A stretch of 64,000 nt of DNA from Winogradskya humida (GTDB lineage Bacteria; Actinomycetota; Actinomycetes; Mycobacteriales; Micromonosporaceae). The notes under the pieces are model-generated. The model was not told where the DNA came from. It saw only the letters and a list, made by a program, of their open reading frames with translations, and ran no database searches. The stretch spans positions 1 through 64,000 of the forward strand of contig NZ_BOMN01000142.1 in the NCBI RefSeq assembly GCF_016862215.1, written 5' to 3'. Below, in pieces: positions 1 to 64,000 of this stretch. The translations under genes were made by a program, and so were the position numbers. Numbering within the stretch: the stretch's first letter is position 1; each line of letters begins with the position of its first letter.

Positions 1-874
1 AGGGGCGGGCCAAGACCCAGCCGCGGCGGCCGTGCGGGAACGTGGTGCGGATCGGGGTGGAAACCCAGTCGTAGACGCGGGGTCCGTGGGCGCCGTCGCC
101 GCAGGAGATCCGCCGCCAGGCCCCGGCCCGGATCGTGTCGATGAGGGCGTCGACGCGGGTGGTGGTGTGCAGTCCAGAGGGCACTTCGTGGTCTTTGCGG
201 GTGGCCATCACGTAGTGGATGTCCTGTTCTTCGCACCAGTCGCGCAGGCCGCGGTTCTGGCCGTAGGCCTCGTCGGCGGTGAACCAGGCGAACGGCACCT
301 TCGCGTTGACGGCGCGTTCCAGCATGGCTTTCGCCTGCTGTGGTTTGGTCGCGAACGCGACTTCGTCCGCGATGTTCGCCGTGCGGCACCGGTCTCGGTC
401 GTCGGTCCACGATGCCGGCAGGTACAACTCCCGGTCGATCAACGCCCGCCCGGCCGGGGTGTGATAGGCCAGGAACACTCCGATCTGGCAGTTGTCGACC
501 TTGCCGGTGGTCCCGGTGTACTGCCTTTGGACACCGGCGGAGCGTTTGCCCTTCTTGATGAACCCGGTCTCGTCAGCGATCAGCACCCCACCCGGATCGC
601 CGATCTCCGCGACGATCCGGGCCCGGACGGCGTCACGAACCGCGTCCCGGTCGAAACACGGGCTGCACAGCAACGCCTGCATCGAGTCCGGAGTGGCATC
701 GCCGGCATGCTCGGCCAGGGTCCACCCGTTGCGCCGCTCGATCGGGGTCATCAACCCACGCAGATACTTCCTCGCCTGCCAGCGGGTCTCCACCCGGCCG
801 AAATGGTGCGAGAACTCCAGGAAGAACTCCTGGAACGCCTCGTCCCATCCCCGCACCTGCTCAACCGTCACCAC
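1..874 (-). CDS. IS701-family transposase (N-terminal ~291 residues)
   Basis: This DDE-type transposase moves the IS. The minus strand reads without interruption from a GTG at 874 to the window edge. It has the typical early segment (HFGRVETRWQARKYLRGLM) and the IADETGFIKKGK motif, whose Asp is the first catalytic acid of the family, followed by YTGTTGKVDNCQ and FTADEAYG, the latter carrying the second Asp. Full-length members are around 400 residues, so the last part, including the catalytic Glu, is off-window. Start choice is uncertain: two adjacent GTG codons exist at 874 and 871. Confidence 0.85.
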   Translation of the reverse strand, partial: MVTVEQVRGWDEAFQEFFLEFSHHFGRVETRWQARKYLRGLMTPIERRNGWTLAEHAGDATPDSMQALLCSPCFDRDAVRDAVRARIVAEIGDPGGVLIADETGFIKKGKRSAGVQRQYTGTTGKVDNCQIGVFLAYHTPAGRALIDRELYLPASWTDDRDRCRTANIADEVAFATKPQQAKAMLERAVNAKVPFAWFTADEAYGQNRGLRDWCEEQDIHYVMATRKDHEVPSGLHTTTRVDALIDTIRAGAWRRISCGDGAHGPRVYDWVSTPIRTTFPHGRRGWVLARP

Positions 875-925
875 GTCCGGCAAACGATCCAGAACTACTC
901 GAAGTAGTGATCCGCCGTAGCAGTA
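1..925 (-). mobile_element. IS701-family insertion sequence, cut by window edge
   Basis: The element contains an IS701-type transposase reading leftward off the window. I place its right end at about 925 because 926-929 reads CTAG, which fits the YTAR target preference reported for IS701 elements, and because the disrupted NTPase reading frame resumes exactly there. The other end and the second target copy lie outside the window, so the duplication cannot be confirmed. Confidence 0.7.
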
Positions 926-3900
926 CTAGGCCGACTGGCCGTGCTGAGCATGCCCGAGTTCCGGGGCCGGGTGGTCGATATCGAGAGCCTGCCGCCGGAG
1001 ACGCTGCCGCTCGAGAACTCGATCGCCATGCCTATCTACGCGCGCGGCATGACCTCCGAACAGCTACTCGACGCCGTCTGCGCGGCCGTCCGGGTGCCGC
1101 CCTCATCGGTCGGCGAACTGGCCCGGCGGCTGCAGAGCGACCGCGAGAGGCGCGCCGTCGTGATCGACGGGATCGACGAGGCGGCCGACCCGCACGCCGT
1201 GGTCGACCAAGTCCTCGTACCGCTGGTGCGGATGGCGGCCACGGTCGGGCTGAAGCTCCTGCTCGGCATGCGCCCGTACCTGGTCGATCGCTTTGAAATG
1301 CGCACTTTCACCCGGCTCGATGCCGAAGAGCCAGCCTACGCTGACCCGGCCAGCATGCTCATCTACGCGAGGCGCTGCCTGGTGGAGCTGTCACCGGATT
1401 CCCCTTATCGGGGACGGCCTGAGATCGCGGCGAAGGTCGCCCGCCTGATATCCGAGGCGGCAAAGAACTCGTTTCTGGTAGCGCTGATCAACAGTCGGAG
1501 CCTTGCCAACCGGAAGACCGCCATCGAGGGCGTCGACACCGACCGGCTCAAACTGCCCACCGATGCCGCCGTCGCGATGCGGGTTGACCTAGAGTACCGG
1601 CTCGGTGACTCCGCCCAGAAGGCCCGCCTCCTGATGACTCCCCTAGCCTTCGCTCAAGGTGACGGCCTGCCCTGGGAGAACATCTGGGCGCCGCTGGCCG
1701 CGGAGATGACGGGCGCCGCGGCCAACGACGACGACGTGGACTGGGTCATGCAGGCGGCCGGCGGCTACATCGTCGAGACCAGGGTCGGCGACCGGTCGGC
1801 CTACCGGCTCTATCACGAGGCCCTAGCCGAACACCTTCGACGGGACCACGATGAGGCGTCGGCTCACCGGGCCGCATTCTCGGTCCTGTACAAGCGGGTT
1901 CCCCTCGACGTGCACGGCAAGGCCGCGTGGGCGGCGGCCGGCGGCTACACGCGGTACTACCTGTCGGTGCACGCCGCCCGCGGTGGTGTCCTCGACTCCC
2001 TGCTGATCGACCCGGCTTATCTGCTCGCGGCTGAGCGGACCAACCTGTTGACCGCGCTCTCCGCGGTCTGCACCTCGGAGGGCCGCGCGTCAGCGGCGGC
2101 CTACCGCGAGGCTGCCCACCGGCTGACTGTCCAGGTGGGGACGGACGCCCTCTCTTACCTCGAACTGGCCGCGCACAAGCAGGGCGCCCGCCAGCTCGGC
2201 GCGGCGATCGCGAATCTGCGGGCGGACCGACTGTGGGCCGTTGACTGGGCGCGATGGCGACCGCAGACGCCCCACCGCGACCTCGGCAAGGCGTCGGAGT
2301 CGATCAACGCGCTCACCCTCGGCCGGCTCAACGCGCGGCGGGTTGTTGTCACCGCCAACTCCGACCGGCACGTCAACATCTGGGACTTTGCCACCGGCAA
2401 CCTCGTGCTCGACAGCGAGCTGACGGCCGGGCACCCACCGGCCCGGGTCGCCGTGCTCAGCGCGGGACCGTCGATGTATCTAGCCATCGGCGGCTCGACT
2501 GGCCGGGCCGGCAAGGACTGGATGGGCCACGTCACCACCTACGCGTTCCCAGCCGGGCAGCTCGTCGGTACCTTCTCCTCGGCCGACGTCGATCCCAGCT
2601 CCGGCGTCGGCCTGCTGCCCATCGAGGGGCGGCTGATGGTGCTGGCTCCACGCCCTTCGGGCGCGTTGTGGGCCTGGGATGCGGAGACCGGAGATCCAGC
2701 CGACCGGCCTCCGATCCGGCAGTACATCGACGACCGTTTCTGGTCGCTCGGGCACCTCGACGACCGGTCCGTCGCGGTGACCAGAAGCGCCACCCATGTC
2801 GTTCGCGTTCACGACATCGAGCAGCGGACCCTGCTGGCGGAGTTCCAGGCGTTCAGCGACACCCCGAACCGATCGTGTGCCGTGGGCCGGAGCGGAGGCA
2901 CCTTGTACTTCGTCGCCTACAGCCCCCGCAGCCTCGAAGTATGGGACACCGAGACCGGCAAGCTGTCACTGTCCATCGGCGGATTCGGCCGTGCGTTGAC
3001 CATCAACGGCGATCCGAAACATCACGACGCGGGCATGGCCCGAACCACTTCTCACCCGCGTCGCGACGTCATGGCGGGCCGCCTGCGCCCGTCCGACCGG
3101 ATGCTGTTCCCCGGTGCTCGACCGGCCACGTCGGACCGGTCCATCGTCAGCGCGACCGTCGTCGAGCGGGACAAGACGCCGGTCCTGGTCCTCGCCTACG
3201 ACGACGGGCAGATCCTGTGCAGGCCGCTGGCCGTGGGCGCACGTGCAGAGCCCCCGATGCAGGGACACCGCGGCGGCGTCCTCTTCATGCTGCCGACTGA
3301 GTTCGACGGACGGCCGATGCTGGTGACCGCGGGCGAGGACCGGAGCCTGCGGGTCTGGGACGTGCTGCCCGGCACCGTCCAGCACGCCAGCTGGGAGGCA
3401 GCCGAGCTCGGCGTCCAGTGCCTATCCAGCGCCACCCGCGACGGCGAGCCGGTCACCGTTGTGGCTACTGCCGACGCGAAGCTGCGGATATGGGACAGCC
3501 GCGGGGCAGAGGTGCTGTCCCAGCGCGTCGCGGGCCAGGTGTGGGACCTGTGCTCGCTGCCCGCCGACGAGACGGCGATCGTCTACGGCCCGGGCATCGA
3601 CCGTTCGCTGCGGGGTTGGAGCCTGGGTCGGACGGCCGTCATGGTGGCCGACCTATGGACCGGCCGAACCGGCTGGATCAGCGCGGTAGCGGCTCACCAA
3701 GGCACCGACCGTCCTTTGATCTTCGTAGCGGCCGAGAACGGCGACGTGCGGCTCTTCGACACGCGAGAGGGGACGGATCGGACAGTGGGCCGGGTCGGCA
3801 AGACCAGCAACCCGGTCGTCGCCTTGCTGGCTTCGACCGGCGCCGGCCCCGTCTATCTCGGCGTGGTGCAGCGCGACGGCACCCTCGGCCTATGGAACCT

Positions 3901-4423
3901 CCATCACCGGGGCCTCAGTCCGGTAGCGCGGTTCATCACCCGCGGCCCGGCATCGTGGATCCTGATCGACGCGGCTGAGCGGAGGGCGGTGGCCACCGTC
4001 GGTGGTCACCTGCTGCTGTTCCGCATTCCGGCTGGCTTCACCGAACGTCTATCCGCCCGCTCCCGCGGCTTGGAGCTCATCCGGACAATTACCCTGGACT
4101 CGGCGGTGACGGCCGCCTGCTACGACGACCACCTTCGCCTCATCTTCGTCGGCCAGGCCAGCTCGGTGAAGATCTACGACCGCTCGTTCGTGCTTGTCCA
4201 GGTGATCAGCTTGGGTGCCGGCGTGCGGAAGCTGGCCAGCCTGGGCCACGGCCGCATCGTCGCCGCCACTGACGCCGGCTCGGTCGGCCTAGCGGTGCTA
4301 CGGCCCCCGTCGTCCAGCGCCGTCATCGACGGCGTCGTCGTGCCGGAGAACGGGCAGCCAATATCGCTGCCGGGGGGAGCGCCATTACGGGGCGTGACGC
4401 AGACCGGTCGGACTGACGCTTGA
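926..4423 (+). pseudogene. STAND (NACHT-type) NTPase with WD40 repeats, N-terminus removed by IS701
   Basis: STAND NTPases with C-terminal WD40 propellers are signal-sensing switch proteins often linked to defence. The frame is open from 911 and the first usable start is a GTG at 941, but no Walker A motif is present. The first residues (LGRLAVLS) are those that normally follow the GKS of the P-loop. Walker B is intact (VVIDGIDEA, about residues 73-81 from 941). The NTPase/helical part runs to about residue 430, and WD40 blades (VNIWDF, LRVWDV, LRIWDS, VRLFDT and others) fill the rest. Loss of the P-loop and any N-terminal effector means it is almost certainly non-functional. The 3' 3.5 kb carries no other damage, so the insertion looks recent. 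Confidence 0.85.
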
Positions 4424-4825
4424 TTGCGCCGCGATCACCAACCTCAAGGGGCCTTGATGCCGTAGAGCGCGTGCACGCGGCGATCGGTCTGCACAACCTG
4501 ACTAGCGCCTTTGAGGTGGTTCTGACCCATTAAAGGTGTTTCGACAGCGATGACCAGGATCGCGGTTTGTCGACACGGACGTAAAAATATTCCATGTGAC
4601 CCCCCTCGGGTAGCCACTTCGCTCAACCGTGGCCCCCAGTCGGTGTCCGAGGCCGACCTGGACGCCGACCTCGCTGCGCTCGGGTTCGGGTCGGACACCG
4701 GCGACGACGGCCCGGCTCCGCCAGAACACGGATTCACCCGTCCGTGACTTTCGCCGACGCGGGGTCGTCGGGCAGAATTTGCCGGGCGATCTCGCGACCG
4801 TGAGTGCGGCGGCGACTAACAATTA
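4424..4825. other. Gene-poor spacer before the nuclease operon
   Basis: Four hundred bases separate the broken STAND gene from the defence operon. A possible 65-codon reading frame at 4550-4747 (+) has an acidic, gene-like second half but no recognisable domain and no clear ribosome site, so I do not call it. The promoter of the downstream operon must lie here; I see no unambiguous -10/-35 pair. Confidence 0.4.
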
Positions 4826-6220
4826 ATGCGCAGGTGGGGTTTGCGGGCTGATGACGAGTGTGCCTCGGCGGCCGAGCTCGTTTTCCTCGTCTCGTCCCGG
4901 GATGATGTCGGCGCGCGCACGGCAGATCAGTTCGAGTGGCAGGCTGCGATGGCAGCAGCCGACTGTCTCCGTCTCTATTGGGAGGAGCTCGGCGCCGACA
5001 GCGCATTCCGGGAAACAATCAAGATCCGAATAGTGTGTGAGCACCACGAGGACTGGACCGTCGTCTACTACGCGGACGCGACGCTCGTGTCTGCGAAACA
5101 CTACGGCGAGAACTTCAGTCCATACTCCACGATCAACTCCTTAATGGACGAAGGCGGCGTCGCACACCTTTTCAGCAGCTGGCTCGCACTACGCGAAAAG
5201 CCCACCACCCGCCTGGTTACCGCCACGGGTGCGTCCGGCGATACGGCAAAGCTCCTGGAGCTGGCTAGAGTCGCAATGGAAAGGCGACTTGACAGCGTGG
5301 GTCTCGATCCGACTCCGGAGCAAGTTGATACCCTCGAGAGGTTTCACCAAGCTCTCCTGAAGCATAGTGCTGGTTACCGCGATCACTGGGCAAAGGTCGA
5401 CGGCTTCCGACCCGGGGAGTCGGCCACGGGAACGCAGCAGCGTCAGCTGATTCGTTTCCTGTCTGGTTTCATGTTTCAGTACAACCCGGTGAACCGGCAT
5501 GTCATCGCCGACGCGGCGCCGACGCGGTTCGTTCTACCCCTACTCAACCGGCTCGGGATCATGGCGGACCCTGGCCCGGTCTGGGTCGCCGTTCTTGGGC
5601 TCGTTCGGCAGCGCATGCGGTCCCGAGGCCCCACACCATCCGGCGGGCTCCTGCCGGTCCGGCCCCTTGGATCCGGTGGCGGAACGGTTACGCCGGCCGA
5701 GGCAGAGGCAATGTTGGTCGCCCGAATCGTGACGCTGACCGATATTGACCAGGTAATCCAGCAAGCGATCACGCGGCCGACCGGGTTCGCTAACCTGCGG
5801 CGTTTGGTGAGATTCAGCCGGTTGGCGATCAAGATGGAGGCGGGAAGCTGCCCCGACACCATGATCGAGCTGGCCGAGCGGCTCCACCGCGAGTGGTTGA
5901 ACTACTGGCGTGATCACGACCTGGACCCGACCGCACGCAGCCGCAAGCGGCGGTTGGAGCGTGACCTGCTTAGGATCAGTGTCAAGGCAACGGTACTGGT
6001 GAGACAGCGCGACGCGGCGTGGGGACCGACACTGTGGCAGCAGCTCGAGACCGAGCTGGAACGCAGCCAAGACATTCTGCCGCCCGGTATAGACGTCAGC
6101 CTTGCGCTCGGCGGGTTATGCGACCTCGCCAGCAATGGCGAGGTGTGGTTCAGCGAAAGCTTCGACGTCGATCACGAACAGGCACGCCGGCGTTCCGCGA
6201 GAGGAGGAGACGACTCATGA
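4826..6220 (+). CDS. Lamassu/ABC-3C effector: Cap4/DUF4297-like dsDNA nuclease
   Basis: This is the predicted effector that cuts DNA when the partner ATPase senses invading DNA. The N-terminal ~110 residues carry the signature of the Cap4/DUF4297 branch of the PD-(D/E)XK fold: a helix GARTADQFEWQAAMAAADC (residues 29-47), then EHHED (72-76) and LVSAKHYG (87-94), giving an E..ED..SxK active-site pattern (E75/D76, K91). The remaining ~350 residues are helical and unassigned, as in LmuA/DdmA proteins. The ATG at 4826 is the only good start before the conserved helix, and its ribosome site is weak. The stop overlaps the next start (ATGA), so the three genes are one translationally coupled operon. 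Family call is from motifs only. Confidence 0.75.
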   Translation: MRRWGLRADDECASAAELVFLVSSRDDVGARTADQFEWQAAMAAADCLRLYWEELGADSAFRETIKIRIVCEHHEDWTVVYYADATLVSAKHYGENFSPYSTINSLMDEGGVAHLFSSWLALREKPTTRLVTATGASGDTAKLLELARVAMERRLDSVGLDPTPEQVDTLERFHQALLKHSAGYRDHWAKVDGFRPGESATGTQQRQLIRFLSGFMFQYNPVNRHVIADAAPTRFVLPLLNRLGIMADPGPVWVAVLGLVRQRMRSRGPTPSGGLLPVRPLGSGGGTVTPAEAEAMLVARIVTLTDIDQVIQQAITRPTGFANLRRLVRFSRLAIKMEAGSCPDTMIELAERLHREWLNYWRDHDLDPTARSRKRRLERDLLRISVKATVLVRQRDAAWGPTLWQQLETELERSQDILPPGIDVSLALGGLCDLASNGEVWFSESFDVDHEQARRRSARGGDDS

Positions 6221-6786
6221 CGGCGCCCGACGCTGATGAGCTCGCGTTGCTACGCGAGGATCTCGCCTACCACCAGGCACGAGTACTGCTCCTCGTCACC
6301 GCGGTCTCCGCCGAGCCGGGACATGCCCGCAAGCTCGACGGTCTGACGAAACTCGCCAAGCTTGACTTCCTCCTGCGCTACCCGGCACTGGCAAGCGTTG
6401 TACTCGACCCGCTCGATCCTCGTGACCCACGCTTGCAGCTCGATGACGAAGACCACCGAGAACCGACAGCGGTGGAGGCCCCCATGACCCGGTACAAATA
6501 CGGTCCCTGGGATGACCGGTATTACATGATCATCGGTGCTCTTGTCGGTCGCGGATTACTTAAATACGCCCGCGGGCGGCAGGGCAGCGTCGCCCTGGCA
6601 CCCACAGCGGCCGGCCGCAAGACGGCAGCCGAGATGGCCGGGACCACACAATGGTCGGAGATCGCCGGGCGCAGCCAGGCCATCGCCCAGGCATCGACCG
6701 GGTTAACAGGTAATGCATTGAAGGAACTGATCTACCAGAGGCTGGCTGACCTAATGGACCGACCGCACCGGCAGGTGATCCGGTGA
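6217..6786 (+). CDS. Lamassu/ABC-3C middle component (LmuC/DdmB-like)
   Basis: This 189-residue protein sits between effector and ATPase, where the small middle component of Lamassu/ABC-3C systems bridges nuclease and SMC subunits. The start ATG overlaps the effector stop and has a strong ribosome site (GAGGAGGAGA, 6201-6210). Recognisable features are a helical N-terminus with LDGLTKLAKLDFLLRYP and a central MTRYKYGPWDDRYYMIIGALVGRGLL segment with winged-helix character. The family has few invariant residues, so the call leans on operon position. The stop overlaps the next GTG start (GTGA). Confidence 0.7.
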   Translation: MTAPDADELALLREDLAYHQARVLLLVTAVSAEPGHARKLDGLTKLAKLDFLLRYPALASVVLDPLDPRDPRLQLDDEDHREPTAVEAPMTRYKYGPWDDRYYMIIGALVGRGLLKYARGRQGSVALAPTAAGRKTAAEMAGTTQWSEIAGRSQAIAQASTGLTGNALKELIYQRLADLMDRPHRQVIR

Positions 6787-8711
6787 CCACTACGTTCCGG
6801 CTCAACACCGTCACCCTTGATACCGTCGAAGGCCAGGTGGAGTACTCCTTCGCAGCGGATCTCACCATCCTCGCCGGGCCCACTGCCGTCGGCAAGACCA
6901 CCCTCCTCGAAGCGATCAAGTACGGCTTCGGTGGGGACGGAATGTTGGCTCCCGTGGTCGTCTCGAGCGTGACCGCGGTAAGCATCGACGTCACCCTTGG
7001 GCAGGGCCGCTACCTTCTCACCCGCAGCGTGGACCCGGGTAAGCGCCGGACGGTACGTGTGACCGATTTGAAGAGCGGCGAACGGTTACCCGACCACAGT
7101 ACCGAGCTCAACGACACCCCGAGCCTGTCCGGGCTGCTCATGGGTGCCCTAGGCTTCGCCGACGATATGCGCGCCGCCGCCCGCGCAAGCGGCAGCACAA
7201 GAGCCGGCGCACGGATCACATTTAGCGACATCTACTCCTACCTCTACGTCCCCCAGGCCGACATCAACCGCGACATCGCCAGAAGCCACGACCAGTACCT
7301 TGCACCAAAACGCAAAGCCGTCTTCGAGTTGCTATTCGGACTCACCGATCAGTCCCTTCTAGCACTGCGGTCGAGAGCCACCCAGCTGAACGGCGAAGTC
7401 GACGAGGCCAAAAAAGAAACGACGACTATTCGCAACTTCCTCGCGACGACCCGCACCACGAGCAAGGAAGAGGCACTCAACGCCCACGGCGACGCCCGCA
7501 ACGACCAGATAGCAACAGAAGCCGCCCTGCGAGTTCTGCGGGAAGAAATCACACCCGCGGTCGACCACGAAACCCAGGTGTTGCGTGATCTATTAACCGA
7601 CGGCGAACGTCGGCTCGCTGAAGCCAGGTCTGCGACCACGGCCTTGATTCGCCAGAGTACAGAGCTGACCGCAGAGAAACGGCGTGTCGAGGGCGACATC
7701 GCCCGACTCCGCCGCATGCGTGACGCCGGCGCCCGCATCGCCAACATCGAGTTCGTAGCATGCCCGCGATGCATGCAATCACTCACCAACCGGCCCGTCG
7801 CAGACGGAACATGCCGCGTATGCCTGCAACCGGATCCCGTCGCTGGCCATACGGACACCGACCAATACGAGGAACGGCAGCTCGCTAGCCAGCTTCGCGA
7901 AATGGACGATCAACTTGCAGCCATCGCCGGGCAGCTTCACGTCACCAACGACGCAGTCACCGACCGCGAGAAACTCGTCAGAGAACTGACGATCGATATC
8001 GAACATCGCACGGCAGCCCGGGTCACCCCTCGCCTACAGGCATTCGCCGATGCATCCGGCCGACTGGCGACAGCTTTGGCTCGGCAGCGCGAGCTCGATG
8101 GCGTGCTCCGGCAATGGGACCGCGTCGACGACCTAATCGCGGCTGAGGAACGGCTGGCCGCAGACAGAGACGCGATTCGTTCCGAGATCGCCCGGCGGGA
8201 GGAAGCCATCGATGAGCGGCGCGGCGAAATCCTCACCGAGCTTAACGCCGAATTCAACCGCGCACTGCGCAGCATCGGCGTCCCCGGCATTAAGACAGCA
8301 CACATCCACCCCACCAACTATTTGCCTATCTTGAATGGCGAGCCTTTCTTCAAGATGAGTCGCGGCGGCGGCATCATCACCGCCACGCAAATCGCCTACT
8401 GGACGACAATGCTGTATGTCGTGGTCAGCCGCGGCGACACCTACTACCCCTCGTTCCTACTCATTGACAGCCCGCGCATGGCCTTGAACTCCGCCACCGA
8501 CATCTCCACAGCCCTGTACCGTCGCCTGCGTGCCCTTTCCGGCGCGCTGCCGGGGAAGCTGCAAATGATCGTCGCGGACAATGAGCTGCCCGACGCGGTC
8601 CAACGAGACTTCGCCGAGCTGGACTTCGATTACGAGCATCCCACCGTTGGCACTATCGCCCACCCGGGGCCGAACGCCGTGCAGCCCGTCAGCCAGGACG
8701 ACGCCCAGTAA
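6783..8711 (+). CDS. Lamassu/ABC-3C SMC/Rad50-like ATPase (LmuB/DdmC-like)
   Basis: This ABC-type ATPase is expected to recognise DNA structures and release the nuclease. Walker A is GPTAVGKT (residues 32-39) and Walker B is FLLIDSPRM (Asp near 562), with a ~360-residue coiled-coil arm between. The arm is interrupted near its middle by two CxxC pairs (C327/C330 and C344/C347), a zinc-binding tip. Rad50 has one CxxC per chain and dimerises through it; two pairs in one chain could bind zinc alone. A QADINRDIARSHDQYLAPKRK segment at about 161-180 resembles the Q-loop side of the head. A hairpin just after the stop probably ends the operon. Confidence 0.82.
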   Translation: MTTTFRLNTVTLDTVEGQVEYSFAADLTILAGPTAVGKTTLLEAIKYGFGGDGMLAPVVVSSVTAVSIDVTLGQGRYLLTRSVDPGKRRTVRVTDLKSGERLPDHSTELNDTPSLSGLLMGALGFADDMRAAARASGSTRAGARITFSDIYSYLYVPQADINRDIARSHDQYLAPKRKAVFELLFGLTDQSLLALRSRATQLNGEVDEAKKETTTIRNFLATTRTTSKEEALNAHGDARNDQIATEAALRVLREEITPAVDHETQVLRDLLTDGERRLAEARSATTALIRQSTELTAEKRRVEGDIARLRRMRDAGARIANIEFVACPRCMQSLTNRPVADGTCRVCLQPDPVAGHTDTDQYEERQLASQLREMDDQLAAIAGQLHVTNDAVTDREKLVRELTIDIEHRTAARVTPRLQAFADASGRLATALARQRELDGVLRQWDRVDDLIAAEERLAADRDAIRSEIARREEAIDERRGEILTELNAEFNRALRSIGVPGIKTAHIHPTNYLPILNGEPFFKMSRGGGIITATQIAYWTTMLYVVVSRGDTYYPSFLLIDSPRMALNSATDISTALYRRLRALSGALPGKLQMIVADNELPDAVQRDFAELDFDYEHPTVGTIAHPGPNAVQPVSQDDAQ

Positions 8712-8715
8712 GCAC

Positions 8716-8737
8716 CTTTCGCCGGAATGGGCGAAAG
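8716..8737 (+). terminator. Hairpin ending the Lamassu-like operon
   Basis: CTTTCGCC (8716-8723) pairs with GGCGAAAG (8730-8737) across a 6-base loop, starting 5 bases after the ATPase stop. There is no U-tract, as is common in actinobacteria. Confidence 0.6.
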
Positions 8738-8830
8738 CGGTAACAGCTCGCCCCGTTGTGGCCCAGCCTCGGGGCCCTAAACGCTGCGGAGGGCTGAGTG
8801 GCTTCGGAGCTAGTCGGCCTACAATGGTGA

Positions 8831-9651
8831 TTAAGTCTTTAACGGATTGGACGAGCCGGTCGAGCGGGACGGCGGTGAGCGCGTCGCCAGGCCGGATCTA
8901 TCGAGCAACTTCGACAGCTCGTGCCAGTCGGCGTCTTGCCGCGGCGTACCAGCTAGTAGAGCGGTTACCACCGTGTCGCTACTTCGAGGGTCCCGCAGAG
9001 CTGCAAGCAGGATCGCCGTGAAGGAAGCCTCGTTGAGCCAACCCTTAATTACCGGCCCGGGCGGGCGGATCCAGGCTGGATCGATCCCAACGGCCTCACC
9101 GGCCCTTGGAATCGTGTAGACGGAGTTCAGCCCTGGCCCGGCATACCGGCTTCCTTCAAGAGCCGGAAGAAGTTGTATCTGCCCCTGAAGTTAGGGTTGC
9201 CGAGGACGACGAGCTTTTCTCTCTCCAGTAGGGCCAAGGCCCGGACGAGCTGGCGTCGCATGCCGGCCGAGCGTTGCCCGGTACTCGTGGCAGCAGGTAA
9301 TAGGTCGACCCAGGCGGCCAGCTGCTCGGTTCGGTGCAGCAGCGGTCGCGTGTTGTCGACGCCGACCCCTGGCGGACGACGTGCTTGGGCCTCGAACAGC
9401 GCGATCAAGTACAGCTGCAGCGCCCATCCCTTTAACGGGGCTAGCGCTGCGGCTGGTGACGCCACCACGGCAGCCTCCGGCCCCGGAGTCCGCGCCCGGA
9501 TGAGGTCTCGGCGGATCTCATATGACGCCCGGTTCTGCCCGCCGCCTTCGTGAATCTTGCGCAGCTCCTGCCGGGCACGCTCGTACGACCGACGATGCGC
9601 GTGCATAGCGCCGGCCCGATCATGATGGCGCTGTTGTTCGCGAACGTTCAC
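8831..9651 (-). pseudogene. Hypothetical winged-helix-like protein, broken by a -1 frameshift
   Basis: The first part (GTG at 9651 or ATG at 9606 to a TGA at 9127-9129) encodes a basic helical start, SYERARQELRKIHEGGG, and a winged-helix-like LVVLGNPNFRGRYNFFRLLKEAG segment. Right after the stop, another frame continues with protein-like sequence (VYTIPRAGEAVGIDPAWI, GWLNEASFTAILLAALRDP) up to a TAA at 8831-8833 and has no start codon of its own. The simplest reading is one gene of about 270 residues with a one-base change near 9130; programmed frameshifting is possible. Function unknown. It converges on the Lamassu-like operon. Confidence 0.55.
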
Positions 9652-9668
9652 GACCGCCAAGAGTATTG

Positions 9669-9780
9669 TGACCGATCAGCCGAACCAAGAAGTTCCTTCG
9701 CTCGAAGGCCAACGAGGACGCTGAGCCAATCCGCTCTCCGACCTGCCAGGACGGCCACCTGGCATACGCGGCTGATCGGT
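9669..9780. repeat. 13-bp inverted repeat flanking a Cys-rich reading frame
   Basis: GACCGATCAGCCG (9669-9681) recurs inverted as CGGCTGATCGGTC (9768-9780). A plus-strand frame through and beyond it reads CQDGHLAYAADRSWCCLACD and then RCHRCPDIEKRC, a Cys/His-rich pattern like a small zinc-binding protein, but it lacks a start codon. It may be a degraded gene. Confidence 0.35.
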
Positions 9781-9886
9781 CATGGTGCTGTTTGGCCTGC
9801 GACTTGTACCGGTGCCATCGTTGCCCAGACATCGAGAAGCGGTGCTGGCGGATTGCCCGACCGGCAAACTCGGCGAAGGGATTACT

Positions 9887-10075
9887 GTGCAAAATCTGGT
9901 ATTGGTCGGGTTGTACGCCGTGGTGGCTCTGCTCGCGGCAGCGCTCGTCGGCGCGTTCTCTGGATGGTTGTCGTGGCTCGATGACCGCCGGGTCCCGCGA
10001 GCCGTGCTTGTTGGCGGCTCGGCCTCTGGCGCTGCTCTCGTGCTTGCTGTCGCCGTCGCGGCCCTGCTGACCTGA
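9887..10075 (+). CDS. Small two-helix membrane protein (62 aa)
   Basis: A GTG at 9887 follows a good ribosome site (GAAGGG, 9875-9880). The product has two hydrophobic helices (about residues 3-25 and 41-61) joined by a charged SWLDDRRVPR turn, so it should sit in the cytoplasmic membrane as a hairpin. No family recognised. The same frame stays open upstream to 9782, but the start at 9887 removes a non-hydrophobic, unconvincing extension. It lies between two damaged genes in the defence-like region, which could suggest an accessory or toxin-like role; that is speculation. Confidence 0.55.
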   Translation: MQNLVLVGLYAVVALLAAALVGAFSGWLSWLDDRRVPRAVLVGGSASGAALVLAVAVAALLT

Positions 10076-10336
10076 CACGTCCACAGACTGCCCAGTGTCG
10101 TTGTCGCCCAGCGCATCCTCGACGACACTCGTATCGATGTGACCGACCTGCACGACGATCAAAGTTATACATGGTCCGGCGATGGACGCACACCACGGAG
10201 CGAAAGCCGACTGTCTCCACTTACCGTGTAACCGTGAGATCGGCAAGGCCTACAGCGGTCGAAATGAAGGACCGGGCGTTGCCGGCTCCGTCCTCCACCA
10301 TGGCGGACACAAGTAAGCGAGGGGACCTTGACCAAG

Positions 10337-11100
10337 GTGACGATCAACAAGCGAGCGATCGCCAAACTCACGCGCGAGATCCAAAAGGAATCGACAAGCA
10401 CCCGATCCGAGTGCCGGTCGAGGCAGACCCCCATATCCATCCCGCCGACCACCATGCCGCCAGCACCACCGTCCACAACAACTTCGGGGTAGTCTTCCAC
10501 GCCAGCGCCGAAGGTGCGCAGGTGGCGACGAACAACAGCGGACAGATCAACCAGCAACAAACTCACGGCGACCAGTTGGCTCCCTGGTTCGAGCCCCTCG
10601 CCCAAACCGTCGCCCTCGTCATGCAAGGCCTCGCCCTGGTGAAGCTCACGGATGACGACCGCCGCGACGCCGAAGAGGCTGCCGCTGAGGTGACCACCGA
10701 CCACCCCAACTCGAGCAAGATCCGCCGCGCGGTCAACGTTCTCAAAGGGGTGCTCGCACCGATCGGCGCCGGCTTGGCGACCGCTACGAACGCCGAGGTC
10801 CAGGAGTGGGCGCGTACCGCCATCGACCAGCTCGGCGCGGCCCTCTACCTACGCGGCCCGTACGAGGGCTGGTTCCGCGCCTCGGCCTCGACGCACGTCC
10901 ATATCGCCGAATTCACCCAGTCCAGTGATGAAGCCTGTCACTCCCGTGCTGACCAGCGGCCTTTGGCTCCCTGCGGTTCCGTACTCTCGGACACCCCTCG
11001 TCCCTGGTCAGCAAGTTGTCAGACGTCGAGCCAAGGGATCCGCTGTGCGGGCGACGATCCGAACGACCCCGGCTGGGTGGGCCACAAGCTGCTCCCATGA
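10337..11100 (+). pseudogene. Hypothetical actinobacterial protein with early frameshift and foreign tail
   Basis: A GTG at 10337 begins TINKRAIAKLTREIQKE, after which protein-like sequence jumps frame to DKHPIRVPVEADP. At the jump the DNA reads GGAATCGAC where GGAATTCGAC would keep frame and give EFD, so one T appears lost near 10392. The body has the pattern VHNNFGVVFHASAEGAQVATNN and a helical DDDRRDAEEAAAEV segment, seen in uncharacterised proteins near actinobacterial conflict genes (my recollection, not a search). After about 10880 the sequence becomes Ser/Cys-rich and unlike a domain, suggesting recombination replaced the natural end. Confidence 0.5.
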
Positions 11101-11261
11101 ATATCACGAGCCTGGCCAATGCGCTTTCGCGAGCTGGGCGCTGTAGGAAACAGCTGCCAGCACTGGCGGTGCCGGCGGGCCGCGCCCGTGCAGGGAACGG
11201 ACCGACGCCGGTGCCGGTGCCGATCAGGGAACCTGCGGCCTTGCAGCGCGGCCCGCTCCCG

Positions 11262-11690
11262 TCATTCACTCGGTCGGCGGGTGAGCACCTCGTCGAGGTA
11301 CTCGCGCCAACGGTGGCTACATTGGCAAACCACGTCGGGGCTGTTGTGCACCTCGCAGTGCTGTTCCGTTTTATGGTGTTGTCCCGGGCAGCGATGGCCA
11401 GCAGCCGGCCACCTGAGGAGAGCGCCAGTGCGGTCACTCCGCCGGCACGACCGTGGTCGCGGACGGCGGATATGTTGCTCAGGTCCGTGATCGGCGGGCC
11501 GCGCGAGTCGAAGAGTCGTACGGATTTGTCCGATGATCCGATGGCGATCCGGCTGCCGTCCCCAGCCCAGGTTGTCCGGGCCGCGAATGTCGGCCAGCTG
11601 TGCTGGCACGCGATCCGGGAGCTTAGGGCATGATCTCCGCCCAGGCGCCGCGCTCGTCCAGGTGGAGGACATTTTGGCCACTACCTGCAA
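11262..11690 (-). pseudogene. Remnant of a WD40-repeat protein
   Basis: One minus-strand frame reads AGDGSRIAIGSSDKSVRLFD and then GGVTALALSSGGRLLAIAAR, two WD40 blades in tandem, ending abruptly after DNTIK where LW would be expected. Gene-like sequence continues in another frame (CEVHNSPDVVCQCSHRWREY) to a stop near 11262. Several frameshifts separate the pieces. It may be debris of a second STAND/WD40 protein like the one at 926-4423, though I see no NTPase part. The flanking 11101-11261 and 11691-11863 show nothing further. Confidence 0.55.
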
Positions 11691-11863
11691 GTGCAGATGA
11701 AGGAAGTCAGACTCACTTCCAACAGGACGTCATGCTCGCGCAAATTCAATCAGCTTGGGCATGCGGGCACGATCCGCAGCGTCACCGCTTGACTATGACA
11801 ACCGCGCGTCGATGACGTAGCGCTCTCCCCTAACCTTGGCTGGTAACGGGGGAAGAGGAGAAC

Positions 11864-14800
11864 ATGCGCTGGTGGGAACGACTACAGGCTTGGTGGGCCG
11901 ACCCGTCGGAGTCTGCCGACGGTGATGTCGCGCTTCTTCCGCTGACGCCGCAGTTCGAGCCGGGGCAGCATGAGGACTATGTCGTACGGCTGGCCTCCGC
12001 CCTAAAGGCCCCGGACATCCGCAACATCGCCCTGACTGGTCGTTACGGTGCGGGTAAGTCGAGCGTCCTGAAGGCGTTCACCGACCAACACACAGGACGC
12101 GTTCTCAACCTCTCCTTGTCGACCCTCGGGCCTTCCGAGGAGGAGAAGTCGACCACCAACCGGATCGAGAAGGAACTCGTCAAACAACTGCTGCACAGCC
12201 AGCCCCAGCGTTTGCTGCCCCGCTCGCATTTCCGACGCATCGACAAGCCGGACTTCCGCCGGGCTATCGCCTTCGCCACGACGCAGGTCGTGGTAGTCGC
12301 GCTGATCCTGTTCTTTGTCGGCCGCTTCCCGCGCCTGACCGGCGCCACCAAGGACCATCCGTGGCCGGTGCGGGCCGGGGCAGTCCTTCTGTTCGGGCTA
12401 CTGACGGTGGCCGTGCTGACGTGGATCCGGCAGGTCGTCCACAACCGGGTCGTCTCCTCCGTGTCTGCCGCCGGGGCCACCGTCGCGCTCGGGGCGAAAG
12501 AGGTCAGCTACTTCGACAAGTATCTCGACGAGATCGTCTACTTCTTCGAGTCGATGAAATTCGACGTCGTTGTCTTCGAGGACCTCGACCGGTTCGACGA
12601 TCCGCACATCTTCGAGGCGCTGCGTGAGCTGAACACTCTGCTCAACGCCTCGCATGCGGCCCAGGGCCGGACGATACGGTTCGTTTACGCGCTCAAGGAC
12701 AGTATTTTCGAGCGGCTGGGCAACGACACCAAGCAGCTCGACGACTCTGCTACGGCCGAGTCGGTGCGGGCGAACCGCACGAAGTTCTTCGACCTGGTCG
12801 TGCCGGTGGTTCCGTTCATAACTCACCGCACGTCTCGCGACCTGCTCACCACTCTGCTGGCTAACCCGGCGCTCGTCCCGGTGACACCCGACCTGGTCGA
12901 CCTGGTTGCGCGGCACATCAGCGACATGCGGCTGCTGAAAAACATTCGCAACGAATACGCCGTATTCGCCGCCCGCTTGATCACGGCGAAGCACGGCGTT
13001 CCTCAACTACGCGCCGATTCGGTCTTCGCGATGATGGTCTACAAGAACGTCCACCTAGCCGACTTTGAGCAGGTCTCGCTGGGCCGCAGCGACCTCGACA
13101 AGCTTTACAAATTCAGCCGTGACCTGGTGAATCAGTCCATTGCAAGGCGACGCGACCGCCTCAGAGAGCTCGCCGATTCCGAGGCGCTGGCCTACGTTCT
13201 TCGGGAGAAGCCCGAACGGTTCGGCCGACGCCTGAACTGGTATGCCGATGTCATCCGGCGCTCCGTCAACCGTCATCAGTACACCCTCATGAGCTACACG
13301 GTCGGCGCCCAAACGTTCACTCCCGCGGAGGCCGAAACCGCGCAGTTCTGGCGAACGCTGATCGCAGACGGAAACGGACCAATCGCAAACTTCCATCAGT
13401 ACAGCTCGCCCTGGGCAGTGTCCATCCCGTTGGCCGATATCCGCGAGCTCTTCCGGGCCGAACTGGACCTGGACGACTGGGACGCCCGCGAACGTCAGGC
13501 ACGGGACGCCGAACGTGAAGAGGTGAGCGCGGAGATCCCGGCGCTGCGGAAGGCCGACTTTGCCGACCTGGCCGCGAAGCCCGCCTTCACTCTCACCCGC
13601 GAGATCGCGGAGGACACCTTCGAGACGCTCCTCAAGGAGACAATTCGCTCCGAGGTTGCCCGCGATCTGATCCGCCGCGGCTTCATCGATCAGAACTTCG
13701 CCCTCTACGTAGCCCAGTATTACGGCGAGCGGGTCTCCCTCCGCGCCATGAACTTCATCGTGCAGCACGTGCAGCCCAACATCCCCGATACGTACTACGC
13801 CTTCGACGGCCCGGACGACATCGCCGGGGTCCTGCGGGAAACCAAGGCAGAATTCCTCGACCTGAACAGCGCCTACAACATCGAAATCCTGGACCACCTG
13901 CTAGCAAGTCAGCACCCTGGCGCCCGGACCGTCCTCAACCGCCTTGCCGAGATCGATGGCCCGACCGAGCAGGCCTTCCTCCAGGCCTACCTGAGCGGCG
14001 GAGCGCAGGCCGTGGAGGCTGTCCGGCGGCTGTCCGGCCCGTGGCCGCCGATCCTGAGCCGGATTCTGCGGGTCCCCGACCTCCTGCCGGAACGCCGGCT
14101 CGACCTGGTCGACGTGGGAGTCGCGCATGCTGATCCGAATCTCGATCGGCAGACTGAGGAGCAGGTGACCACCTACCTCCAGGACAACTACGCTCGCCTG
14201 ACCTGCCTGACCCAACCAGCCGACGAGCCATCGGCGCGCAACGCGGTCGCGCTACTGAGGCAGGTTCGGGTGATGATCGACGACCTGAGCGTTCTCGATC
14301 ACGGAGTACGTGCCCTGGTCGTCGCCGACAGCATGTACACCCTCACCGCCGGGAACCTGCACAGCGCGCTGCACAATCCGCCGACCCTGAGCCTGGACAC
14401 CATCCAGGCGATCGAACCGACCGTCTATAGCTACTGCATCAACAATCCCGCCGACTACCTGACCGCGGTCGAAAACGACAAGCCCACGACGATGACGGTC
14501 GCGGATCCCGGCACCTTCGCGGACATCGTCACGGATATCTCCGGTTGGGAGACCGGACTGGCCGAGCGAGTCTGCCGCGCCGCGTCGACGCAGTGCCGGA
14601 TCGAGCATCTCGCGGAGGTACCCACGGAGGTATGGCCCGCGCTGGCTCGCTCCCGGCGATTCCCGGCGACGGTGACCAACACTGCCGCATACATCGAGTT
14701 GGTCAGCGGGGTCGACGCGGATCTGGCCGGCCTGCTCGTCGACGCAGGCACAACTATCACTCCCGCCGGTGAGCCCGATCCGCTCGCCGAGCAGAAGACG

Positions 14801-15511
14801 CTGGTCGCCGTAACGATCCTTCGCAGCCGAGCGACGATCCCCGCCCCCAAGACCCGCGCCGCGTTGGTCACCACGCTCGCCCTGACCGAGTCGATCGCCG
14901 CGAGCAACGTCGAGCCCGAGGACGGCCCCCTGCTCGGCGAGCTGCTCCGCCACCAGATCTGCGACGACACCGCCGAACTGTTCCAACGGTTCGCAACCAG
15001 CGACTGGGAGACTCTGCAGTACGGCATCGAAAACTCGGCGAAGTTCGTCGACTTCGCCGCGCCCGCCCTGCTCGATGAGGACATGACGGCCCGGCTACTG
15101 GGCAGCGCCTCGATTAGCCAAATCGTCCGGCAAGCCGTCCTATCTCGGCTGGACGAGTTCGTTCCGACCGACCATCGCGATGCGCTGCTGGCCGCCGGGA
15201 GCTTCGCCGCGACGGCCCAGTTGCCGCTAGGCCCCGCCCAACTGGAACGGATCGCCCACGCAACCCGCCACGCGGCGGTGGTGGTCCCGCTGGTCAACCA
15301 GCTCGGGAACGCCATCTCGACGAACCAGATCATCGCTATCCTTACGAACCTCGGGAACCAGTACGCCGATCTGGGCACCCCGGCCGCATCGTTAGCCTTC
15401 CCGAACGACCCCCATCACCTCCGGGTTCTCACCCGGCTCAAGGAGGAGGGACTGCTGTCAAAGTTGACCAGACGCCCCGCCAAATCCCAGATCAGCGTCA
15501 CGGTCGCCTGA
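11864..15511 (+). CDS. YobI/KAP-type membrane P-loop NTPase (1215 aa)
   Basis: KAP-related NTPases are membrane-anchored ATPases with a suspected defence role; the YobI branch is uncharacterised. Walker A is GRYGAGKS (59-66). Two transmembrane helices (about 130-152 and 165-186) sit between Walker A and Walker B, the KAP hallmark. Walker B is VVVFEDLDRFDD (about 235-246). A sensor-like region follows (FVYALKDSIF) and DMRLLKNIRNEYAVF matches the YobI pattern after the NTPase core. Residues ~430-1215 are a long helical, Asp/Glu/Leu-rich C-terminal part with no known domain. The ATG at 11864 follows GGAAGAGGAG. It stands alone, with no partner gene on its strand. Confidence 0.8.
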   Translation: MRWWERLQAWWADPSESADGDVALLPLTPQFEPGQHEDYVVRLASALKAPDIRNIALTGRYGAGKSSVLKAFTDQHTGRVLNLSLSTLGPSEEEKSTTNRIEKELVKQLLHSQPQRLLPRSHFRRIDKPDFRRAIAFATTQVVVVALILFFVGRFPRLTGATKDHPWPVRAGAVLLFGLLTVAVLTWIRQVVHNRVVSSVSAAGATVALGAKEVSYFDKYLDEIVYFFESMKFDVVVFEDLDRFDDPHIFEALRELNTLLNASHAAQGRTIRFVYALKDSIFERLGNDTKQLDDSATAESVRANRTKFFDLVVPVVPFITHRTSRDLLTTLLANPALVPVTPDLVDLVARHISDMRLLKNIRNEYAVFAARLITAKHGVPQLRADSVFAMMVYKNVHLADFEQVSLGRSDLDKLYKFSRDLVNQSIARRRDRLRELADSEALAYVLREKPERFGRRLNWYADVIRRSVNRHQYTLMSYTVGAQTFTPAEAETAQFWRTLIADGNGPIANFHQYSSPWAVSIPLADIRELFRAELDLDDWDARERQARDAEREEVSAEIPALRKADFADLAAKPAFTLTREIAEDTFETLLKETIRSEVARDLIRRGFIDQNFALYVAQYYGERVSLRAMNFIVQHVQPNIPDTYYAFDGPDDIAGVLRETKAEFLDLNSAYNIEILDHLLASQHPGARTVLNRLAEIDGPTEQAFLQAYLSGGAQAVEAVRRLSGPWPPILSRILRVPDLLPERRLDLVDVGVAHADPNLDRQTEEQVTTYLQDNYARLTCLTQPADEPSARNAVALLRQVRVMIDDLSVLDHGVRALVVADSMYTLTAGNLHSALHNPPTLSLDTIQAIEPTVYSYCINNPADYLTAVENDKPTTMTVADPGTFADIVTDISGWETGLAERVCRAASTQCRIEHLAEVPTEVWPALARSRRFPATVTNTAAYIELVSGVDADLAGLLVDAGTTITPAGEPDPLAEQKTLVAVTILRSRATIPAPKTRAALVTTLALTESIAASNVEPEDGPLLGELLRHQICDDTAELFQRFATSDWETLQYGIENSAKFVDFAAPALLDEDMTARLLGSASISQIVRQAVLSRLDEFVPTDHRDALLAAGSFAATAQLPLGPAQLERIAHATRHAAVVVPLVNQLGNAISTNQIIAILTNLGNQYADLGTPAASLAFPNDPHHLRVLTRLKEEGLLSKLTRRPAKSQISVTVA

Positions 15512-16072
15512 ACTTTGGCCCAAAGGTTCTCTCGGGAGACCTTGAGGTTATGGGAGGTGCCTCGCTGGGCTATGAATAGGGGTTCCACCGGCGGCGCAGG
15601 ACGCACTTGATGAGCTGGTTGGCGACTCGGGCGAGGCCCTACCGGTAGGCCGGGACGAAGGGGCGGGCACGGTGGAGGACACGGAGTTGGTCATTGCGCG
15701 ATTGACCTCGGTTTGGCGGGCAGCAGTGGCTGGCACAGACGGTCGACGATTCGTCGTTGGATTAGCCCTGGGTGACGAGGTGGAGAACGTGGTGTAGCTG
15801 AGCTCTGCCAGCGGGCCGACTGCCGGGCGCAGTGAATCCGGGGACACCTCATATTCGGACGTTGTCGGTGTCTGTGATCCATCATCGGTATTGTCGACCA
15901 GCAAGCCACTTTCTAACGCCGCATGAAGCTAACCCGCTCGGGTCCCGATGCAACGGCTGCGGTTCAGCGCGAAGTGGCAGGCATGGCGCTTGATGGCGTG
16001 CGGTAGGTCGTCTCAACATGTCTCGTCGAGGTCGATGGCCCCGGTCGAGTGACGGTCATCCGTGGCTGGCGG
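15512..16072. other. Intergenic region with a possible gene fragment
   Basis: On the plus strand, 15577-15796 reads as acidic, protein-like sequence (DALDELVGDSGEAL, then RLTSVWRAAVAGTDGRRFVV and a TAG), but the frame is preceded by a TGA and has no start codon before a late GTG. It may be the tail of a lost gene. The rest shows nothing I can support. Confidence 0.35.
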
Positions 16073-16108
16073 CCGGGTCGGCGGTCGTTGGACCAGCCGC
16101 CGACCCGG
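16073..16108 (-). terminator. 12-bp perfect hairpin after the 43-aa peptide gene
   Basis: CCGGGTCGGCGG (16073-16084) and its exact complement (16097-16108) flank a 12-base loop, starting 12 bases beyond the stop of the short minus-strand gene. Confidence 0.6.
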
Positions 16109-16120
16109 GCGGCGCATGAT

Positions 16121-16252
16121 TTACAGGAGCAGGTGCCAGCTGATCACCGCGATCAGCATCAGGACTGTCAGACGGGCAGTCCGGGCGTTGCTACTCAGAG
16201 AGTAACGGATGGTCTTACCTGTTTCAGTGACGGCAGCCAAACTGTTGATCAT
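16121..16252 (-). CDS. 43-residue single-pass membrane peptide
   Basis: An ATG at 16252 is preceded by a near-perfect ribosome site (AGGAGG, 5 bases upstream). The product starts MINSLAAVTETGKTIRYSLS and ends in a hydrophobic helix (TVLMLIAVISWHLLL), so it is probably a membrane microprotein with an N-terminal cytoplasmic segment. A strong hairpin lies just after the stop. Gene-like signals on both sides make this more convincing than its length suggests. Function unknown; a type I toxin or a small regulator would have this shape, but no antitoxin RNA is evident. Confidence 0.6.
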   Translation of the reverse strand: MINSLAAVTETGKTIRYSLSSNARTARLTVLMLIAVISWHLLL

Positions 16253-16362
16253 GATGTCCTCCTATGGCGAGTCGAGAGCGGGCTGCTCTCTCTGCTGAGG
16301 ATGGTGGGGAGGCGTAGCCGGTCGCTAACTGCTCTGCAGCGAATTCGATGTAATCTCTAAGT

Positions 16363-17238
16363 GTGGAGGCCGAGGAACAGTGCACCATCGACAGCGTGCT
16401 CTCAGCGGCCTCTCTCCGAGGCCATGATGTAGGCCCGCGCCTATTGACTGACTGGGTAGCACGCGGGCTGCTCGATCATCCCCAGAAGCGGCCCTTGGGT
16501 CATGCCCGGGGCTCCTTGCCAGCCATATACACCCCGCAACAGCGGGACCTCTTCCTGGCCTTGCTCGACAAGAGGCGCGACGGTGCAAAGCACATCAAAA
16601 CCCTGGCCAAGATCCCGATTTGGTTCTGGCTTTACTACGGTGATGATTGGGTACCGACCCGGCAGGTCTCCCGCGCCTTGAAGTCCTGGCTAGGTGATTA
16701 TTCCGTGAGCACTAAGGCGGCGGCCCGCGACGCTACCGCGATGATTAAACAGTTCGATCATCCGGATGCCACTCTGGTTGCCAGACGAAGACTTCACCTA
16801 GTTCTGACCGAAGTGGCCAAGAAGAGGCGAATCGTCGACAGAGCCGGCCTGGAGCGAGCCGTCCGCGACGTCTTCGAGCCCGCGAATGTCTTCGGCGCGG
16901 TACGCAGAGGCGCTGGTCCATCGGCGATGCCAGTAAGTGCCGATGGCGTTGTTCCACTCATCGAGGCCCGCCTGTCCAGCGCCCACGCAATCAGAGGTGC
17001 TTGCCTTGACGAAGTATTTCTGAATCGCGCTCGCGACGAATTTAGACTCGGTCGGGCTGAATACGTCAGGATGCTTCCTCATCTGAGGGCGCAAGCCGGT
17101 GAGCAGCACGCCTCGATGTTTTACGCCGATACCCCCGAGAGCCAGCTAAGGGACTGCGCGAACGACTTCCAAACGCTTCTTGGATTTATGCTGCTCGCTG
17201 CGAAGCGAGAGGCACGCGCGGCGAGTTCAGCCCCGTGA
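16363..17238 (+). CDS. Hypothetical protein with MerR-like N-terminal helix-turn-helix
   Basis: From a GTG at 16363 the protein runs 291 residues. The first ~75 residues (LLTDWVARGLLDHPQKR, then YTPQQRDLFLALL) follow the MerR-type pattern in which a first wing ends at the Tyr-Thr-Pro segment. The remaining ~200 residues are helical and basic with no known domain. The last bases overlap the next gene (GTGA), so both are probably cotranscribed. A transcription regulator with a private effector domain is likely; the target is unknown. Confidence 0.6.
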   Translation: MEAEEQCTIDSVLSAASLRGHDVGPRLLTDWVARGLLDHPQKRPLGHARGSLPAIYTPQQRDLFLALLDKRRDGAKHIKTLAKIPIWFWLYYGDDWVPTRQVSRALKSWLGDYSVSTKAAARDATAMIKQFDHPDATLVARRRLHLVLTEVAKKRRIVDRAGLERAVRDVFEPANVFGAVRRGAGPSAMPVSADGVVPLIEARLSSAHAIRGACLDEVFLNRARDEFRLGRAEYVRMLPHLRAQAGEQHASMFYADTPESQLRDCANDFQTLLGFMLLAAKREARAASSAP

Positions 17239-17471
17239 CGGAGGGCGAGCTACTCGTCCGAGCCCTCAATTCCTACCTGGATCTGGCCCAAGCCGTGAGC
17301 ATGTTCTTCGCCGCCGATCGGAAGCTCTGCCAGTGGCAGGACGGTGTAACCACCCAAGCGGTCCATTTGCTGGCCGAAGCGCAACTGGCACTCTCGCGGC
17401 ATCCCGACGAGGCACGGCGAGCTGTCGAGCGGGCAGTTGTGGCCGTGATCGGCTGCCCGTCGATGCCATGA
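17235..17471 (+). CDS. Small hypothetical helical protein (78 aa)
   Basis: The GTG start overlaps the stop of the MerR-like gene by 4 bases, indicating translational coupling. The product is an all-helical acidic protein (ALNSYLDLAQAVSMFFAADR, ALSRHPDEARRAVERAV) resembling a TPR-like or bundle fold. No family recognised. It may bind the upstream regulator. Confidence 0.6.
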   Translation: MTEGELLVRALNSYLDLAQAVSMFFAADRKLCQWQDGVTTQAVHLLAEAQLALSRHPDEARRAVERAVVAVIGCPSMP

Positions 17472-17562
17472 CGTGTGGGCCATTATCGATCTGCACAGCA
17501 GGGCCGTCACTTGGGTGGCCTACGAATGATCACCACGGAGGTCTGCTAGGTCATCTGTGTTG

Positions 17563-19158
17563 TCAGTATCGGAAGGTGGCGACCAGGGCGGTCAGCTGGG
17601 TGGACATGCGGGCCAGTTCGGCGGTGGCGACCTGGGTTTCGGTGACGCCTTCGCTGGTGGTGCGGGCTGATTCGGCGACGCCGGTGATGGTGTGGGAGAT
17701 GTCGCCGGTGCCCATGGCCGCTTCGGAGACGCTGCGGTTCATCTCGGCGGTGGTGGCGGTCTGTTCTTCGACGGCGGAAGCGATGGTGGTCTGGAAGTCG
17801 CTGATGCGGGTGATCACGCCGGTGATCTCTTCGATGGCGGTGACCGCGCCGCCCGCGTCGGCTTGAATGGCCTCGACCCGGCGGGAGATCTCCTCGGTGG
17901 CCTTCGCGGTCTCCTGGGCCAGATCCTTGACCTCGGAGGCAACGACAGCGAAGCCTTTACCGGCCTCGCCGGCGCGGGCGGCTTCGATGGTCGCGTTGAG
18001 GGCCAGGAGGTTGGTCTGCTCGGCGATCGAGGTGATGACCTTGATGACGTTGCCGATCTCGGCTGACGAGTCACCGAGCTTGTTCATGGTGACCGAGGTC
18101 TGGGTGGCCGCGGCGACCGCTTCAGCGGCGACGCGGGCGGCCTCGGTGGCGTTCTGCGAGATCTCCCGGATGGACGCGGCCATCTCTTCGCCGCCGGCGG
18201 AGACGGTGCCGACGCTGGCCGAGACCTGTTCGGCGGCGGAGGCCACGCTCTGGGCCTGGACGGAGGTTTCCTCGGCTGAGCCGGCGATCTGGCGGGCGGT
18301 CGCGGAGATTTCCTCGGTGGCGCTGGCGAGGGAGACCGCGGAGGTGTCGATGGTGCCCACGGTGGCACGAAGTTTTTCGACGGCGGTGTCGAGGGCGCGG
18401 CCCATTCGTCCAGGTTCGTCGCGGCTGGTCAGGCCGCTGCTGCGGGTCAGGTCGCCGCCGGCGAGGGCGTTGCAGACCTCTTCGACGCGGGCCAGGGGGC
18501 GCACGATCGAGCGGGACACGAACAGGCCGGTGAACCCGGCGACGATCAGGCCACCCAGCAGCAGGGCAACCGACAGGGTACGGCTTGACGTGTACGCGTC
18601 CTGCGCTGATCTGGCGGCGGTGGCGGCGTCGGTGGTTTCGGCGGCGGTGAGCTGGTCGACGGCCGTAGTGATCGTGTTCATGATGGGTAGCACGTCGGTG
18701 TCGCGGACCCTCGTCCAGGCGGTGATGTCGTGGGTGGCGCCCGCGGGTAGCAGTTGGCCGGTGACCATCGTGGTGTAGGCCGCCCATTGCGTTTTCAGGG
18801 TGGCGATGACGGTGGTGTCTCCGGCGGACTGGCTGGCCGAGTAGGCGGCGAGGTCGGTGTCGAAGTCGCTGCTGTCGGTGGTGAAGGCGTCATCGTATTT
18901 GGTGGCCGTTGCCGGGGTCAGGGCGAGGGCCTGGTTCGATACGTCGAGGCGGGCCTTGAGTACCGCCCCGCGGACCTGTTCGATCGCGGCGACCGCGAGC
19001 AGGTTGCGGCGGTAGATTCGTTGGGCGGAGCCACTGGCCCGCGACAGTGCCACCAGGCCGGAAATCCCGACAGTGAGGGCGACCAGGGCGGCCAGCCCGA
19101 CCGCGGTGAGGATTTTGACGCTGGTGGGCAGGTCGCCGAATCGACGTGTGGTGGCCAT
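17563..19158 (-). CDS. Methyl-accepting chemotaxis protein
   Basis: This transmembrane receptor couples a periplasmic-side sensor to CheA/CheW. It is 531 residues: TM1 about 16-38, an extracytoplasmic four-helix-bundle sensor (about 40-195) with no obvious ligand motif, TM2 about 197-220, HAMP, then the signalling hairpin with the conserved tip EQTNLLALNATIEAARAGEA and flanking methylation helices. The ATG at 19158 follows GGAGGAAGG. It is a close paralogue of the receptor at 19596-21155, differing mainly in the sensor. No che or flagellar genes are in the window. Confidence 0.93.
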   Translation of the reverse strand: MATTRRFGDLPTSVKILTAVGLAALVALTVGISGLVALSRASGSAQRIYRRNLLAVAAIEQVRGAVLKARLDVSNQALALTPATATKYDDAFTTDSSDFDTDLAAYSASQSAGDTTVIATLKTQWAAYTTMVTGQLLPAGATHDITAWTRVRDTDVLPIMNTITTAVDQLTAAETTDAATAARSAQDAYTSSRTLSVALLLGGLIVAGFTGLFVSRSIVRPLARVEEVCNALAGGDLTRSSGLTSRDEPGRMGRALDTAVEKLRATVGTIDTSAVSLASATEEISATARQIAGSAEETSVQAQSVASAAEQVSASVGTVSAGGEEMAASIREISQNATEAARVAAEAVAAATQTSVTMNKLGDSSAEIGNVIKVITSIAEQTNLLALNATIEAARAGEAGKGFAVVASEVKDLAQETAKATEEISRRVEAIQADAGGAVTAIEEITGVITRISDFQTTIASAVEEQTATTAEMNRSVSEAAMGTGDISHTITGVAESARTTSEGVTETQVATAELARMSTQLTALVATFRY

Positions 19159-19259
19159 GGCAGGGGTGCCTTCCTCCGGGGCGCGGCCGGTGGCCGCTCG
19201 TGCTTGCCCACCATCGGCGTCGGCTAGGGGCCTCTGCAGTGATACTTTCTGTGAAGTTG

Positions 19260-19540
19260 CTGTAGCGCATGGTGCAATCTGGGTGCGCCGAACTCCGGGC
19301 CGTCAGGCTGGCGCCAGCGCTCCTCTGGCGGGAAAGCGGCTCGCCCGTTGTCCGGCGGATCGGGTCGGCGTCGCTTCTCAGCAGTGATGTGTCTGCCCAG
19401 AAACGCCGGGTTGCCGGACGGGAATGCTGCCCGGTGCAATCCGGGTGGGGTGGTGGCGAGACCTGCGGTGTCCCGGGTGGCCGCCGCGCTGACCTTGATC
19501 CTCGTCGCCGGTCTGCTTCTTACGGTCTTCAGCAGGCCTG
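19260..19540 (+). pseudogene. Truncated duplicate of the GGDEF-EAL leader and gene start
   Basis: This stretch is a diverged copy of 21595-21810. Shared blocks are CCGGGTTGCCGgACGGGAA (19407-19425) and GGTGGCGAGACCT, and both copies lead into a similar hydrophobic N-terminus (here VSRVAAALTLILVAGLLLTV). Here the protein stops being gene-like after about 40 residues and runs into the terminator of the neighbouring receptor, so only leader plus first membrane helix remain. Confidence 0.5.
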
Positions 19541-19547
19541 CCCGGAC

Positions 19548-19583
19548 GCGCCTGCCTCCGACGGAGCCGTCGAGGGCAGGCGC
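19548..19583 (-). terminator. Terminator hairpin of the second receptor gene
   Basis: GCGCCTGCC (19548-19556) pairs with GGCAGGCGC (19575-19583), extended inward by CGACGG/CCGTCG. It starts 12 bases past the receptor stop. No U-tract follows. Confidence 0.7.
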
Positions 19584-19595
19584 ATTGTCATGTGC

Positions 19596-21155
19596 TCAGA
19601 CCCGGAAAGCACCGACCAGCACGCGTAGTTGTTCGGCGGTGCGAGCTACGTCGGCGCTGGCCTGGTTGCTTTGGTGAACGCCCTCTACGGAGGCGTTGCT
19701 GGCCCGCGATACATCCGCGATGCTGCCGGCGATGCGTTCGGCGCCGGCAGCTACTTCGGCGATGCTGCGTGACATCTCCGCGGTAGTGGCGGTCTGTTCC
19801 TCGACGGCGCTGGCGATGGTGGTCTGGTAGTCGTTGATCTTCGCGATGACCTCGCTGATCCGGTTGATGACCTCGACAGCGCCGCCGGTGTCGGACTGGA
19901 TCGCTGCGACCCGGCTGCTGATGTCCTCGGTGGCCTTCGCGGTCTCCTGTGCCAGGTCTTTGACCTCGGAGGCGACCACGGCGAAGCCTTTACCCAGCTC
20001 ACCCGCGCGGGCGGCCTCGATAGTGGCGTTGAGGGCGAGCAGGTTGGTTTGCTCCGCGATGGCGGTGATCAGCTTGATGACGTTACCGATTTCCGCGGAG
20101 GACTCACCGAGGCGTTCGATGCTCTGGGTGGCCAGGGTGGCTTCGGTGACGGCCTGACCGGCGATCTGCGCCGCCTGGTTGGTGTTCTCGGCGATCTCCC
20201 GGATGGACAGACTCATTTCCTCGCCACCGGCGGCGACGGTCTGCACATTACGGGAGATCTCGTCGGCTTCGGTTGACGCCGCCGCGGTCTGCGCGTTGGT
20301 CTGTTGGGTGGCCCCGGCGATCTCCGAGCTCGTCGCGGCCAGCTCGGTGGCTGCACCGGCGAGGGTGTCGGCGTTGGCGGCCATCGCCTGCATCGCTTCC
20401 CGCATCGTGTTCACCGCCTGGTCCAGTCCGGCGGCCATGACGCCGAGCTCATCGCGGGAGTCGACGTCGGTGCGCTGGGTCAAGTCACCGGTGGCGAGCG
20501 CGGCGACGACTTCACCGACCCGCCGCACCGGGCGCAGGATCGACCGCAGCAACGGCACCGACAACACGGCTAGGGCGAGCAGGCCGAGTCCGGCGACCAG
20601 CAGCATCCAAAGACGCGCCGCGCTTTTCGTGGCGGCCATCGACTGCTGATGCGACGTGACTTCGGCGTCCAGCTGGTCGTGGACCGCGCTGATGGCGTCG
20701 TCGACGGCGTTGTTCTGCTCGGCGATCGAGTCGTAGCGGCCCTCGATGGCCGCCACATCGGCTTTGGCGTCGGCGGTGAACGTCGTGACAAAGGTATTGA
20801 ACGCCGCCACTTTGGTACCGAGGTCATCGATGTTGTCGTCGACGGTTCCCGGCAGGACGTACTGCGACGCCGCGTCCAGGGCCTCATTGGCGGAGGTCAC
20901 GTCATCAGCGGCGTCACCGGTGGTGTCGTCACCGTGCGCGGCCCGATACGCGTCGACCTTCAGCTCGCTCTCGCGGGTATCGAGGTGATTCAGCGCGGAC
21001 TTGGCGGAAACGTAGTCCCGCAACGTCTGGGCATGATCGTTGAGGTCTTCCTGCGACCAGATGCCGATACCCGTGACCGTGGCGGTGACCACCACCCCGA
21101 TCGCCACAATCGATGACAACCGCACGCCGATACGGACATCAGCAAGACGAGGCAT
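19596..21155 (-). CDS. Methyl-accepting chemotaxis protein
   Basis: This 519-residue receptor has TM1 at about 13-32, a helical extracytoplasmic sensor, TM2 near 182-203 (LLVAGLGLLALAVLSVPLL), HAMP, and a signalling hairpin with tip EQTNLLALNATIEAARAGEL. The cytoplasmic halves of this and the upstream receptor are nearly interchangeable while the sensors differ, so they probably report different signals to the same kinase array. ATG at 21155, preceded by GGGGGGAA. A strong hairpin follows the stop, so it is likely monocistronic. Confidence 0.93.
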   Translation of the reverse strand: MPRLADVRIGVRLSSIVAIGVVVTATVTGIGIWSQEDLNDHAQTLRDYVSAKSALNHLDTRESELKVDAYRAAHGDDTTGDAADDVTSANEALDAASQYVLPGTVDDNIDDLGTKVAAFNTFVTTFTADAKADVAAIEGRYDSIAEQNNAVDDAISAVHDQLDAEVTSHQQSMAATKSAARLWMLLVAGLGLLALAVLSVPLLRSILRPVRRVGEVVAALATGDLTQRTDVDSRDELGVMAAGLDQAVNTMREAMQAMAANADTLAGAATELAATSSEIAGATQQTNAQTAAASTEADEISRNVQTVAAGGEEMSLSIREIAENTNQAAQIAGQAVTEATLATQSIERLGESSAEIGNVIKLITAIAEQTNLLALNATIEAARAGELGKGFAVVASEVKDLAQETAKATEDISSRVAAIQSDTGGAVEVINRISEVIAKINDYQTTIASAVEEQTATTAEMSRSIAEVAAGAERIAGSIADVSRASNASVEGVHQSNQASADVARTAEQLRVLVGAFRV

Positions 21156-21304
21156 GCGTGTTCCCCCCGGGTGTCACCGTTGATGTGGGCCTGTATGGCT
21201 CCGTCACCTGTGCATGTCGGCATCACCTGATATCTGCTGAGCGATCCGTTGAGCAGTTTCCTAAGACCCCGCCGGCGTATAAGGCCAGCTCCTACCATGA
21301 GGGG

Positions 21305-21520
21305 GTGCCCCCTGGCCTGGAGCAGCACTCCGACGTCACCGACAACGAACCAGTCACCGGCCTTATCGATGCGATGACCGCGATAATGGCGGACTCCGTC
21401 CTGCTGGCCCGGCAGCTGCACCACGCAGGACTGCTGTCGGACCAGGCTCTGACCGCTCTGCTCGCCCAAGAAGACCAGATCAGCGCAGGGATCACCCAGC
21501 TGGGCGCTGGCCACAAGTAA
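21305..21520 (+). CDS. Small hypothetical acidic helical protein (71 aa)
   Basis: It starts at a GTG (21305) and is transcribed divergently from the receptor. The sequence (GLIDAMTAIMADSVLLARQL, then LLSDQALTALLAQEDQISAG) is two amphipathic helices typical of small adaptor proteins. The frame extends upstream to 21113, but that part overlaps the receptor start and looks unnatural. No family recognised. It may belong to the chemotaxis/c-di-GMP block. Confidence 0.55.
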   Translation: MPPGLEQHSDVTDNEPVTGLIDAMTAIMADSVLLARQLHHAGLLSDQALTALLAQEDQISAGITQLGAGHK

Positions 21521-21601
21521 GTCGACGGCGTTGCCCAGCAAGCGCGGCTTGCCATCCACCGGCTGCAAGCGGTACGTAGCTGTGGGAGTCGCTACAACAC
21601 A

Positions 21602-21696
21602 CGGCGCAACCGGGGTACGCCACGTCTCGGGCCGCCCGGCTGGCGACCGGCGCTACGACATCGGATGTCGCGCTCAGAAAAGCGCCGGGGTTGCCG
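21602..21696 (+). promoter_or_regulatory. Structured leader RNA upstream of the GGDEF-EAL gene
   Basis: The leader can fold into a three-way junction. P1 pairs CGGCGCAACC (21602-21611, with a two-base bulge) with GGTTGCCG (21689-21696). P2 pairs GGTACGCC (21614-21621, bulged A) with GGCGACC (21642-21648). P3 pairs CCGGCGCT (21647-21654) with AGCGCCGG (21681-21688), so P2 and P3 compete for two bases. The 3' strand of P1 overlaps the TTG at 21691 and lies 12 bases before the likely GTG start, so folding could control translation. A c-di-GMP riboswitch is an attractive idea, but the canonical GEMM core is not clearly present. Confidence 0.4.
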
Positions 21697-21708
21697 AACG
21701 GGAACGCT

Positions 21709-23982
21709 GTGACCGGTGCGACCAGGGTGGGGCGGCGGCGAGACCTAAGGGTGTCCTGGATCGCCGTCGCCCTGACGGCGATCGTCGTGGCAGCACAGAT
21801 CGTCGCGCTGCTGGTCGACGGGGCGAGGTTGGCGATCACGTCCTACTCGCTTACGGTGCTCGACGTGCTGGGCCTGGTCTACAGCCTGCGGGCAACCCGG
21901 CGGGGTATGAACCGGTTCACCTGGCAGTCGCTGAGTACGGCCCGGGTGATGTCGATGGTGTCGACGGCGTGCCTGATCACCGCGCTGCACTCCAGCCAGG
22001 CCCGGTGGTGGTGGATCGGGGTGATAACCGGGCTGATCACGTACGTGTGCCTGGCGCTGGCCGCGGTGGCAGTTCCCGCCCAGCGGCTGCAAGGATCGCA
22101 GTGGGCCGCGTTCGCCGCCGAGGTACTCACCGTCACGGGCTGCGGGTTCATGTTCATCTGGCATTTTGTGCTGTCCCCGATCGTCGAGTCCGGCACCCGG
22201 GGTCATCTGCTCGTCCTCGCCCTCGGGTTCCCGCTGGGTGACCTGCTGCTACTGGTAGCGGTCACCGCGTTCCTGCTGCGCAGCGGGTTCCTGTCCATCT
22301 CGCGGCCGGTGGTCCTGCTCGTGGCCGGCATCGGGCTGTATCTCGTGGCCGACCTGCTGCTCGATGGTGTCGGCAACGACGGCGTCCGCAGCATGGGTTC
22401 ACGACCAGCAACGGTGAGCATGGTCGCGGCCTCACTGCTGCTGACCCTCGCCGCGCGATGGCAGGCCAGCACCCCCACGACCACCACGACCACTGCGGGA
22501 GCGAGTCCGGTGCCGCCGGTCTGGGCCACCTACTTCCCGTACGCCGCCACCGCAGCCGGTTTCACGTTGATGATCGTTGTCACTGTGCTCGACAACGCCC
22601 TGATGTCCTGGGGTGGCCTGGTCCTCGGCATGATCGTCATGACCGGTGCCGTCGTCGCCCGCCAGTTGCTGTCCCTGCGCGCTAGTCGCAGCCAGACCGT
22701 GACCGACATGCTGACCGGGCTCGCGAACCGCACCGGCCTGCACCACGCCCTGGACCGTGCCGTACGCCGCCAGGCCCCGGTCGCGCTTTTCGCCATCCAC
22801 CTCGACGGCTTCGACCAGATCAACACCCTGCACGGCCGCAGCGTCGGCAAAGCCCTGCTGACCGAGTTCGCTCACCTGCTGCGCTCCACCACCCGCAGCA
22901 CCGACATCGCCGCCCGCGCCGGCGGCGACGAGTTCACCCTGCTCGCCCACGACATCCGCACACCCGGCGAAGCGACCGCCGTGGCCCACCGCCTGCTCAC
23001 CACCGTCACAGCCTCCCCCGTGACGATCGGCGAGCTCACCCTTACCCTGCAGCTCAGCATCGGTATTAGCCTCACACAGCCCGACACCAGCGTGGAAGAA
23101 CTCACCCAGCGGGCCGCCGTCGCCCTGTACCAGGCCGAACGAGCCGGCAAACACAGCTATGCCCTGTACGACCCGTCGATGATCGACCGCCGCACCGAGG
23201 ACGCCCTGCTCGCCCGCGACCTCGACCACGCCGTCCCCGACGGCCAGCTACTGGTCCTGTACCAGCCCATGGTCGACCTTGCCACCGGCCAGCCGCGCGG
23301 TGTCGAGGCCCTGGTCCGCTGGCAGCACCCGCACCGCGGCCTCATCTCCCCGCTGGACTTCATCCCGATCGCCGAACGCACCGGCGCCATCACCATCATC
23401 GGCCTGCACGTCCTGGAGCAGGCCTGTCACCAGATCCAGGACTGGCGCCGGCAACTACCCGCCGACCGGCCGTTCTACGTCAGTGTCAACGTCTCACCCC
23501 GGCAACTACAGGAACCCACCCTGGTCGACGACATCCTCGCCGTCCTGGCCCGCACCGGCATGAAACCCGCAGATCTGGTCCTCGAAGTCACCGAATCCGC
23601 CGTCGTCGACGAACAGATCGCCATCCCAGCCCTGCGCACCCTGCGCGAACACGGCATCCGCGTCGCCATCGACGACTTCGGCACCGGCTACTCGTCACTG
23701 CACTACCTGACCCGGCTACCCGTCGACATCCTCAAAATCGACCGCAGCTTCGTCAACGAGCTCAACGGCACCGCCGAAGGCGCCGCCGTCGCCCAGGCCA
23801 TCATCCATCTCAGCAAGGCCCTGCATCTGAGCACCGTCGCCGAGGGCATCGAAACCACCAGGCAGGCCACCGAGTTGCAACACCTGGGCTGCGACATCGG
23901 CCAGGGCTACCTGTACGCCCGGCCACTGGTCCCGGACGACGTCACCGCCATGCTGCTGCACCACGTTGAGCAGCAGGCGTAA
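21709..23982 (+). CDS. Membrane GGDEF-EAL c-di-GMP cyclase/phosphodiesterase
   Basis: This protein makes and/or degrades c-di-GMP. An N-terminal block of about eight hydrophobic helices (first ~330 residues) is followed by a GGDEF domain with intact AGGDEF and an RSTD inhibitory site five residues before it, then an EAL domain with EALVRW, DDFGTGYSS and KIDRSFV all intact. Both activities are therefore possible; the GGDEF half may be a regulatory GTP sensor. Starts at 21691 (TTG) and 21709 (GTG) are both plausible; I prefer 21709. A foldable leader precedes it. It is followed 47 bases later by another GGDEF gene, probably cotranscribed. Confidence 0.92.
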   Translation: MTGATRVGRRRDLRVSWIAVALTAIVVAAQIVALLVDGARLAITSYSLTVLDVLGLVYSLRATRRGMNRFTWQSLSTARVMSMVSTACLITALHSSQARWWWIGVITGLITYVCLALAAVAVPAQRLQGSQWAAFAAEVLTVTGCGFMFIWHFVLSPIVESGTRGHLLVLALGFPLGDLLLLVAVTAFLLRSGFLSISRPVVLLVAGIGLYLVADLLLDGVGNDGVRSMGSRPATVSMVAASLLLTLAARWQASTPTTTTTTAGASPVPPVWATYFPYAATAAGFTLMIVVTVLDNALMSWGGLVLGMIVMTGAVVARQLLSLRASRSQTVTDMLTGLANRTGLHHALDRAVRRQAPVALFAIHLDGFDQINTLHGRSVGKALLTEFAHLLRSTTRSTDIAARAGGDEFTLLAHDIRTPGEATAVAHRLLTTVTASPVTIGELTLTLQLSIGISLTQPDTSVEELTQRAAVALYQAERAGKHSYALYDPSMIDRRTEDALLARDLDHAVPDGQLLVLYQPMVDLATGQPRGVEALVRWQHPHRGLISPLDFIPIAERTGAITIIGLHVLEQACHQIQDWRRQLPADRPFYVSVNVSPRQLQEPTLVDDILAVLARTGMKPADLVLEVTESAVVDEQIAIPALRTLREHGIRVAIDDFGTGYSSLHYLTRLPVDILKIDRSFVNELNGTAEGAAVAQAIIHLSKALHLSTVAEGIETTRQATELQHLGCDIGQGYLYARPLVPDDVTAMLLHHVEQQA

Positions 23983-24038
23983 GTCGCGTTCCCGCTGTTT
24001 CGTCCGGCCGTGGTGCCGAACAAGAAGGGGTGAGCATC

Positions 24039-25649
24039 GTGCAGAACCGGTCACCGCGGCGCCGCCTGACCTCTCTGGTAGCGGTGGTACTGGTGCTGGC
24101 GGCGGGATGCGCGGTGACAGTGGCGGCGTACGTGGCGGTCCGCGACGGTGAGACCCGCTATGCGGGACAGGTGATGGACCGCTACATCGACGACATCACC
24201 GAGACCGTCGCGGATCGGGTCGCCAGGTACGGCTCCACCCTGTCCGACCTCGCCTACGCCATCGGCGCCCAGACAGACCTGGAAGCCGATGACTTCACCC
24301 GCATCAGTACCGGCCTGGACGCCACCCGGCTACCCGGCGCCAGCGGTATCGGCTTCGTCGTCACCGCATCCACCACCCAGATACCGTCCGTGCAACGCAC
24401 CTGGCGTACGCACGGAGCGCCCGGCCTGACCCTGAAACCCGCAGCCGGCATCTCGGCCCATAATTTCGTCATCTTCGAGAAGGCGTTCGACGACCGTGAG
24501 GACATGCAGGGCACCGACCTGAGCATCAGCGCTCCTCTGGCCTCCGCGCTGGACACCGCCCGCCACAGCGGCACCCTCGCCATCAGCCCGGCCTACCAGC
24601 TCCTGCGCGACCGGTGGATGACACCCGAGCAACGGCAGACCTCCGTAGTTCTGGCTGCCCCGGTTTACACCGGGCTCGGGTCGTCCGCCCCGGACGAGTT
24701 CATCGGCTGGGTCGTCATGGGCCTGCGCGGGCAGGACTTCCTGGGCCAGACATTGCTCGGCCGCAGCCAGAAAGTCGTCCAGATCAGCATCACGGACACC
24801 ACCGCAGGTGACGCCCTGATCGCCGCCATCGCACCCGGGCGCCGGGTGAGCACCGCGAACCTGGAACGCCAGCAGAGTACCGCTGTCGCTCAGCGACGCT
24901 GGCACGTCACGGTATGGCCGACCACCCGGCTGCTCGCCAGCACCGACCGCGGCATGAGCCGGCTCACCCTGGCCGCCGGCATAGCCCTGTCAGTCCTGCT
25001 GGCCATGCTGGCCGGGGTCCTCACCGGCAGCCGCAACCGCGCCCTGGAACAGGTCGAGCGGGCCACCACCGAACTACGCCGCGACATCGACCGCCGCGAA
25101 CAGGTCGAAGCCCGCCTACACGAACGCGAGCAACAGTTGCAGCAACTCGCGTTCCATGACCCCCTCACCGGCCTGGCGAACCGGCTGCTGTTCTACGACC
25201 GCCTCACCCACGCCCTGGCCACCCACGCCCGCGGCAACCGCGTCTTCGCCGTGCTGTTCATCGACCTCGACGGCTTCAAACAAGTCAACGACCAACGCGG
25301 CCACAACGCCGGCGACACCGTCCTGCAAGTCGTCGCCGACCGCCTGCGCACCGGGCTACGCGCCAGCGACACCGTCGCACGCTTCGGCGGCGACGAATTC
25401 GCCATCATCATCGAAAGCCTCACCGGCATCGCCGACGCCCGCCCCACCGCCGAACGCATCATCGGCGTCGTCCAGGAACCCATCGACATCGACGGCACCC
25501 CCGCCCAGGTATCCGCCAGCGTCGGCATCGCCGTCAACCACCCCGGCGTCAGCGCCGACGACCTGATCCGGGAAGCCGACGCCGCCATGTACACGGCGAA
25601 GACCAGCGGCAAGAACCGCTACGCCGAAGCCGGCACCGCACCCCACTGA
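24039..25649 (+). CDS. CHASE-domain diguanylate cyclase
   Basis: This enzyme makes c-di-GMP in response to an extracellular cue. TM1 (about 10-32 from the start), an extracytoplasmic CHASE domain (about 40-300, with VIFEKAFDDREDMQGTDL typical of CHASE), TM2 (LAAGIALSVLLAMLAG), a short coiled coil and a GGDEF domain with FGGDEF plus the RASD inhibitory site. It starts DPLTGLANRLLFYDRL, a canonical GGDEF entry. GTG at 24039 is 8 bases after AAGAAGGGG; an in-frame GTG at 24030 overlaps that site and is less likely. It lacks an EAL domain. Confidence 0.92.
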   Translation: MQNRSPRRRLTSLVAVVLVLAAGCAVTVAAYVAVRDGETRYAGQVMDRYIDDITETVADRVARYGSTLSDLAYAIGAQTDLEADDFTRISTGLDATRLPGASGIGFVVTASTTQIPSVQRTWRTHGAPGLTLKPAAGISAHNFVIFEKAFDDREDMQGTDLSISAPLASALDTARHSGTLAISPAYQLLRDRWMTPEQRQTSVVLAAPVYTGLGSSAPDEFIGWVVMGLRGQDFLGQTLLGRSQKVVQISITDTTAGDALIAAIAPGRRVSTANLERQQSTAVAQRRWHVTVWPTTRLLASTDRGMSRLTLAAGIALSVLLAMLAGVLTGSRNRALEQVERATTELRRDIDRREQVEARLHEREQQLQQLAFHDPLTGLANRLLFYDRLTHALATHARGNRVFAVLFIDLDGFKQVNDQRGHNAGDTVLQVVADRLRTGLRASDTVARFGGDEFAIIIESLTGIADARPTAERIIGVVQEPIDIDGTPAQVSASVGIAVNHPGVSADDLIREADAAMYTAKTSGKNRYAEAGTAPH

Positions 25650-25958
25650 CCCGGCGGCGGGTACACCCGGACCTGACATCCACACGCCGCTGACCTGCCG
25701 GCTGCCAATGTCTTATGCGGTCTGAGGTGGACGGGCTGCGGCAGCCGCCTCTATCCTCAGCGCTACGCCGCTGCGCGTTCTCCCCCCGTGGAATTCGCAG
25801 CGGCGCCTCGACGCCACGTTTCCCCGTGATGGCATACCCGGGGACGCCAAGACCGGCACGCTGCAGAGAGCCGGCCCGGCTATCTGACGGCACAGCCCGC
25901 CATCGACGCTGAACTTCCAGCACGCTCAGGGCGTGACCGGATTACGGCCGCCGCCGCG
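25650..25958. other. Spacer without recognisable gene
   Basis: About 300 bases between the cyclase and the convergent HTH gene. No frame shows protein-like sequence, and I see no convincing hairpin. Confidence 0.4.
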
Positions 25959-26177
25959 CTACGACGCCTGTATCGCGCTGTGGGCCTGGTCGGGGCGGTG
26001 CACACCGAGCCACTTTTCAACGTCTACGGTGCGCCACACCTTGCCCTGGGCGAGGTCGGCAACCGGTTCGGGGAAGTCTCGGCGGCTGGTGATCTGGTAG
26101 GCCCGCTGTCTGCTGACCCCGCCCAGCCGGACACGAATTTCATGGGCACCGAGAAGACTGTCTTGCTCCGTTGACAT
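25959..26177 (-). CDS. AlpA/excisionase-like helix-turn-helix protein (72 aa)
   Basis: The protein begins MSTEQDSLLGAHEIRVRLGG and contains VSRQRAYQITSRRDFPEPV followed by GKVWRTVDVEKWL, the winged helix-turn-helix pattern of AlpA/MerR-like excisionase regulators. ATG at 26177 has GGGGG a few bases upstream; the frame is open 12 codons further up. Such proteins often belong to prophages or integrative elements, but this form is also a common stand-alone actinobacterial regulator. Nothing nearby shows an integrase partner. Confidence 0.7.
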   Translation of the reverse strand: MSTEQDSLLGAHEIRVRLGGVSRQRAYQITSRRDFPEPVADLAQGKVWRTVDVEKWLGVHRPDQAHSAIQAS

Positions 26178-26455
26178 GACCCCCATCATAGTCTCGTGAC
26201 AACTTGTCGCCAAGCCTTAGGCTGGAACCCTTTTCACTGCCACCGAACCTCGTGCCACGCAGGCACCTAACTACCAGCGACGGCACGGCGTGAGCGACTC
26301 GGGCGTAGCCCCCGCCCACGAACTGCCGCAGCATCTCCATGTCCGGCGGCGCGTCCCGTCGTTCAGCTAGCCCGCACACCCACTAGGCTACGACAACTAC
26401 CTCATGTGGTGCCTATAAGCTTGTCTAACCACTACTGATTGTGATTTGTCTAGTC

Positions 26456-26977
26456 GTGACTGACGTTCCCGCAGCCCGCCACATCACTCCCCTCGCCACC
26501 GACCAAGGGTCGCGTCGCTGGTCAGGTCACACCACGTCGTTTCGCATCGAGGACCTCGCCGGAACCGTGACCACCCACCGCACCGGCGACGGCACCACGG
26601 CCGGCTTCGACCTGCGCGTCGGCACGCACGGCTCCACCATGGCCGGGCTCACCGACGCCCTCGCCGCCGCCGCGTCCCTCGCCCTGCAACACGGCGCACC
26701 CCTGGCATCGATCACCGATGCCTGGCAGCAGACGTGGTTCGTGCCGAACGGCGTCACCGACGACCCCGACATCCCCCACACCACCTCGCTCGCCGACTAC
26801 GTCGCCCGCCGGGTGAGCATCGACCAGCCACCCACCGGCTCCGACACTTCGCCGGCGGTATCGCGTGCCGGGCAGTTCCCCGGCGATGACACCACCGATC
26901 CCCCGGCCCCGCGAACAGCTCATCGCGCTGCTCGAGGCATCACCGTGGATGATGCAGGTCCTCGCCACGGTGCATGA
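26456..26977 (+). CDS. Stand-alone TSCPD domain protein (NrdJ C-terminal-like)
   Basis: The segment HGSTMAGLTDALAAAASLAL, then GVTDDPDIPHTTSLADYVARR, matches the TSCPD domain at the end of B12-dependent ribonucleotide reductase NrdJ, where a Gly-Ser-Thr helix and a TDDPD loop are typical. Here the domain is alone, 173 residues, without the catalytic reductase. The GTG at 26456 gives the most compact start. The tail after about residue 130 is low-complexity and overlaps the next gene by 92 bases, so the protein may have gained an unnatural end. Function of isolated TSCPD proteins is unknown. Confidence 0.6.
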   Translation: MTDVPAARHITPLATDQGSRRWSGHTTSFRIEDLAGTVTTHRTGDGTTAGFDLRVGTHGSTMAGLTDALAAAASLALQHGAPLASITDAWQQTWFVPNGVTDDPDIPHTTSLADYVARRVSIDQPPTGSDTSPAVSRAGQFPGDDTTDPPAPRTAHRAARGITVDDAGPRHGA

Positions 26978-27479
26978 CAGCGGACTGCCCGACGCCTGGG
27001 TCGGGGCCGGCGCCGTCCGGGACCTGGTCTGGGGTCAGCTGTACGGGCACGGCTTCGACCCGGCCGACGTCCACGACATCGACGTCGCCTTCTACGACCC
27101 CGACCGCCTGGACTGGGACCGCAATGAACACGCGACCGCCCTGCTCGCCGCGGCGTGGCCGGGCCAACCGTGGGAAGCCCGCAACCAGGCCGCCATCCAT
27201 ACCTGGTTCCACCACCGCTTCGGCGGCGACCCGGTGGCGCCGTTCGCCTCGATCCAGGAAGCGGTCGCGTCGTGGCCCGAAACCGCCACTGCCGTCGCCG
27301 CCCGCCTCGACCACGACGGCACCGTGGATCTGTGCGCGCCGTACGGCCTGGACGACCTGCTCGCTGGGATCTGGCGGCGTAACCCCGCCCGCGTCACACT
27401 CGCCGAATCCCGTGCCAGGCTCGCCCGTCATCAACCGCGGCAGCGGTGGCCCGGCGTCAATGTCATCACGCCGTCCTGA
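26886..27479 (+). CDS. Nucleotidyltransferase-family protein (DUF925/NTP_transf_6)
   Basis: The protein follows the NTP_transf_6 pattern from end to end: VGAGAVRDLVWGQLYGHGF, HDIDVAFYDPD (the metal-binding Asp pair), WEARNQAAIHTWF and a C-terminal APYGLDDLLAGIWRRNP. Members are predicted nucleotidyltransferases of unknown substrate. At 197 residues it is full length. ATG at 26886 is preferred; a GTG at 26865 is an alternative. It overlaps the 3' end of the TSCPD gene in another frame, so the two are probably transcribed together. Confidence 0.85.
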   Translation: MTPPIPRPREQLIALLEASPWMMQVLATVHDSGLPDAWVGAGAVRDLVWGQLYGHGFDPADVHDIDVAFYDPDRLDWDRNEHATALLAAAWPGQPWEARNQAAIHTWFHHRFGGDPVAPFASIQEAVASWPETATAVAARLDHDGTVDLCAPYGLDDLLAGIWRRNPARVTLAESRARLARHQPRQRWPGVNVITPS

Positions 27480-27507
27480 CCCCGGCTCTAAAGCGGACCC
27501 GGGGTCA
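27477..27507. terminator. Bidirectional hairpin terminator
   Basis: TGACCCCGG (27477-27485) and CCGGGGTCA (27499-27507) form a perfect 9-bp stem with a 13-base loop, overlapping the stop of the nucleotidyltransferase gene and lying just before the end of the convergent MurF-like fragment. Confidence 0.7.
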
Positions 27508-27527
27508 GCCGCCTAGCGCGAACCACA

Positions 27528-27818
27528 TCAGCCGTCTCCCGAAAGCAAGCCGGGCGCGGCTGCCAGTTCGTCAGCAAGCGTCATCAGACCGACGCTGTCG
27601 GAGGCTTTCAGCAGCACGACATCACCCGCCGTCAGCCGCCCCGCCAGCGCGTCGGCGGCGGCCTCGCGGTCGGTGACATGTATCGCCTCGACACCACCGT
27701 GCGCTGCGGCGAACGCGAGCTGCCGGGCGCCGTCGTTGCCGACTGCCAGCAGGAACGCCAGCCCGCTGGACGCCGCGGCGGCGACCTCAGCGACAGTCCA
27801 CGGCAACATCCCCGGCAC
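27528..27818 (-). pseudogene. Collapsed MurF-like fragment (96 codons)
   Basis: The second half (LTAGDVVLLKASDSVGLMTLADELA) matches the C-terminal end of UDP-N-acetylmuramoyl-tripeptide D-alanyl-D-alanine ligase MurF, whose full length is ~450 residues. The first ~19 residues (MPGMLPWTVAEVAAAASSG) resemble the normal MurF N-terminus. The ATP-binding and most substrate domains are missing. I infer a large in-frame internal deletion leaving start and end joined. It cannot be an active ligase. Confidence 0.5.
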
Positions 27819-27987
27819 GCTACGACCTCGGTGGCCCGTTCAGCCCACGACCCTCCGCCGCCGCCAAACGAATCCCTCGTCCGTGCCCGCCATGCCCGGG
27901 TACCACCACAGCCATTCGGCAGGGTGATGCCGCGCTTCCGATACCATGATTCGCAGTTCAAGGACTATCGGGATTGGCGGATAGGAC

Positions 27988-28494
27988 GTGAAAGGCACTC
28001 CCCGTTTCGCCGTCTACATCATCGACAAGATCCTCAAAACCTACTGGCAAACATTCAAGCCGAAGACCTACGGTGTCAAGGCCCTGATACTGCACCCGTC
28101 CGACCCTGATGTGTGTGTACTGATCAGACAGTCCTACGGCGATCAAGAACGCTGGGGGCTGCCAGGAGGTGGCTACCGGCCCCGCAAAGAGTCGCCCGAG
28201 AGTGCCATCCGACGCGAGTGCCGAGAAGAGCTGGGGCTGATGTTCGAGCCAGCCGTCGATGTACTCGAAAACCTCGTGACGACAGCCGAAGGCAAGCGGG
28301 ACCATCTCACCCTTTTCCGGGTCACCGCACAATCGACGCGGCTTCGCCCAAACCCAGAAGTCGCGGAAGCCCTATGGACGCCCCTTGACTATTCTGGCCT
28401 TCCAGCAGGAACACGAATTTCCCGGTTCGCCGACATTGCTATATCTGCCCACCGCGAAGCCGGAGCGGCGCCGGGTCAAGGCCCTGACGCCTAG
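27988..28494 (+). CDS. NUDIX hydrolase
   Basis: NUDIX enzymes cleave nucleoside diphosphates linked to another moiety. The box is intact: GGGYRPRKESPESAIRREC continuing into REELGL (about residues 59-83), giving GX5EX7REUXEEXGU with all acidic ligands. An N-terminal IDKILKTYWQTFKPKTYGV extension precedes the fold. Substrate cannot be told from sequence. The start is a GTG at 27988. The last 4 bases overlap the convergent gene at 28491. Confidence 0.88.
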   Translation: MKGTPRFAVYIIDKILKTYWQTFKPKTYGVKALILHPSDPDVCVLIRQSYGDQERWGLPGGGYRPRKESPESAIRRECREELGLMFEPAVDVLENLVTTAEGKRDHLTLFRVTAQSTRLRPNPEVAEALWTPLDYSGLPAGTRISRFADIAISAHREAGAAPGQGPDA

Positions 28495-28988
28495 CTGGGC
28501 AGGCCGTCGCGGAGCAGCGGGAACAACCGGTCAGGTTCGGTGAGTACTCCCCCGCCGTCGTGCGGCCACATCCGTCGATCGCTGAAGGCGATGCCGAAGT
28601 AGATCCTGCGGGGCTCATAGTCCCAGGTTGGATCAACCACGACACCGTCCGCGGTGACGCACCAGCCGTGTGCCAACGGCAGCAGCTGTCCCCGGACGTC
28701 TGTGGTGGCGAAGCCTTCGGCATACGTCAGGCCGTCGTCGGCGTAGGTGACTGCGGTGGAGGCGGCGTTGCCGTAGCACAGCCGATCCGGCAGCTTCGGC
28801 ACCGCAACAGGCGGCGGCGCCGTGACGAAGAAGGCGCCGTGCGCGTCGAGCAGGTGGTAGACGGAACCGAACACCCAGCCGGGTGGGCAGGCGTTGACTT
28901 CCATGACGGTGGCGCAGCCGCGAACATAGTCGAGCAGCACACGGTGAGCCGGGCTCAGGCCGGCGGCGCGTAGCTGTTCCAACGTCAT
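28491..28988 (-). CDS. Uncharacterised protein with Cys-His-Asp pattern (165 aa)
   Basis: Three conserved-looking patches stand out: RLCYGNAASTA, LPLAHGWCVTADG and VVDPTWDYEPRRIYFGIAF. Spacing of Cys, His and Asp in these resembles the papain/transglutaminase-type triad (C-YGN, H-GWC, D-PTW), so a cysteine hydrolase fold is possible but unproven. ATG at 28988 is chosen because it begins a regular helix (MTLEQLRAAGLSPAHRVLL); an upstream in-frame start adds a Cys-rich stretch that looks unnatural. No operon partner. Confidence 0.6.
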   Translation of the reverse strand: MTLEQLRAAGLSPAHRVLLDYVRGCATVMEVNACPPGWVFGSVYHLLDAHGAFFVTAPPPVAVPKLPDRLCYGNAASTAVTYADDGLTYAEGFATTDVRGQLLPLAHGWCVTADGVVVDPTWDYEPRRIYFGIAFSDRRMWPHDGGGVLTEPDRLFPLLRDGLPS

Positions 28989-29084
28989 TGCCGTCGTGTC
29001 CCTCCCGAACGTCTCAGTGCATGGTAGAACGCAGCACACCGTTGCCGTGCCCCTTCTCGGGGCCGCCCAGCTGTGGTGACATCA

Positions 29085-29643
29085 GGGCCGAGCTCCTGGG
29101 CCAGGTCCGGAGTTCGGTTGACGCGGAGGGCGACGAATGGCTCAGCTGGAAAGCGTTACCGAACGCCCTGGCGCGGGAGTTCCTGCGGCGAGCCGGTGGA
29201 TCCAGGATCATTCCGGCCGTTGCTGGCGATCATGGTGGGCTGGCGGTGACCATCGCCGGGCCGCGGGGCCCGGTCTTCGTCAAAGGCTCCTCGTCGCAGC
29301 CGGGTGACGGGTGCTTCGCTACGAGTTGCAGGCGAGCCGGGCCGCCAACCAGCGATACGCACCGGCGGCGTTGGGGGACCTTGAGGCGGACGGCTGGCTG
29401 GTGGTGGCATTCGAGCGTTACGACGGCCGCACGCGGATCTGTCACCAGGTAGTCCCGATCTCGACCTGCTCGGCGAGCCCTGCACGAGCGGTCCGGCACA
29501 CTCGCGGCCGCCGGGTCGTGGTTCAGCCCGCACGCCCGGCTCGGATTCGACCATCCGGCGATGCACAGTGACACCCTTGTGCCTAGCGTCCTCGATGCGG
29601 CCAGGCTGATCGTGACCGCCGCCTGGCTGCGCATCGTGGACTG
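29085..29643 (+). pseudogene. Aminoglycoside phosphotransferase-like pseudogene
   Basis: Pieces of a kinase-fold phosphotransferase appear in order but in different frames: WLSWKALPNALAREFLRRAG and GPVFVKGSSSQ (the FVKG strand carries the ATP-binding Lys), then DLEADGWLVVAFERYDGR, then HADLSPGSPDLDLL, the usual continuation in actinobacterial members, then GFDHPAMHSDTLVPSVLDAA ending at a TGA near 29643. At least three frameshifts separate them. No catalytic HGD loop is readable. Confidence 0.6.
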
Positions 29644-29741
29644 AGCGTCTTGACGGTGTCGGTGCTCAACACCAGCATGCGGCAAGCCCCCTCGTCGTCG
29701 AAGCCGTCGGCGAGGAATACGAGGACTTCGTGTTTCGCCGC

Positions 29742-30314
29742 CTAGATGCCTGCCGTAGCGATATTCACATCGGGTATTCGAGTTGCCCTGCGGGTGAGTG
29801 CGACGATCTGGTATCCGCTGTGTTCGCGTTCGCGGACGACGTGCCAGCCTTGGACGTCGCGGTAGTAGCGGACGAGGTCGGGTACGAAGGTGCCTCGGCG
29901 TACCCATGTCCTGCCGGTTCGTGCTGCGTGGTCGAGTACCCACCAGGCCAGCCGGCAGCCCAGCTGCTGTCGGGCGAATCGGGGGTCGGTGACGGTTCCG
30001 GTCATGAACAGTGCGGGCTCGGCGCGTTCGGCTGCGGTCCACAGCCATTCGGGGGACTCGGTGAGCAGGGTGGTGCAGCCGATGACTTCGTCGCCGCCGG
30101 TGAGTACCCATACGGGTATGTCGGGGTGCGCGGCTTGACCGGCGAGGTCGTCAGCCACCTCTTCCCAGTCAGGTTGATCATGTTCTCGCATCCATACGGA
30201 GCGAGCGCGGATCAGAGCTGCGATCGCTGGCACGTCATCGCGCCCGGCGGGTCGCATCAAGAGTGGAGGCGCAGGCTGTTTCACCTGGGAATTCGTTGCG
30301 GTTAGGTCAGCCAC
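29742..30314 (-). CDS. GNAT-family N-acetyltransferase
   Basis: The protein (190 residues) shows the GNAT core: MRPAGRDDVPAIAALIRARS at the start, a central acetyl-CoA binding segment ARQQLGCRLAWWVLDHAA (Q/RxxGxG/A-like, slightly degenerate) and a C-terminal YYRDVQGWHVVR strand. Acceptor unknown. It lies 10 bases after the stop of the asparagine-synthetase-like gene, so it is the third gene of the peptide-ligase-acetyltransferase operon, which suggests that it acetylates the peptide product or the immunity target. GTG start at 30314. Confidence 0.82.
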   Translation of the reverse strand: MADLTATNSQVKQPAPPLLMRPAGRDDVPAIAALIRARSVWMREHDQPDWEEVADDLAGQAAHPDIPVWVLTGGDEVIGCTTLLTESPEWLWTAAERAEPALFMTGTVTDPRFARQQLGCRLAWWVLDHAARTGRTWVRRGTFVPDLVRYYRDVQGWHVVREREHSGYQIVALTRRATRIPDVNIATAGI

Positions 30315-30324
30315 TCAATCCACC

Positions 30325-31884
30325 TTAGACCGGGGCCGCCGTGCTGGCAGCTACCGTCGCGGGTGATCTCGCATGGCCGTAGCTGCGCAGGGTGGCCTCG
30401 AGGGACGAGACCCGGCAGATCTCGTGGTCATCGGGTACTGCGGTGCCGGCGTCGATGCCGGCCATGGTGGTGGCGAGCCCGTCGGGGTCGAGGTATCCGT
30501 CTGCGATGAGCGGGGATCCCTCGTCCAGGATTTCCCGTAGGTAGGCCACTCCGTAGCGCCGCAGGCCGAGCCCCATGACCTGTTCGAAGTTTTCTCGCAG
30601 GGGCGGGTCGGTCAGGTACGGGTCGCAGCCGAGTGAGGCGAGACGTGCCCTGTGCAATTGTTTGCGGTGCCGCCACTGGTAGGGCAGCCAGTCCCCGAAT
30701 CGGATCAGCGTCGGGTCGGCCAGCGGGTGTATCGGCCACATCCCTGCTCGCAGCAGTGGTGGGGCGACGCAGGCCATCGCCATCAGGGTCATCTCGTTGA
30801 CCACGGACGCGGATGCGATGGCCGTGTCGGTGTCGTCGAGCAGGTGCAGGGTGCGCGGGCCGAACCAGGTCGCAGCGGGGGTGTCCATGCCGAGGGCGGG
30901 CCGGGACAGTTCGTCGAGGGTGAGCGCGACCATCTCGTCGCCGCCGATCCCGGTGACGACCGTGCGGATGCCGCGCTCGCCCAGGAGAGCGACCAGGCTG
31001 CTCTTGCCCTCGTCGTAGAGTTCGTCGTACGGGGTGATCAGGGCACGGGAGGCGCGCCGGCCGCCGGGCCGCAACGGCAGGTTGTCGATCATGCGGGTGG
31101 TGACGTTCTCGCCGAGGCCGAACAGGTTGATCATGCGTCGGCGCCGGTCCTGCTGCTGCTCGCCGGCGTCACCGACGATCAGCATCGCGGCTGCCGTGAT
31201 CTGACCTGGGTGGCGGGCGCCGAGGGTGGCAGCGACGTTCGCCGAGTCCAGGCCGCCGGACAACTCGACCGCGGTGGTGGCCGGATCGTAGGCGTGCCGG
31301 TCGAGGACCTCGTCGAGTAGCCGCTGGTAGGCGGCTACCGGGTCGGCGTCGGGGTGCAGCTGTCGGGGGCGGCCGTGTGCGGCGGCCAGCGGGTAACACA
31401 GCCGCAGTCCGTGCCGGCTGTACACCGCCCGGGACCGCTCGGTCAGCCAGTTCAGGCCCTCCCACAGGGTCTCGTGGGTGTAGCGGAATCGGCCGGTCAG
31501 CTGCCGGACGAGCTCACGTTCCTGCAACGGCGCCTCACGGACCTGGTCGGCCAGGTCGGCGACGTCCCACGAGCCGTGCAGCACGTTGCCGTGTTCGATC
31601 AGGTAGATCGGGGCGATCCCGTGGGTGCCGGCTTCGAGCCACATGCTGTCGCCGGCGAACTGCACCACGACGAAGTCTCCGGCCCATTGCGGATGGTGTG
31701 GTTGTGCATCCCGGCCGGGGATCCGTTCCCGGACGACCATTGCTGGACTGTCGGGGGTCTGATCGAGCACCTCGAGGGCAGGATGGTCGTAAGGCTCGAT
31801 CCATGACGCGCCGCTCTGCCATTGGCGGCCGGTCCATGTCCACCGGCCGGGGACGTCCTTGGCACGGATGTGCAGCTTCAACAT
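30325..31884 (-). CDS. Asparagine-synthetase-like ATP-dependent amide ligase (candidate peptide cyclase)
   Basis: This 519-residue protein has the asparagine synthase ATP-pyrophosphatase core: VELSGGLDSANVA with the SGGLDS loop at 209-214, VVTGIGGDEM near 316-325 and a later catalytic helix region. The N-terminal glutaminase-like half begins MLKLHIRAKD and lacks the Cys2 nucleophile, so it cannot use glutamine. That combination is typical of lasso-peptide cyclases and beta-lactam synthetases, which activate a side-chain carboxylate by adenylation and close an amide. A 52-residue peptide gene lies 83 bases upstream. ATG at 31884. Confidence 0.85.
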   Translation of the reverse strand: MLKLHIRAKDVPGRWTWTGRQWQSGASWIEPYDHPALEVLDQTPDSPAMVVRERIPGRDAQPHHPQWAGDFVVVQFAGDSMWLEAGTHGIAPIYLIEHGNVLHGSWDVADLADQVREAPLQERELVRQLTGRFRYTHETLWEGLNWLTERSRAVYSRHGLRLCYPLAAAHGRPRQLHPDADPVAAYQRLLDEVLDRHAYDPATTAVELSGGLDSANVAATLGARHPGQITAAAMLIVGDAGEQQQDRRRRMINLFGLGENVTTRMIDNLPLRPGGRRASRALITPYDELYDEGKSSLVALLGERGIRTVVTGIGGDEMVALTLDELSRPALGMDTPAATWFGPRTLHLLDDTDTAIASASVVNEMTLMAMACVAPPLLRAGMWPIHPLADPTLIRFGDWLPYQWRHRKQLHRARLASLGCDPYLTDPPLRENFEQVMGLGLRRYGVAYLREILDEGSPLIADGYLDPDGLATTMAGIDAGTAVPDDHEICRVSSLEATLRSYGHARSPATVAASTAAPV

Positions 31885-31923
31885 CGATTACTCCCGGCGG
31901 ATTCGTTGAAGAGACAAAGGCGG

Positions 31924-31959
31924 GGCCGGGGACGCCCTCGACAACGGACGCCCCCGGCC
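31924..31959 (-). terminator. Hairpin between peptide gene and ligase gene
   Basis: GGCCGGGG (31924-31931) pairs with CCCCGGCC (31952-31959), extended inward to about 14 bp with two wobble pairs and an 8-base loop. It lies 8 bases after the peptide stop. In peptide operons a partial terminator here raises precursor over enzyme; that role is inferred. Confidence 0.6.
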
Positions 31960-31967
31960 GGCGTGGA

Positions 31968-32126
31968 TCAGGTGATGATCTCGTCCCGCTGGTTGGCGGT
32001 GTCGGAACTGCCCGACTTCTTCTTGTAGCCACTGCGTTCCGCCGCCGATGGAATCTCCAGCGTCTCCGGGCTGGCGAACAGCGGGGCGGGCTGCTGCGAC
32101 AGGTCGTGCTCGATGTCGTCGGTCAT
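31968..32126 (-). CDS. Candidate RiPP precursor peptide (52 aa)
   Basis: ATG at 32126 is preceded by AAGGAG with 6-base spacing. The peptide starts MTDDIEHDLSQQPAPLFASP, continues ETLEIPSAAERSGYKKKSG and ends SSDTANQRDEIIT. It is acidic at the front, with a proline-spaced middle and a polar, basic-then-acidic tail, as in leader-core precursors. The ligase 83 bases downstream could join a Lys or the core N-terminus to an Asp or Glu of the tail. It lacks the lasso leader pattern (Tyr-x2-Pro-x-Leu...Thr at -2), and no lasso B1/B2 genes are present. It is too short for automatic calling. Confidence 0.65.
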   Translation of the reverse strand: MTDDIEHDLSQQPAPLFASPETLEIPSAAERSGYKKKSGSSDTANQRDEIIT

Positions 32127-32371
32127 GGCCTTCTCCTTCGGTTCGAATGTCTACCAAGCGGCTCCGCGGGCCGATTCCCACTAAAGCCCTGCGATGCAGA
32201 GGAGGCCATGTCATGTGGTCGGTGTCTGTTTGTCACCGGTTGTCCATGACCATCTCGGCAGCCCGGCGCTACCCCAGGTGTAGCCCCCGCGTGGCCGAGC
32301 GCCTCGAACGCCGTCGACGACCGGTGATTCAGCGACTACTCTTTGCTTTCGCTGAGGAGGGGGAGGAAGCT
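32127..32371. promoter_or_regulatory. Divergent promoter region of the peptide locus
   Basis: These 245 bases separate the leftward peptide gene from the rightward XRE regulator, so both promoters, and probably the regulator's operator, lie here. I cannot point to a specific operator by eye. Confidence 0.45.
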
Positions 32372-33193
32372 GTGGCTCCCAGCCGGAGACTCCTGGTGTC
32401 ACCACTTCGTATGGCCCGGCGGACTATCCCCGCCACCCTCGAAGCTGTATGCGCCGACCTGGACCACGCCGCACTCACCGGTTCCAGCGGAGTCACCCCG
32501 GCCATGCTCTCCGGCTGGGAACTCGGCCGGCACGTCACCAGCATCAAATACCGCAAGATGCTCAGCGACTACTACGGCCGACCTATCGACGATCTGTTCA
32601 GCCACCAGGACCACGCGCTGACCTCGGTCGCAGAAACACCTCGGCTCCTGGCCGGTCCACGGCAACTGTGGAACGCCATGATCGACGTCGTCGAGTCCGC
32701 TCAAGTCTGCCTGGCCGTCGTCGGCTCCCGCTCCCGGCACAACGACTACCTCACAAAAATTGAGAAGTCGCTCGCCGGTAACCCCGAGCTGGTGCATTAC
32801 CGCATCCTGTTCGGCCCGCCCCGCAACCAAATCCTCAAGGACCACCTGCTGCGACTCACCCAGATCCGCGACCCGGCCGACCGCAGCACCGGCATCCAAA
32901 CCCTGCACATCGGCATCATCGACGACCCCGCCGTCCCGGAACGGTTCTACTGCGCCGGCGACACCGGCGCGGTCACCCCGATCCCCTCGTTGACGTCATC
33001 GGAAGCCTTCGACTCCGGCGTATTGTTCGAGTCCGAGGTTTCCGCCCGCCTGGTAGACCACACCCGGCAGCTGTACGCCGCCGCCCGCAAGATCGAAGAT
33101 CCCCATCAGCTGGCCGAGTTGCCGGTGCTGCGCCATCACGGCCGGGCCCGGCTTGACCCAGAAGGGACCCGCCCGTGGCCACCGCGGAGATAG
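32372..33193 (+). CDS. XRE-type helix-turn-helix regulator with large C-terminal domain
   Basis: The N-terminal domain contains LEAVCADLDHAALTG and SSGVTPAMLSGWELGRHVTS, the XRE helix-turn-helix with recognition helix SGVTPAMLSGWE, then YRKMLSDYYGRPIDDLF. The C-terminal ~180 residues (ESAQVCLAVVGSRSRHNDYL, VHYRILFGPPRNQILKDHLL) form an alpha/beta domain common in actinobacterial XRE proteins. GTG at 32372 is chosen because GGGAGGAA lies 6 bases upstream; the frame stays open to 32048, but that would overlap the divergent peptide gene. It overlaps the M20 gene by 19 bases and likely regulates the divergent peptide operon. Confidence 0.8.
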   Translation: MAPSRRLLVSPLRMARRTIPATLEAVCADLDHAALTGSSGVTPAMLSGWELGRHVTSIKYRKMLSDYYGRPIDDLFSHQDHALTSVAETPRLLAGPRQLWNAMIDVVESAQVCLAVVGSRSRHNDYLTKIEKSLAGNPELVHYRILFGPPRNQILKDHLLRLTQIRDPADRSTGIQTLHIGIIDDPAVPERFYCAGDTGAVTPIPSLTSSEAFDSGVLFESEVSARLVDHTRQLYAAARKIEDPHQLAELPVLRHHGRARLDPEGTRPWPPRR

Positions 33194-34389
33194 GCAACCG
33201 GTCCGCTGTTCTCGCCGCCGCCCGTCACGATGCCGCAGGGGTACTCGAGCTCACTCGTGGACTCGTGGCCGTGCCCAGTCGCGGCGGCATCGACGACTAC
33301 GGCCCGATTGTGGACCTGCTGACCGGGTGGCTACGGTCGCGCCAACTCGACCCGCGTGTGCTGTATGCCGACGACGGCACCGCGATCGCCGTGGTCTGCG
33401 AGATCACCGGCGAGCACCCCGGCCCGCGTCTCGTCCTCGACGCCTGCCTCGACACCGCCCCGTTCGGCGACCTCACCGCCTGGACCCATCCGCCCACTAC
33501 TCCCGTCGAACATGACGGATGGCTCTACGGCCGCGGCACCGCCGACTCCAAAGTCGCCGTCGCGACCTTCTGCCACCTCGTAGCCCAGATAGCCGCCACC
33601 CAGCGTCACCTGATCCATGGCCGTCTGGTGCTTCTTTTCGACCTGGACGAGCACACCGGAACGTTCGGCGGAGCGAAGAGCTACTTCGAGGGCTCGGACG
33701 CCCCCACCGATGTAGCCGGCGTGATGATCGGTTACCCAGGCGTTACGAAACTCGTCGTCGGCGGGCGCGGTGTCCACCGTGTCCAGCTATACGTGCACGG
33801 CGTGAGCTCTCACTCCGGCGGCCGTCACCGCACCCCGAACGCCATCGCCAAGGCCGCCCAACTCGTCCAGGCACTGACCGGCGAACGACTCGAGGGAACC
33901 GACGAGCGTTTCCCGATGGGACCCGCCATCACGGTCACCGCTATCGACGGAGGACAGGGCTACTCCGTCACCCCCGACCTGTGCACCGTCAACGTCGACA
34001 TCCGCACCACCGGCACCTTCAGCGACCACGACGCCCGCCAGCTGCTCAAACGGGTCATCGCCGGCATCGATGGAGACTGGCCGGCCACCCGGGCCACCAC
34101 CATCAACACCGTGACCAGCTGGCCGCCGTACGCCCTGCCCGACAATCACCCGCTGCCCACAGCCCTGCTTAGCGCCACCTCCGACCTCGGCCTGACCGTG
34201 CAAACCAAGGTCGCCGGACCATCCAACATCGGCTGCTACCTCGCAGGACACGGCGTACCAGCCACCGCCGGCTTCGGCGTCAACTACACCGGCCTGCACA
34301 GCACCGACGAACGCATCGAAATCGCCGGAATCCCCCTGGTACAAGCCGCCTACCACACCGCCGTCCTCACATTCCTAACCTCCACGTAG
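33175..34389 (+). CDS. M20-family peptidase with substituted metal ligands
   Basis: M20 enzymes are two-metal amidohydrolases. The fold is clear: LVLDACLDTAPFGD, LYGRGTADSKVA, LLFDLDEHTGTFGGAK and the late GLHSTDERIEI. Compared with the family, the first ligand His (normally GHxD) is Cys and the second of the Glu-Glu pair is His (DEH for DEE), while both Asp, the catalytic Glu and the late His remain. The enzyme may therefore bind a different metal or act as a binding protein. GTG at 33175 inside the end of the XRE gene indicates cotranscription. A role in leader removal or product turnover is speculation. Confidence 0.82.
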   Translation: MATAEIGNRSAVLAAARHDAAGVLELTRGLVAVPSRGGIDDYGPIVDLLTGWLRSRQLDPRVLYADDGTAIAVVCEITGEHPGPRLVLDACLDTAPFGDLTAWTHPPTTPVEHDGWLYGRGTADSKVAVATFCHLVAQIAATQRHLIHGRLVLLFDLDEHTGTFGGAKSYFEGSDAPTDVAGVMIGYPGVTKLVVGGRGVHRVQLYVHGVSSHSGGRHRTPNAIAKAAQLVQALTGERLEGTDERFPMGPAITVTAIDGGQGYSVTPDLCTVNVDIRTTGTFSDHDARQLLKRVIAGIDGDWPATRATTINTVTSWPPYALPDNHPLPTALLSATSDLGLTVQTKVAGPSNIGCYLAGHGVPATAGFGVNYTGLHSTDERIEIAGIPLVQAAYHTAVLTFLTST

Positions 34390-34643
34390 CCCTGTTCCGG
34401 CGGACTGCACTGCAACTCATTTGGTCGGATGGCAGCCGACGGTGGATCGAGTGGGTACCTCCCAGCCGAGCGCTGCGCCAGACGCTCCGCGCTAGAACGG
34501 CTACGTCTACATCAGGGTGGCCGAGGAGCGCGCGGCAGCCGTCGTGTCCGCCGAACTGCGGATTCGAGCACTCCCGCGGCAGATGAAGATGCCGTTAACG
34601 TGTTGGCTGGCTCATGCGGTTTGCTGCTGGCTACGGTTCGTAG

Positions 34644-35360
34644 ATGATTGTATGGGTAGCGTCGTTTCCTCGTTCCGGTAACACCTTTCTGCGGATCGTT
34701 CTTCACCGGCTGTATGGCGTCAGAACCTCGACTGTCTATGACGTCGACGGTGTTGCTGAGCGTCTCGGGAAGGATCTGATCGGGTTCACTGATCGCCCGG
34801 GAAGCCTTCCTGAAATGCGTGCCGCCGACGAGCCGCACTTCGTCAAGACCCACCGGCTGCGGGATGTCGAGGTCGACGAGGAAGATCGTGCGATATGCCT
34901 GGTGCGAGACGGCCGCGACGCTCTGGTCTCGTGGGCTCGCCAAGCGAGCGAGGAAGACCCGAACACCTATGAGGACGAACTACGGTCAAAGATCCGGCGA
35001 GTGAGTACGGGCGGGACCGGCAGTTGGGGAACCAACGTTCTCAGCTGGCTACGGCCGTCGGTGCCGCATCGTGTCGTCCTGCGATACGAGGACCTGATCC
35101 GGGACCCGCATGCGACGGTAACTCCGATCATCGCCACGGTGGCCCCCGCGCTTGGTCTGCGGCCGGAGGCTGCCATTCCCTCTCTCGACGAGCTACGAGG
35201 GCACGACGACCTGTTCTTCCGCCGAGGTCGTACCGGCAGCCATCAGGACGAAATGCGCACCGAGTTGCACCAGCTCTTCTGGTCGCGGATCGACAACCAG
35301 GCGGCGATGGCCCTACTCGGGTACCCCAAGCCCCACGATGATCAAGTCCCGCAATCCTGA
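34644..35360 (+). CDS. PAPS-dependent sulfotransferase family protein
   Basis: The N-terminus carries the 5'-phosphosulfate loop (WVASFPRSGNTFLRIVLHRL) and a 3'-phosphate binding segment (ICLVRDGRDALVSWARQ), so this should transfer sulfate from PAPS to an alcohol or amine. At 238 residues it is the short form seen in actinobacterial natural-product and glycolipid loci. It lies 254 bases after the M20 gene in the same direction; membership in the peptide locus is possible but unproven. ATG at 34644. The preceding 34390-34643 shows only ambiguous protein-like sequence. Confidence 0.85.
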   Translation: MIVWVASFPRSGNTFLRIVLHRLYGVRTSTVYDVDGVAERLGKDLIGFTDRPGSLPEMRAADEPHFVKTHRLRDVEVDEEDRAICLVRDGRDALVSWARQASEEDPNTYEDELRSKIRRVSTGGTGSWGTNVLSWLRPSVPHRVVLRYEDLIRDPHATVTPIIATVAPALGLRPEAAIPSLDELRGHDDLFFRRGRTGSHQDEMRTELHQLFWSRIDNQAAMALLGYPKPHDDQVPQS

Positions 35361-35629
35361 CGGTGCAAGCGAATCGCGGCAGAGCAGTGCGTCATGATAC
35401 AGATCGATATCGCGTCATTCTTTGGGGTGACTAGGCGCCAAACGCGTCGAGATCAACTGTGCTAAGTGTCGAAGGAGACGGCACCGTTTCAAACGCCGTC
35501 CACCAGGAGAAGCGACCCACATCCAGGTAGTGCTTGTAGCAACTTGGCACCTCACAGCATGGGTCAGCGGCAGCAAACGGGAACATCGCGAGAGGCGGAG
35601 ATGTCGTACGTCGCGGATAGTCTGCCGCT

Positions 35630-36388
35630 ATGAAACGTCAATCAAGAATTCCGCGCGTGCCGCGGCGAGGCGTCGCTCAAGCGGTAACCACCGGGCCCTC
35701 CTGGCGTGACCGGCGTTACCCGGCTTGCTGGGACTGGTCGCATACCCTTGCCATACCGCGCCTTGCTGGCGAGCCGTATGACGATGCTCTATGGCGCCAA
35801 ACACGCTTCCTGGAACGCTGGCAAGATGGGCGGTGCGCGATTTGCGGCCTAAAGGCAGGCGGATCTGCATTTCGTCACGGGCTTGTCGAGGACCACGATC
35901 ATGACTCTGGCTACGTCCGAGGCCTTCTTTGCTCGCGTTGCAACCTAGCCGAAGGGTCTTCACACCGTCCGATCTTCGAGGGATACCGGCAGCGGCATCC
36001 AACCAAGATTCTTAGACTACAACTTCCCTATTTCGCCCTCTTCTCTCGCGAGGGGATATTCGGAAGGGGCGAGGTCCGGGAAGCATGGGCGAAGATCGTG
36101 ATCGAATCTGGTTTCCATGCCGACGTGGGCGAGTTCGATGAATATGCCCTTGGCACTCTGAGTGAGACTCGCGTGGCTCCGCCAGAGGGCGCCAGGCCGT
36201 GGATCCATCTACTGGAATGTCTTGCTGACCGGCTTAATCACGGCGAGGTGGGCCGCATGCACCTGCACACCGAAGCCTTGTGGCTTGCACTGCGCGATGC
36301 GACGTCAGCCGTGGAACAGCATCTCCAGAAAGATCCGCCGGACTGGGTGCCCAGACGCACGATCGGTCCGTGGGACTACCTCCGGTAA
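35630..36388 (+). CDS. Endonuclease VII-like HNH protein
   Basis: The central motif CAICGLKAGG, then HGLVEDHDHDSGYVRGLLCSRCN, is the zinc-binding beta-beta-alpha metal site of recombination endonuclease VII: CxxC, DHDH and CxxCN. The first ~65 residues and the ~130-residue C-terminal part are not familiar. Phage T4 endonuclease VII resolves branched DNA; chromosomal homologues often belong to phages or restriction-like systems. ATG at 35630. It is isolated, with 270 gene-free bases before it and relics after it. Confidence 0.85.
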   Translation: MKRQSRIPRVPRRGVAQAVTTGPSWRDRRYPACWDWSHTLAIPRLAGEPYDDALWRQTRFLERWQDGRCAICGLKAGGSAFRHGLVEDHDHDSGYVRGLLCSRCNLAEGSSHRPIFEGYRQRHPTKILRLQLPYFALFSREGIFGRGEVREAWAKIVIESGFHADVGEFDEYALGTLSETRVAPPEGARPWIHLLECLADRLNHGEVGRMHLHTEALWLALRDATSAVEQHLQKDPPDWVPRRTIGPWDYLR

Positions 36389-36623
36389 CGGGCAAGACTG
36401 CACCGTCGGAGATGTGATGGCATTAGCCCGTCAACTCGGTGACGGCAAGCGGGATCTCGGGCCGGGCGGCGCTCTAGTTCGCCGGGCCAGGCGGAGCGAT
36501 CGGGTCCGGTGACCTGGTTCTGGTCGAGCTCCCCGCCTGCCGGTGCAGACCGGCGGCTTGTTCGCGGCAGATCAGTGCGTTCGGCAGCTAACCGTTCTCC
36601 CTGCCTGGTAGCGAAGCGCCTGC

Positions 36624-36812
36624 TTAGAACGCCTCATACGCTTCGCGCGCGTCGTCACCGATCAGAGGCTTTTGGTTCGAGTAGCGGCCGTCGGTTCCAT
36701 CGAGTTTCGGGCTCGAGACCCAGCACTCTTCCCCGGTGTTGACGTCGTAAAAATTCGCGTCGAAGTCCGCGTCGGCGGTACCAGAGACCCGGCGCAGAGT
36801 TCTCCTATGGAC
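36624..36812 (-). pseudogene. C-terminal fragment of an unknown protein
   Basis: The minus strand reads RVSGTADADFDANFYDVNTG, then ECWVSSPKLDGTDGRYSNQ and DDAREAYEAF before a TAA at 36624-36626. This is strongly protein-like, but the frame is closed upstream by a stop at about 36815 with no start codon. I take it as the tail of a lost gene. The family is not recognised. Confidence 0.45.
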
Positions 36813-36899
36813 TTAAGCCGCCCGCCAGGTTCGAGTGAACTGCACGCAAGCGATCCAGGCCGGGCCACGGTCAGTGTCGTGCCCGGTCTTGCGCTGGAC

Positions 36900-37306
36900 A
36901 CACATGATCCGCGGGCACGGGCACGGGCACCGGGCGGCGACCCGTCCAGCGACCTCGAGCGCACCGACACCGTAGGCAGAAAGCCGGTACACCTCAACAT
37001 CGTCGTCGGAAACCTGCCGCACCAACCATCCCGCCTGCACCCACTGTCGGCAAAGATCACGCGTGTTTCCTGTAGGCAGCGGCTGGCTGTCGTCCTCGCC
37101 GTACCCCGCAGCACGCAACTGTTCGAGGGCCTCATTGATCTCCGTATGCGCATCCGCCACCGCAACCGTCGGGCGGTCTGCGGTAAAACCATCGCCAACA
37201 CCGTCACCACGAACGGCGCGTGAGTCTGATGAAGCAAGGAAAGCATCGGATTTTGAAACGTCCGAAGCGCCCCCTGGTAAGCACCTTCAACATCTCGCGT
37301 AACCAT
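36900..37306 (-). pseudogene. N-terminal fragment of a DUF3375/JetA-like protein
   Basis: From an ATG at 37306 one frame reads GAYQGALRTFQNPMLSLLHQ and THAPFVVTVLAMV; a second frame continues VAVADAHTEINEALEQLRAA, then LCRQWVQAGWLVRQV and VEVYRLSAYGVGALEVAGRV before homology ends near 36930. The order and spacing resemble the N-terminal winged-helix region of DUF3375, the JetA subunit of Wadjet plasmid-defence systems. It carries a frameshift near 37170 and lacks at least the last two thirds; no JetB, C or D genes are seen. Confidence 0.5.
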
Positions 37307-37469
37307 CAGCACACAGCGTACGGCGTAGGTACGACATGGAAGAGCTCGCAACTGTCGCCGCTGTGCGGTCCTCGCGTGCGGAGGCGGCCCCGTAGCCCTC
37401 CGCCTACGGACCACCGCAGCGCCGGCGCCGTCGTAGGAGCCGAGCAGCTCCAGCGTCGGCGAATGGCGC

Positions 37470-37610
37470 GTGGAGGTCGTCCGCCGCGGTCGGTCGCGCT
37501 TACACCGAGTCGTGCGCGGCGAAGTGGTGCACGACTGGCTGTCCATCAGCGCGTTGGAGCGGCTCCTCGACGAAAACGGCGTGGACTGGCGCGAGCTGGT
37601 GGCTGTCTGA
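37470..37610 (+). CDS. Possible small protein or gene tail (46 aa)
   Basis: The frame reads VEVVRRGRSRLHRVVRGEVV, then HDWLSISALERLLDENGVDW and RELVAV before TGA. The codon pattern is clearly protein-like and the frame extends back to a TAG near 37433. The GTG at 37470 lacks a ribosome site. It may be a real small protein or the end of a decayed gene. No function is suggested. Confidence 0.4.
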   Translation: MEVVRRGRSRLHRVVRGEVVHDWLSISALERLLDENGVDWRELVAV

Positions 37611-37622
37611 TTCCCGAGGGTG

Positions 37623-38636
37623 TCAGGATCCGTCCGGCGGCCCCTGGTCTGAATTCGTCTCGTCTGCTGCGGCGCGCTCGTCGGCCTTGGCCCGCCGCGC
37701 TGCCCGGCGGCTAGGGGGCTGATCGGCAGGGTCGGGCTCCGGATCGCGGGCGGGCTTGTGCACCTTCAGGCCATGCCGGCTGGCTTCGAGACCCATGCCG
37801 GTGTCCATGGTGAGCAGGCGTACCTTCTCTCCGGACATCACCTGCACTGCCAGCGCCCGGTCGATGATTTCCGCGTCGTCGTTGTGCAGTGGGACGTGCA
37901 TCTCGTTGTCGTAGAGGACCTCGATCGTCACGGTGCCGCGCGGCATCTCACCGCGGTCGGCCATCTCGTGCGGGTTGGGGTCGGCAGGGCGCAGCACGGT
38001 GCGGCCGTCTGGGTTGCGGAGCAGCCTGTCGACGACCGCCAGGGTCAGGCCGGCACGCCAGCGAACCTGCGGCTGCGAATGCTCCTTGAGCCTGTCCAGC
38101 TCCTTGATCACCGCATACGGGACGACGACGCGGATCTCCTCGAACCCCTGGCCGATCTCTTCGGCCCAGGGAATGTCCTCGATCTTCATCGGGTGCTTGA
38201 TGAACACGCTCGTATCCACCACCACGAAGACCTCGCCGTTTGAGCCCCACCGGACGAACTCTTTGCGCAGCGCCGCGTGCGCGGCCTCGTACGCGTCCTT
38301 GCGGTCGGCGATCTCCACCGCAAGCGCGTCGCGTGCCCATGGGGTGACCTGACCGCCTGCCTCCATGAACACGCCTGGCCGCTCAGTCTGCTGCAACGTG
38401 GCGGCGGCGCCGGGCAGCAGACTGAGCAGCCGGGTGAATCCTGGGGTGAACAGCAGCCGGTCCACGTCAGAGGTCCGGATCTGACCGCGGAACATGCGCG
38501 CCATCTCGAATACCCAGCGTACATAGCGGATAGGGTCGCCGGAGTAGTTGTCCGGTTCGCTGCGGCAGCGATCGAGCAGTGAGATTACATGGAGCAGGTT
38601 GGCGCCGAGAGTCGGTGTGACGAGCATGGACAGCAT
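37623..38636 (-). CDS. PIN-domain protein (337 aa)
   Basis: PIN domains are metal-dependent RNases. The active-site acids are in place: VVVDTSVFIKHP, YAVIKELDRLKEH, NDDAEIIDRAL and RLLTMDTGMGLEAS (about residues 135-290). An N-terminal ~130-residue helical region (DPIRYVRWVFEMARMF) and a charged C-terminal tail (PSRRAARRAKADER) flank it. PIN proteins of this size with the KELDRL motif resemble the PIN part of PhoH2-type proteins and are not usually toxin VapC. No antitoxin gene adjoins. ATG at 38636; a second ATG lies at 38627. Confidence 0.85.
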   Translation of the reverse strand: MLSMLVTPTLGANLLHVISLLDRCRSEPDNYSGDPIRYVRWVFEMARMFRGQIRTSDVDRLLFTPGFTRLLSLLPGAAATLQQTERPGVFMEAGGQVTPWARDALAVEIADRKDAYEAAHAALRKEFVRWGSNGEVFVVVDTSVFIKHPMKIEDIPWAEEIGQGFEEIRVVVPYAVIKELDRLKEHSQPQVRWRAGLTLAVVDRLLRNPDGRTVLRPADPNPHEMADRGEMPRGTVTIEVLYDNEMHVPLHNDDAEIIDRALAVQVMSGEKVRLLTMDTGMGLEASRHGLKVHKPARDPEPDPADQPPSRRAARRAKADERAAADETNSDQGPPDGS

Positions 38637-38689
38637 CCTGGCAGGTGCGCAGATCCGATGTGTACTGGGTTACGTCGCTGGTAGTCGCC

Positions 38690-39104
38690 CTTGGCCGGCG
38701 GGATAGTTCTGCCGTTCACCCCGGGCAGCACTTCGAAGACGCGGAGCGCGGCGACCACGCGATCGGCTTCCTCGGCCGTGAACTACTCCCAGGAGTACAC
38801 GAATCTCACCTCGGGTTCCTCGGCAGGTCAGTCCACCGCGCTACCCGGTTATCGTCCACCGCGTCGCGCGCCAGAGCCGGGCGTCGATGTCGACGCGCAC
38901 GGGCATGAGATATTTCATCGGCAGGTCGTCCGATTCCGACGAGAGCAGGACTATCTGACAGGTCACGGCCCGATCGACGGCTTGATTATCAAACAGTAGG
39001 GTCATGCACCACGTCGCCCCAAGGGTGCAGGTCGAGCCCGACTCCGCGGATCGACGGCAGGTACGCAGCAAGTCTGCACGCAGCTCAGCGGCCGGGAAGA
39101 GCAT
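38690..39104 (-). pseudogene. Degraded hypothetical gene
   Basis: From an ATG at 39104 the frame reads MLFPAAELRADLLRTCRRSA, then TCTLGATWCMTLLFDNQAV and ends at a TAG (38841-38843). Protein-like sequence then resumes in another frame (PAEEPEVRFVYSWE, stop, FTAEEADRVVAALRVFEVLP). One frameshift and one stop separate the pieces of what was probably one gene. Function unknown. Confidence 0.4.
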
Positions 39105-39360
39105 TGTCCGCCAGCGCTGCGGCCCGACCGTCCCCGCGCGGCAAGCGCTCGTTGCGGCAGAAGAGTGCATTTGCTTGGTGCGGTACTTGCGCCATCCGAG
39201 TAGGTCGAAACGCCTCCTGAAGCGCTCCTTGACTACGTCAAGCTAAGAAATATAGACCTATTGTCATGCCCGCATGCGGTTTCACGCCCGGCCTTGGACC
39301 GCACGGATGCAAAGCCTCGGATTGCATTTGAAGCGTTGCCTTATTGTCGAGTGAAGCCTT

Positions 39361-40243
39361 GAGGGTTATTCAGCAGGGCTTTGATAATCCACAGTAGAAC
39401 CCAATGAAAAAGACGGTCCGCTCATCAGTAGGATGGAGTTACCACACAACACCCAAAGAAGAGCGAACCGTCGAAGATGTATCATACCACCGGCTTCTCC
39501 AAGGACCAGATCCTGGATCTTTGCAGCCGCGCCCATTCCCACACCGCAGATATGCAGAAGCCGCCATGGCCACCAGTCCTTGACCTCTACCGCGCTGTCG
39601 TCGTCACACTTACCTACCTTCGACGCAACCGCGTCCAAGCAGCACTCGCCGAAACCTACGACGTCTCGCAATCCACCATTTCACGAGCCGTCTCCGGACT
39701 CACTCCCGTTCTCAAGAACATGCTGACGGAATTTGTGCCAACAGCCGACGAACTCGACCCGCGAACCCTGTACATCGTCGACGGCAGCCTGCTGCCGTGC
39801 TGGTCATGGGCCGGACACCGGGAGCTGTACTCCGGCAAGCACAAGACCACGGGCCTCAACGTCCAGCTCGCCTGCCGGCTCGACGGAAGCCTCGCGGGGG
39901 TCTCAGACCCGATCAACGGATCACGCCACGACACCTTCGCCCTCAACGAGTCCAGCGCCCTGATCTCGATGAACCCGAGCCTGTGGATCGGCGACAAGGG
40001 CTACATCAGCAACGACATGCTCACCCCGATCAGAAAACCCACCCACCGAGCACTCCTGGACTGGGAGAAAGAATTCAACACACAGGTCAACAAGGTTCGT
40101 TACGTCATCGAACAGGCCATCGCCAACTTCAAGACCTGGCGAATCATGCACACCGACTACCGGCGACCCCTCAAATCGTTCCGTCAAACCATCAGTGCCG
40201 TAGTCGCTCTGCACTTTTACAAGATCGCCTGTGAATAACCCTC
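39361..40243 (+). mobile_element. Complete IS5-family insertion sequence (883 bp)
   Basis: Perfect 12-bp inverted ends, GAGGGTTATTCA (39361-39372) and TGAATAACCCTC (40232-40243), enclose one intact transposase gene. CTT directly flanks both ends (39358-39360 and 40244-40246), a 3-bp target duplication as expected for several IS5 subgroups. Intact ends, gene and duplication suggest a recent, possibly active copy. Confidence 0.9.
39477..40238 (+). CDS. IS5-family (DDE_Tnp_4) transposase
   Basis: The 253-residue protein has an N-terminal helix-turn-helix (VQAALAETYDVSQSTISRAV) and the Harbinger/IS5-type catalytic core: TLYIVDGSLLPCWSW (first Asp), LWIGDKGYISNDM (second Asp) and an invariant-like VIEQAIANFKTWRIM (Glu). 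The reading frame is uninterrupted and ends 6 bases inside the right inverted end. ATG at 39477. Confidence 0.92.
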   Translation: MYHTTGFSKDQILDLCSRAHSHTADMQKPPWPPVLDLYRAVVVTLTYLRRNRVQAALAETYDVSQSTISRAVSGLTPVLKNMLTEFVPTADELDPRTLYIVDGSLLPCWSWAGHRELYSGKHKTTGLNVQLACRLDGSLAGVSDPINGSRHDTFALNESSALISMNPSLWIGDKGYISNDMLTPIRKPTHRALLDWEKEFNTQVNKVRYVIEQAIANFKTWRIMHTDYRRPLKSFRQTISAVVALHFYKIACE

Positions 40244-40531
40244 CTTGTGTCGGCCGTAGATAACGTCGATTAATTGAGGGCGAGTCTAGCGCGGCATGAT
40301 CGCCCAGACCGATCTGCCTATTCGGCCAACGGTCACCATCGAGTTCTTAAGTGCGCTCTTCCGGCGAGAGCCGACAAAGATATTTAGACGGGATGAATCA
40401 GGCGATTCGCGCTCAGGTTCCCACCTTCTTGCCCGAATCTGTTAGCCAGTCAGCCCCCATGCGGTCGTTTTCTTACATGCTCGTCGAAGATGCGGGATTC
40501 TGTCTGGGCTGCCAACCAGGAGGGCTCACGA

Positions 40532-41179
40532 ATGAAAGAAAAGCAGTTTGTCTTCGGGGTGGACCTTGACGGAGTATGCGCGGATTTCTACAAGAAAATG
40601 CGAGAGGTGTACTCGGACTGGAAGGGTGTACCCCAGGAGGCTCTGACGAAAGAGGTCAGCTATGGCCTGCCCGAATGGGGAACCCTGCCGGACGAGTATT
40701 CCAGAGTTCACAGGTTCGCCGTAACGCAACGTGAACTTTTTAGTTCGATGGATCCAATCAAGGGTGCTGCCCAGTCAATACGTAGACTAGGCAGCGAAGG
40801 GGTGCGAATTAGGATCATCACCCATCGGCTTTTCATAAGACACTTCCACGAAACCGCCGTCAGTCAAACGGTTAGATGGCTTGACCATCATGCGATTCCC
40901 TACTGGGACTTGTGCTTCATGCGCGATAAAGATCTTGTCGACGCTGATATTTACATCGAGGACACCGAAGCAAATATTAGATGCCTTCAAGACGCGGATA
41001 AGGAGGTCATAGCCTTCACCAACTCCACTAACAGGAATATGAGTCCACCTCCAAAGCTTAGAGCCAATGACTGGAACGAGGCAGAGGAAATGGTTCGCCA
41101 GAGGTATTACGCGTTCCTTGACTCTCATGGAATGCCCAAGCCTGAAGCCCCGGGGCACGTTCCTTCGCAAACCCTATGA
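40532..41179 (+). CDS. HAD-type 5'(3')-deoxyribonucleotidase-like protein
   Basis: The HAD motifs fit the NT5C family: FGVDLDGVCADFY (nucleophile Asp and general acid Asp), RIIITHR-like RIRIITHRLF (Thr motif II) and YIEDTEANI (motif IV acids). NT5C enzymes dephosphorylate deoxynucleoside monophosphates; the substrate here is not certain. ATG at 40532 follows AGGAGGG. Codon use and base composition are noticeably more AT-rich than neighbours, which suggests recent acquisition. It sits between two insertion sequences. The 288 bases before it hold nothing I can name. Confidence 0.78.
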   Translation: MKEKQFVFGVDLDGVCADFYKKMREVYSDWKGVPQEALTKEVSYGLPEWGTLPDEYSRVHRFAVTQRELFSSMDPIKGAAQSIRRLGSEGVRIRIITHRLFIRHFHETAVSQTVRWLDHHAIPYWDLCFMRDKDLVDADIYIEDTEANIRCLQDADKEVIAFTNSTNRNMSPPPKLRANDWNEAEEMVRQRYYAFLDSHGMPKPEAPGHVPSQTL

Positions 41180-41476
41180 GACTTCTGCGAAATTTACGCG
41201 GTTGCACGCATTTACCCCTTGTTGTGGCGGCAATCGGCGAATAGCTACTGACTCGCGTGTCCTCATCTCGGCAGATCCGGACCCCGCCAGGAGCCGGAGA
41301 AAGTCACTTCGTGTAGCCGATGGTTTCTGTTTGCCAGCGTCGGCTCGGCCGTCAGCTCGCTGCGGAGCGCGCGGACGTCGACGGCCCCTTCGCACTCGTC
41401 GGCGTACGTGGACCTGCACTGCGAACTTCAGCTTCCTGCGCCGACAAGATCTTGAACAGAAACACTTGACAGGGAA

Positions 41477-41831
41477 CACCACGGCGACCACCGTCCGTAC
41501 CGAACTGAGGCGCTCTTCGATAAGCGGACGAGCGAAGGCCACATTCTCCACAGAGGTACGCGAACGCCGTTCGACAATCATCTGACCTGGTGCGATTCCC
41601 AGCGATCGGAGCAGCTGGGCGTGCACATCACTTTCGACATGAGCAGGTTCACGGCGGTTGGGACCTCCCGTCAGAGCGATCAGCGGTGCCAGCCCCGATC
41701 GAAATGCATCCGCCGCCGGCAACACGGCGTCAGGCAGAGTTGATCCGAACACGAAGATCAGGTCAGCTTGGCCCGTTCCTGGCGCGGACGCATCGACGAA
41801 ATCCGCAACGTCGTCAATTGACTACCGACAT
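41477..41831 (-). pseudogene. YdcF/DUF218-like fragment
   Basis: The minus strand reads IDDVADFVDASAPGTGQADL, then IFVFGSTLPDAVLPAADAFR, LAPLIALTGG and TSVENVAFARPLIEE, the first half of a DUF218 (YdcF) protein. The likely start ATG at 41831 has GGAG upstream but is one base out of frame with the body, and the homology ends near 41477. Another protein-like stretch in a different frame (VDVRALRSELTAEPTLANRN) lies at about 41270-41430, so decay is advanced. Confidence 0.5.
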
Positions 41832-41888
41832 GTCGGGCACTCCGAACCTCGCGTGTGAATTCCGTCGCACCGCGCGGTGATCTTGCTA

Positions 41889-43062
41889 CAGAGGTTGAAA
41901 GGCTGACGGTCGTCGGCGTGTCTACGTGACCTACGTCGATGGATTCGGTAGGCCAGAGGTATGAGGTATCCGGCTGGTGGTGGCATGAACGCGGCAGCCC
42001 GGATCCGGCGTGAGAAGGTCAGGATCCAGGCCGCGACCATGTTCGAGGCATTGGAAACGACCGCGCAGATTGCATCTGAGCTGCGGGTTTCTGAGAAGTC
42101 TGTCCGTGAGTGGCGGCGTCGGTGGGCTGCTGGCGGAGCCCAGGCCCTAGCGTCGTCCGGGCCGGGCGGTTCGGACTGCAAACTCTCCGATGACCAGCTC
42201 AAACAGCTTGCCGAGGTGCTCGATGAAGGACCCGTCGCGCAGGGCTGGGTCGACGCACGCTGGACCCTCGCTCGGGTCGCCGAGGTGACCGAACGCTGCT
42301 TCGGCGTCTCGTACACGCTGCGCGGAGTGTCGTATCTGCTGCACCGCATCGGTTACAGCCAACAGGTCCCGACCCGTCGGGCGATCGAACGCGATCCCGA
42401 GGCGATCGCTTCCTGGCACCGTCGGCGGTGGCCGTCGGTAAGAGGTTAGCCGCAGCCCAGGGTGCGTGGATCTGCTTCCAGGACGAGGCCGGTCAGGTCC
42501 TGCGCCCGCCGGTGAGCAAGACCTGGGCCCGCCGTGGCCGCACGCCGGTGATCTCGGTGTCGGGTAAAGGCTCCGGCCGGATCTCGATCGCCGGCCTGGT
42601 CTGTCTCAAGCCCGGTGAACGCGGCCGGCTGATGTGGCGCACCCGCTTGCACCGCGGCCGCAAAGACGAACGCGGTAGCTTCAGCGAGGACGACTACATC
42701 GCTTTACTCGACCAGGCCCACCAACGTTTGCAGGCGCCGATCGTGCTGATCTGGGACAACCTCAACACCCACGTCAGCCGCCGTATGCAGGCGCTGATCG
42801 CCGCCCGGTGCTGGCTGACGGTGATCCGGCTTCCCGCTTACGCCCCGGACCTCAACCCGACCGAGGGCGTCTGGTCCTGGATGAAACGCGGCCTGACGAA
42901 CATCGCCGCCCGCGGCATCGACCACCTCGCCGACCTGGTCAGACGCCGGTTACGCGCCTGCCAGCAGCAGTCCGATCTCCTCGCCGGCTTCTTCGCCAGC
43001 ACCGAAATGACCCTCGACCCCGAACTACCGCAATGAGGCAGACCTCAGCCTTTCAACCTCTG
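41889..43062 (+). mobile_element. IS630-family insertion sequence (about 1.17 kb)
   Basis: A 21-base inverted repeat (41886-41906 and 43045-43065) has TA just inside each outer end, as expected for IS630 elements, which insert at TA and duplicate it. Counting from the TA, the element is 41889-43062. The ends are perfectly matched. Confidence 0.88.
41961..43036 (+). CDS. IS630-family transposase in two overlapping frames
   Basis: The first frame (41961-42449) encodes the helix-turn-helix part (TTAQIASELRVSEKSVREWR) and ends HRRRWPSVRG. The second frame (from GTG 42428 to 43036) begins VGKRLAAAQGAWICFQDEAG and carries the full DDE set: FQDEAG, VLIWDNLNTH and LNPTEGVWSWMK. Homologues read RWP-V-KRLAAAQG in one frame, so here one base is missing near 42448 or a -1 frameshift is used in translation. 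I leave open which. Confidence 0.8.
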
Positions 43063-43255
43063 TAGCAGACTCGCGGACGAGGACTTGAGCGGTGTGAAGC
43101 TCAGGACCGTGATCGAAGGTTTCGGTGAGAGCGGCCATGTCGCTGTTGGCCGGTTTGGCGCTCCAGGGCAGGGCGAAATCCTCGAAGCGGGCCGGCGACC
43201 CCGGCATCGGCGGGACTATCGTGCGGGCGAGCGGACGGGGCACCGTTCGGCGCGG

Positions 43256-43636
43256 TCAGTCATACGTGACGCCGCCCGCGCCGCTGTGCACGATGGTCAT
43301 CTCCCGCTGTGGCGATCCGGCGGTGAAGCCGTCATAAATCGCCGCCAGCGGCGAACCGGCGTCGATGACGGTGTACCCGCGCGGTTGCGACAGGTTAGGG
43401 ATCTGCTGACGCAGGACGTGCAGGGGCATGACGGGGTATTCACGCACACGGGTGATGGGCATGGCGTAGCCGTGGGGCAGGTCGTGCAGGTAGGCGCGGA
43501 CCGATGCACCGTTCCCGGACTCGGCCTGCTCGGCAAGGCCAGCGATGCGGTCAGGAGGGTCCACGATCGCGGAGGCGAGGTCAATGACCGCGGCCAGCGC
43601 CGAGGTTGGCGCGTTGAGGTAGACCAGCCAGCTCAC
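43256..43636 (-). CDS. Hypothetical protein, possible unusual start
   Basis: The protein reads SWLVYLNAPTSALAAVIDLA, YLHDLPHGYAMPITRVREYP and QIPNLSQPRGYTVIDAGSPL, a compact alpha/beta sequence that resembles actinobacterial proteins near the ASCH/EVE group in shape, but I cannot assign it. A GTG at 43636 is a possible start without a ribosome site. The frame continues upstream with convincing sequence (RAKRHEFRRRFLTGTA) to an ATT at 43705 placed 3 bases after GGAGGTGA, so translation may begin there, or the true start has mutated. Confidence 0.5.
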   Translation of the reverse strand: MSWLVYLNAPTSALAAVIDLASAIVDPPDRIAGLAEQAESGNGASVRAYLHDLPHGYAMPITRVREYPVMPLHVLRQQIPNLSQPRGYTVIDAGSPLAAIYDGFTAGSPQREMTIVHSGAGGVTYD

Positions 43637-43764
43637 CGCGGTGCCGGTGAGGAAACGGCGCCGGAACTCGTGCCGCTTCGCTCGTTCTCTCCGTAGTCTG
43701 GGAATGTCTCACCTCCAGGTCATCTGCGCGCAGCCTTCTGTTATCAAGTCTGCCGGAGGTATGG

Positions 43765-44229
43765 GTGGAGATCTTTTATGTGGACCGGCGGTCGCGCGGT
43801 CTCTGGCCGGGGCCGGAGGGGTTTGACGTCCGTTCGACGTTGGACTACCGATCGCTGCCGGATGGCATGCCGATCCTGGTTGATGAGGCGATGCAGCCGG
43901 TCGAGCCCGTGTCCGGCTGGTTCCGGGTGTTGGCCTACGACGGCAAGCAGGCGACAACTTTGCGGGTGTATGCGTACATCGTGCGCCGGCTCATCGCGTT
44001 CCTCGACGGCCGCGGCGCGGACTTGCTTTCGGCGACGGAGAGCGACTTGGTCGCCTACCGCCGGTCGCGGACGGAGTTGCAAGACAAGCCCATCGACGAG
44101 GTGACGTGGGACCGCGAAGCGACGGTGATCAACGCCTTGTATGGGTATCTGCTCGATCAAGGTTTGGTCCGTCGCCGGCCGTTCCGGATGACGCGTCGGG
44201 GTGCTCGGCGTGGTTCTGAGCACAATTAG
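43765..44229 (+). CDS. Tyrosine-recombinase core-binding domain protein (154 aa)
   Basis: The sequence (TTLRVYAYIVRRLIAFLDGR, then TWDREATVINALYGYLLDQG) is the SAM-like core-binding domain that precedes the catalytic domain in tyrosine recombinases. It ends with SEHN and a stop 10 bases before the left end of the IS21-type element. The catalytic partner starts at 47592 on the far side. Without the insert, the DNA would read AAT TGA TC ATG, putting the two frames 2 bases apart. GTG at 43765 follows CCGGAGGT. Confidence 0.7.
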   Translation: MEIFYVDRRSRGLWPGPEGFDVRSTLDYRSLPDGMPILVDEAMQPVEPVSGWFRVLAYDGKQATTLRVYAYIVRRLIAFLDGRGADLLSATESDLVAYRRSRTELQDKPIDEVTWDREATVINALYGYLLDQGLVRRRPFRMTRRGARRGSEHN

Positions 44230-44317
44230 CGGTCCCGTTTGGGCGGGAGTTTGGGTCCCGGTGGCGGCCCGCGGGTTTCGTTGGGCGTGAGTTCGGGACC
44301 CGCCCTGGTCGTGTAGT

Positions 44318-44722
44318 TCAGGCGAGGGCACCCCGCATCGCTTCTATTACCGCCGTACGTACGGGTTCGTGGGTGAGCGGAGGCAGCTCCTCTGGCCGGA
44401 ACCAGCGGATCTCGTCGTGTTCTTCGGGGGCGGCATTTGTCGGTGTCCCCTGCCACTCCTTGACAATCCAGGCGCTGAAGTGCACGGATTCCTCTCCGCG
44501 GCCCACCTGCAGCCGGCACAGATGGATCACCGAGCCCGGCTCGATCTGCACGCCCAGTTCCTCGTCCAGCTCCCTGGCAAGCGCAGCCAGTTCTGTCTCG
44601 CCCGGCTCCATGTGCCCGCCGCCCAGGCCCCACACGTCCGGGTACACAGGACGGTTCGGACTTCGGTGGACGAGCAGGATCTGACCTTCGCAGATCAACG
44701 CCCCCATGACGATCTGAATCAT
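44318..44722 (-). CDS. NUDIX hydrolase inside the IS21-type element
   Basis: The 134-residue protein has an intact NUDIX box, GGGHMEPGETELAALARELD then EELGV, and starts MIQIVMGALICEGQILLVHR, typical of MutT-like enzymes with broad nucleotide or ADP-ribose type substrates. ATG at 44722; the frame is open 16 codons further. It is oriented against istA. Its place between repeated left-end motifs makes it a passenger gene candidate, possibly captured. Confidence 0.88.
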   Translation of the reverse strand: MIQIVMGALICEGQILLVHRSPNRPVYPDVWGLGGGHMEPGETELAALARELDEELGVQIEPGSVIHLCRLQVGRGEESVHFSAWIVKEWQGTPTNAAPEEHDEIRWFRPEELPPLTHEPVRTAVIEAMRGALA

Positions 44723-44926
44723 GGGCGGATTGTGGCATGACCATCCGACAAGAACGTCCGCGACAGCCACGATGAACGTTCGCTCTCAGGCTCGGGTTCA
44801 GGGTGTTGGCCTGCGGTTTGGTCGCGATTTCAGGACCCACCTCGATCGGGTGGTTTCGATGTTCACGAGTTTCGGACCCACCGAGAGCGGTGGGAGCATC
44901 AGCGGGTCTGGACGGGAGTCTTGCCG

Positions 44927-46553
44927 ATGCCGTTGATGTCGAAGGTTGACCTGTTCGCGGCGATCCGCCGCGACTCCCGTGCGGGGATGTCGGTGCGGGC
45001 GATGGCCGGCAAATATCAGGTGAGCCGCCGCACGGTCCGTGCTGCTCTGGCGTCGGCGTGGCCCCAGCCGCGCAAGGCGATGCCGCCTCGGGCCTCGAAG
45101 CTGGACGGCTTCAAGCCGATCATCGACGCCATCTTGCGCGCAGATCTGGACGCCCCCCCGCAAGCAGCGGCACACGGCTACCCGGATCTACGACCGGTTG
45201 CTGGCCGAGCACGACATGCAGGGCGTGTCCTACTCGGTGGTGCGCCGCTACGTCGCCGACCGCAAGCCGCAGATCCGGGTCGAGGCCGGCCGCGGACCGG
45301 TCAACGTGTTCTTCCCGCAGACGCATCGCCCGGGCGAGGAAGCGGAGGTCGACTTCGGCGAGGTCACGATCAACCTGCGCGGTGAGCCGGTGACATGCAT
45401 GCTGTTCGCACTCCGGTTGTCGTTTAGCGGCAAGGCCGTCCACCGGATCTTCGCGTCCGGCGGGACCGAGGCGTTCCTCGAAGGCCATGCCCACGCGTTC
45501 ACCGCGCTCGACGGTGTTCCCACCGGCAAGATCCGCTATGACAACTTGCGGGCCGCGGTCGCGCAGGTCCTCGGGTTCTCCCGGCAGCGGGTCGAAACGA
45601 TCCGGTGGACGGCGTTCCGATCGCATTTCTCAGTCGATGCTTTCTACTGCCAACCGGGATTGCAAGGCGCTCACGAGAAAGGCGGGGTCGAGGGGCAGAT
45701 CGGCTGGTTCCGGCGTAATCACCTGGTCCCCGTTCCCGAAGTCGACTCGTTCGAGCAGCTCAACGCCATGGTCGACGCCTGGGACGCGGCCGACGAAGCC
45801 AGGCGCATCGGCTCCCGGGCCCAGACGATCGGGGAGATGTTCGCGATAGAGCAGCCGCTGCTGGTGCCGCTGCCAGGCGAGCCGTTCGAGACCGGCACGT
45901 GGCTCGGGCCGCGGGTCGATCGCTACAGCCAGGTCACCGTCCGCACGAACCGCTACTCGGTGCCGGTCCGGCTGGTCGGCCGGCACGTCCGCGTCCACCT
46001 GCACGCCTCCCACCTCGTCGTCTACGACGACCGCACCGAAGTTGCCCGGCACGAACGGTTGATGGCCAAAGGCCGCACCCGCCTCGACCTGGACCACTAC
46101 CTGGAGGCCCTGCTGCGCAAACCGGGTGCGCTGCCCGGCTCGACCGCGCTCGAGCAGGCCCGCTCCGCCGGCCGGTTCACCCCGGTCCACGACGCCTGGT
46201 GGGAAGCCGTCCGCAAGACTCACGGCGACGCTACCGGCACCCGCGCCCTGGTCGAAGTTCTGCTGCTGCACCGGCACATGTCCCACGAGCACGTCGTTGC
46301 CGGGCTGGCCACAGCGCTACAGGCCGGGGCACTCACCGCGGACGCTGTCGCGTTGCAGGCCCGCAAGTTCGCCGAGACCGACGACCACCGGCATCCCGTC
46401 GACCGGCAGGTCTGGCCGGTCAGCAACGTCATCTCACTGACCGAACGGCGCCTCGCGCAGCTGCCGGCCGACACCCGGCCGCTGCCCACCGTCACCGCCT
46501 ACGACCAGTTGCTCCGCCTGCCCCCGCGCACTGCAGAAGGGAACCGGCCATGA
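44927..46553 (+). pseudogene. istA: IstA transposase of the IS21 element, frameshifted at a C7 run
   Basis: The first frame (ATG 44927) carries the helix-turn-helix (VRAMAGKYQVSRRTVRAAL) and ends in a run of seven C at 45153-45159. After it, homology continues one frame over: RKQRHTATRIYDRLLAEHD, then the catalytic core with EAEVDFGEV (first Asp), IRYDNLRAAV (second Asp) and HEKGGVEGQIGWFRR (Glu). Six C would keep frame (APRKQRH). A real mutation, polymerase slippage or a sequencing error are all possible. It overlaps istB by 4 bases (ATGA). Confidence 0.85.
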
Positions 46554-47344
46554 CCCGCCACAGAGGCCTCACTGAACAAGCCGCCGACGCCGCGATCGAC
46601 TCCGCCTGCCGGCTGCTGCGCCTGCCCACCATCCGCAGCCAGTTCGGTGACCTCGCCGAGGCCGCCGCCCGCGACCAGCAGACCTACCGCGGTTTCCTGG
46701 CCGAACTACTCATGGCCGAATGCGACGATCGGGCCCGGCGCCGCTCCGAACGCCGGATCAAAGCGGCGGCGTTTCCCCGGGATAAGAGCTTGCGCGTCTT
46801 CGACTTCGACGCCAACCCGTATGTCGATCCCGCGGTCGTTCACAACCTCGCCAAATGCGACTGGGTCCGCAAAGGGCTCCCGCTCTGCCTGATCGGCGAC
46901 TCCGGCACCGGCAAGAGCCACCTGCTCATCGCGCTAGGCACCGAGGCCGCCATGGCCGGCTTCCGCGTCCGCTACGTCCTGGCCACCAAGCTGGTCAACG
47001 AGCTCGTCGAAGCCGCCGACGAGAAGGTTCTCGCCAAGACCATCGCCCGCTACGGCCGCGTCGATCTGCTCTGCATCGACGAGCTGGGCTACATGGAACT
47101 CGACAAACGCGGCGCTGAACTGCTGTTCCAAGTCCTCACCGAGCGCGAGGAGAAAGCCTCCGTCGCGATCGCCTCCAACGAAGCCTTCTCGGGCTGGACC
47201 AAGACGTTCACCGACCCGCGGCTCTGCGCCGCGATCGTGGACCGGCTCACCTTCGGCGGCAACATCATCGAAACCGGCACCGACTCCTACCGCCTCGCGC
47301 AGACACGCGCCCGCACCGAGCAACCGGCACGACCGCGCGCCTGA
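46550..47344 (+). CDS. istB: IstB ATPase (transposition helper)
   Basis: IstB is the AAA+ helper that guides IstA to target DNA. The protein (264 residues) has Walker A GDSGTGKSHL (about 122-131), Walker B DLLCIDELGYMELD and the sensor-region SNEAFSGW and FGGNIIETGTDSYR. It is intact. ATG overlaps the istA stop. Confidence 0.93.
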   Translation: MTRHRGLTEQAADAAIDSACRLLRLPTIRSQFGDLAEAAARDQQTYRGFLAELLMAECDDRARRRSERRIKAAAFPRDKSLRVFDFDANPYVDPAVVHNLAKCDWVRKGLPLCLIGDSGTGKSHLLIALGTEAAMAGFRVRYVLATKLVNELVEAADEKVLAKTIARYGRVDLLCIDELGYMELDKRGAELLFQVLTEREEKASVAIASNEAFSGWTKTFTDPRLCAAIVDRLTFGGNIIETGTDSYRLAQTRARTEQPARPRA

Positions 47345-47382
47345 CCCCCGGCGTCCACGCTGAGTGATCCAGGAGGACAGGA

Positions 47383-47589
47383 GTGCAGCCCGAAGAGCCC
47401 GACGATCTGTTACCGCTACTGCTCGAGATCTGCGAGGACTACTTCGCTCACGCCGGGCCGATCGGCCACCGCGAAGTCGATGCTCTTCTCCGCGCTCGGG
47501 ACATCACCGGCGGCCCCGGCTGGCTGATCGACATGCTCGCGCTCACCCGCCGACGTCTGCAGGATGGGACCCAAACTCTCGCACATTGA
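47383..47589 (+). CDS. Small protein at the right end of the IS21 element (68 aa)
   Basis: GTG at 47383 follows AGGAGGACAGGA. The product (DDLLPLLLEICEDYFAHAGP, then IGHREVDALLRARDITGGPG) is acidic and helical with no known domain. Its last codons run into the IS end repeat, so it belongs to the element. It may be an accessory transposition protein. Confidence 0.55.
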   Translation: MQPEEPDDLLPLLLEICEDYFAHAGPIGHREVDALLRARDITGGPGWLIDMLALTRRRLQDGTQTLAH

Positions 47590-47591
47590 TC

Positions 47592-48701
47592 ATGCCGAAA
47601 CGCCGATCCCTGGGCCCAACACAAGCGCCCATCCGGGTCCCATTCCCACGACCGAAGCCAGCTCGGCGTGAAGCCGCGAACTCGCTGCAGACCGGCAGGC
47701 AGCGGGAAATGAAGGTCCGTCACATGACGCTCGAGCAGTATCTGTACTTCCGGGATGTGGGGTTCGGCGGGCAACGCCCTGACGGCGAGGTGAGCGAAGC
47801 CTTCCGCGGCCGGGCTCCGCATCGCGGCCGGGCCGGCTTGGAGCTGGCGTTGCTGACGGGGATGCGGTTGCAGGAGTGGTCGACGCTGTTGCTCCCGGAG
47901 TTGCAGCAGGGGCACAGGCCGGGAGAACCGGTGGAGTTCGAGTTGCAGAAGTGCGCGAAGTTCGGGCTTCGCCGCGATGTCTATGTGCCGGTGACGGCTC
48001 GTGAAATGGTGGCGCACTACCTGCTGCTGGAACGTGGGGAGTTCGCGGCTGCCTCGGCCGAGTCGCTGGCGCGACGCCGCGAGGAGCTGTTCGTGGTGAC
48101 CGCGATGGACGCCGGGCAGCGCCGGCTTTCGGGAATCTTGGAAGGCCGTCGCCGGTCGTTCGTGATGTCGGCAATGAGTCCGCAGTTGCGTCGGATCACC
48201 GTTCGCGAGACTGAGCGCGGGTTGGAGCCACTGGCGGTGTTCATTGGTCACGGCGGGCTGATGTTGGGGCCTTCGTCGTGGGACCGGATCCGGAAGGACG
48301 CCTGGCGGCGGATGTTGCTGCACGCAGCCGCTCCGGGAACTCCTGTGCTGCCGGCGCACCCTTGGCGCTTCCACGACGCTCGCCACACGTTTGCACTGCA
48401 GCTGCTGCGGTTCTTGCAGCGTCGGCGTGTGCAACAGGAGATCGATGACAACCGGGAGCGCGGGATGCCGACGCCGGCGGAGCATATTTCCGTTCATCCG
48501 GTGCTGACTGTGCAGCGCCGGTTGGGTCATAAGCGGCCAGCCAGCACTTACGCCTACCTGCGGTACCTGGAGGATCCCCGGACTTACATCGACGCCGCGT
48601 TCGCGCAGTGGTCGGAGCACGACGGCGCAACGTACGCCGCGATCGGCCTGCACGCGTTGGCGGAGGACTGGAAGGCGGCGCTCGATGCCTCGGCGGGGTG
48701 A
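47592..48701 (+). CDS. Tyrosine recombinase, catalytic part
   Basis: Catalytic residues of tyrosine recombinases are readable: LLTGMRLQEWSTLLLPEL (first Arg), WRFHDARHTFALQLL (His-x-x-Arg), RRLGHKRPASTYAYLRYL (Gly-His and the nucleophile Tyr region). The 369-residue protein starts at ATG 47592 with a basic linker and lacks the N-terminal core-binding domain, which lies 3.4 kb upstream at 43765-44229. It overlaps the next gene by 17 bases, so the recombinases form one operon. Confidence 0.85.
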   Translation: MPKRRSLGPTQAPIRVPFPRPKPARREAANSLQTGRQREMKVRHMTLEQYLYFRDVGFGGQRPDGEVSEAFRGRAPHRGRAGLELALLTGMRLQEWSTLLLPELQQGHRPGEPVEFELQKCAKFGLRRDVYVPVTAREMVAHYLLLERGEFAAASAESLARRREELFVVTAMDAGQRRLSGILEGRRRSFVMSAMSPQLRRITVRETERGLEPLAVFIGHGGLMLGPSSWDRIRKDAWRRMLLHAAAPGTPVLPAHPWRFHDARHTFALQLLRFLQRRRVQQEIDDNRERGMPTPAEHISVHPVLTVQRRLGHKRPASTYAYLRYLEDPRTYIDAAFAQWSEHDGATYAAIGLHALAEDWKAALDASAG

Positions 48702-50589
48702 ATACGCGGTTCCCGCCGCTGCACCTCGGGAACTCGGCGGCCGGCTTACCCGTATCGGGATGCGGCAGGTGGTCCGGGAGAACGGAAGGCGCTCGCCGGT
48801 GGTGTTCGATCCGAGCCGGTATCGATGTATGACGTTGGCGGCGGAACTCGCCGACGAGTGGGTCGCCTACGCGGAGCTGACCCGTTTGTCGACGCCGTCC
48901 GTGGTCACCTACCGGAACACCCTACGACGCTTTACCGCCTATGCCGACCTGCACAGTGACGACGCCTCGGCGTTGTCGTTGGCCAAGGACACTGCTGAGC
49001 TGGCGGGGTTGATCCACCAGTGGAGTCGGTCGCTGATCACCGAGTTCGCCGAGGGATCGACGAGCCCGGCGAACTACTGCAACGTGCTGCGGACACTGAT
49101 CCGGTTTCGCGCCGAACGCGATGACGCGCCCGTCGCTTCATCAGTGCAGCGGCTGGTCTCAAGCCCGATACCCGTTCCGTTCGGCCGGACCGACGAACTT
49201 GATGAGTTCACCAGGCAGGAGAAGCAGGCACTGATTCGACTCGCATGGGAGCAGGTCCGCGTGATGGAGGGGCGGCTTGGCCGTGGCCGCGCCCTGATCG
49301 CCTCTGCCCAGGGTCACCCGGCGGATCATGGCTGGTTCGACCCGGCCAATCTCTTATGGGCACTGGACAACGGCACGACGTCCTTCCAGGAGATCCGGCC
49401 CTGGCTGCCCAGGCTCAACGAGGCCCCGCCCGTGCTCATTGAGATCGTTAGAAGGGGTGGTGGCCGGCCGAGCGGCCGTATGTTCCGCTTTCAACTCATG
49501 GTGGCTCTGGCTGCCTTGCTCTATCCGCGGCGTGAGGATCTGCAGGCGTTCCGGCTGCTGCTGGTAGCGGCAACGGGTCACGCTCCGGAGGAACTCACCG
49601 GTGTGCGGGTCGGGGATGTGGAGTTCACCCCCTCGGGCGTGCGCCTGACGATGGACAAGCGGCGCGCCGGATGGGTTCGGCACCGCCAGTTCGACGGACC
49701 CGGGCCGGCTTCACATCCGGCGAAGGGATCGTTGAACGCTCCTGAACTGTTGCGACGCTTGCTGGCGGCCACCGAGAAGGCCCGGGCAGCCCTCGCAGAC
49801 ACCGCCTCGGGATCGGTGTTCCTGAGCGGATCGGTCACGATCGACGGCAAGTTCACCGTCGCGCCGTTCGCGTCCAACTCCTCGTCGTCCTCGTCGTTCG
49901 GCCGGTGGGTCGCCGGGCGCGGGCTCAGCGTCTCCCAGCCGGTGGATATCCGGCGGATGCGCAAGTCAGTCAAGGTGGAGAAGGCGATCGCTCGGCGCGG
50001 AGTCGTTGCCGACATCGCCGACGACCACACCTACCAGACGTTCATGGGCCACTACGCGCATGGCACGACCCTGCACGTCATCTCCGGCAGCGTGGTGAAC
50101 CGTGCTCAGCACCGGTGGCTGAACACCGCTTTACATGGCCCTGTGGTCGTGGATGATGAGGCTGTCGCCGGCCTGGACGACCCGGCCGCGCAAGCGGCGC
50201 TTGGTATCTCCCTGGACCAGGCGCAGCAGATCATCACAGGTCAGTTGGACATGGGAGTGACCAGTTGCCGTGACCCCTTCGACTCGCCGTACAGCAAGGC
50301 TGGCGAGTTGTGCGCGGTCGCTCCGTTGCGGTGCCTTGAATGCACCCACGCGTTCATCCTGCCGTCCAACCTGCCGCAGCTGCTGCTGTTCGCCCAGTAC
50401 CTGGAGCGCCTACGGCTGCGGCTGTCGCCGCAGCACTTCCACACGCTGTGGGGGCAGGGCCACGCCAACCTCAAAGCCGTGCTCGATGCACGCAAGGACA
50501 ACGAGATCGCTCTCGCCCGACGCCAGATCAAGGACCAGGGGTTGACGCTGCAACTGCCCCTCGCCGCCCATGCGGAGTTCGATCAATGA
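48685..50589 (+). CDS. Second recombinase-like protein of the Tn554-like operon (634 aa)
   Basis: An N-terminal SAM-like domain (TPSVVTYRNTLRRFTAYADL) and a C-terminal integrase-like fold are visible, but active-site residues are poor: AATGHAPEELTGVRVGDV lacks the usual Arg, RRMRKSVKVEK lacks the His of HxxR, and no clear nucleophile follows MGHYAHGTTL. Size and position match TnpB of Tn554-type elements. A Cys cluster (GELCAVAPLRCLECTHAF) near residue 545 suggests a zinc site. ATG at 48685; the stop overlaps the next start (ATGA). An accessory structural role is likely. Confidence 0.75.
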   Translation: MPRRGEYAVPAAAPRELGGRLTRIGMRQVVRENGRRSPVVFDPSRYRCMTLAAELADEWVAYAELTRLSTPSVVTYRNTLRRFTAYADLHSDDASALSLAKDTAELAGLIHQWSRSLITEFAEGSTSPANYCNVLRTLIRFRAERDDAPVASSVQRLVSSPIPVPFGRTDELDEFTRQEKQALIRLAWEQVRVMEGRLGRGRALIASAQGHPADHGWFDPANLLWALDNGTTSFQEIRPWLPRLNEAPPVLIEIVRRGGGRPSGRMFRFQLMVALAALLYPRREDLQAFRLLLVAATGHAPEELTGVRVGDVEFTPSGVRLTMDKRRAGWVRHRQFDGPGPASHPAKGSLNAPELLRRLLAATEKARAALADTASGSVFLSGSVTIDGKFTVAPFASNSSSSSSFGRWVAGRGLSVSQPVDIRRMRKSVKVEKAIARRGVVADIADDHTYQTFMGHYAHGTTLHVISGSVVNRAQHRWLNTALHGPVVVDDEAVAGLDDPAAQAALGISLDQAQQIITGQLDMGVTSCRDPFDSPYSKAGELCAVAPLRCLECTHAFILPSNLPQLLLFAQYLERLRLRLSPQHFHTLWGQGHANLKAVLDARKDNEIALARRQIKDQGLTLQLPLAAHAEFDQ

Positions 50590-52715
50590 CCCAGCACGCC
50601 ACCTGGGCGGTCTCGCCGAGTAAATCGGTGTTCGCCACCGACGAGCCGGTCCTGCAATCTCAGTCCCTGATCAGCGGTGCGGCGGTTCCTCGCTTCGGCG
50701 ATACCGTCGAATGGCCGATGCACGCCGTCGTGAAGCCTGCGAACAAGCCTCGTTCGGCCTGGCGGGTGTCCTTCTCGGGGTTGGAAGATTCCGTCTGGAA
50801 CCTGCGGGCCCGCGAGATCGCGATGGCGATGCTCAACCCGCAGCACCCTGCCGTTCTGCGTGCCGGGCTCTACCTGGGCACCCGGCCCGCCGCAGTCACC
50901 ACGGTGAACGCAGGCATGTATCGGCTTGCCGCCCTTGCCCGATGGGCGAAAGAACGGGCCTTGCCGGCCTTCCTGGGACAGTGGCAGACGAGCGACCTGA
51001 CCGCGTTCATCGACGGGCGGGCAGCCGACCTAACACCAGGCAGCCTCGCTGCCTACGTGGTCACGGTTCGTGGGCTGCATCAGTTCAGCCCCTTGCTGAC
51101 CGGCGGCGGGATCACCAGCGATCCGTGGCCCGGCAAGACCGCCGCGCAGTCGGCCAGGAACCGCAGCGGCGACGAACTCGCCACCGCAAACATCGCCCCG
51201 GAGACATGGTTCGCCCTGATCCGCGCTGCCTGGGCATACGTCCACGACTTCGCCCCGGACATCCTCGCGGCCCGCGACCGCTACCGTCGGCTCCTGGTCG
51301 AGAGCCTGCGGGACTGGGAGCCGATCGACGAGCGCCTGGAGATCTACCTGGCAGACCCAGACAATCGGATACCCGTGCACTCGTCCCGCTCTCCGACCGG
51401 CACTCCGGGAATGATCAACTGGAGTCTGCTGTCCGCGCTGATCGGCGTTCACCCTGAGTACGGGCCCAAGAAGATGCGTCGTTCTTCGCCTATCCGGCGG
51501 AGGTTCGAGGCCGCGGCGCGGGCGGCGGTTGATGCCGGCAGGGGTATCAGCGGAGGGTTGATCGCCGAGCACGCCGTCGTCGCCGGGCCCGACGGCGGCC
51601 AACGCCCCTGGCACCCGGGCTTGTGTCCTCGCACCACCGACAGTGAGTGCATCGCACTGAGGGGTGCCTCTTACGTGTTCGTGGCAGCGCTCAGCATGAT
51701 GCGCGACTCCGAGATCCGAGAGATCGTTCGAGGCTCCGTCGGCGAGCACTACGGAGCCCCCGCGCTCACGTCGATCAAACGCAAGCACGACCCCAACCGC
51801 CCGCGGGAAGCGTGGTGGATCATCGAGCCGGTCGCCGAAGCGATCGCTGTTGCCGAAGCCTTGTCGGGCCACCCTGAGCTGATCTTCACCTCCAGTGACT
51901 CGAAACACGGCTCGGAGTTCAAGAGTCCCGACATCGTTCGCAGCTTCATCCGGCAGGTCAACGCCGCGACGGCTGACCACGGTCTGCACATTCCCGCAGG
52001 TACGGTGCGACCGCACATGCTGCGCAAGACGATGGCGATGCTGACTGCCACCGAGCCCGGCGCGGAGATCGCCTTAGGCATGCAACTCAAGCACGTCACG
52101 ACCCGCCTGCTCGCCAACCGCGTCACAGAGGGCTACGCAGCGTCCGACGTCCAGTGGGACAAACTGCTGGACACCGCAGTGGACCAAGCCCGGTTCGTTA
52201 CCCTGCGCGAGTTGTACGACGAGCATCATTCAGGCAAGACCGTCGGCTTCGGCCCGGCCGCCGGCAAGATCGCTGCGATGTTCGACGCGGTCAGGCAAAG
52301 CGCGCAGCAGATGGTTGCCACCGGCCAGGCGCGCCAAGGCGATGCCCGGGTCGAATATGACCTGCTCCGCAAGGCGCGAATCTTCATCCGGTTCGGAAAA
52401 CTGAACCACTGCGCCGCGGACCCCAGCAATCCCGTCGCCGCAAAATGTCTCGACGGGCACGTCGAAATCCCACCAGGGCACCAGGGTCCTTTGATCGATC
52501 GTTGCCAGCCCGGCCGGTGCGCGAACAGCGTCATCGGTGTCGAGCATGTCCCGATCTGGACGGCCGAGAAGCGTAGCCTGCTCAAACTCGCCGAGGCGCG
52601 CAAACTACCGCCGGCCCGCCGGGCGCTCATCCAGAGGCAGATCGATGACGTCCAAGCCGTCATCGATCGAGCCGACAGCGGCACCAGCGACCAAGGCGAA
52701 GACCAGGAGAAGTGA
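50586..52715 (+). CDS. Third recombinase of the Tn554-like operon (709 aa)
   Basis: Unlike the second protein, this one keeps candidate catalytic residues: LSMMRDSEIREIVRG (Arg), VRPHMLRKTMAML (His-x-x-Arg), MQLKHVTTRLL (Lys-His in place of Gly-His) and VTEGYAASDVQW (Tyr). The N-terminal ~250 residues hold the core-binding part. A C-terminal Cys/His cluster (NHCAADP, AKCLDGH, DRCQPGRC) probably binds zinc. ATG overlaps the previous stop by 4 bases. It may be the main strand-exchange enzyme now that the first recombinase is split. Confidence 0.75.
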   Translation: MTQHATWAVSPSKSVFATDEPVLQSQSLISGAAVPRFGDTVEWPMHAVVKPANKPRSAWRVSFSGLEDSVWNLRAREIAMAMLNPQHPAVLRAGLYLGTRPAAVTTVNAGMYRLAALARWAKERALPAFLGQWQTSDLTAFIDGRAADLTPGSLAAYVVTVRGLHQFSPLLTGGGITSDPWPGKTAAQSARNRSGDELATANIAPETWFALIRAAWAYVHDFAPDILAARDRYRRLLVESLRDWEPIDERLEIYLADPDNRIPVHSSRSPTGTPGMINWSLLSALIGVHPEYGPKKMRRSSPIRRRFEAAARAAVDAGRGISGGLIAEHAVVAGPDGGQRPWHPGLCPRTTDSECIALRGASYVFVAALSMMRDSEIREIVRGSVGEHYGAPALTSIKRKHDPNRPREAWWIIEPVAEAIAVAEALSGHPELIFTSSDSKHGSEFKSPDIVRSFIRQVNAATADHGLHIPAGTVRPHMLRKTMAMLTATEPGAEIALGMQLKHVTTRLLANRVTEGYAASDVQWDKLLDTAVDQARFVTLRELYDEHHSGKTVGFGPAAGKIAAMFDAVRQSAQQMVATGQARQGDARVEYDLLRKARIFIRFGKLNHCAADPSNPVAAKCLDGHVEIPPGHQGPLIDRCQPGRCANSVIGVEHVPIWTAEKRSLLKLAEARKLPPARRALIQRQIDDVQAVIDRADSGTSDQGEDQEK

Positions 52716-52722
52716 CCAGGCG

Positions 52723-53130
52723 ATGAATGTGTCCGAAGCTGCGCGGCAGGCGCTGCGGGAGGCAATGGATCGCCTGAAAGCAGGCAATCCGCTACGCACC
52801 GACGGGGCGTTCACCAAGGAGAACCTCTACAAGGAGGCAGGCATCAGTAGGGCCACCATGAACCGCGCCACCGACATCCGAGCCGAATGGGACCAGTACG
52901 TCGCCGAACACGGCCGGCGAACTGAAGGCGAGGCCCGCCGCGACACCGACATCGATTCACTCCGGAAGAGACTGAGGGACAAGACCGAGGAGTGTGCCGC
53001 ACTTCGCCGCAAACTCCATGCCGCCGCAACCGTGATCGCAGCGCTGCACCACGACAACCAGGCGTTACGGGAACACCTGGACAGCCACTCCGGAAAGGTC
53101 ATCAATCTGGACAGCCAACGGGCAAAATAG
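52723..53130 (+). CDS. TnpC-like coiled-coil protein of the recombinase operon
   Basis: The 135-residue product has a helix-turn-helix-like start (LYKEAGISRATMNRATDIRA) and a long coiled coil (SLRKRLRDKTEECAALRRKL). Tn554 TnpC is a ~125-residue orientation-determining protein in the same place. ATG at 52723, 7 bases after the previous stop. Its stop marks the end of the accessory region. Confidence 0.75.
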   Translation: MNVSEAARQALREAMDRLKAGNPLRTDGAFTKENLYKEAGISRATMNRATDIRAEWDQYVAEHGRRTEGEARRDTDIDSLRKRLRDKTEECAALRRKLHAAATVIAALHHDNQALREHLDSHSGKVINLDSQRAK

Positions 53131-53199
53131 CGGCTTCCCCATCGCGTTCGGTGGCCTGCTGGTCGTCGAGGTTCTCCGGGAGAGTCATGTAAAGATTCG

Positions 53200-53853
53200 T
53201 CATGGCCAGAGCAACTCGCGAACCCATCCATCCGCGCTGTGGGCGTATCGAAGTCTGGTGTGTTTTCGTTCTTTGTCGCCTTGCCAGAACTCGACCGTGT
53301 TGGCGGTCAGTGTGTAGAGCGTCCAGTTTGGGTCGACGAAGTTCGGGGCGTCGGTGATCCGTTCGCGGGCTTGCCTGACGGCGAGGTCCAGGGTGTGGCG
53401 ATCGGCCAGGGGTTGGCTTTGCCGGCCGATGGAGGCTTCGGCGCGGGAGCCGGTGGGGCGGGCGAGGAAGTCTGCTGCGCTGCGTTCGGCCGGCTCCGGG
53501 CGCACAGGGCCTTGGACCCGGACCTGGCGGGCCAGTGCCGGCCAGTAGAAGGTCAGGGCGGCGGCGGGGTTCCGGGTCAGGTCCTGGCCTTTCGGGCTGG
53601 CCGCGTGCACGGCGAATTGCCAGCCGTGGTCGTCGATGTTCTTGAGGATGAGGACCCTCGCGGACGGTCTGCCGTCAGCGTCGACGGTGGACAAGGTCAT
53701 GGCGTGTGGTTCCCGTACGCCCGCGTCGACCGCCGTGGTGAGCCAGTCGACGAACAGGGTGTCGGGCTGTTGCGGTGCTTGGGCCGGGTCGAAGGCGGGT
53801 AGCTCGCCGGCGAAGACGGGCAGGCCGCGCAGGTATTGCCGAAGGTCGGTCAT
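53200..53853 (-). CDS. Pyridoxamine 5'-phosphate oxidase (PdxH-like)
   Basis: PdxH uses FMN to oxidise pyridoxamine/pyridoxine phosphate to PLP. The 217-residue protein follows the family closely: EPHAMTLSTVDADGRPSARV, FAVHAASPKGQDLTRNPAAA, FYWPALARQVRVQGPV, and the C-terminal ERKHTRLRYAHSADGWVREL where Arg residues bind substrate phosphate. The usual C-terminal RLxP is RELLWP here. Its ATG overlaps the upstream methyltransferase stop (ATGA), so it is translated from the same mRNA. It could instead be a related flavin oxidase of specialised metabolism. Confidence 0.85.
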   Translation of the reverse strand: MTDLRQYLRGLPVFAGELPAFDPAQAPQQPDTLFVDWLTTAVDAGVREPHAMTLSTVDADGRPSARVLILKNIDDHGWQFAVHAASPKGQDLTRNPAAALTFYWPALARQVRVQGPVRPEPAERSAADFLARPTGSRAEASIGRQSQPLADRHTLDLAVRQARERITDAPNFVDPNWTLYTLTANTVEFWQGDKERKHTRLRYAHSADGWVRELLWP

Positions 53854-54614
53854 GGTCGGCCCACAATCAGTCGTAGCGATCCGGTGAATTGCGGCTGGGT
53901 GCGTAGGTGGCCGTGGCGGGTCTCCCAGGCGCCGGAGTCGAGATCGGCGCGCAGCCGTTCGACGGCCTGGGCGGTGGCGGCGTCGTCGATGAAACCCCAG
54001 GCGGATTGCGCTGCCCGGACCTGCGGGTCGAGGAAGCGTTCGGGGCGGGCGTAGTAGGCCTCGGTGAAGCCGTCGACGCAGTCGATCGGGATCGGTACTT
54101 CGATTGCCTCGACGCGGGAGCCGATCGCGGATGCGATGGCGTCGATCGAGGGGTAGCGGCGGCGTTCCGCGGCGATGAGTTCCGGGGCGTACTCGGCCAG
54201 CCAGAGCCGGTCGAGGGCGTCGCCGTCGAAGGTCAGTACCACCACCGGGCCGCGGGCGACCCGGCGCAACTCTGCCAGGCCGCGAGCCGGGTCGGGCCAC
54301 TGGTGGACGGTGACGGTGGCCATGACCGCGTCGAAGCTGTCGTCGTCGAACGGCAGGTGCTCGGCGGTGGCGTCGAGGGCGGGGACCGCGGTCGCGGGGC
54401 GTTGGGCGCGCATCCGGGCAGACGGTTCGACCGCGACGACGTACCGGTCGGCGGGTTCGTACGAGCCGGCGCCGGCCCCGACGTTGAGCACGGTCCGGGA
54501 CTCACCCAGCGCCGTGTGGATCATCGCCGCGATGCGTGGATCGGGGCGCCGCTGCAGCGCGTACCCGTCGCCGGTGCTGTCGTAGTCGACGTCGCCGCCC
54601 GCTGATGTGATCAT
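53850..54614 (-). CDS. SAM-dependent class I methyltransferase
   Basis: The SAM site is VLNVGAGAGSYEP (about residues 43-55), followed by VVAVEPSARM (acidic loop), a DATAEHLPFDDDSFDAVMA segment and a late LDSGAWETRHGHLRTQP typical of the UbiE/Methyltransf_11 branch. Substrate unknown. ATG at 54614 and a stop that overlaps pdxH by 4 bases. Confidence 0.88.
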   Translation of the reverse strand: MITSAGGDVDYDSTGDGYALQRRPDPRIAAMIHTALGESRTVLNVGAGAGSYEPADRYVVAVEPSARMRAQRPATAVPALDATAEHLPFDDDSFDAVMATVTVHQWPDPARGLAELRRVARGPVVVLTFDGDALDRLWLAEYAPELIAAERRRYPSIDAIASAIGSRVEAIEVPIPIDCVDGFTEAYYARPERFLDPQVRAAQSAWGFIDDAATAQAVERLRADLDSGAWETRHGHLRTQPQFTGSLRLIVGRP

Positions 54615-54648
54615 GGCGCGACCCTAAACCCGCACCCCGGGGTGCAGG

Positions 54649-55278
54649 TCAAGGCCGGAGCCGTTCGCCGAGTGCGGCTTTCGCCGCCGTCCAGTCGTCG
54701 TCGACCATCGCGTACAGCACGGTGTCGCGCCACGACCCGTCGGCGCGGCGGCGGTGCTTGCGGAGAACGCCCTCGCGTGCCGCGCCCAGCCGTTCGATTG
54801 CGGCCTGGGCCCGGAGGTTGAGGATGTCGGTGACCCAGGCGACGCGGACCGCGCCGAGTGTCTCGAAGGCGTAGGTCATCATGAGGAGTTTGGCTTCAGT
54901 GTTGACGCCGCTGCGCCACCACCGTCGGCCGAGCCAGGTGTAGCCGATGACCAGACTTCGCTGCCGGGGATCCGGGTCGGCGAGCGAGGTCGTGCCCGCG
55001 AACTCTCCCGTGGCGGCGTCGATCTGCGCGTACGGGAGCCGGGATCCTTGGGCCCGCGCACCGAGCGCCGCCGCAATGTGAGCTGCGGCGTCGTCGACGG
55101 TGACGGGCACGCTCAGGGCGCCGCCGGGCGGGCTCTGCCACCGGAAGATCTCGGCGCTCTGCTGCGGAGTTCCGGTCGCGGCGAGGTAGCCGGCGGCGTG
55201 CTCGACGGTGAGTGGTTCCAGCCGGACCGTGCGGCCGGCCAGGCCTGGCATCGCGTACCAGGAGTCGGCGTCGGTCAC
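54649..55278 (-). CDS. RimJ/RimL-type GNAT acetyltransferase
   Basis: The protein shows the RimJ/L layout: VRLEPLTVEHAAGYLAATG, SLVIGYTWLGRRWWRSGVNT (acetyl-CoA loop), AVRVAWVTDILNLRAQAAIE and LGAAREGVLRKHRRRADGSW, a combination shared with ribosomal-protein and small-molecule acetyltransferases. GTG at 55278, 11 bases after the preceding gene, in the long minus-strand run. Confidence 0.88.
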   Translation of the reverse strand: MTDADSWYAMPGLAGRTVRLEPLTVEHAAGYLAATGTPQQSAEIFRWQSPPGGALSVPVTVDDAAAHIAAALGARAQGSRLPYAQIDAATGEFAGTTSLADPDPRQRSLVIGYTWLGRRWWRSGVNTEAKLLMMTYAFETLGAVRVAWVTDILNLRAQAAIERLGAAREGVLRKHRRRADGSWRDTVLYAMVDDDWTAAKAALGERLRP

Positions 55279-55289
55279 TGCGTTCCGGA

Positions 55290-55841
55290 TCAGCGGGCCA
55301 GGTGCAGGCGCACGAGGCCGGAGACGTACCGGCCGCCCTTGATGTCGCCGGGCACCACGAGCCGGGGGCGTCCGTCGGCGGTCGGCTGGCCGTCCTCGGT
55401 GAGCGCGACCAGGACGGTCTTGGCGCCGAAGTCGGGGTCGAACTCGGCCCAGGCAACCAGGGCCTGGTAGCCGTCGCTGCCGGTCGCGGTGACGGCGTAG
55501 CGCAGCTTGTCGTTCTTGACGGCCGGGTCGAAACTCGGCCGCGCCAGGTTCAGCACGTCGAACAGCAGCGGGCCGGTGTAGGTGTGGGTCTGCGCACCCG
55601 AGCCGCTCTGGAACGTCACCGTGATCGTTTGCTGAGGCAGCGCCGCCAGTTGCGCGTTGCTGAGCCGCAGCCGATCCTGCACCGCCCCGTTGACCTGAGT
55701 GGTGATCCGGTGCCCGACCGCGGTCGGAGCCTGTACCGGCGTGGTGGGTGCTGCCGCCCCGGCGGCTGCGCCGCTGACGGCGATCAGCGCGGTGATCGAG
55801 ACGGCAAGGCCGGTCAGGCGGCGGATCATGGTCCGGGGCAC
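55290..55841 (-). CDS. Secreted protein with sulf­ite-oxidase-type molybdopterin-binding fold
   Basis: A signal peptide (MIRRLTGLAVSITALIAVSG) precedes a ~145-residue domain reading LFDVLNLARPSFDPAVKNDK, YAVTATGSDGYQALVAWAEF and LVVPGDIKGGRYVSGLVRLH, the core of the oxidoreductase molybdopterin-binding (sulfite oxidase) fold. The molybdenum-ligating Cys is absent, so it may be a cofactor-free relative. GTG at 55841 has GGAG 5 bases upstream; ATG at 55829 begins the signal peptide directly. moeA and modAB lie 4-8 kb away on the other strand. Confidence 0.7.
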   Translation of the reverse strand: MPRTMIRRLTGLAVSITALIAVSGAAAGAAAPTTPVQAPTAVGHRITTQVNGAVQDRLRLSNAQLAALPQQTITVTFQSGSGAQTHTYTGPLLFDVLNLARPSFDPAVKNDKLRYAVTATGSDGYQALVAWAEFDPDFGAKTVLVALTEDGQPTADGRPRLVVPGDIKGGRYVSGLVRLHLAR

Positions 55842-55884
55842 GGCAACTCCATTCGAGGCGGGTCGATGTCCATCGATCCTATGG

Positions 55885-56577
55885 TCATGGGCGAAGGTCG
55901 AGGAGTTCCTCGTGGAAGCCGCCGAAGCCGCGCTCGCGGTCAACGAGATGGATCTCGAGGATCCAATGGCACTGCCGGCCGGCCCGGTCGTGGCGGCGCA
56001 TCGGCTGGTCGCTGCCGGTGGTGATGTAGTACTCGATCTCGTCGCCGTTGATCCGTTCGTGCGGGAACTCGCCGACCAGGTGCCCGGCGTGCGTGCCGCC
56101 GAACTCCCAGCCGGCCTGCGCGGTCAGCCGCCGGACCTCAGCGAACAGTTGCTCGCCGGTGATCTCGGGGTGGGCGTCGAAGTAGCGGCGCCCGGCGTCG
56201 AACACTGTGGGCAGGTCGTCACGCAGGTGGTGCTTGACCGGGTCGTCGCCGAGCACATAGGTGCGCCCGAAGTCCGCTTCCCACTGCTCGAACAGGGGCC
56301 CGAAGTCGCAGAACACGATGTCGTCGTCGGTGATCAACCGGTCCGGTGGGTTCTCCCGGTACGGGTGCAGCGTGTTCGGCCCGGCGCGCACAATCCGCTT
56401 GTGCCAGAACTTAGCGACCCCGAACATCTCGTTCGCCAGGTCCCGGATCTGATCGCTGACCGCCCGCTCGCCGCGACCAGCGGCGATCAGGCCGCGCCGG
56501 TCGATCTCGTCGAACAACTCGACCGCTTTGGTCTGCGCATCGATCAGCCGTTCGGCGCGCGTCGTCTCGTCATCCAC
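55885..56577 (-). CDS. M24-family metallopeptidase-like protein
   Basis: Pita-bread fold signatures of M24 peptidases are readable in order: DDDIVFCDFGPLFEQWEADF (two metal Asp), EFGGTHAGHLVGEFPHE (His) and CHWILEIHLVDRERGFGGFH (Glu, then HEE). At 230 residues it is the short single-domain form without the N-terminal creatinase domain; whether it is a peptidase or acts on a small molecule is unclear. ATG at 56577. Confidence 0.82.
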   Translation of the reverse strand: MDDETTRAERLIDAQTKAVELFDEIDRRGLIAAGRGERAVSDQIRDLANEMFGVAKFWHKRIVRAGPNTLHPYRENPPDRLITDDDIVFCDFGPLFEQWEADFGRTYVLGDDPVKHHLRDDLPTVFDAGRRYFDAHPEITGEQLFAEVRRLTAQAGWEFGGTHAGHLVGEFPHERINGDEIEYYITTGSDQPMRRHDRAGRQCHWILEIHLVDRERGFGGFHEELLDLRP

Positions 56578-56711
56578 GACCCCACGCTAGCCGGGCCCAC
56601 CTTGCCCAGGCCTGCCGTTTCCACCCGGAGCAGGCTCTGACGAAGGACTACGCCTGTATGGGTCGCCGATCACGTGGGTGCGTGTCGGCGTTGGGAGAGA
56701 GCGGCCGGCCG

Positions 56712-57242
56712 TCAGCGTGGGTTGCGCGGGGCTGGCATCAGCCGGGGGATGTGCTTCGGGCAGCGCATGTACGCCTCTGCCACGTGGGTGACCACCCACA
56801 CCCGGGGGCGCCGTCCTGGGGCCGGATCCACCGGCACGCCCGGGAACGCGACCCGGAACGTCGCGTCGTTGAGGATCTCGGCGGTCCCGTTCACATGCAG
56901 ACCGGCAGGCTGGCCGGTGAAATCGACGAACAGCAGACCCACGTGTGGATTGGCGACGATGTTGCCGAGGGTCGCCATCACCCCGTTACCGCGGTAGTCC
57001 GGCCAGGCCACCCGGTGCGGTTCGAGGACCTGCACGAAACCCTGCGGGCCGCCGCGTAGTGAATTGTCGCAGTTACCGGAGGCGTCGCTGGTGGCCACGA
57101 ACAGCAGTTCCTGGCGGCTGATGAACGTTCGCATCGCCTCGTCGAGGTGGTCCAGCACCTCCCGGCCGGCGCCGGGAGATCTCGGCGCGGCGCCGTCGCC
57201 GTGGTGGGTGTCGACATCGGATGGCAGGCTGAGCTGATCCAT
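56712..57242 (-). CDS. Pyridoxamine-5'-phosphate-oxidase-family flavin/F420 protein
   Basis: The split-barrel pattern is clear: FISRQELLFVATSDASGNCD, VAWPDYRGNGVMATLGNIVA, NPHVGLLFVDFTGQPAGLHV, NGTAEIL and a C-terminal AEAYMRCPKHIPRL. This subgroup (176 residues) reduces or binds FMN or F420 and is distinct from pdxH. ATG at 57242; a longer frame upstream adds a dubious stretch. Confidence 0.85.
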   Translation of the reverse strand: MDQLSLPSDVDTHHGDGAAPRSPGAGREVLDHLDEAMRTFISRQELLFVATSDASGNCDNSLRGGPQGFVQVLEPHRVAWPDYRGNGVMATLGNIVANPHVGLLFVDFTGQPAGLHVNGTAEILNDATFRVAFPGVPVDPAPGRRPRVWVVTHVAEAYMRCPKHIPRLMPAPRNPR

Positions 57243-57328
57243 GAGTGCTACCTCCGTCGGGATCACCAGCCCCCGCGAAGCACCAACGGCCCTTCAGTGT
57301 CACACAGTAAGCGCACGACTCCAATCGG

Positions 57329-57985
57329 TCATAGGTTGGTTTTCCCTGCGCGTAGTCCTTCTTTGATGGCGTCGGTGGTCATCAGGATGGTGCCGATGCC
57401 GGTGACCTCGGCCAGTCCTTGCTCGGAGGTGCGTGAGGTGGCGTCGGTGGCGAGGACCAGGCGGTAGTCGCGTTCGCTGGCCTCGATCAGGCTGGCCCGC
57501 GGGCAGTTCGGCAGGTTGCACCCGGCGAACACGATCGTGTCGATGCCGTGGCTGGTCAGGAGCTCGTGCAGAGGTGTGCGGTAGAAGGCGCCCCAGCGTG
57601 GCTTGTAGATCACGAACTCGTCCGGGCCGAGTTGCTGCGGGTCGCCGCGCAGCAGGGCGTCGTCGTCGAGGCCGGGAGCGGTGTCGGGTAGCAGCTCCGG
57701 TGGGATGTCGCGTCCGGGGGTGCCCGGGGCGACGACGTGGGCGCCGCCGGCGATGAGGGTGCGGCGGACCCGGTCGGCGTTGCTGCCGTCGGGCTCGTAG
57801 AGCCGGATGACGTGCACGATCGGTTTGCCGGCGGCCCGGAACGCGGCCGACAACTGGGCCAGCCGGGGCAGCACCTCGGTGGTGCCGGGGATGCCGTACG
57901 GGCTGTCGGACAGGAAGTCGTGTTGCACGTCGATCAGGACGAGCGCGGCGGTGTCGAGGTGGGGGATCAGGTGCGGGTCGCTCAT
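57329..57985 (-). CDS. Isochorismatase-family cysteine hydrolase
   Basis: The catalytic triad of the family is present: LVLIDVQHDF (Asp), FVIYKPRWGAFYRT (Lys) and FAGCNLPNCPRASLIEASER (nucleophile Cys in NCPRAS). The family hydrolyses amides or vinyl ethers (nicotinamidase, isochorismatase, N-carbamoyl amidases); substrate not assignable. ATG overlaps the stop of the methyltransferase upstream by 4 bases. Confidence 0.9.
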   Translation of the reverse strand: MSDPHLIPHLDTAALVLIDVQHDFLSDSPYGIPGTTEVLPRLAQLSAAFRAAGKPIVHVIRLYEPDGSNADRVRRTLIAGGAHVVAPGTPGRDIPPELLPDTAPGLDDDALLRGDPQQLGPDEFVIYKPRWGAFYRTPLHELLTSHGIDTIVFAGCNLPNCPRASLIEASERDYRLVLATDATSRTSEQGLAEVTGIGTILMTTDAIKEGLRAGKTNL

Positions 57986-58575
57986 CGTGCGACTGCCACG
58001 ATGAGGCCGCTGCCAACTGACAACTCAGTGGTCACGAGGCCGTGGTGCTCGGTGAGGGTGCGGCGGATCCGGTCCACGGTGTCTCGGTGGTCCGGTTCGG
58101 TGTACCGGCCCGGGTCCATGTCATCGACAAGCAGCACACCTGCGGCGGCGAGAGCGGCGATCGTGAGATGCAGACCGGTCCACTTGCCGGCGGGAGCGTC
58201 GGCGAAGATCAGGTCGAACGTGCCGAGGCCGGCCAGCAGTTTTTCGGCGTCGCCGACGCGGACGTCGAATCCGGGGGGAAGACCGGAGCGCCGCACGGCG
58301 GCGGCGAGTGCTTCGTCGAATTCCACGGAGATGACCTGCACGTCGCTGCGGCCGCCCAGCCCGTACTCGATCCAGGCGAGCCCGACCCCGGCGCCGGTGC
58401 CCAGTTCGAGGACGCGGCCGCCGGGACGCACAGCCGCGCTCAACGTCGCGAGTAACCGGCCGGTGAGCGGCTCACGTGAGTAGCCGAAGCCCACCGACTC
58501 GGCCCTGCGGTGGGCGGCGGTCACCACCGCGGGCAGCCCGGTCGCTCCGGCATCCCGGTCGACATCAGTGTCCAT
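57982..58575 (-). CDS. O-methyltransferase-like SAM enzyme
   Basis: SAM motifs VLELGTGAGVGLAWI and VQVISVEFDE, then LGTFDLIFADAPAGKW and a late LLVDDMDPGRY, match the catechol-O-methyltransferase-like group, in which the DDM aspartates hold Mg2+. The first convincing start is ATG 58575 (MDTDVDRDAGATG); the frame is open 37 codons more. It heads the two-gene unit with the isochorismatase. Confidence 0.83.
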   Translation of the reverse strand: MDTDVDRDAGATGLPAVVTAAHRRAESVGFGYSREPLTGRLLATLSAAVRPGGRVLELGTGAGVGLAWIEYGLGGRSDVQVISVEFDEALAAAVRRSGLPPGFDVRVGDAEKLLAGLGTFDLIFADAPAGKWTGLHLTIAALAAAGVLLVDDMDPGRYTEPDHRDTVDRIRRTLTEHHGLVTTELSVGSGLIVAVAR

Positions 58576-58742
58576 CCCGTGTCCTTTCCGGTCGGCCACA
58601 AACCTAGGACCGTGAACCGCAGCGCTCAGTCGGGTTTCCACCGACCGGGACAGCAGTCGCCACTGCCCCACGCGCAGGCCCGCCACCCCGGCCGACGATA
58701 AACGCCCGCGTGCCTCGCAGCCGCCCCCACTAAGGTTTGATC

Positions 58743-59102
58743 ATGGCTTTGCTGTTCTCTTATGGGACTTTGCGTGACCCGGCCGTGCAACGGGCCACCT
58801 TCGGCCGGGAGTTGTCGGGGCGCCACGATGATCTGCTCGGTTATCAGGTGTCGATGCTGGAGATCACCGATCCGCAGGTCCTCGCCGTCAGCGGGCAGAC
58901 CCATCACCCGATCCTGCAGGCCACCGGCGATCCGGATGACCATGTGCAGGGCATGGTGTTCGAGGTCACCGACGCTGAACTCTTACTGGCCGACGACTAC
59001 GAAGTTGACGACTACCGGCGGCTCCTGGCGCCGCTCGGGTCCGGGGAATCGGCGTGGGTGTACGTGAGCGCTGACGACGCCGCGGGCCTGCCGGAAGCCT
59101 GA
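58743..59102 (+). CDS. Gamma-glutamylcyclotransferase-like protein
   Basis: The AIG2/GGCT fold is shown by LLFSYGTLRDPAVQRATFG at the start and LADDYEVDDYRRL, where the Glu is the proton-transfer residue in characterised GGCTs. At 119 residues it is full length. ATG at 58743 (another ATG two codons earlier). Confidence 0.88.
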   Translation: MALLFSYGTLRDPAVQRATFGRELSGRHDDLLGYQVSMLEITDPQVLAVSGQTHHPILQATGDPDDHVQGMVFEVTDAELLLADDYEVDDYRRLLAPLGSGESAWVYVSADDAAGLPEA

Positions 59103-59423
59103 ACGAGGTCGCGGTCGCTGGCTGAAGGTGCGCGGCCGGCGTCGTGCTCACATACTTGGCCGGGTGGACGAGAGGTTGTCGTCGCAAGCCGGAATCGTCG
59201 TCGGCATCCGGGCGTGATGCGGTTCAGGTGTGCTTGCCGGCATGGCTCATCTCCGTTTCGGACGCACCACGGTCTCGTCCTGTGTGCCAGCGCATCGGTG
59301 GAGGCCCCCGGCAGAAAGCGAGTCGTTCAGTGGCAACGGTCGCCGTACGCCATCGTCATCGCGGTCGTCGTCGTGCCGGTGACCTTGGCTCGCGATGAGC
59401 CGGGCGCCCGCCAGCGGACACTG
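59103..59423. other. Leader region before moeA
   Basis: No protein-like frame is convincing; the moeA frame is open from 59214 but reads unlike a protein until ATG 59424. A promoter must lie here. I do not recognise a molybdenum-cofactor riboswitch. Confidence 0.4.
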
Positions 59424-60563
59424 ATGCCGTGGCGAGCCGCGGTGCAGACCGCCCGGGCCGCAGCCGTTCCACTTGCCGGGGAGCAGGTTGCCCTGGAGGC
59501 GGCAGTCGGCCGGGTCCTCGCGGCGCCGGTATGCGCGGGTACCTCGCTGCCCCGCTTCGACACCGCGGCGATGGACGGGTACGCCGTCACCGGGCCGGGG
59601 CCGTGGCGGCTGATCGGCCAGGTACTCGCCGGCGGCCCACCGTGGGCGGGCGCGATACGCGCCGGCGAAGCCGTGGAGATCATGACCGGGGCTGTCGTGC
59701 CGGGCGCCGCGATGGCGGTGGTCCCGTACGAGGACGTCCGCCGCGACGGCGGGTTCGTGCATGCCGACCTCGGTGCCAAGCCGCACATCCGGCGGGCCGG
59801 GGAAGACGCGAAAGCCGGTGACGAGTTGCTCGCTTCCGGTCGGCTGGTGACTCCCGCCGTGGCGGGCCTGCTCGCGGAGTGCGGTACTGACCGGGTCGCG
59901 GTGCGCCGCCGCCCGCGTATCCGGCTGGTGGTCACCGGGGACGAAGTGGTGCCCGCTGGCACGCCCGGGCCGGGGCAGGTTCGTGACGTGTTCGGGCCGA
60001 TGCTGTCCGCGCTGATCGCAGCCTGCGGCGCAACGGTGGCCGGGCGGGTGCTGCTGGATGACGACCCGGACCTGCTCGCCGACCAGGTCCGCGGACAGGG
60101 CGTCGACGTGGTGGTGGTGACCGGCTCCTCGTCAGCCGGGGCGGCCGATCATCTCCGCGGGGTGCTCACCACGCTCGGTGCCCGATACCTCGTCGATCAG
60201 GTGGCCTGCCGGCCCGGCCGCCCGCAGACCCTGGCCGCGCTACCCGACGGGCGGTGGGTCGTCGGGCTCCCCGGTAACCCATTCGCCGGCCTGGTCGCTT
60301 CCATCACGTTGTTGCGGCCTCTGCTGCAGGCGCTCACCGGCTGGATCCCACCGGCGCCGGTGCGGCTGCCGGTGACCGGCGACGCGCGGGTTACCGACCC
60401 GTTCACCCGGCTCGTGCCGGTCACCCTGGCCGGCGATCACGCGGTGATCGTCGCCGGGAGCCGGCCCGCGAGCCTCGGCGGTGCCGCCACCGCCGACGCC
60501 CTGGCCGTTCTCGAACCCGGATGGGTCACCGGTCGTCCTGTAGATCTGCTGCCGCTTCCGTAA
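59424..60563 (+). CDS. moeA: Molybdopterin molybdenumtransferase MoeA
   Basis: MoeA inserts molybdate into adenylated molybdopterin. The 379-residue protein follows the family: domain with SLPRFDTAAMDGYAV, EIMTGAVVPGAAMAVVPYED, PRIRLVVTGDEVVPAG, then VVVVTGSSSAGAADHLRGVL and GRWVVGLPGNPFAGLVASI, and a small C-terminal beta barrel. The usual GGVSxGDYD loop is altered to GSSSAGAADH, so activity may differ from housekeeping MoeA. ATG at 59424. Molybdate uptake genes lie 2 kb downstream on the same strand. Confidence 0.9.
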   Translation: MPWRAAVQTARAAAVPLAGEQVALEAAVGRVLAAPVCAGTSLPRFDTAAMDGYAVTGPGPWRLIGQVLAGGPPWAGAIRAGEAVEIMTGAVVPGAAMAVVPYEDVRRDGGFVHADLGAKPHIRRAGEDAKAGDELLASGRLVTPAVAGLLAECGTDRVAVRRRPRIRLVVTGDEVVPAGTPGPGQVRDVFGPMLSALIAACGATVAGRVLLDDDPDLLADQVRGQGVDVVVVTGSSSAGAADHLRGVLTTLGARYLVDQVACRPGRPQTLAALPDGRWVVGLPGNPFAGLVASITLLRPLLQALTGWIPPAPVRLPVTGDARVTDPFTRLVPVTLAGDHAVIVAGSRPASLGGAATADALAVLEPGWVTGRPVDLLPLP

Positions 60564-60779
60564 GGCGAACGTGAAGGGTCACCGGCGGTGTCGAGTGCTC
60601 GCGGGGCACCGGCCGTTTCGCCATGCCCCGAGGCACGCCAAGGTGCGACGCACCGTGACCGCCTGCCTGAGTAGGTGACCCGCCCAGGTCGGCGACGCAA
60701 CAGCCTGGCCGCGACCTACGCCACCGCCAAGCATCTCTGCTGGGGTGCACTCGGGGCGGCCTGACTCGAGCAGCTGGTT

Positions 60780-61826
60780 CTACCGGCGCACCGCTACCGC
60801 GTGGAAGCGGTGTGCGTCGTCGTCGTAGCTGGTGAGTTCCCATCCGGTGCGGGCGGCGCCGGCCCGCAGGACGGGTTCGGCGAGGGGTTCGTCGGGGCGC
60901 AGGGCCCGGCCGTGGCGGGCGGCGAGGGCAGCGCGACCGGACGGGTGAAACAGGATCAGTGAGCCCCCGGTGCGGGTGATGCGGGCGAGTTCGGCCAGCC
61001 CGCTGTCGAGGTCAGGCAGATGGTTGATGAGGCCGGCGGCGAACACCGCGTCGATGCTGGCGTCGGGCAGCGGCAAGCGCTGGGCGTCGGCCAGCAGCAG
61101 TAAGGCGCCGCAGTGGCGGGCACGCTGCCGGGCGGCGGTGAGCATCTGCGGGGTGAGGTCTACGCCGAGCAGGGTGGCCTGCGGGCCGATCGCGTCGCGT
61201 AGAGCGGGCAGGGCGCGGCCGGTGCCGCAGCCGAGGTCGAGAGTCGTTGCCCCGGCCGGGAGGCGGGCCTGGGCGACGGCTTGGGCGTACGCAGGCTGGT
61301 CGTCGCCGAACTTGGTGTCCCAGGTGGCGGCGCGGGCGGCGAAGAACGCCTGCGACTCGGTGCGGTACCAGAGTTCGTGGGCGGCCAGCCGCCCGTCGAT
61401 GTGGCGGATCACCGGCCACGTCGGGTCGTGCAGGTCGATCACGATGTCGGCGTCGTCACCGCGGTAGCCGTTGCCGAGGTCACCGGACGGCGGGGTGCGG
61501 ACCCACACCACGGCATCCCAGCCTCCGGTGGGTGGCCGGTGACGCCAGCGGTGCCCATCGGCGACGGTGCCTGGTAGTCGCTCGGCGCGCCAAGTGTCTT
61601 CGTCGCGTAGCAAGGCGGCGTCGGTGAGCCGGGCACAGAGCCGCCCCTGCTCCCGCAGCGTGGCGGCCAGAAGGTCAGCGAGCTGGACCGTGGCGGTGTC
61701 GTTGCCGTCGACGACGACCGCAGCCGCGTGAGCGGGAAGGGCGGCGGTGACGTGGCCGAGCACGGTCGCCCACCGTCGCTGTTGATCATCGGTCAATGAT
61801 TGCCAACCTGCCCAGCCTCGGTCCAT
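60780..61826 (-). CDS. Fusion of degenerate uridine-kinase-like domain and SAM methyltransferase
   Basis: The C-terminal ~180 residues are a class I methyltransferase (TTLDLGCGTGRALPALRDAI, LLGVDLTPQM, LPLPDASIDAVFAAGLINHL). The N-terminal ~165 residues follow a uridine-kinase-like outline (AAVVVDGNDTATVQLADLLA, then DIVIDLHDPTWPVIRHI), but the P-loop Gly-Lys-Ser/Thr is gone (DGNDTATVQ), so it cannot bind ATP normally. ATG at 61826. It is convergent with moeA, with 216 bases between. Confidence 0.72.
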   Translation of the reverse strand: MDRGWAGWQSLTDDQQRRWATVLGHVTAALPAHAAAVVVDGNDTATVQLADLLAATLREQGRLCARLTDAALLRDEDTWRAERLPGTVADGHRWRHRPPTGGWDAVVWVRTPPSGDLGNGYRGDDADIVIDLHDPTWPVIRHIDGRLAAHELWYRTESQAFFAARAATWDTKFGDDQPAYAQAVAQARLPAGATTLDLGCGTGRALPALRDAIGPQATLLGVDLTPQMLTAARQRARHCGALLLLADAQRLPLPDASIDAVFAAGLINHLPDLDSGLAELARITRTGGSLILFHPSGRAALAARHGRALRPDEPLAEPVLRAGAARTGWELTSYDDDAHRFHAVAVRR

Positions 61827-61930
61827 GCTCCCATCTTGCAGTTGCCGTCCCGAACACGCCACCAGCCCCGAGGATGCTGGGGTGATCGGCGACATAGGCT
61901 CGCAGATACGTACCCGGTAGAGTTTGCTGC

Positions 61931-62353
61931 GTGACCGTTTATCGGATCGGTGAGGCGGCCGAGCTGCTGGGAGTCAGCGCCGACACCATGCGGCGCTGGG
62001 TCGACGGCGGCCGGGTGACCGCGACCCGCGACGAGCACGGTCACCGGGTCATCGACGGGCCGGACCTGGCCGACTTCGTCCGCTCCCAGAGAAGCGAGCC
62101 GGACCGTTCCGACGTGTCGTCAGCGCGCAACCGGCTGCGCGGCATCGTCACCGCGGTCGTGAAAGACACGGTGATGGCGCAGGTCGACGTGCAGGCCGGC
62201 CCGTTCCGGATCGTGTCGCTGATGAGCCGTGAAGCGGTCGAGGAACTCGACCTTCAGGTCGGCTCGGTCGCCGTTGCAGTGATCAAATCAACCACGGTCG
62301 TGGTGGAGCGATCCGCTCCGGCCGTTGGCCATAAAGGGAGGAACAGCTCGTGA
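61931..62353 (+). CDS. HTH-TOBE molybdate-binding regulator
   Basis: An N-terminal MerR/excisionase-type helix-turn-helix (YRIGEAAELLGVSADTMRRW, VDGGRV) is joined to a C-terminal TOBE/Mop domain (RLRGIVTAVVKDTVMAQVDV, MSREAVEELDLQVGSVAVAV) that binds molybdate in ModE and Mop proteins. It overlaps modA by 4 bases and probably regulates molybdate uptake or stores molybdate. GTG at 61931. Confidence 0.88.
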   Translation: MTVYRIGEAAELLGVSADTMRRWVDGGRVTATRDEHGHRVIDGPDLADFVRSQRSEPDRSDVSSARNRLRGIVTAVVKDTVMAQVDVQAGPFRIVSLMSREAVEELDLQVGSVAVAVIKSTTVVVERSAPAVGHKGRNSS

Positions 62354-63156
62354 GATCACGTTGGATCCGTACGACGTTGGCCGGGCTCATGGCAGTCGCC
62401 GTGGTGGGCCTCAGCGGCTGCGGCAATGACAGCACCGACACCCCCAGCCCGCCGTCGGCGGGCGGCAGCAGTGCCGCCGTGACCGGGAACGTCACCGTGT
62501 TCGCCGCGGCGTCGCTGACCGAGTCGTTCACCGAGATCGGCAAGGACTTCGAGGCCGCCAACCCCGGCACGAAGGTCATCTTCAACTTCGCCGGCAGCTC
62601 GGCGCTGGCCACCCAGATCAACCAGGGTGCACCTGCCGACGTGTTCGCCTCGGCGGCGCCGAAGAACATGGCAACGGTCACCGACGCCGGCAACGGCACC
62701 GGCACGGCCACCACGTTCGTCAAGAACCAGCTGGTCATCGCGGTCGCCAAGGGCAACCCGAAGGGCATCAAAGGCCTGTCGGACCTGACCAAGCCCGGCC
62801 TGAAGGTGGCGCTCTGCGCCGAGCAGGTGCCCTGTGGCGCCGCCGCGAAGAAGGCCATCGACGCGGCCAAGGTCAAGATCACCCCGGTCACCCTCGAGCA
62901 GGACGTCAAGGGTGCGCTGTCCAAGGTGAAGCTGGGCGAGGTCGACGCGTCGCTGGTCTACCGAACCGACGCCAAAGCCGCGACGGCCGACGTCGACGCG
63001 GTCGAGTTCCCGGAATCCGCTCAAGCGATCAACGACTACCCGATCATCGTGCTGAAGAAGGCACCCAACGCGGCCGGCGCGCAGGCGTTCGTCGACTACG
63101 TGCTGTCGGACAAGGCCACGTCGTTGCTCACCGAGGCCGGCTTCCAGGCGCCGTAA
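62350..63156 (+). CDS. modA: Molybdate ABC transporter substrate-binding lipoprotein ModA
   Basis: A lipoprotein signal (LMAVAVVGLSGCGND, lipobox LSGC with Cys24) is followed by the ModA fold: VTVFAAASLTESFTEIGKDF, FNFAGSSALATQINQGAPAD, VALCAEQVPCGAAAKKAI, and DASLVYRTDAKA, where Ser, Ala and Tyr residues coordinate the oxyanion. 268 residues. GTG start overlaps the regulator stop. Confidence 0.93.
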   Translation: MRSRWIRTTLAGLMAVAVVGLSGCGNDSTDTPSPPSAGGSSAAVTGNVTVFAAASLTESFTEIGKDFEAANPGTKVIFNFAGSSALATQINQGAPADVFASAAPKNMATVTDAGNGTGTATTFVKNQLVIAVAKGNPKGIKGLSDLTKPGLKVALCAEQVPCGAAAKKAIDAAKVKITPVTLEQDVKGALSKVKLGEVDASLVYRTDAKAATADVDAVEFPESAQAINDYPIIVLKKAPNAAGAQAFVDYVLSDKATSLLTEAGFQAP

Positions 63157-63159
63157 TCC

Positions 63160-64000
63160 GTGACTGATCTCGACCTGCCCGGGTCGGCGCGGCCACCGGC
63201 CGCGCCGACCCGGCGTCGACGCCCCGGTCGACGCGTGCCGATCGCACTGCTGCTGCCCGCCACCCTCGGCCTGCTGTTCCTTATCCTGCCGCTGGCCGGG
63301 CTCGTGATCCGCGCACCGTGGAGCACGCTGCCTCAGCGCCTCACCGAACCCGGAGTGCTCACCGCGCTGCGGCTGTCGCTGCAATGCGCCACCCTCGCGA
63401 CGCTGCTGTGCCTGGTCCTCGGAGTACCGCTGGCCTGGCTCCTGGCCCGCGTGCAGTTCACCGGCCGCCGTTTCGTCCGCGCTCTGGTCACCGTGCCCCT
63501 GGTCCTGCCGCCGGTGGTCGGCGGGGTGGCCCTGCTGCTGGTCTTCGGCCGCAACGGCCTCGTCGGCTCCTGGCTCGACGACACCTTCGGCTTCACCCTG
63601 CCGTTCACCACCACCGGGGTCGTCGTCGCCGAGGCATTCGTCGCCATGCCGTTCCTCATCATCGCCGTCGAAGGGGCGCTACGCGGCGCGGACACCCGCT
63701 ACGAGGAAGCCGCCGCCACCCTCGGGGCCGGACGGTGGACCACCTTCACCCACGTCACGCTGCCGCTGGTCGCGCCCGGCATCGCCGCCGGAGCGGTGCT
63801 GTGCTGGGCCCGCGCCCTCGGCGAGTTCGGCGCCACGATCACCTTCGCCGGCAACTATCCCGGCACCACCCAGACCATGCCCCTGGCGGTCTACCTCGCT
63901 TTGGAAAACGACCTGGACGCCGCCATCGTGCTCAGCCTGATCCTGCTCGTCGTGTCCGTCGCGATCCTCGCCGCCCTGCGCGACCGGTGGATCGGCAGCA
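63160..64000 (+). CDS. modB: Molybdate ABC transporter permease ModB, cut by window edge
   Basis: GTG at 63160 lies 3 bases after the modA stop. The open frame to the window end encodes hydrophobic helices starting VPIALLLPATLGLLFLILPL and the permease EAA loop YEEAAATLGAGRWTTFTHVT followed by LPLVAPGIAAGA, which docks to the ATPase. About 280 residues are visible; the true end and modC lie beyond. Confidence 0.9.
   Translation, partial: MTDLDLPGSARPPAAPTRRRRPGRRVPIALLLPATLGLLFLILPLAGLVIRAPWSTLPQRLTEPGVLTALRLSLQCATLATLLCLVLGVPLAWLLARVQFTGRRFVRALVTVPLVLPPVVGGVALLLVFGRNGLVGSWLDDTFGFTLPFTTTGVVVAEAFVAMPFLIIAVEGALRGADTRYEEAAATLGAGRWTTFTHVTLPLVAPGIAAGAVLCWARALGEFGATITFAGNYPGTTQTMPLAVYLALENDLDAAIVLSLILLVVSVAILAALRDRWIGS

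Follow-up and report, generated by a model that had tools for sequence, protein, structure and literature searches.

A conserved precursor-peptide gene beside an asparagine-synthetase-like ligase marks a candidate RiPP family in actinomycetes

The locus lies in a 64,000-nucleotide stretch of Winogradskya humida DNA, here called the window. A gene of 52 codons on the minus strand (31968..32126) encodes a 52-residue precursor peptide, MTDDIEHDLSQQPAPLFASPETLEIPSAAERSGYKKKSGSSDTANQRDEIIT, in which residues 1–33 are leader-like and residues 34–52 form a conserved C-terminal region. A GAAGGAG sequence lies upstream of its ATG, with the last base 6 bases before the start. The C-terminal region contains Lys36 (codon 32019..32021, minus strand), Asp42, six residues further on (32001..32003, minus strand), and Asp48 (31983..31985, minus strand). 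Downstream on the same strand are a 519-residue asparagine-synthetase-like ligase (30325..31884), predicted to be an amide synthetase acting on the peptide, and a 190-residue GNAT acetyltransferase (29742..30314; Pfam Acetyltransf_1, 22.0 bits, cut-off 20.7), which starts 10 bases past the ligase stop. An XRE-like regulator (32372..33193, with a GTG start inferred from homologues) and an M20-family, ArgE/DapE-like metallohydrolase (33175..34389; PF01546, E 9.1e-20) are encoded on the plus strand. This arrangement bears out the sequence-only reading, which had placed a peptide gene with a good ribosome site, now found conserved in homologous loci, upstream of a ligase and a GNAT gene 10 bases from it. 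The family occurs in 13 of 394 genomes of the class and in 5 of 200 genomes of the taxonomic family, the window's own genome included.

The 52-codon peptide gene is real. We searched the ligase strand of 98 loci, including the window's own and several near-duplicates (1,307,498 bases in total), with a pattern requiring Lys (Arg in one alternative) and Asp six apart and a leader with an aliphatic residue followed by Phe or Tyr. Exactly one match, always upstream of the ligase, was obtained in each of 77 loci, and none in the other 21. Among the 69 genome-collection loci in which the ligase match begins within the first 32 residues, 68 have at least the core motif immediately before the ligase gene, 63 recognised by the pattern and 5 by eye, the latter including L073, which lies at the edge of a contig, and L046, in which no leader is in frame; the 69th, L037, has Ns (an assembly gap) where the peptide would be. 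The exception is L004, a degenerate ligase homologue with a broken ATP loop and no recognisable peptide. The peptide is present wherever the ligase start and the preceding DNA are intact, L004 excepted, so the lack of conservation that the sequence-only reading had named as the outcome against it did not occur. Furthermore, the peptide is under purifying selection, with a pN/pS of 0.090 in the precursor frame; shifting the frame gives 2.86 and 4.67 (173 non-independent pairs).

Alignment of 73 distinct precursors reveals a conserved C-terminal region around Lys36 and Asp42. Phe17, Lys36 and Asp42 are invariant (73/73), an invariance that is partly built in because the search pattern imposed part of it; Lys36 and Asp42 are also kept in L025 and L084, two loci that escaped the pattern. 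Asp48 is Asp in 66 of the 73. The conserved Lys36 and Asp42 fit the earlier idea that Lys and Asp residues of the polar tail supply both partners for amide closure. By contrast with Lys36, position 34 is variable (Tyr in 48, Thr in 8, Ser in 1, a gap in 16), and no residue at positions 31–33 is invariant, Glu33 being present in 45/73; whether the penultimate leader Thr of lasso peptides has a counterpart here would depend on where the leader is cut. The leader has a pattern of its own, Leu/Val-Phe at positions 16–17 and Val/Ile followed by Pro/Gln at positions 25–26; the peptide had been described as lacking the lasso leader signature, which holds in that the leader is not a lasso one. Membership of a known precursor family was rejected: none of the 73 precursors has a match in NCBIfam at E 0.1, and one has a Pfam match, to DUF4621, at E 0.051 only.

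The ligase matches Pfam Asn_synthase at 24.8 bits (cut-off 21) and contains the motifs SGGLDS and GIGGDE. Its AlphaFold model (pLDDT 92.4) is closest among PDB entries to beta-lactam synthetase 1mbz (Foldseek E 4.8e-16), with 1q15 also among the nearest folds; the predicted fold is that of the beta-lactam/asparagine synthetase family. Residues G211, D213, S214, G312, G315, D316 and E317 of the ATP motifs are kept in 47/47 ligases. Residue 2 is Leu in the window and Leu, Ile, Phe or Met in 46 of the 47 (36, 6, 2 and 2, with one gap), and therefore the N-terminal Cys nucleophile of glutamine-dependent asparagine synthetase is missing, as the sequence-only reading had said. Two further columns differ from known enzymes. 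R430 aligns with the catalytic Lys of asparagine synthetase and beta-lactam synthetase, and this column (Arg in 34, Pro in 9, Thr in 2, Ser in 1 and Val in 1 of 47) counts against the catalysis proposed below. The GYGAD motif of 1jgt aligns with G-x-GGDE of the ligases, in which x (column 313) is Tyr in only 1/47; the Tyr of GYGAD is Tyr348 of the catalytic Tyr-Glu dyad of beta-lactam synthetase. Six duplicate loci (L020, L023, L057, L065, L006 and L073) were removed before these column counts and before the locus-type counts that follow.

The loci fall into three types. Of the 57 loci of the Lys-Lys type, 56 have a GNAT homologue. The other two types, 16 loci together, have a single Lys in that stretch and no GNAT; in its place they encode an ABC transporter or a methyltransferase. 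The exceptions are L003, with Lys-Lys-Lys but no GNAT found, and L008, with a GNAT but one Lys in the nine-residue stretch. The association between the GNAT and a second Lys is striking by count (55, 1, 16, 1) but goes back to roughly three changes in the phylogeny and has no usable independent support, and we rejected it as independent evidence.

The helix-turn-helix match of the XRE-like gene is weak (14.5 bits, under the cut-off of 23), and homologues with good alignment occur at five other places (L037, L038, L044, L049 and L095). The M20 gene is found at six distinct places, the window included, and its homologues share the motifs DACLD/DACVD and DEH. The divergent regulator and peptidase described in the sequence-only reading are thus present in the window, but they are not core parts, because they are found in a small subset of loci only. 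A regulator lies within 1.5 kb in 40/57, 9/9 and 7/7 loci of the three types, counts made without a background control, and one representative is an NsdA-family TPR regulator (372 bits). We scanned 136 of 317 candidate neighbours (150 picked, 14 left out), and among the 25 commonest of 91 neighbour families there is no leader endoprotease, which makes the earlier description of a small self-contained pathway doubtful. A role in anti-phage defence was rejected, as PADLOC gave no match for five window proteins.

The locus is not that of a canonical lasso peptide. The B2 protease family (PF13471) has no member in the window's genome; of 29 other genomes, 13 lack it and 16 have one somewhere. The PqqD/RRE family (PF05402) has no match on the window's contig (C142), the three matches of this genome being on C88, C22 and C87, and 5 of 17 genomes (the carriers of L021, L028, L050, L064 and L069) have none at all; these five also lack B2. 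The earlier statement that neither an RRE protein nor a lasso-type B protease is present is upheld on the contig and in the genome, respectively. In addition, the ligase scores 27.7 bits against NF033561 (cut-off 300), and a quick tree places the ligases on a separate starred branch outside all sampled lasso cyclases, with long branches flagged. The sample comprised 12 B2-neighbouring cyclases and 5 NF033561 matches from actinomycete genomes only; the tree omitted LASSO_L139 and any locus that yielded no ATP-loop ORF. We rejected the canonical lasso assignment on B2, RRE and the tree.

We also rejected identity with the triculamin pathway. One ligase locus, L031, occurs in Streptomyces triculaminicus, in which the triculamin core is encoded on the same contig at a distance of ~625 kb and has a different cyclase next to it. 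The core there directly follows a possible start Met and is followed by a follower, so the layout differs from that of the present locus. The window GNAT compares with the GNAT near the triculamin core, presumed to be triculamin's, at E 0.42, and the best match of the ligase to the triculamin cyclase (40 bits) covers residues 194–319, 128 columns around the ATP loop. The pair of homologous cyclase and GNAT that marks triculamin-type clusters is not found here.

As in RiPP pathways in general, a conserved small precursor gene stands beside a modifying enzyme. The conserved gene pair, the purifying selection on the peptide, the predicted fold, the kept ATP motifs and the lack of B2 in the genome and of an RRE on the contig lead us to propose, with moderate confidence, a RiPP family in which the peptide would be the substrate, the ligase would close an amide onto Asp42, and the GNAT would acetylate a Lys other than the one used. 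Specifically, the ligase would bind the precursor without a separate RRE and adenylate Asp42 with ATP, whereupon an amine of the same peptide would attack to form a macrolactam. As the attacking amine we would guess the Lys36 side chain, which would give a Lys36–Asp42 isopeptide ring; such a side-chain ring would not need leader removal beforehand, and the variability of position 34, where a nine-residue lasso-type ring would start, counts for it. The GNAT would then probably acetylate one of the lysines left over, Lys35 or Lys37, perhaps as self-protection; the cluster may be controlled by a regulator gene in its vicinity, and a protease encoded elsewhere would trim the product.

Nine residues is a lasso-like ring size, and residues 34–42 number nine. 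An unlinked protease could cut before residue 34, the new N-terminal amine being joined to Asp42 in a non-canonical lasso. This stretch resembles the triculamin core, printed as SKKSKPGD (PMC13192320), lasso cyclases are placed in the same enzyme superfamily (PMC13060819), and Lys acetylation is given as self-resistance for triculamin and lariocidin (PMC13352647). Yet position 34 varies and Lys36 does not, the bias of the pattern noted, and positions 31–33 hold no invariant residue, though Glu33 is frequent. Five locus-carrying genomes lack both the B2 and RRE families, the ligases lie outside the sampled lasso cyclases, with the triculamin cyclase match confined to residues 194–319, and the triculamin core is laid out differently. 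We consider a lasso of this kind unlikely.

We regard it as similarly improbable that the peptide is not cyclised and that the ligase instead couples ammonia, a polyamine or an amino acid, supplied from outside, to its C-terminus or to Asp42 or Asp48. Asp48 is well kept, and PesC, TsrC and ScdTA amidate or nitrilate C-termini, PesC accepting free ammonia as well (PMC13060819); but the glutaminase Cys is missing, the conservation of Lys36 would be needless, and no other amine-donor gene was noticed among the recurring neighbour families listed. That the peptide is an activator, inhibitor or signal rather than a substrate, with the ligase making a small molecule, seems very unlikely: the frequent nearby regulators, NsdA-family TPR protein included, would suit it (their counts having no background control), but the strongly conserved C-terminal region holds an amine/carboxylate pair, and among the neighbour families listed no further biosynthetic one is shared by all types.

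A tiny peptide gene paired with an amide-bond-forming enzyme in many soil actinomycetes looks like an uncharacterised small cyclised-peptide route, lasso-related yet distinct. Searches of the open-access literature with peptide letters, topic terms and triculamin-like lasso peptides found no description of these peptides. Tentatively, we suggest a distinct RiPP class, widespread in actinomycetes, in which a leader-reading, RRE-free asparagine-synthetase-like enzyme forms a Lys-Asp side-chain isopeptide ring, graspetide-like but made without an ATP-grasp enzyme. Its three variants would add acetylation, export or methylation, and the nearby regulators may answer to the product. The family seems to dispense with the lasso helper proteins and would thereby offer a compact way of making cyclic peptides; it would offer a direct test of whether an asparagine-synthetase fold can make side-chain isopeptide bonds, and it would yield candidate antibiotics or signals.

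Several known systems resemble the locus in part. Graspetides, the omega-amide and omega-ester macrocycles, would share the side-chain Lys-Asp amide, if our reading is right, but graspetide ligases are ATP-grasp enzymes, whereas the ligase here has a predicted asparagine-synthetase fold. Beta-lactam and carbapenam synthetases have that fold without glutaminase function, and 1mbz and 1q15 are among the nearest solved structures; in contrast, the column of the beta-lactam synthetase dyad Tyr holds Tyr in a single ligase of 47, and the substrate here is probably the product of the adjacent peptide gene. Lasso peptides, including albusnodin, triculamin and lariocidin, also have a small precursor beside an asparagine-synthetase-like cyclase, basic residues followed by an acidic one and, in some clusters, a GNAT; the present locus differs in having no B2 in the window's genome, no RRE on the contig, a ligase outside the sampled lasso clade, a different leader and a kept internal Lys. 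Within RiPP pathways, asparagine-synthetase-like enzymes are known chiefly from the lasso peptides, and PMC13060819 reports ~3,800 RiPP-associated candidates, of which ~3,500 are lasso-related and ~300 uncharacterised. It also describes PesC (nitrile), TsrC and ScdTA (amide), which, like the proposed ligase, are asparagine-synthetase-like enzymes working on ribosomal peptides and which modify C-termini. As PesC is described there, it uses glutamine or ammonia on the C-terminal carboxylate, whereas the ligases here lack the glutaminase Cys and their peptides keep an internal Lys/Asp pair.

The 52-codon precursor gene of the window (31968–32126, minus strand) is preceded by GAAGGAG, ending 6 bases 5′ of the ATG, in accordance with the good ribosome site claimed by the sequence-only reading, all of whose gene calls are confirmed at their positions. 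The Asn-synthetase-like ligase gene (30325–31884, minus strand, 519 aa) is followed by a GNAT acetyltransferase gene (29742–30314, minus strand), with a 10-base gap between ligase stop and GNAT start. The locus lies on contig C142 of an 11.1-Mb genome in 182 contigs, and a search of this genome found no second copy of the ligase. Elsewhere in the window, two large adjacent ORFs (21691–25649, 763 and 539 aa) appear GGDEF/EAL cyclic-di-GMP-like by eye, and the ORFs at 39477–40238 and 41961–42449 resemble by eye the remains of transposases or insertion sequences, which suggests that the neighbourhood is mobile.

The ligase is present in 5 of 200 family genomes (E 1e-10) and 13 of 394 class genomes (E 1e-15), its own included in both searches, and several relatives have, upstream of their ligases, a short ORF whose C-terminal motif is the same. 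Scanning a collection of 84,980 species with an alignment of 11 ligases (A1) revealed 96 relatives, the best 80 of which were retained and correspond to 78 loci, all actinobacterial according to their record titles. When 98 loci (1,307,498 bases, the window's own locus and near-duplicates among them) are searched on the strand that encodes the ligase, a precursor pattern has one match each in 77, every match upstream of the ligase. In 69 of the 78 loci the ligase match starts within the first 32 residues, some with later frame breaks (e.g. L074), and at minimum the core motif is found in 68 of these 69, so that the co-occurrence of peptide and ligase on which the sequence-only reading hinged is borne out. 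Specifically, the pattern finds 63 of them; in L051, L025 and L084 the peptide is present outside the pattern, L073 lies at a contig edge with the peptide's end alone visible, L046 has the core with no in-frame leader, and L037, the one without the core motif, has Ns in the stretch where the peptide is expected. The remaining nine loci (L060, L072, L081, L087, L091, L092, L093, L094 and L096) have truncated ligases, with matches starting past residue 60, and the pattern matches in two of them. The counter-example is L004, a ligase homologue with no recognisable peptide, which may be a dead or repurposed copy; its ATP-loop motifs are broken (SGGISS and GGNA).

Across 73 distinct aligned precursors (A2), Phe17, Lys36 and Asp42 of the window precursor are the three invariant residues, partly by construction, since the pattern called for an Asp six residues after a Lys (one alternative accepts Arg) and, anywhere in the leader, for an aliphatic residue with Phe/Tyr behind it; Asp48 is found in 66. 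The divergent precursor types first emerged in a listing without the Lys requirement, and L025 (YKKEPGHAD) and L084 (ARKAPGHQD), recognised by eye, keep the Lys, the Asp and the leader Phe. The precursor frame is under strong purifying selection, with a pN/pS of 0.090 versus 2.86 and 4.67 in shifted frames (173 non-independent pairs). The precursors have no NCBIfam match at E 0.1, and one precursor matches one Pfam family (E 0.051). Searches of an open-access library yielded no account of these peptides.

The AlphaFold model of the ligase, built from a 47-sequence alignment, is confident (pLDDT 92.4). Among solved structures it comes closest to beta-lactam synthetase, the hydroxyamidotransferase TsnB9, carbapenam synthetase and Asn synthetase, of which beta-lactam synthetase alone is also a clear match by sequence (E 7.7e-10). 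The ATP-motif residues G211, D213, S214, G312, G315, D316 and E317 are identical in all 47 ligases, none of which has Cys at position 2. Asn and beta-lactam synthetases have a catalytic Lys; the residue aligned with it here is R430 (Arg in 34 of 47, Pro in 9), while K408 is invariant, hence details of the ligase chemistry may differ. In a quick tree of 73 rows, with long branches flagged, the family forms a single starred branch (SH-aLRT 100), separate from Asn synthetases and the sampled lasso cyclases; L118, a row within it labelled Asn synthetase, is identical to the ligase of L038, from the same genome. According to PMC13060819, some 300 Asn-synthetase-like candidates that neighbour RiPP elements and are not lasso-related are still uncharacterised; the present family may be one of them.

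After removal of six duplicates, 73 loci, window included, fall into three types. The Lys-Lys-x-x-G-x-S-D type (57 loci) has a GNAT gene adjoining the ligase in 56, on the same strand in 31 and converging in 25; in L069, one of the latter, GNAT overlaps the long ligase frame. The KPQESSD type (9 loci) has no GNAT and an ABC transporter, whose ORF starts <300 bases from the ligase end in eight (all nine in a separate scan), and the MPGGGD type (7 loci) has no GNAT and an adjoining methyltransferase in all seven. A regulator gene, from one of four families, is found no more than 1.5 kb away in 40/57, 9/9 and 7/7 loci, respectively, as raw counts with no background rate; one representative belongs to the NsdA family of TPR regulators (372 bits against a cut-off of 75). 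The divergently transcribed M20-family metallohydrolase (33175–34389, plus strand) and XRE-like regulator (32372–33193, plus strand), previously proposed as pathway parts, prove to be a local variant, found together at five other places (L037, L038, L044, L049 and L095; L010 is a shortened copy of the L037 sequence). The M20 protein and its homologues have in common DAC(L/V)D and DEH motifs in place of the His and Glu that bind metal in typical ArgE/DapE enzymes, a consistent variant of the putative metal site. Immediately downstream of M20 lies a sulfotransferase-like gene (34644–35360; PF00685, E 1.8e-12), whose cluster is absent from the recurring neighbour families of ligase loci.

The simplest use of the ligase fold with the precursor would be attack of a peptide amine on adenylated Asp42. 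Lys36 is the favoured amine, because it is kept in 73/73 precursors, unlike the residue that would be a lasso N-terminus, and because a side-chain link would require no earlier protease; of the 91 families represented in 136 neighbours, the 25 most frequent include a single family of peptidases, M20. GNAT is found in 55 and not found in 1 of the loci with a second Lys in the nine-residue stretch, versus found in 1 and not found in 16 of those with a single Lys, an association that is only a lead, since it reflects about three changes on the tree and no usable independent pairs.

A canonical lasso pathway is rejected on the absence of the B2 leader protease (PF13471) from the window's genome, the absence of the RRE (PF05402) from its contig and the position of the ligase outside the sampled lasso cyclases. 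B2 is absent from the window's own genome and from 13 of 29 locus-carrying genomes, being somewhere in the genome in the other 16; the RRE family has no member on the window's contig and none in 5 of 17 genomes, those of L021, L028, L050, L064 and L069, all of which lack B2 too. Acetylation protects producers in the precedents of triculamin and lariocidin, according to PMC13352647, and the lariocidin preprint proposes self-protection by acetylation for its GNAT (PMC11451635). In S. triculaminicus (L174:2364–2618), the triculamin core directly follows a possible start Met and precedes a long follower, possibly a leaderless lasso precursor; the adjacent cyclase (424 aa) is shorter than the sampled lasso cyclases. 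Triculamin resembles the window precursor in its Lys-Lys...Asp core and nearby GNAT gene, but its core lies at the possible precursor start with the follower behind, and in one carrier genome it is encoded elsewhere, with a cyclase and a GNAT that bear little similarity to those of the window.
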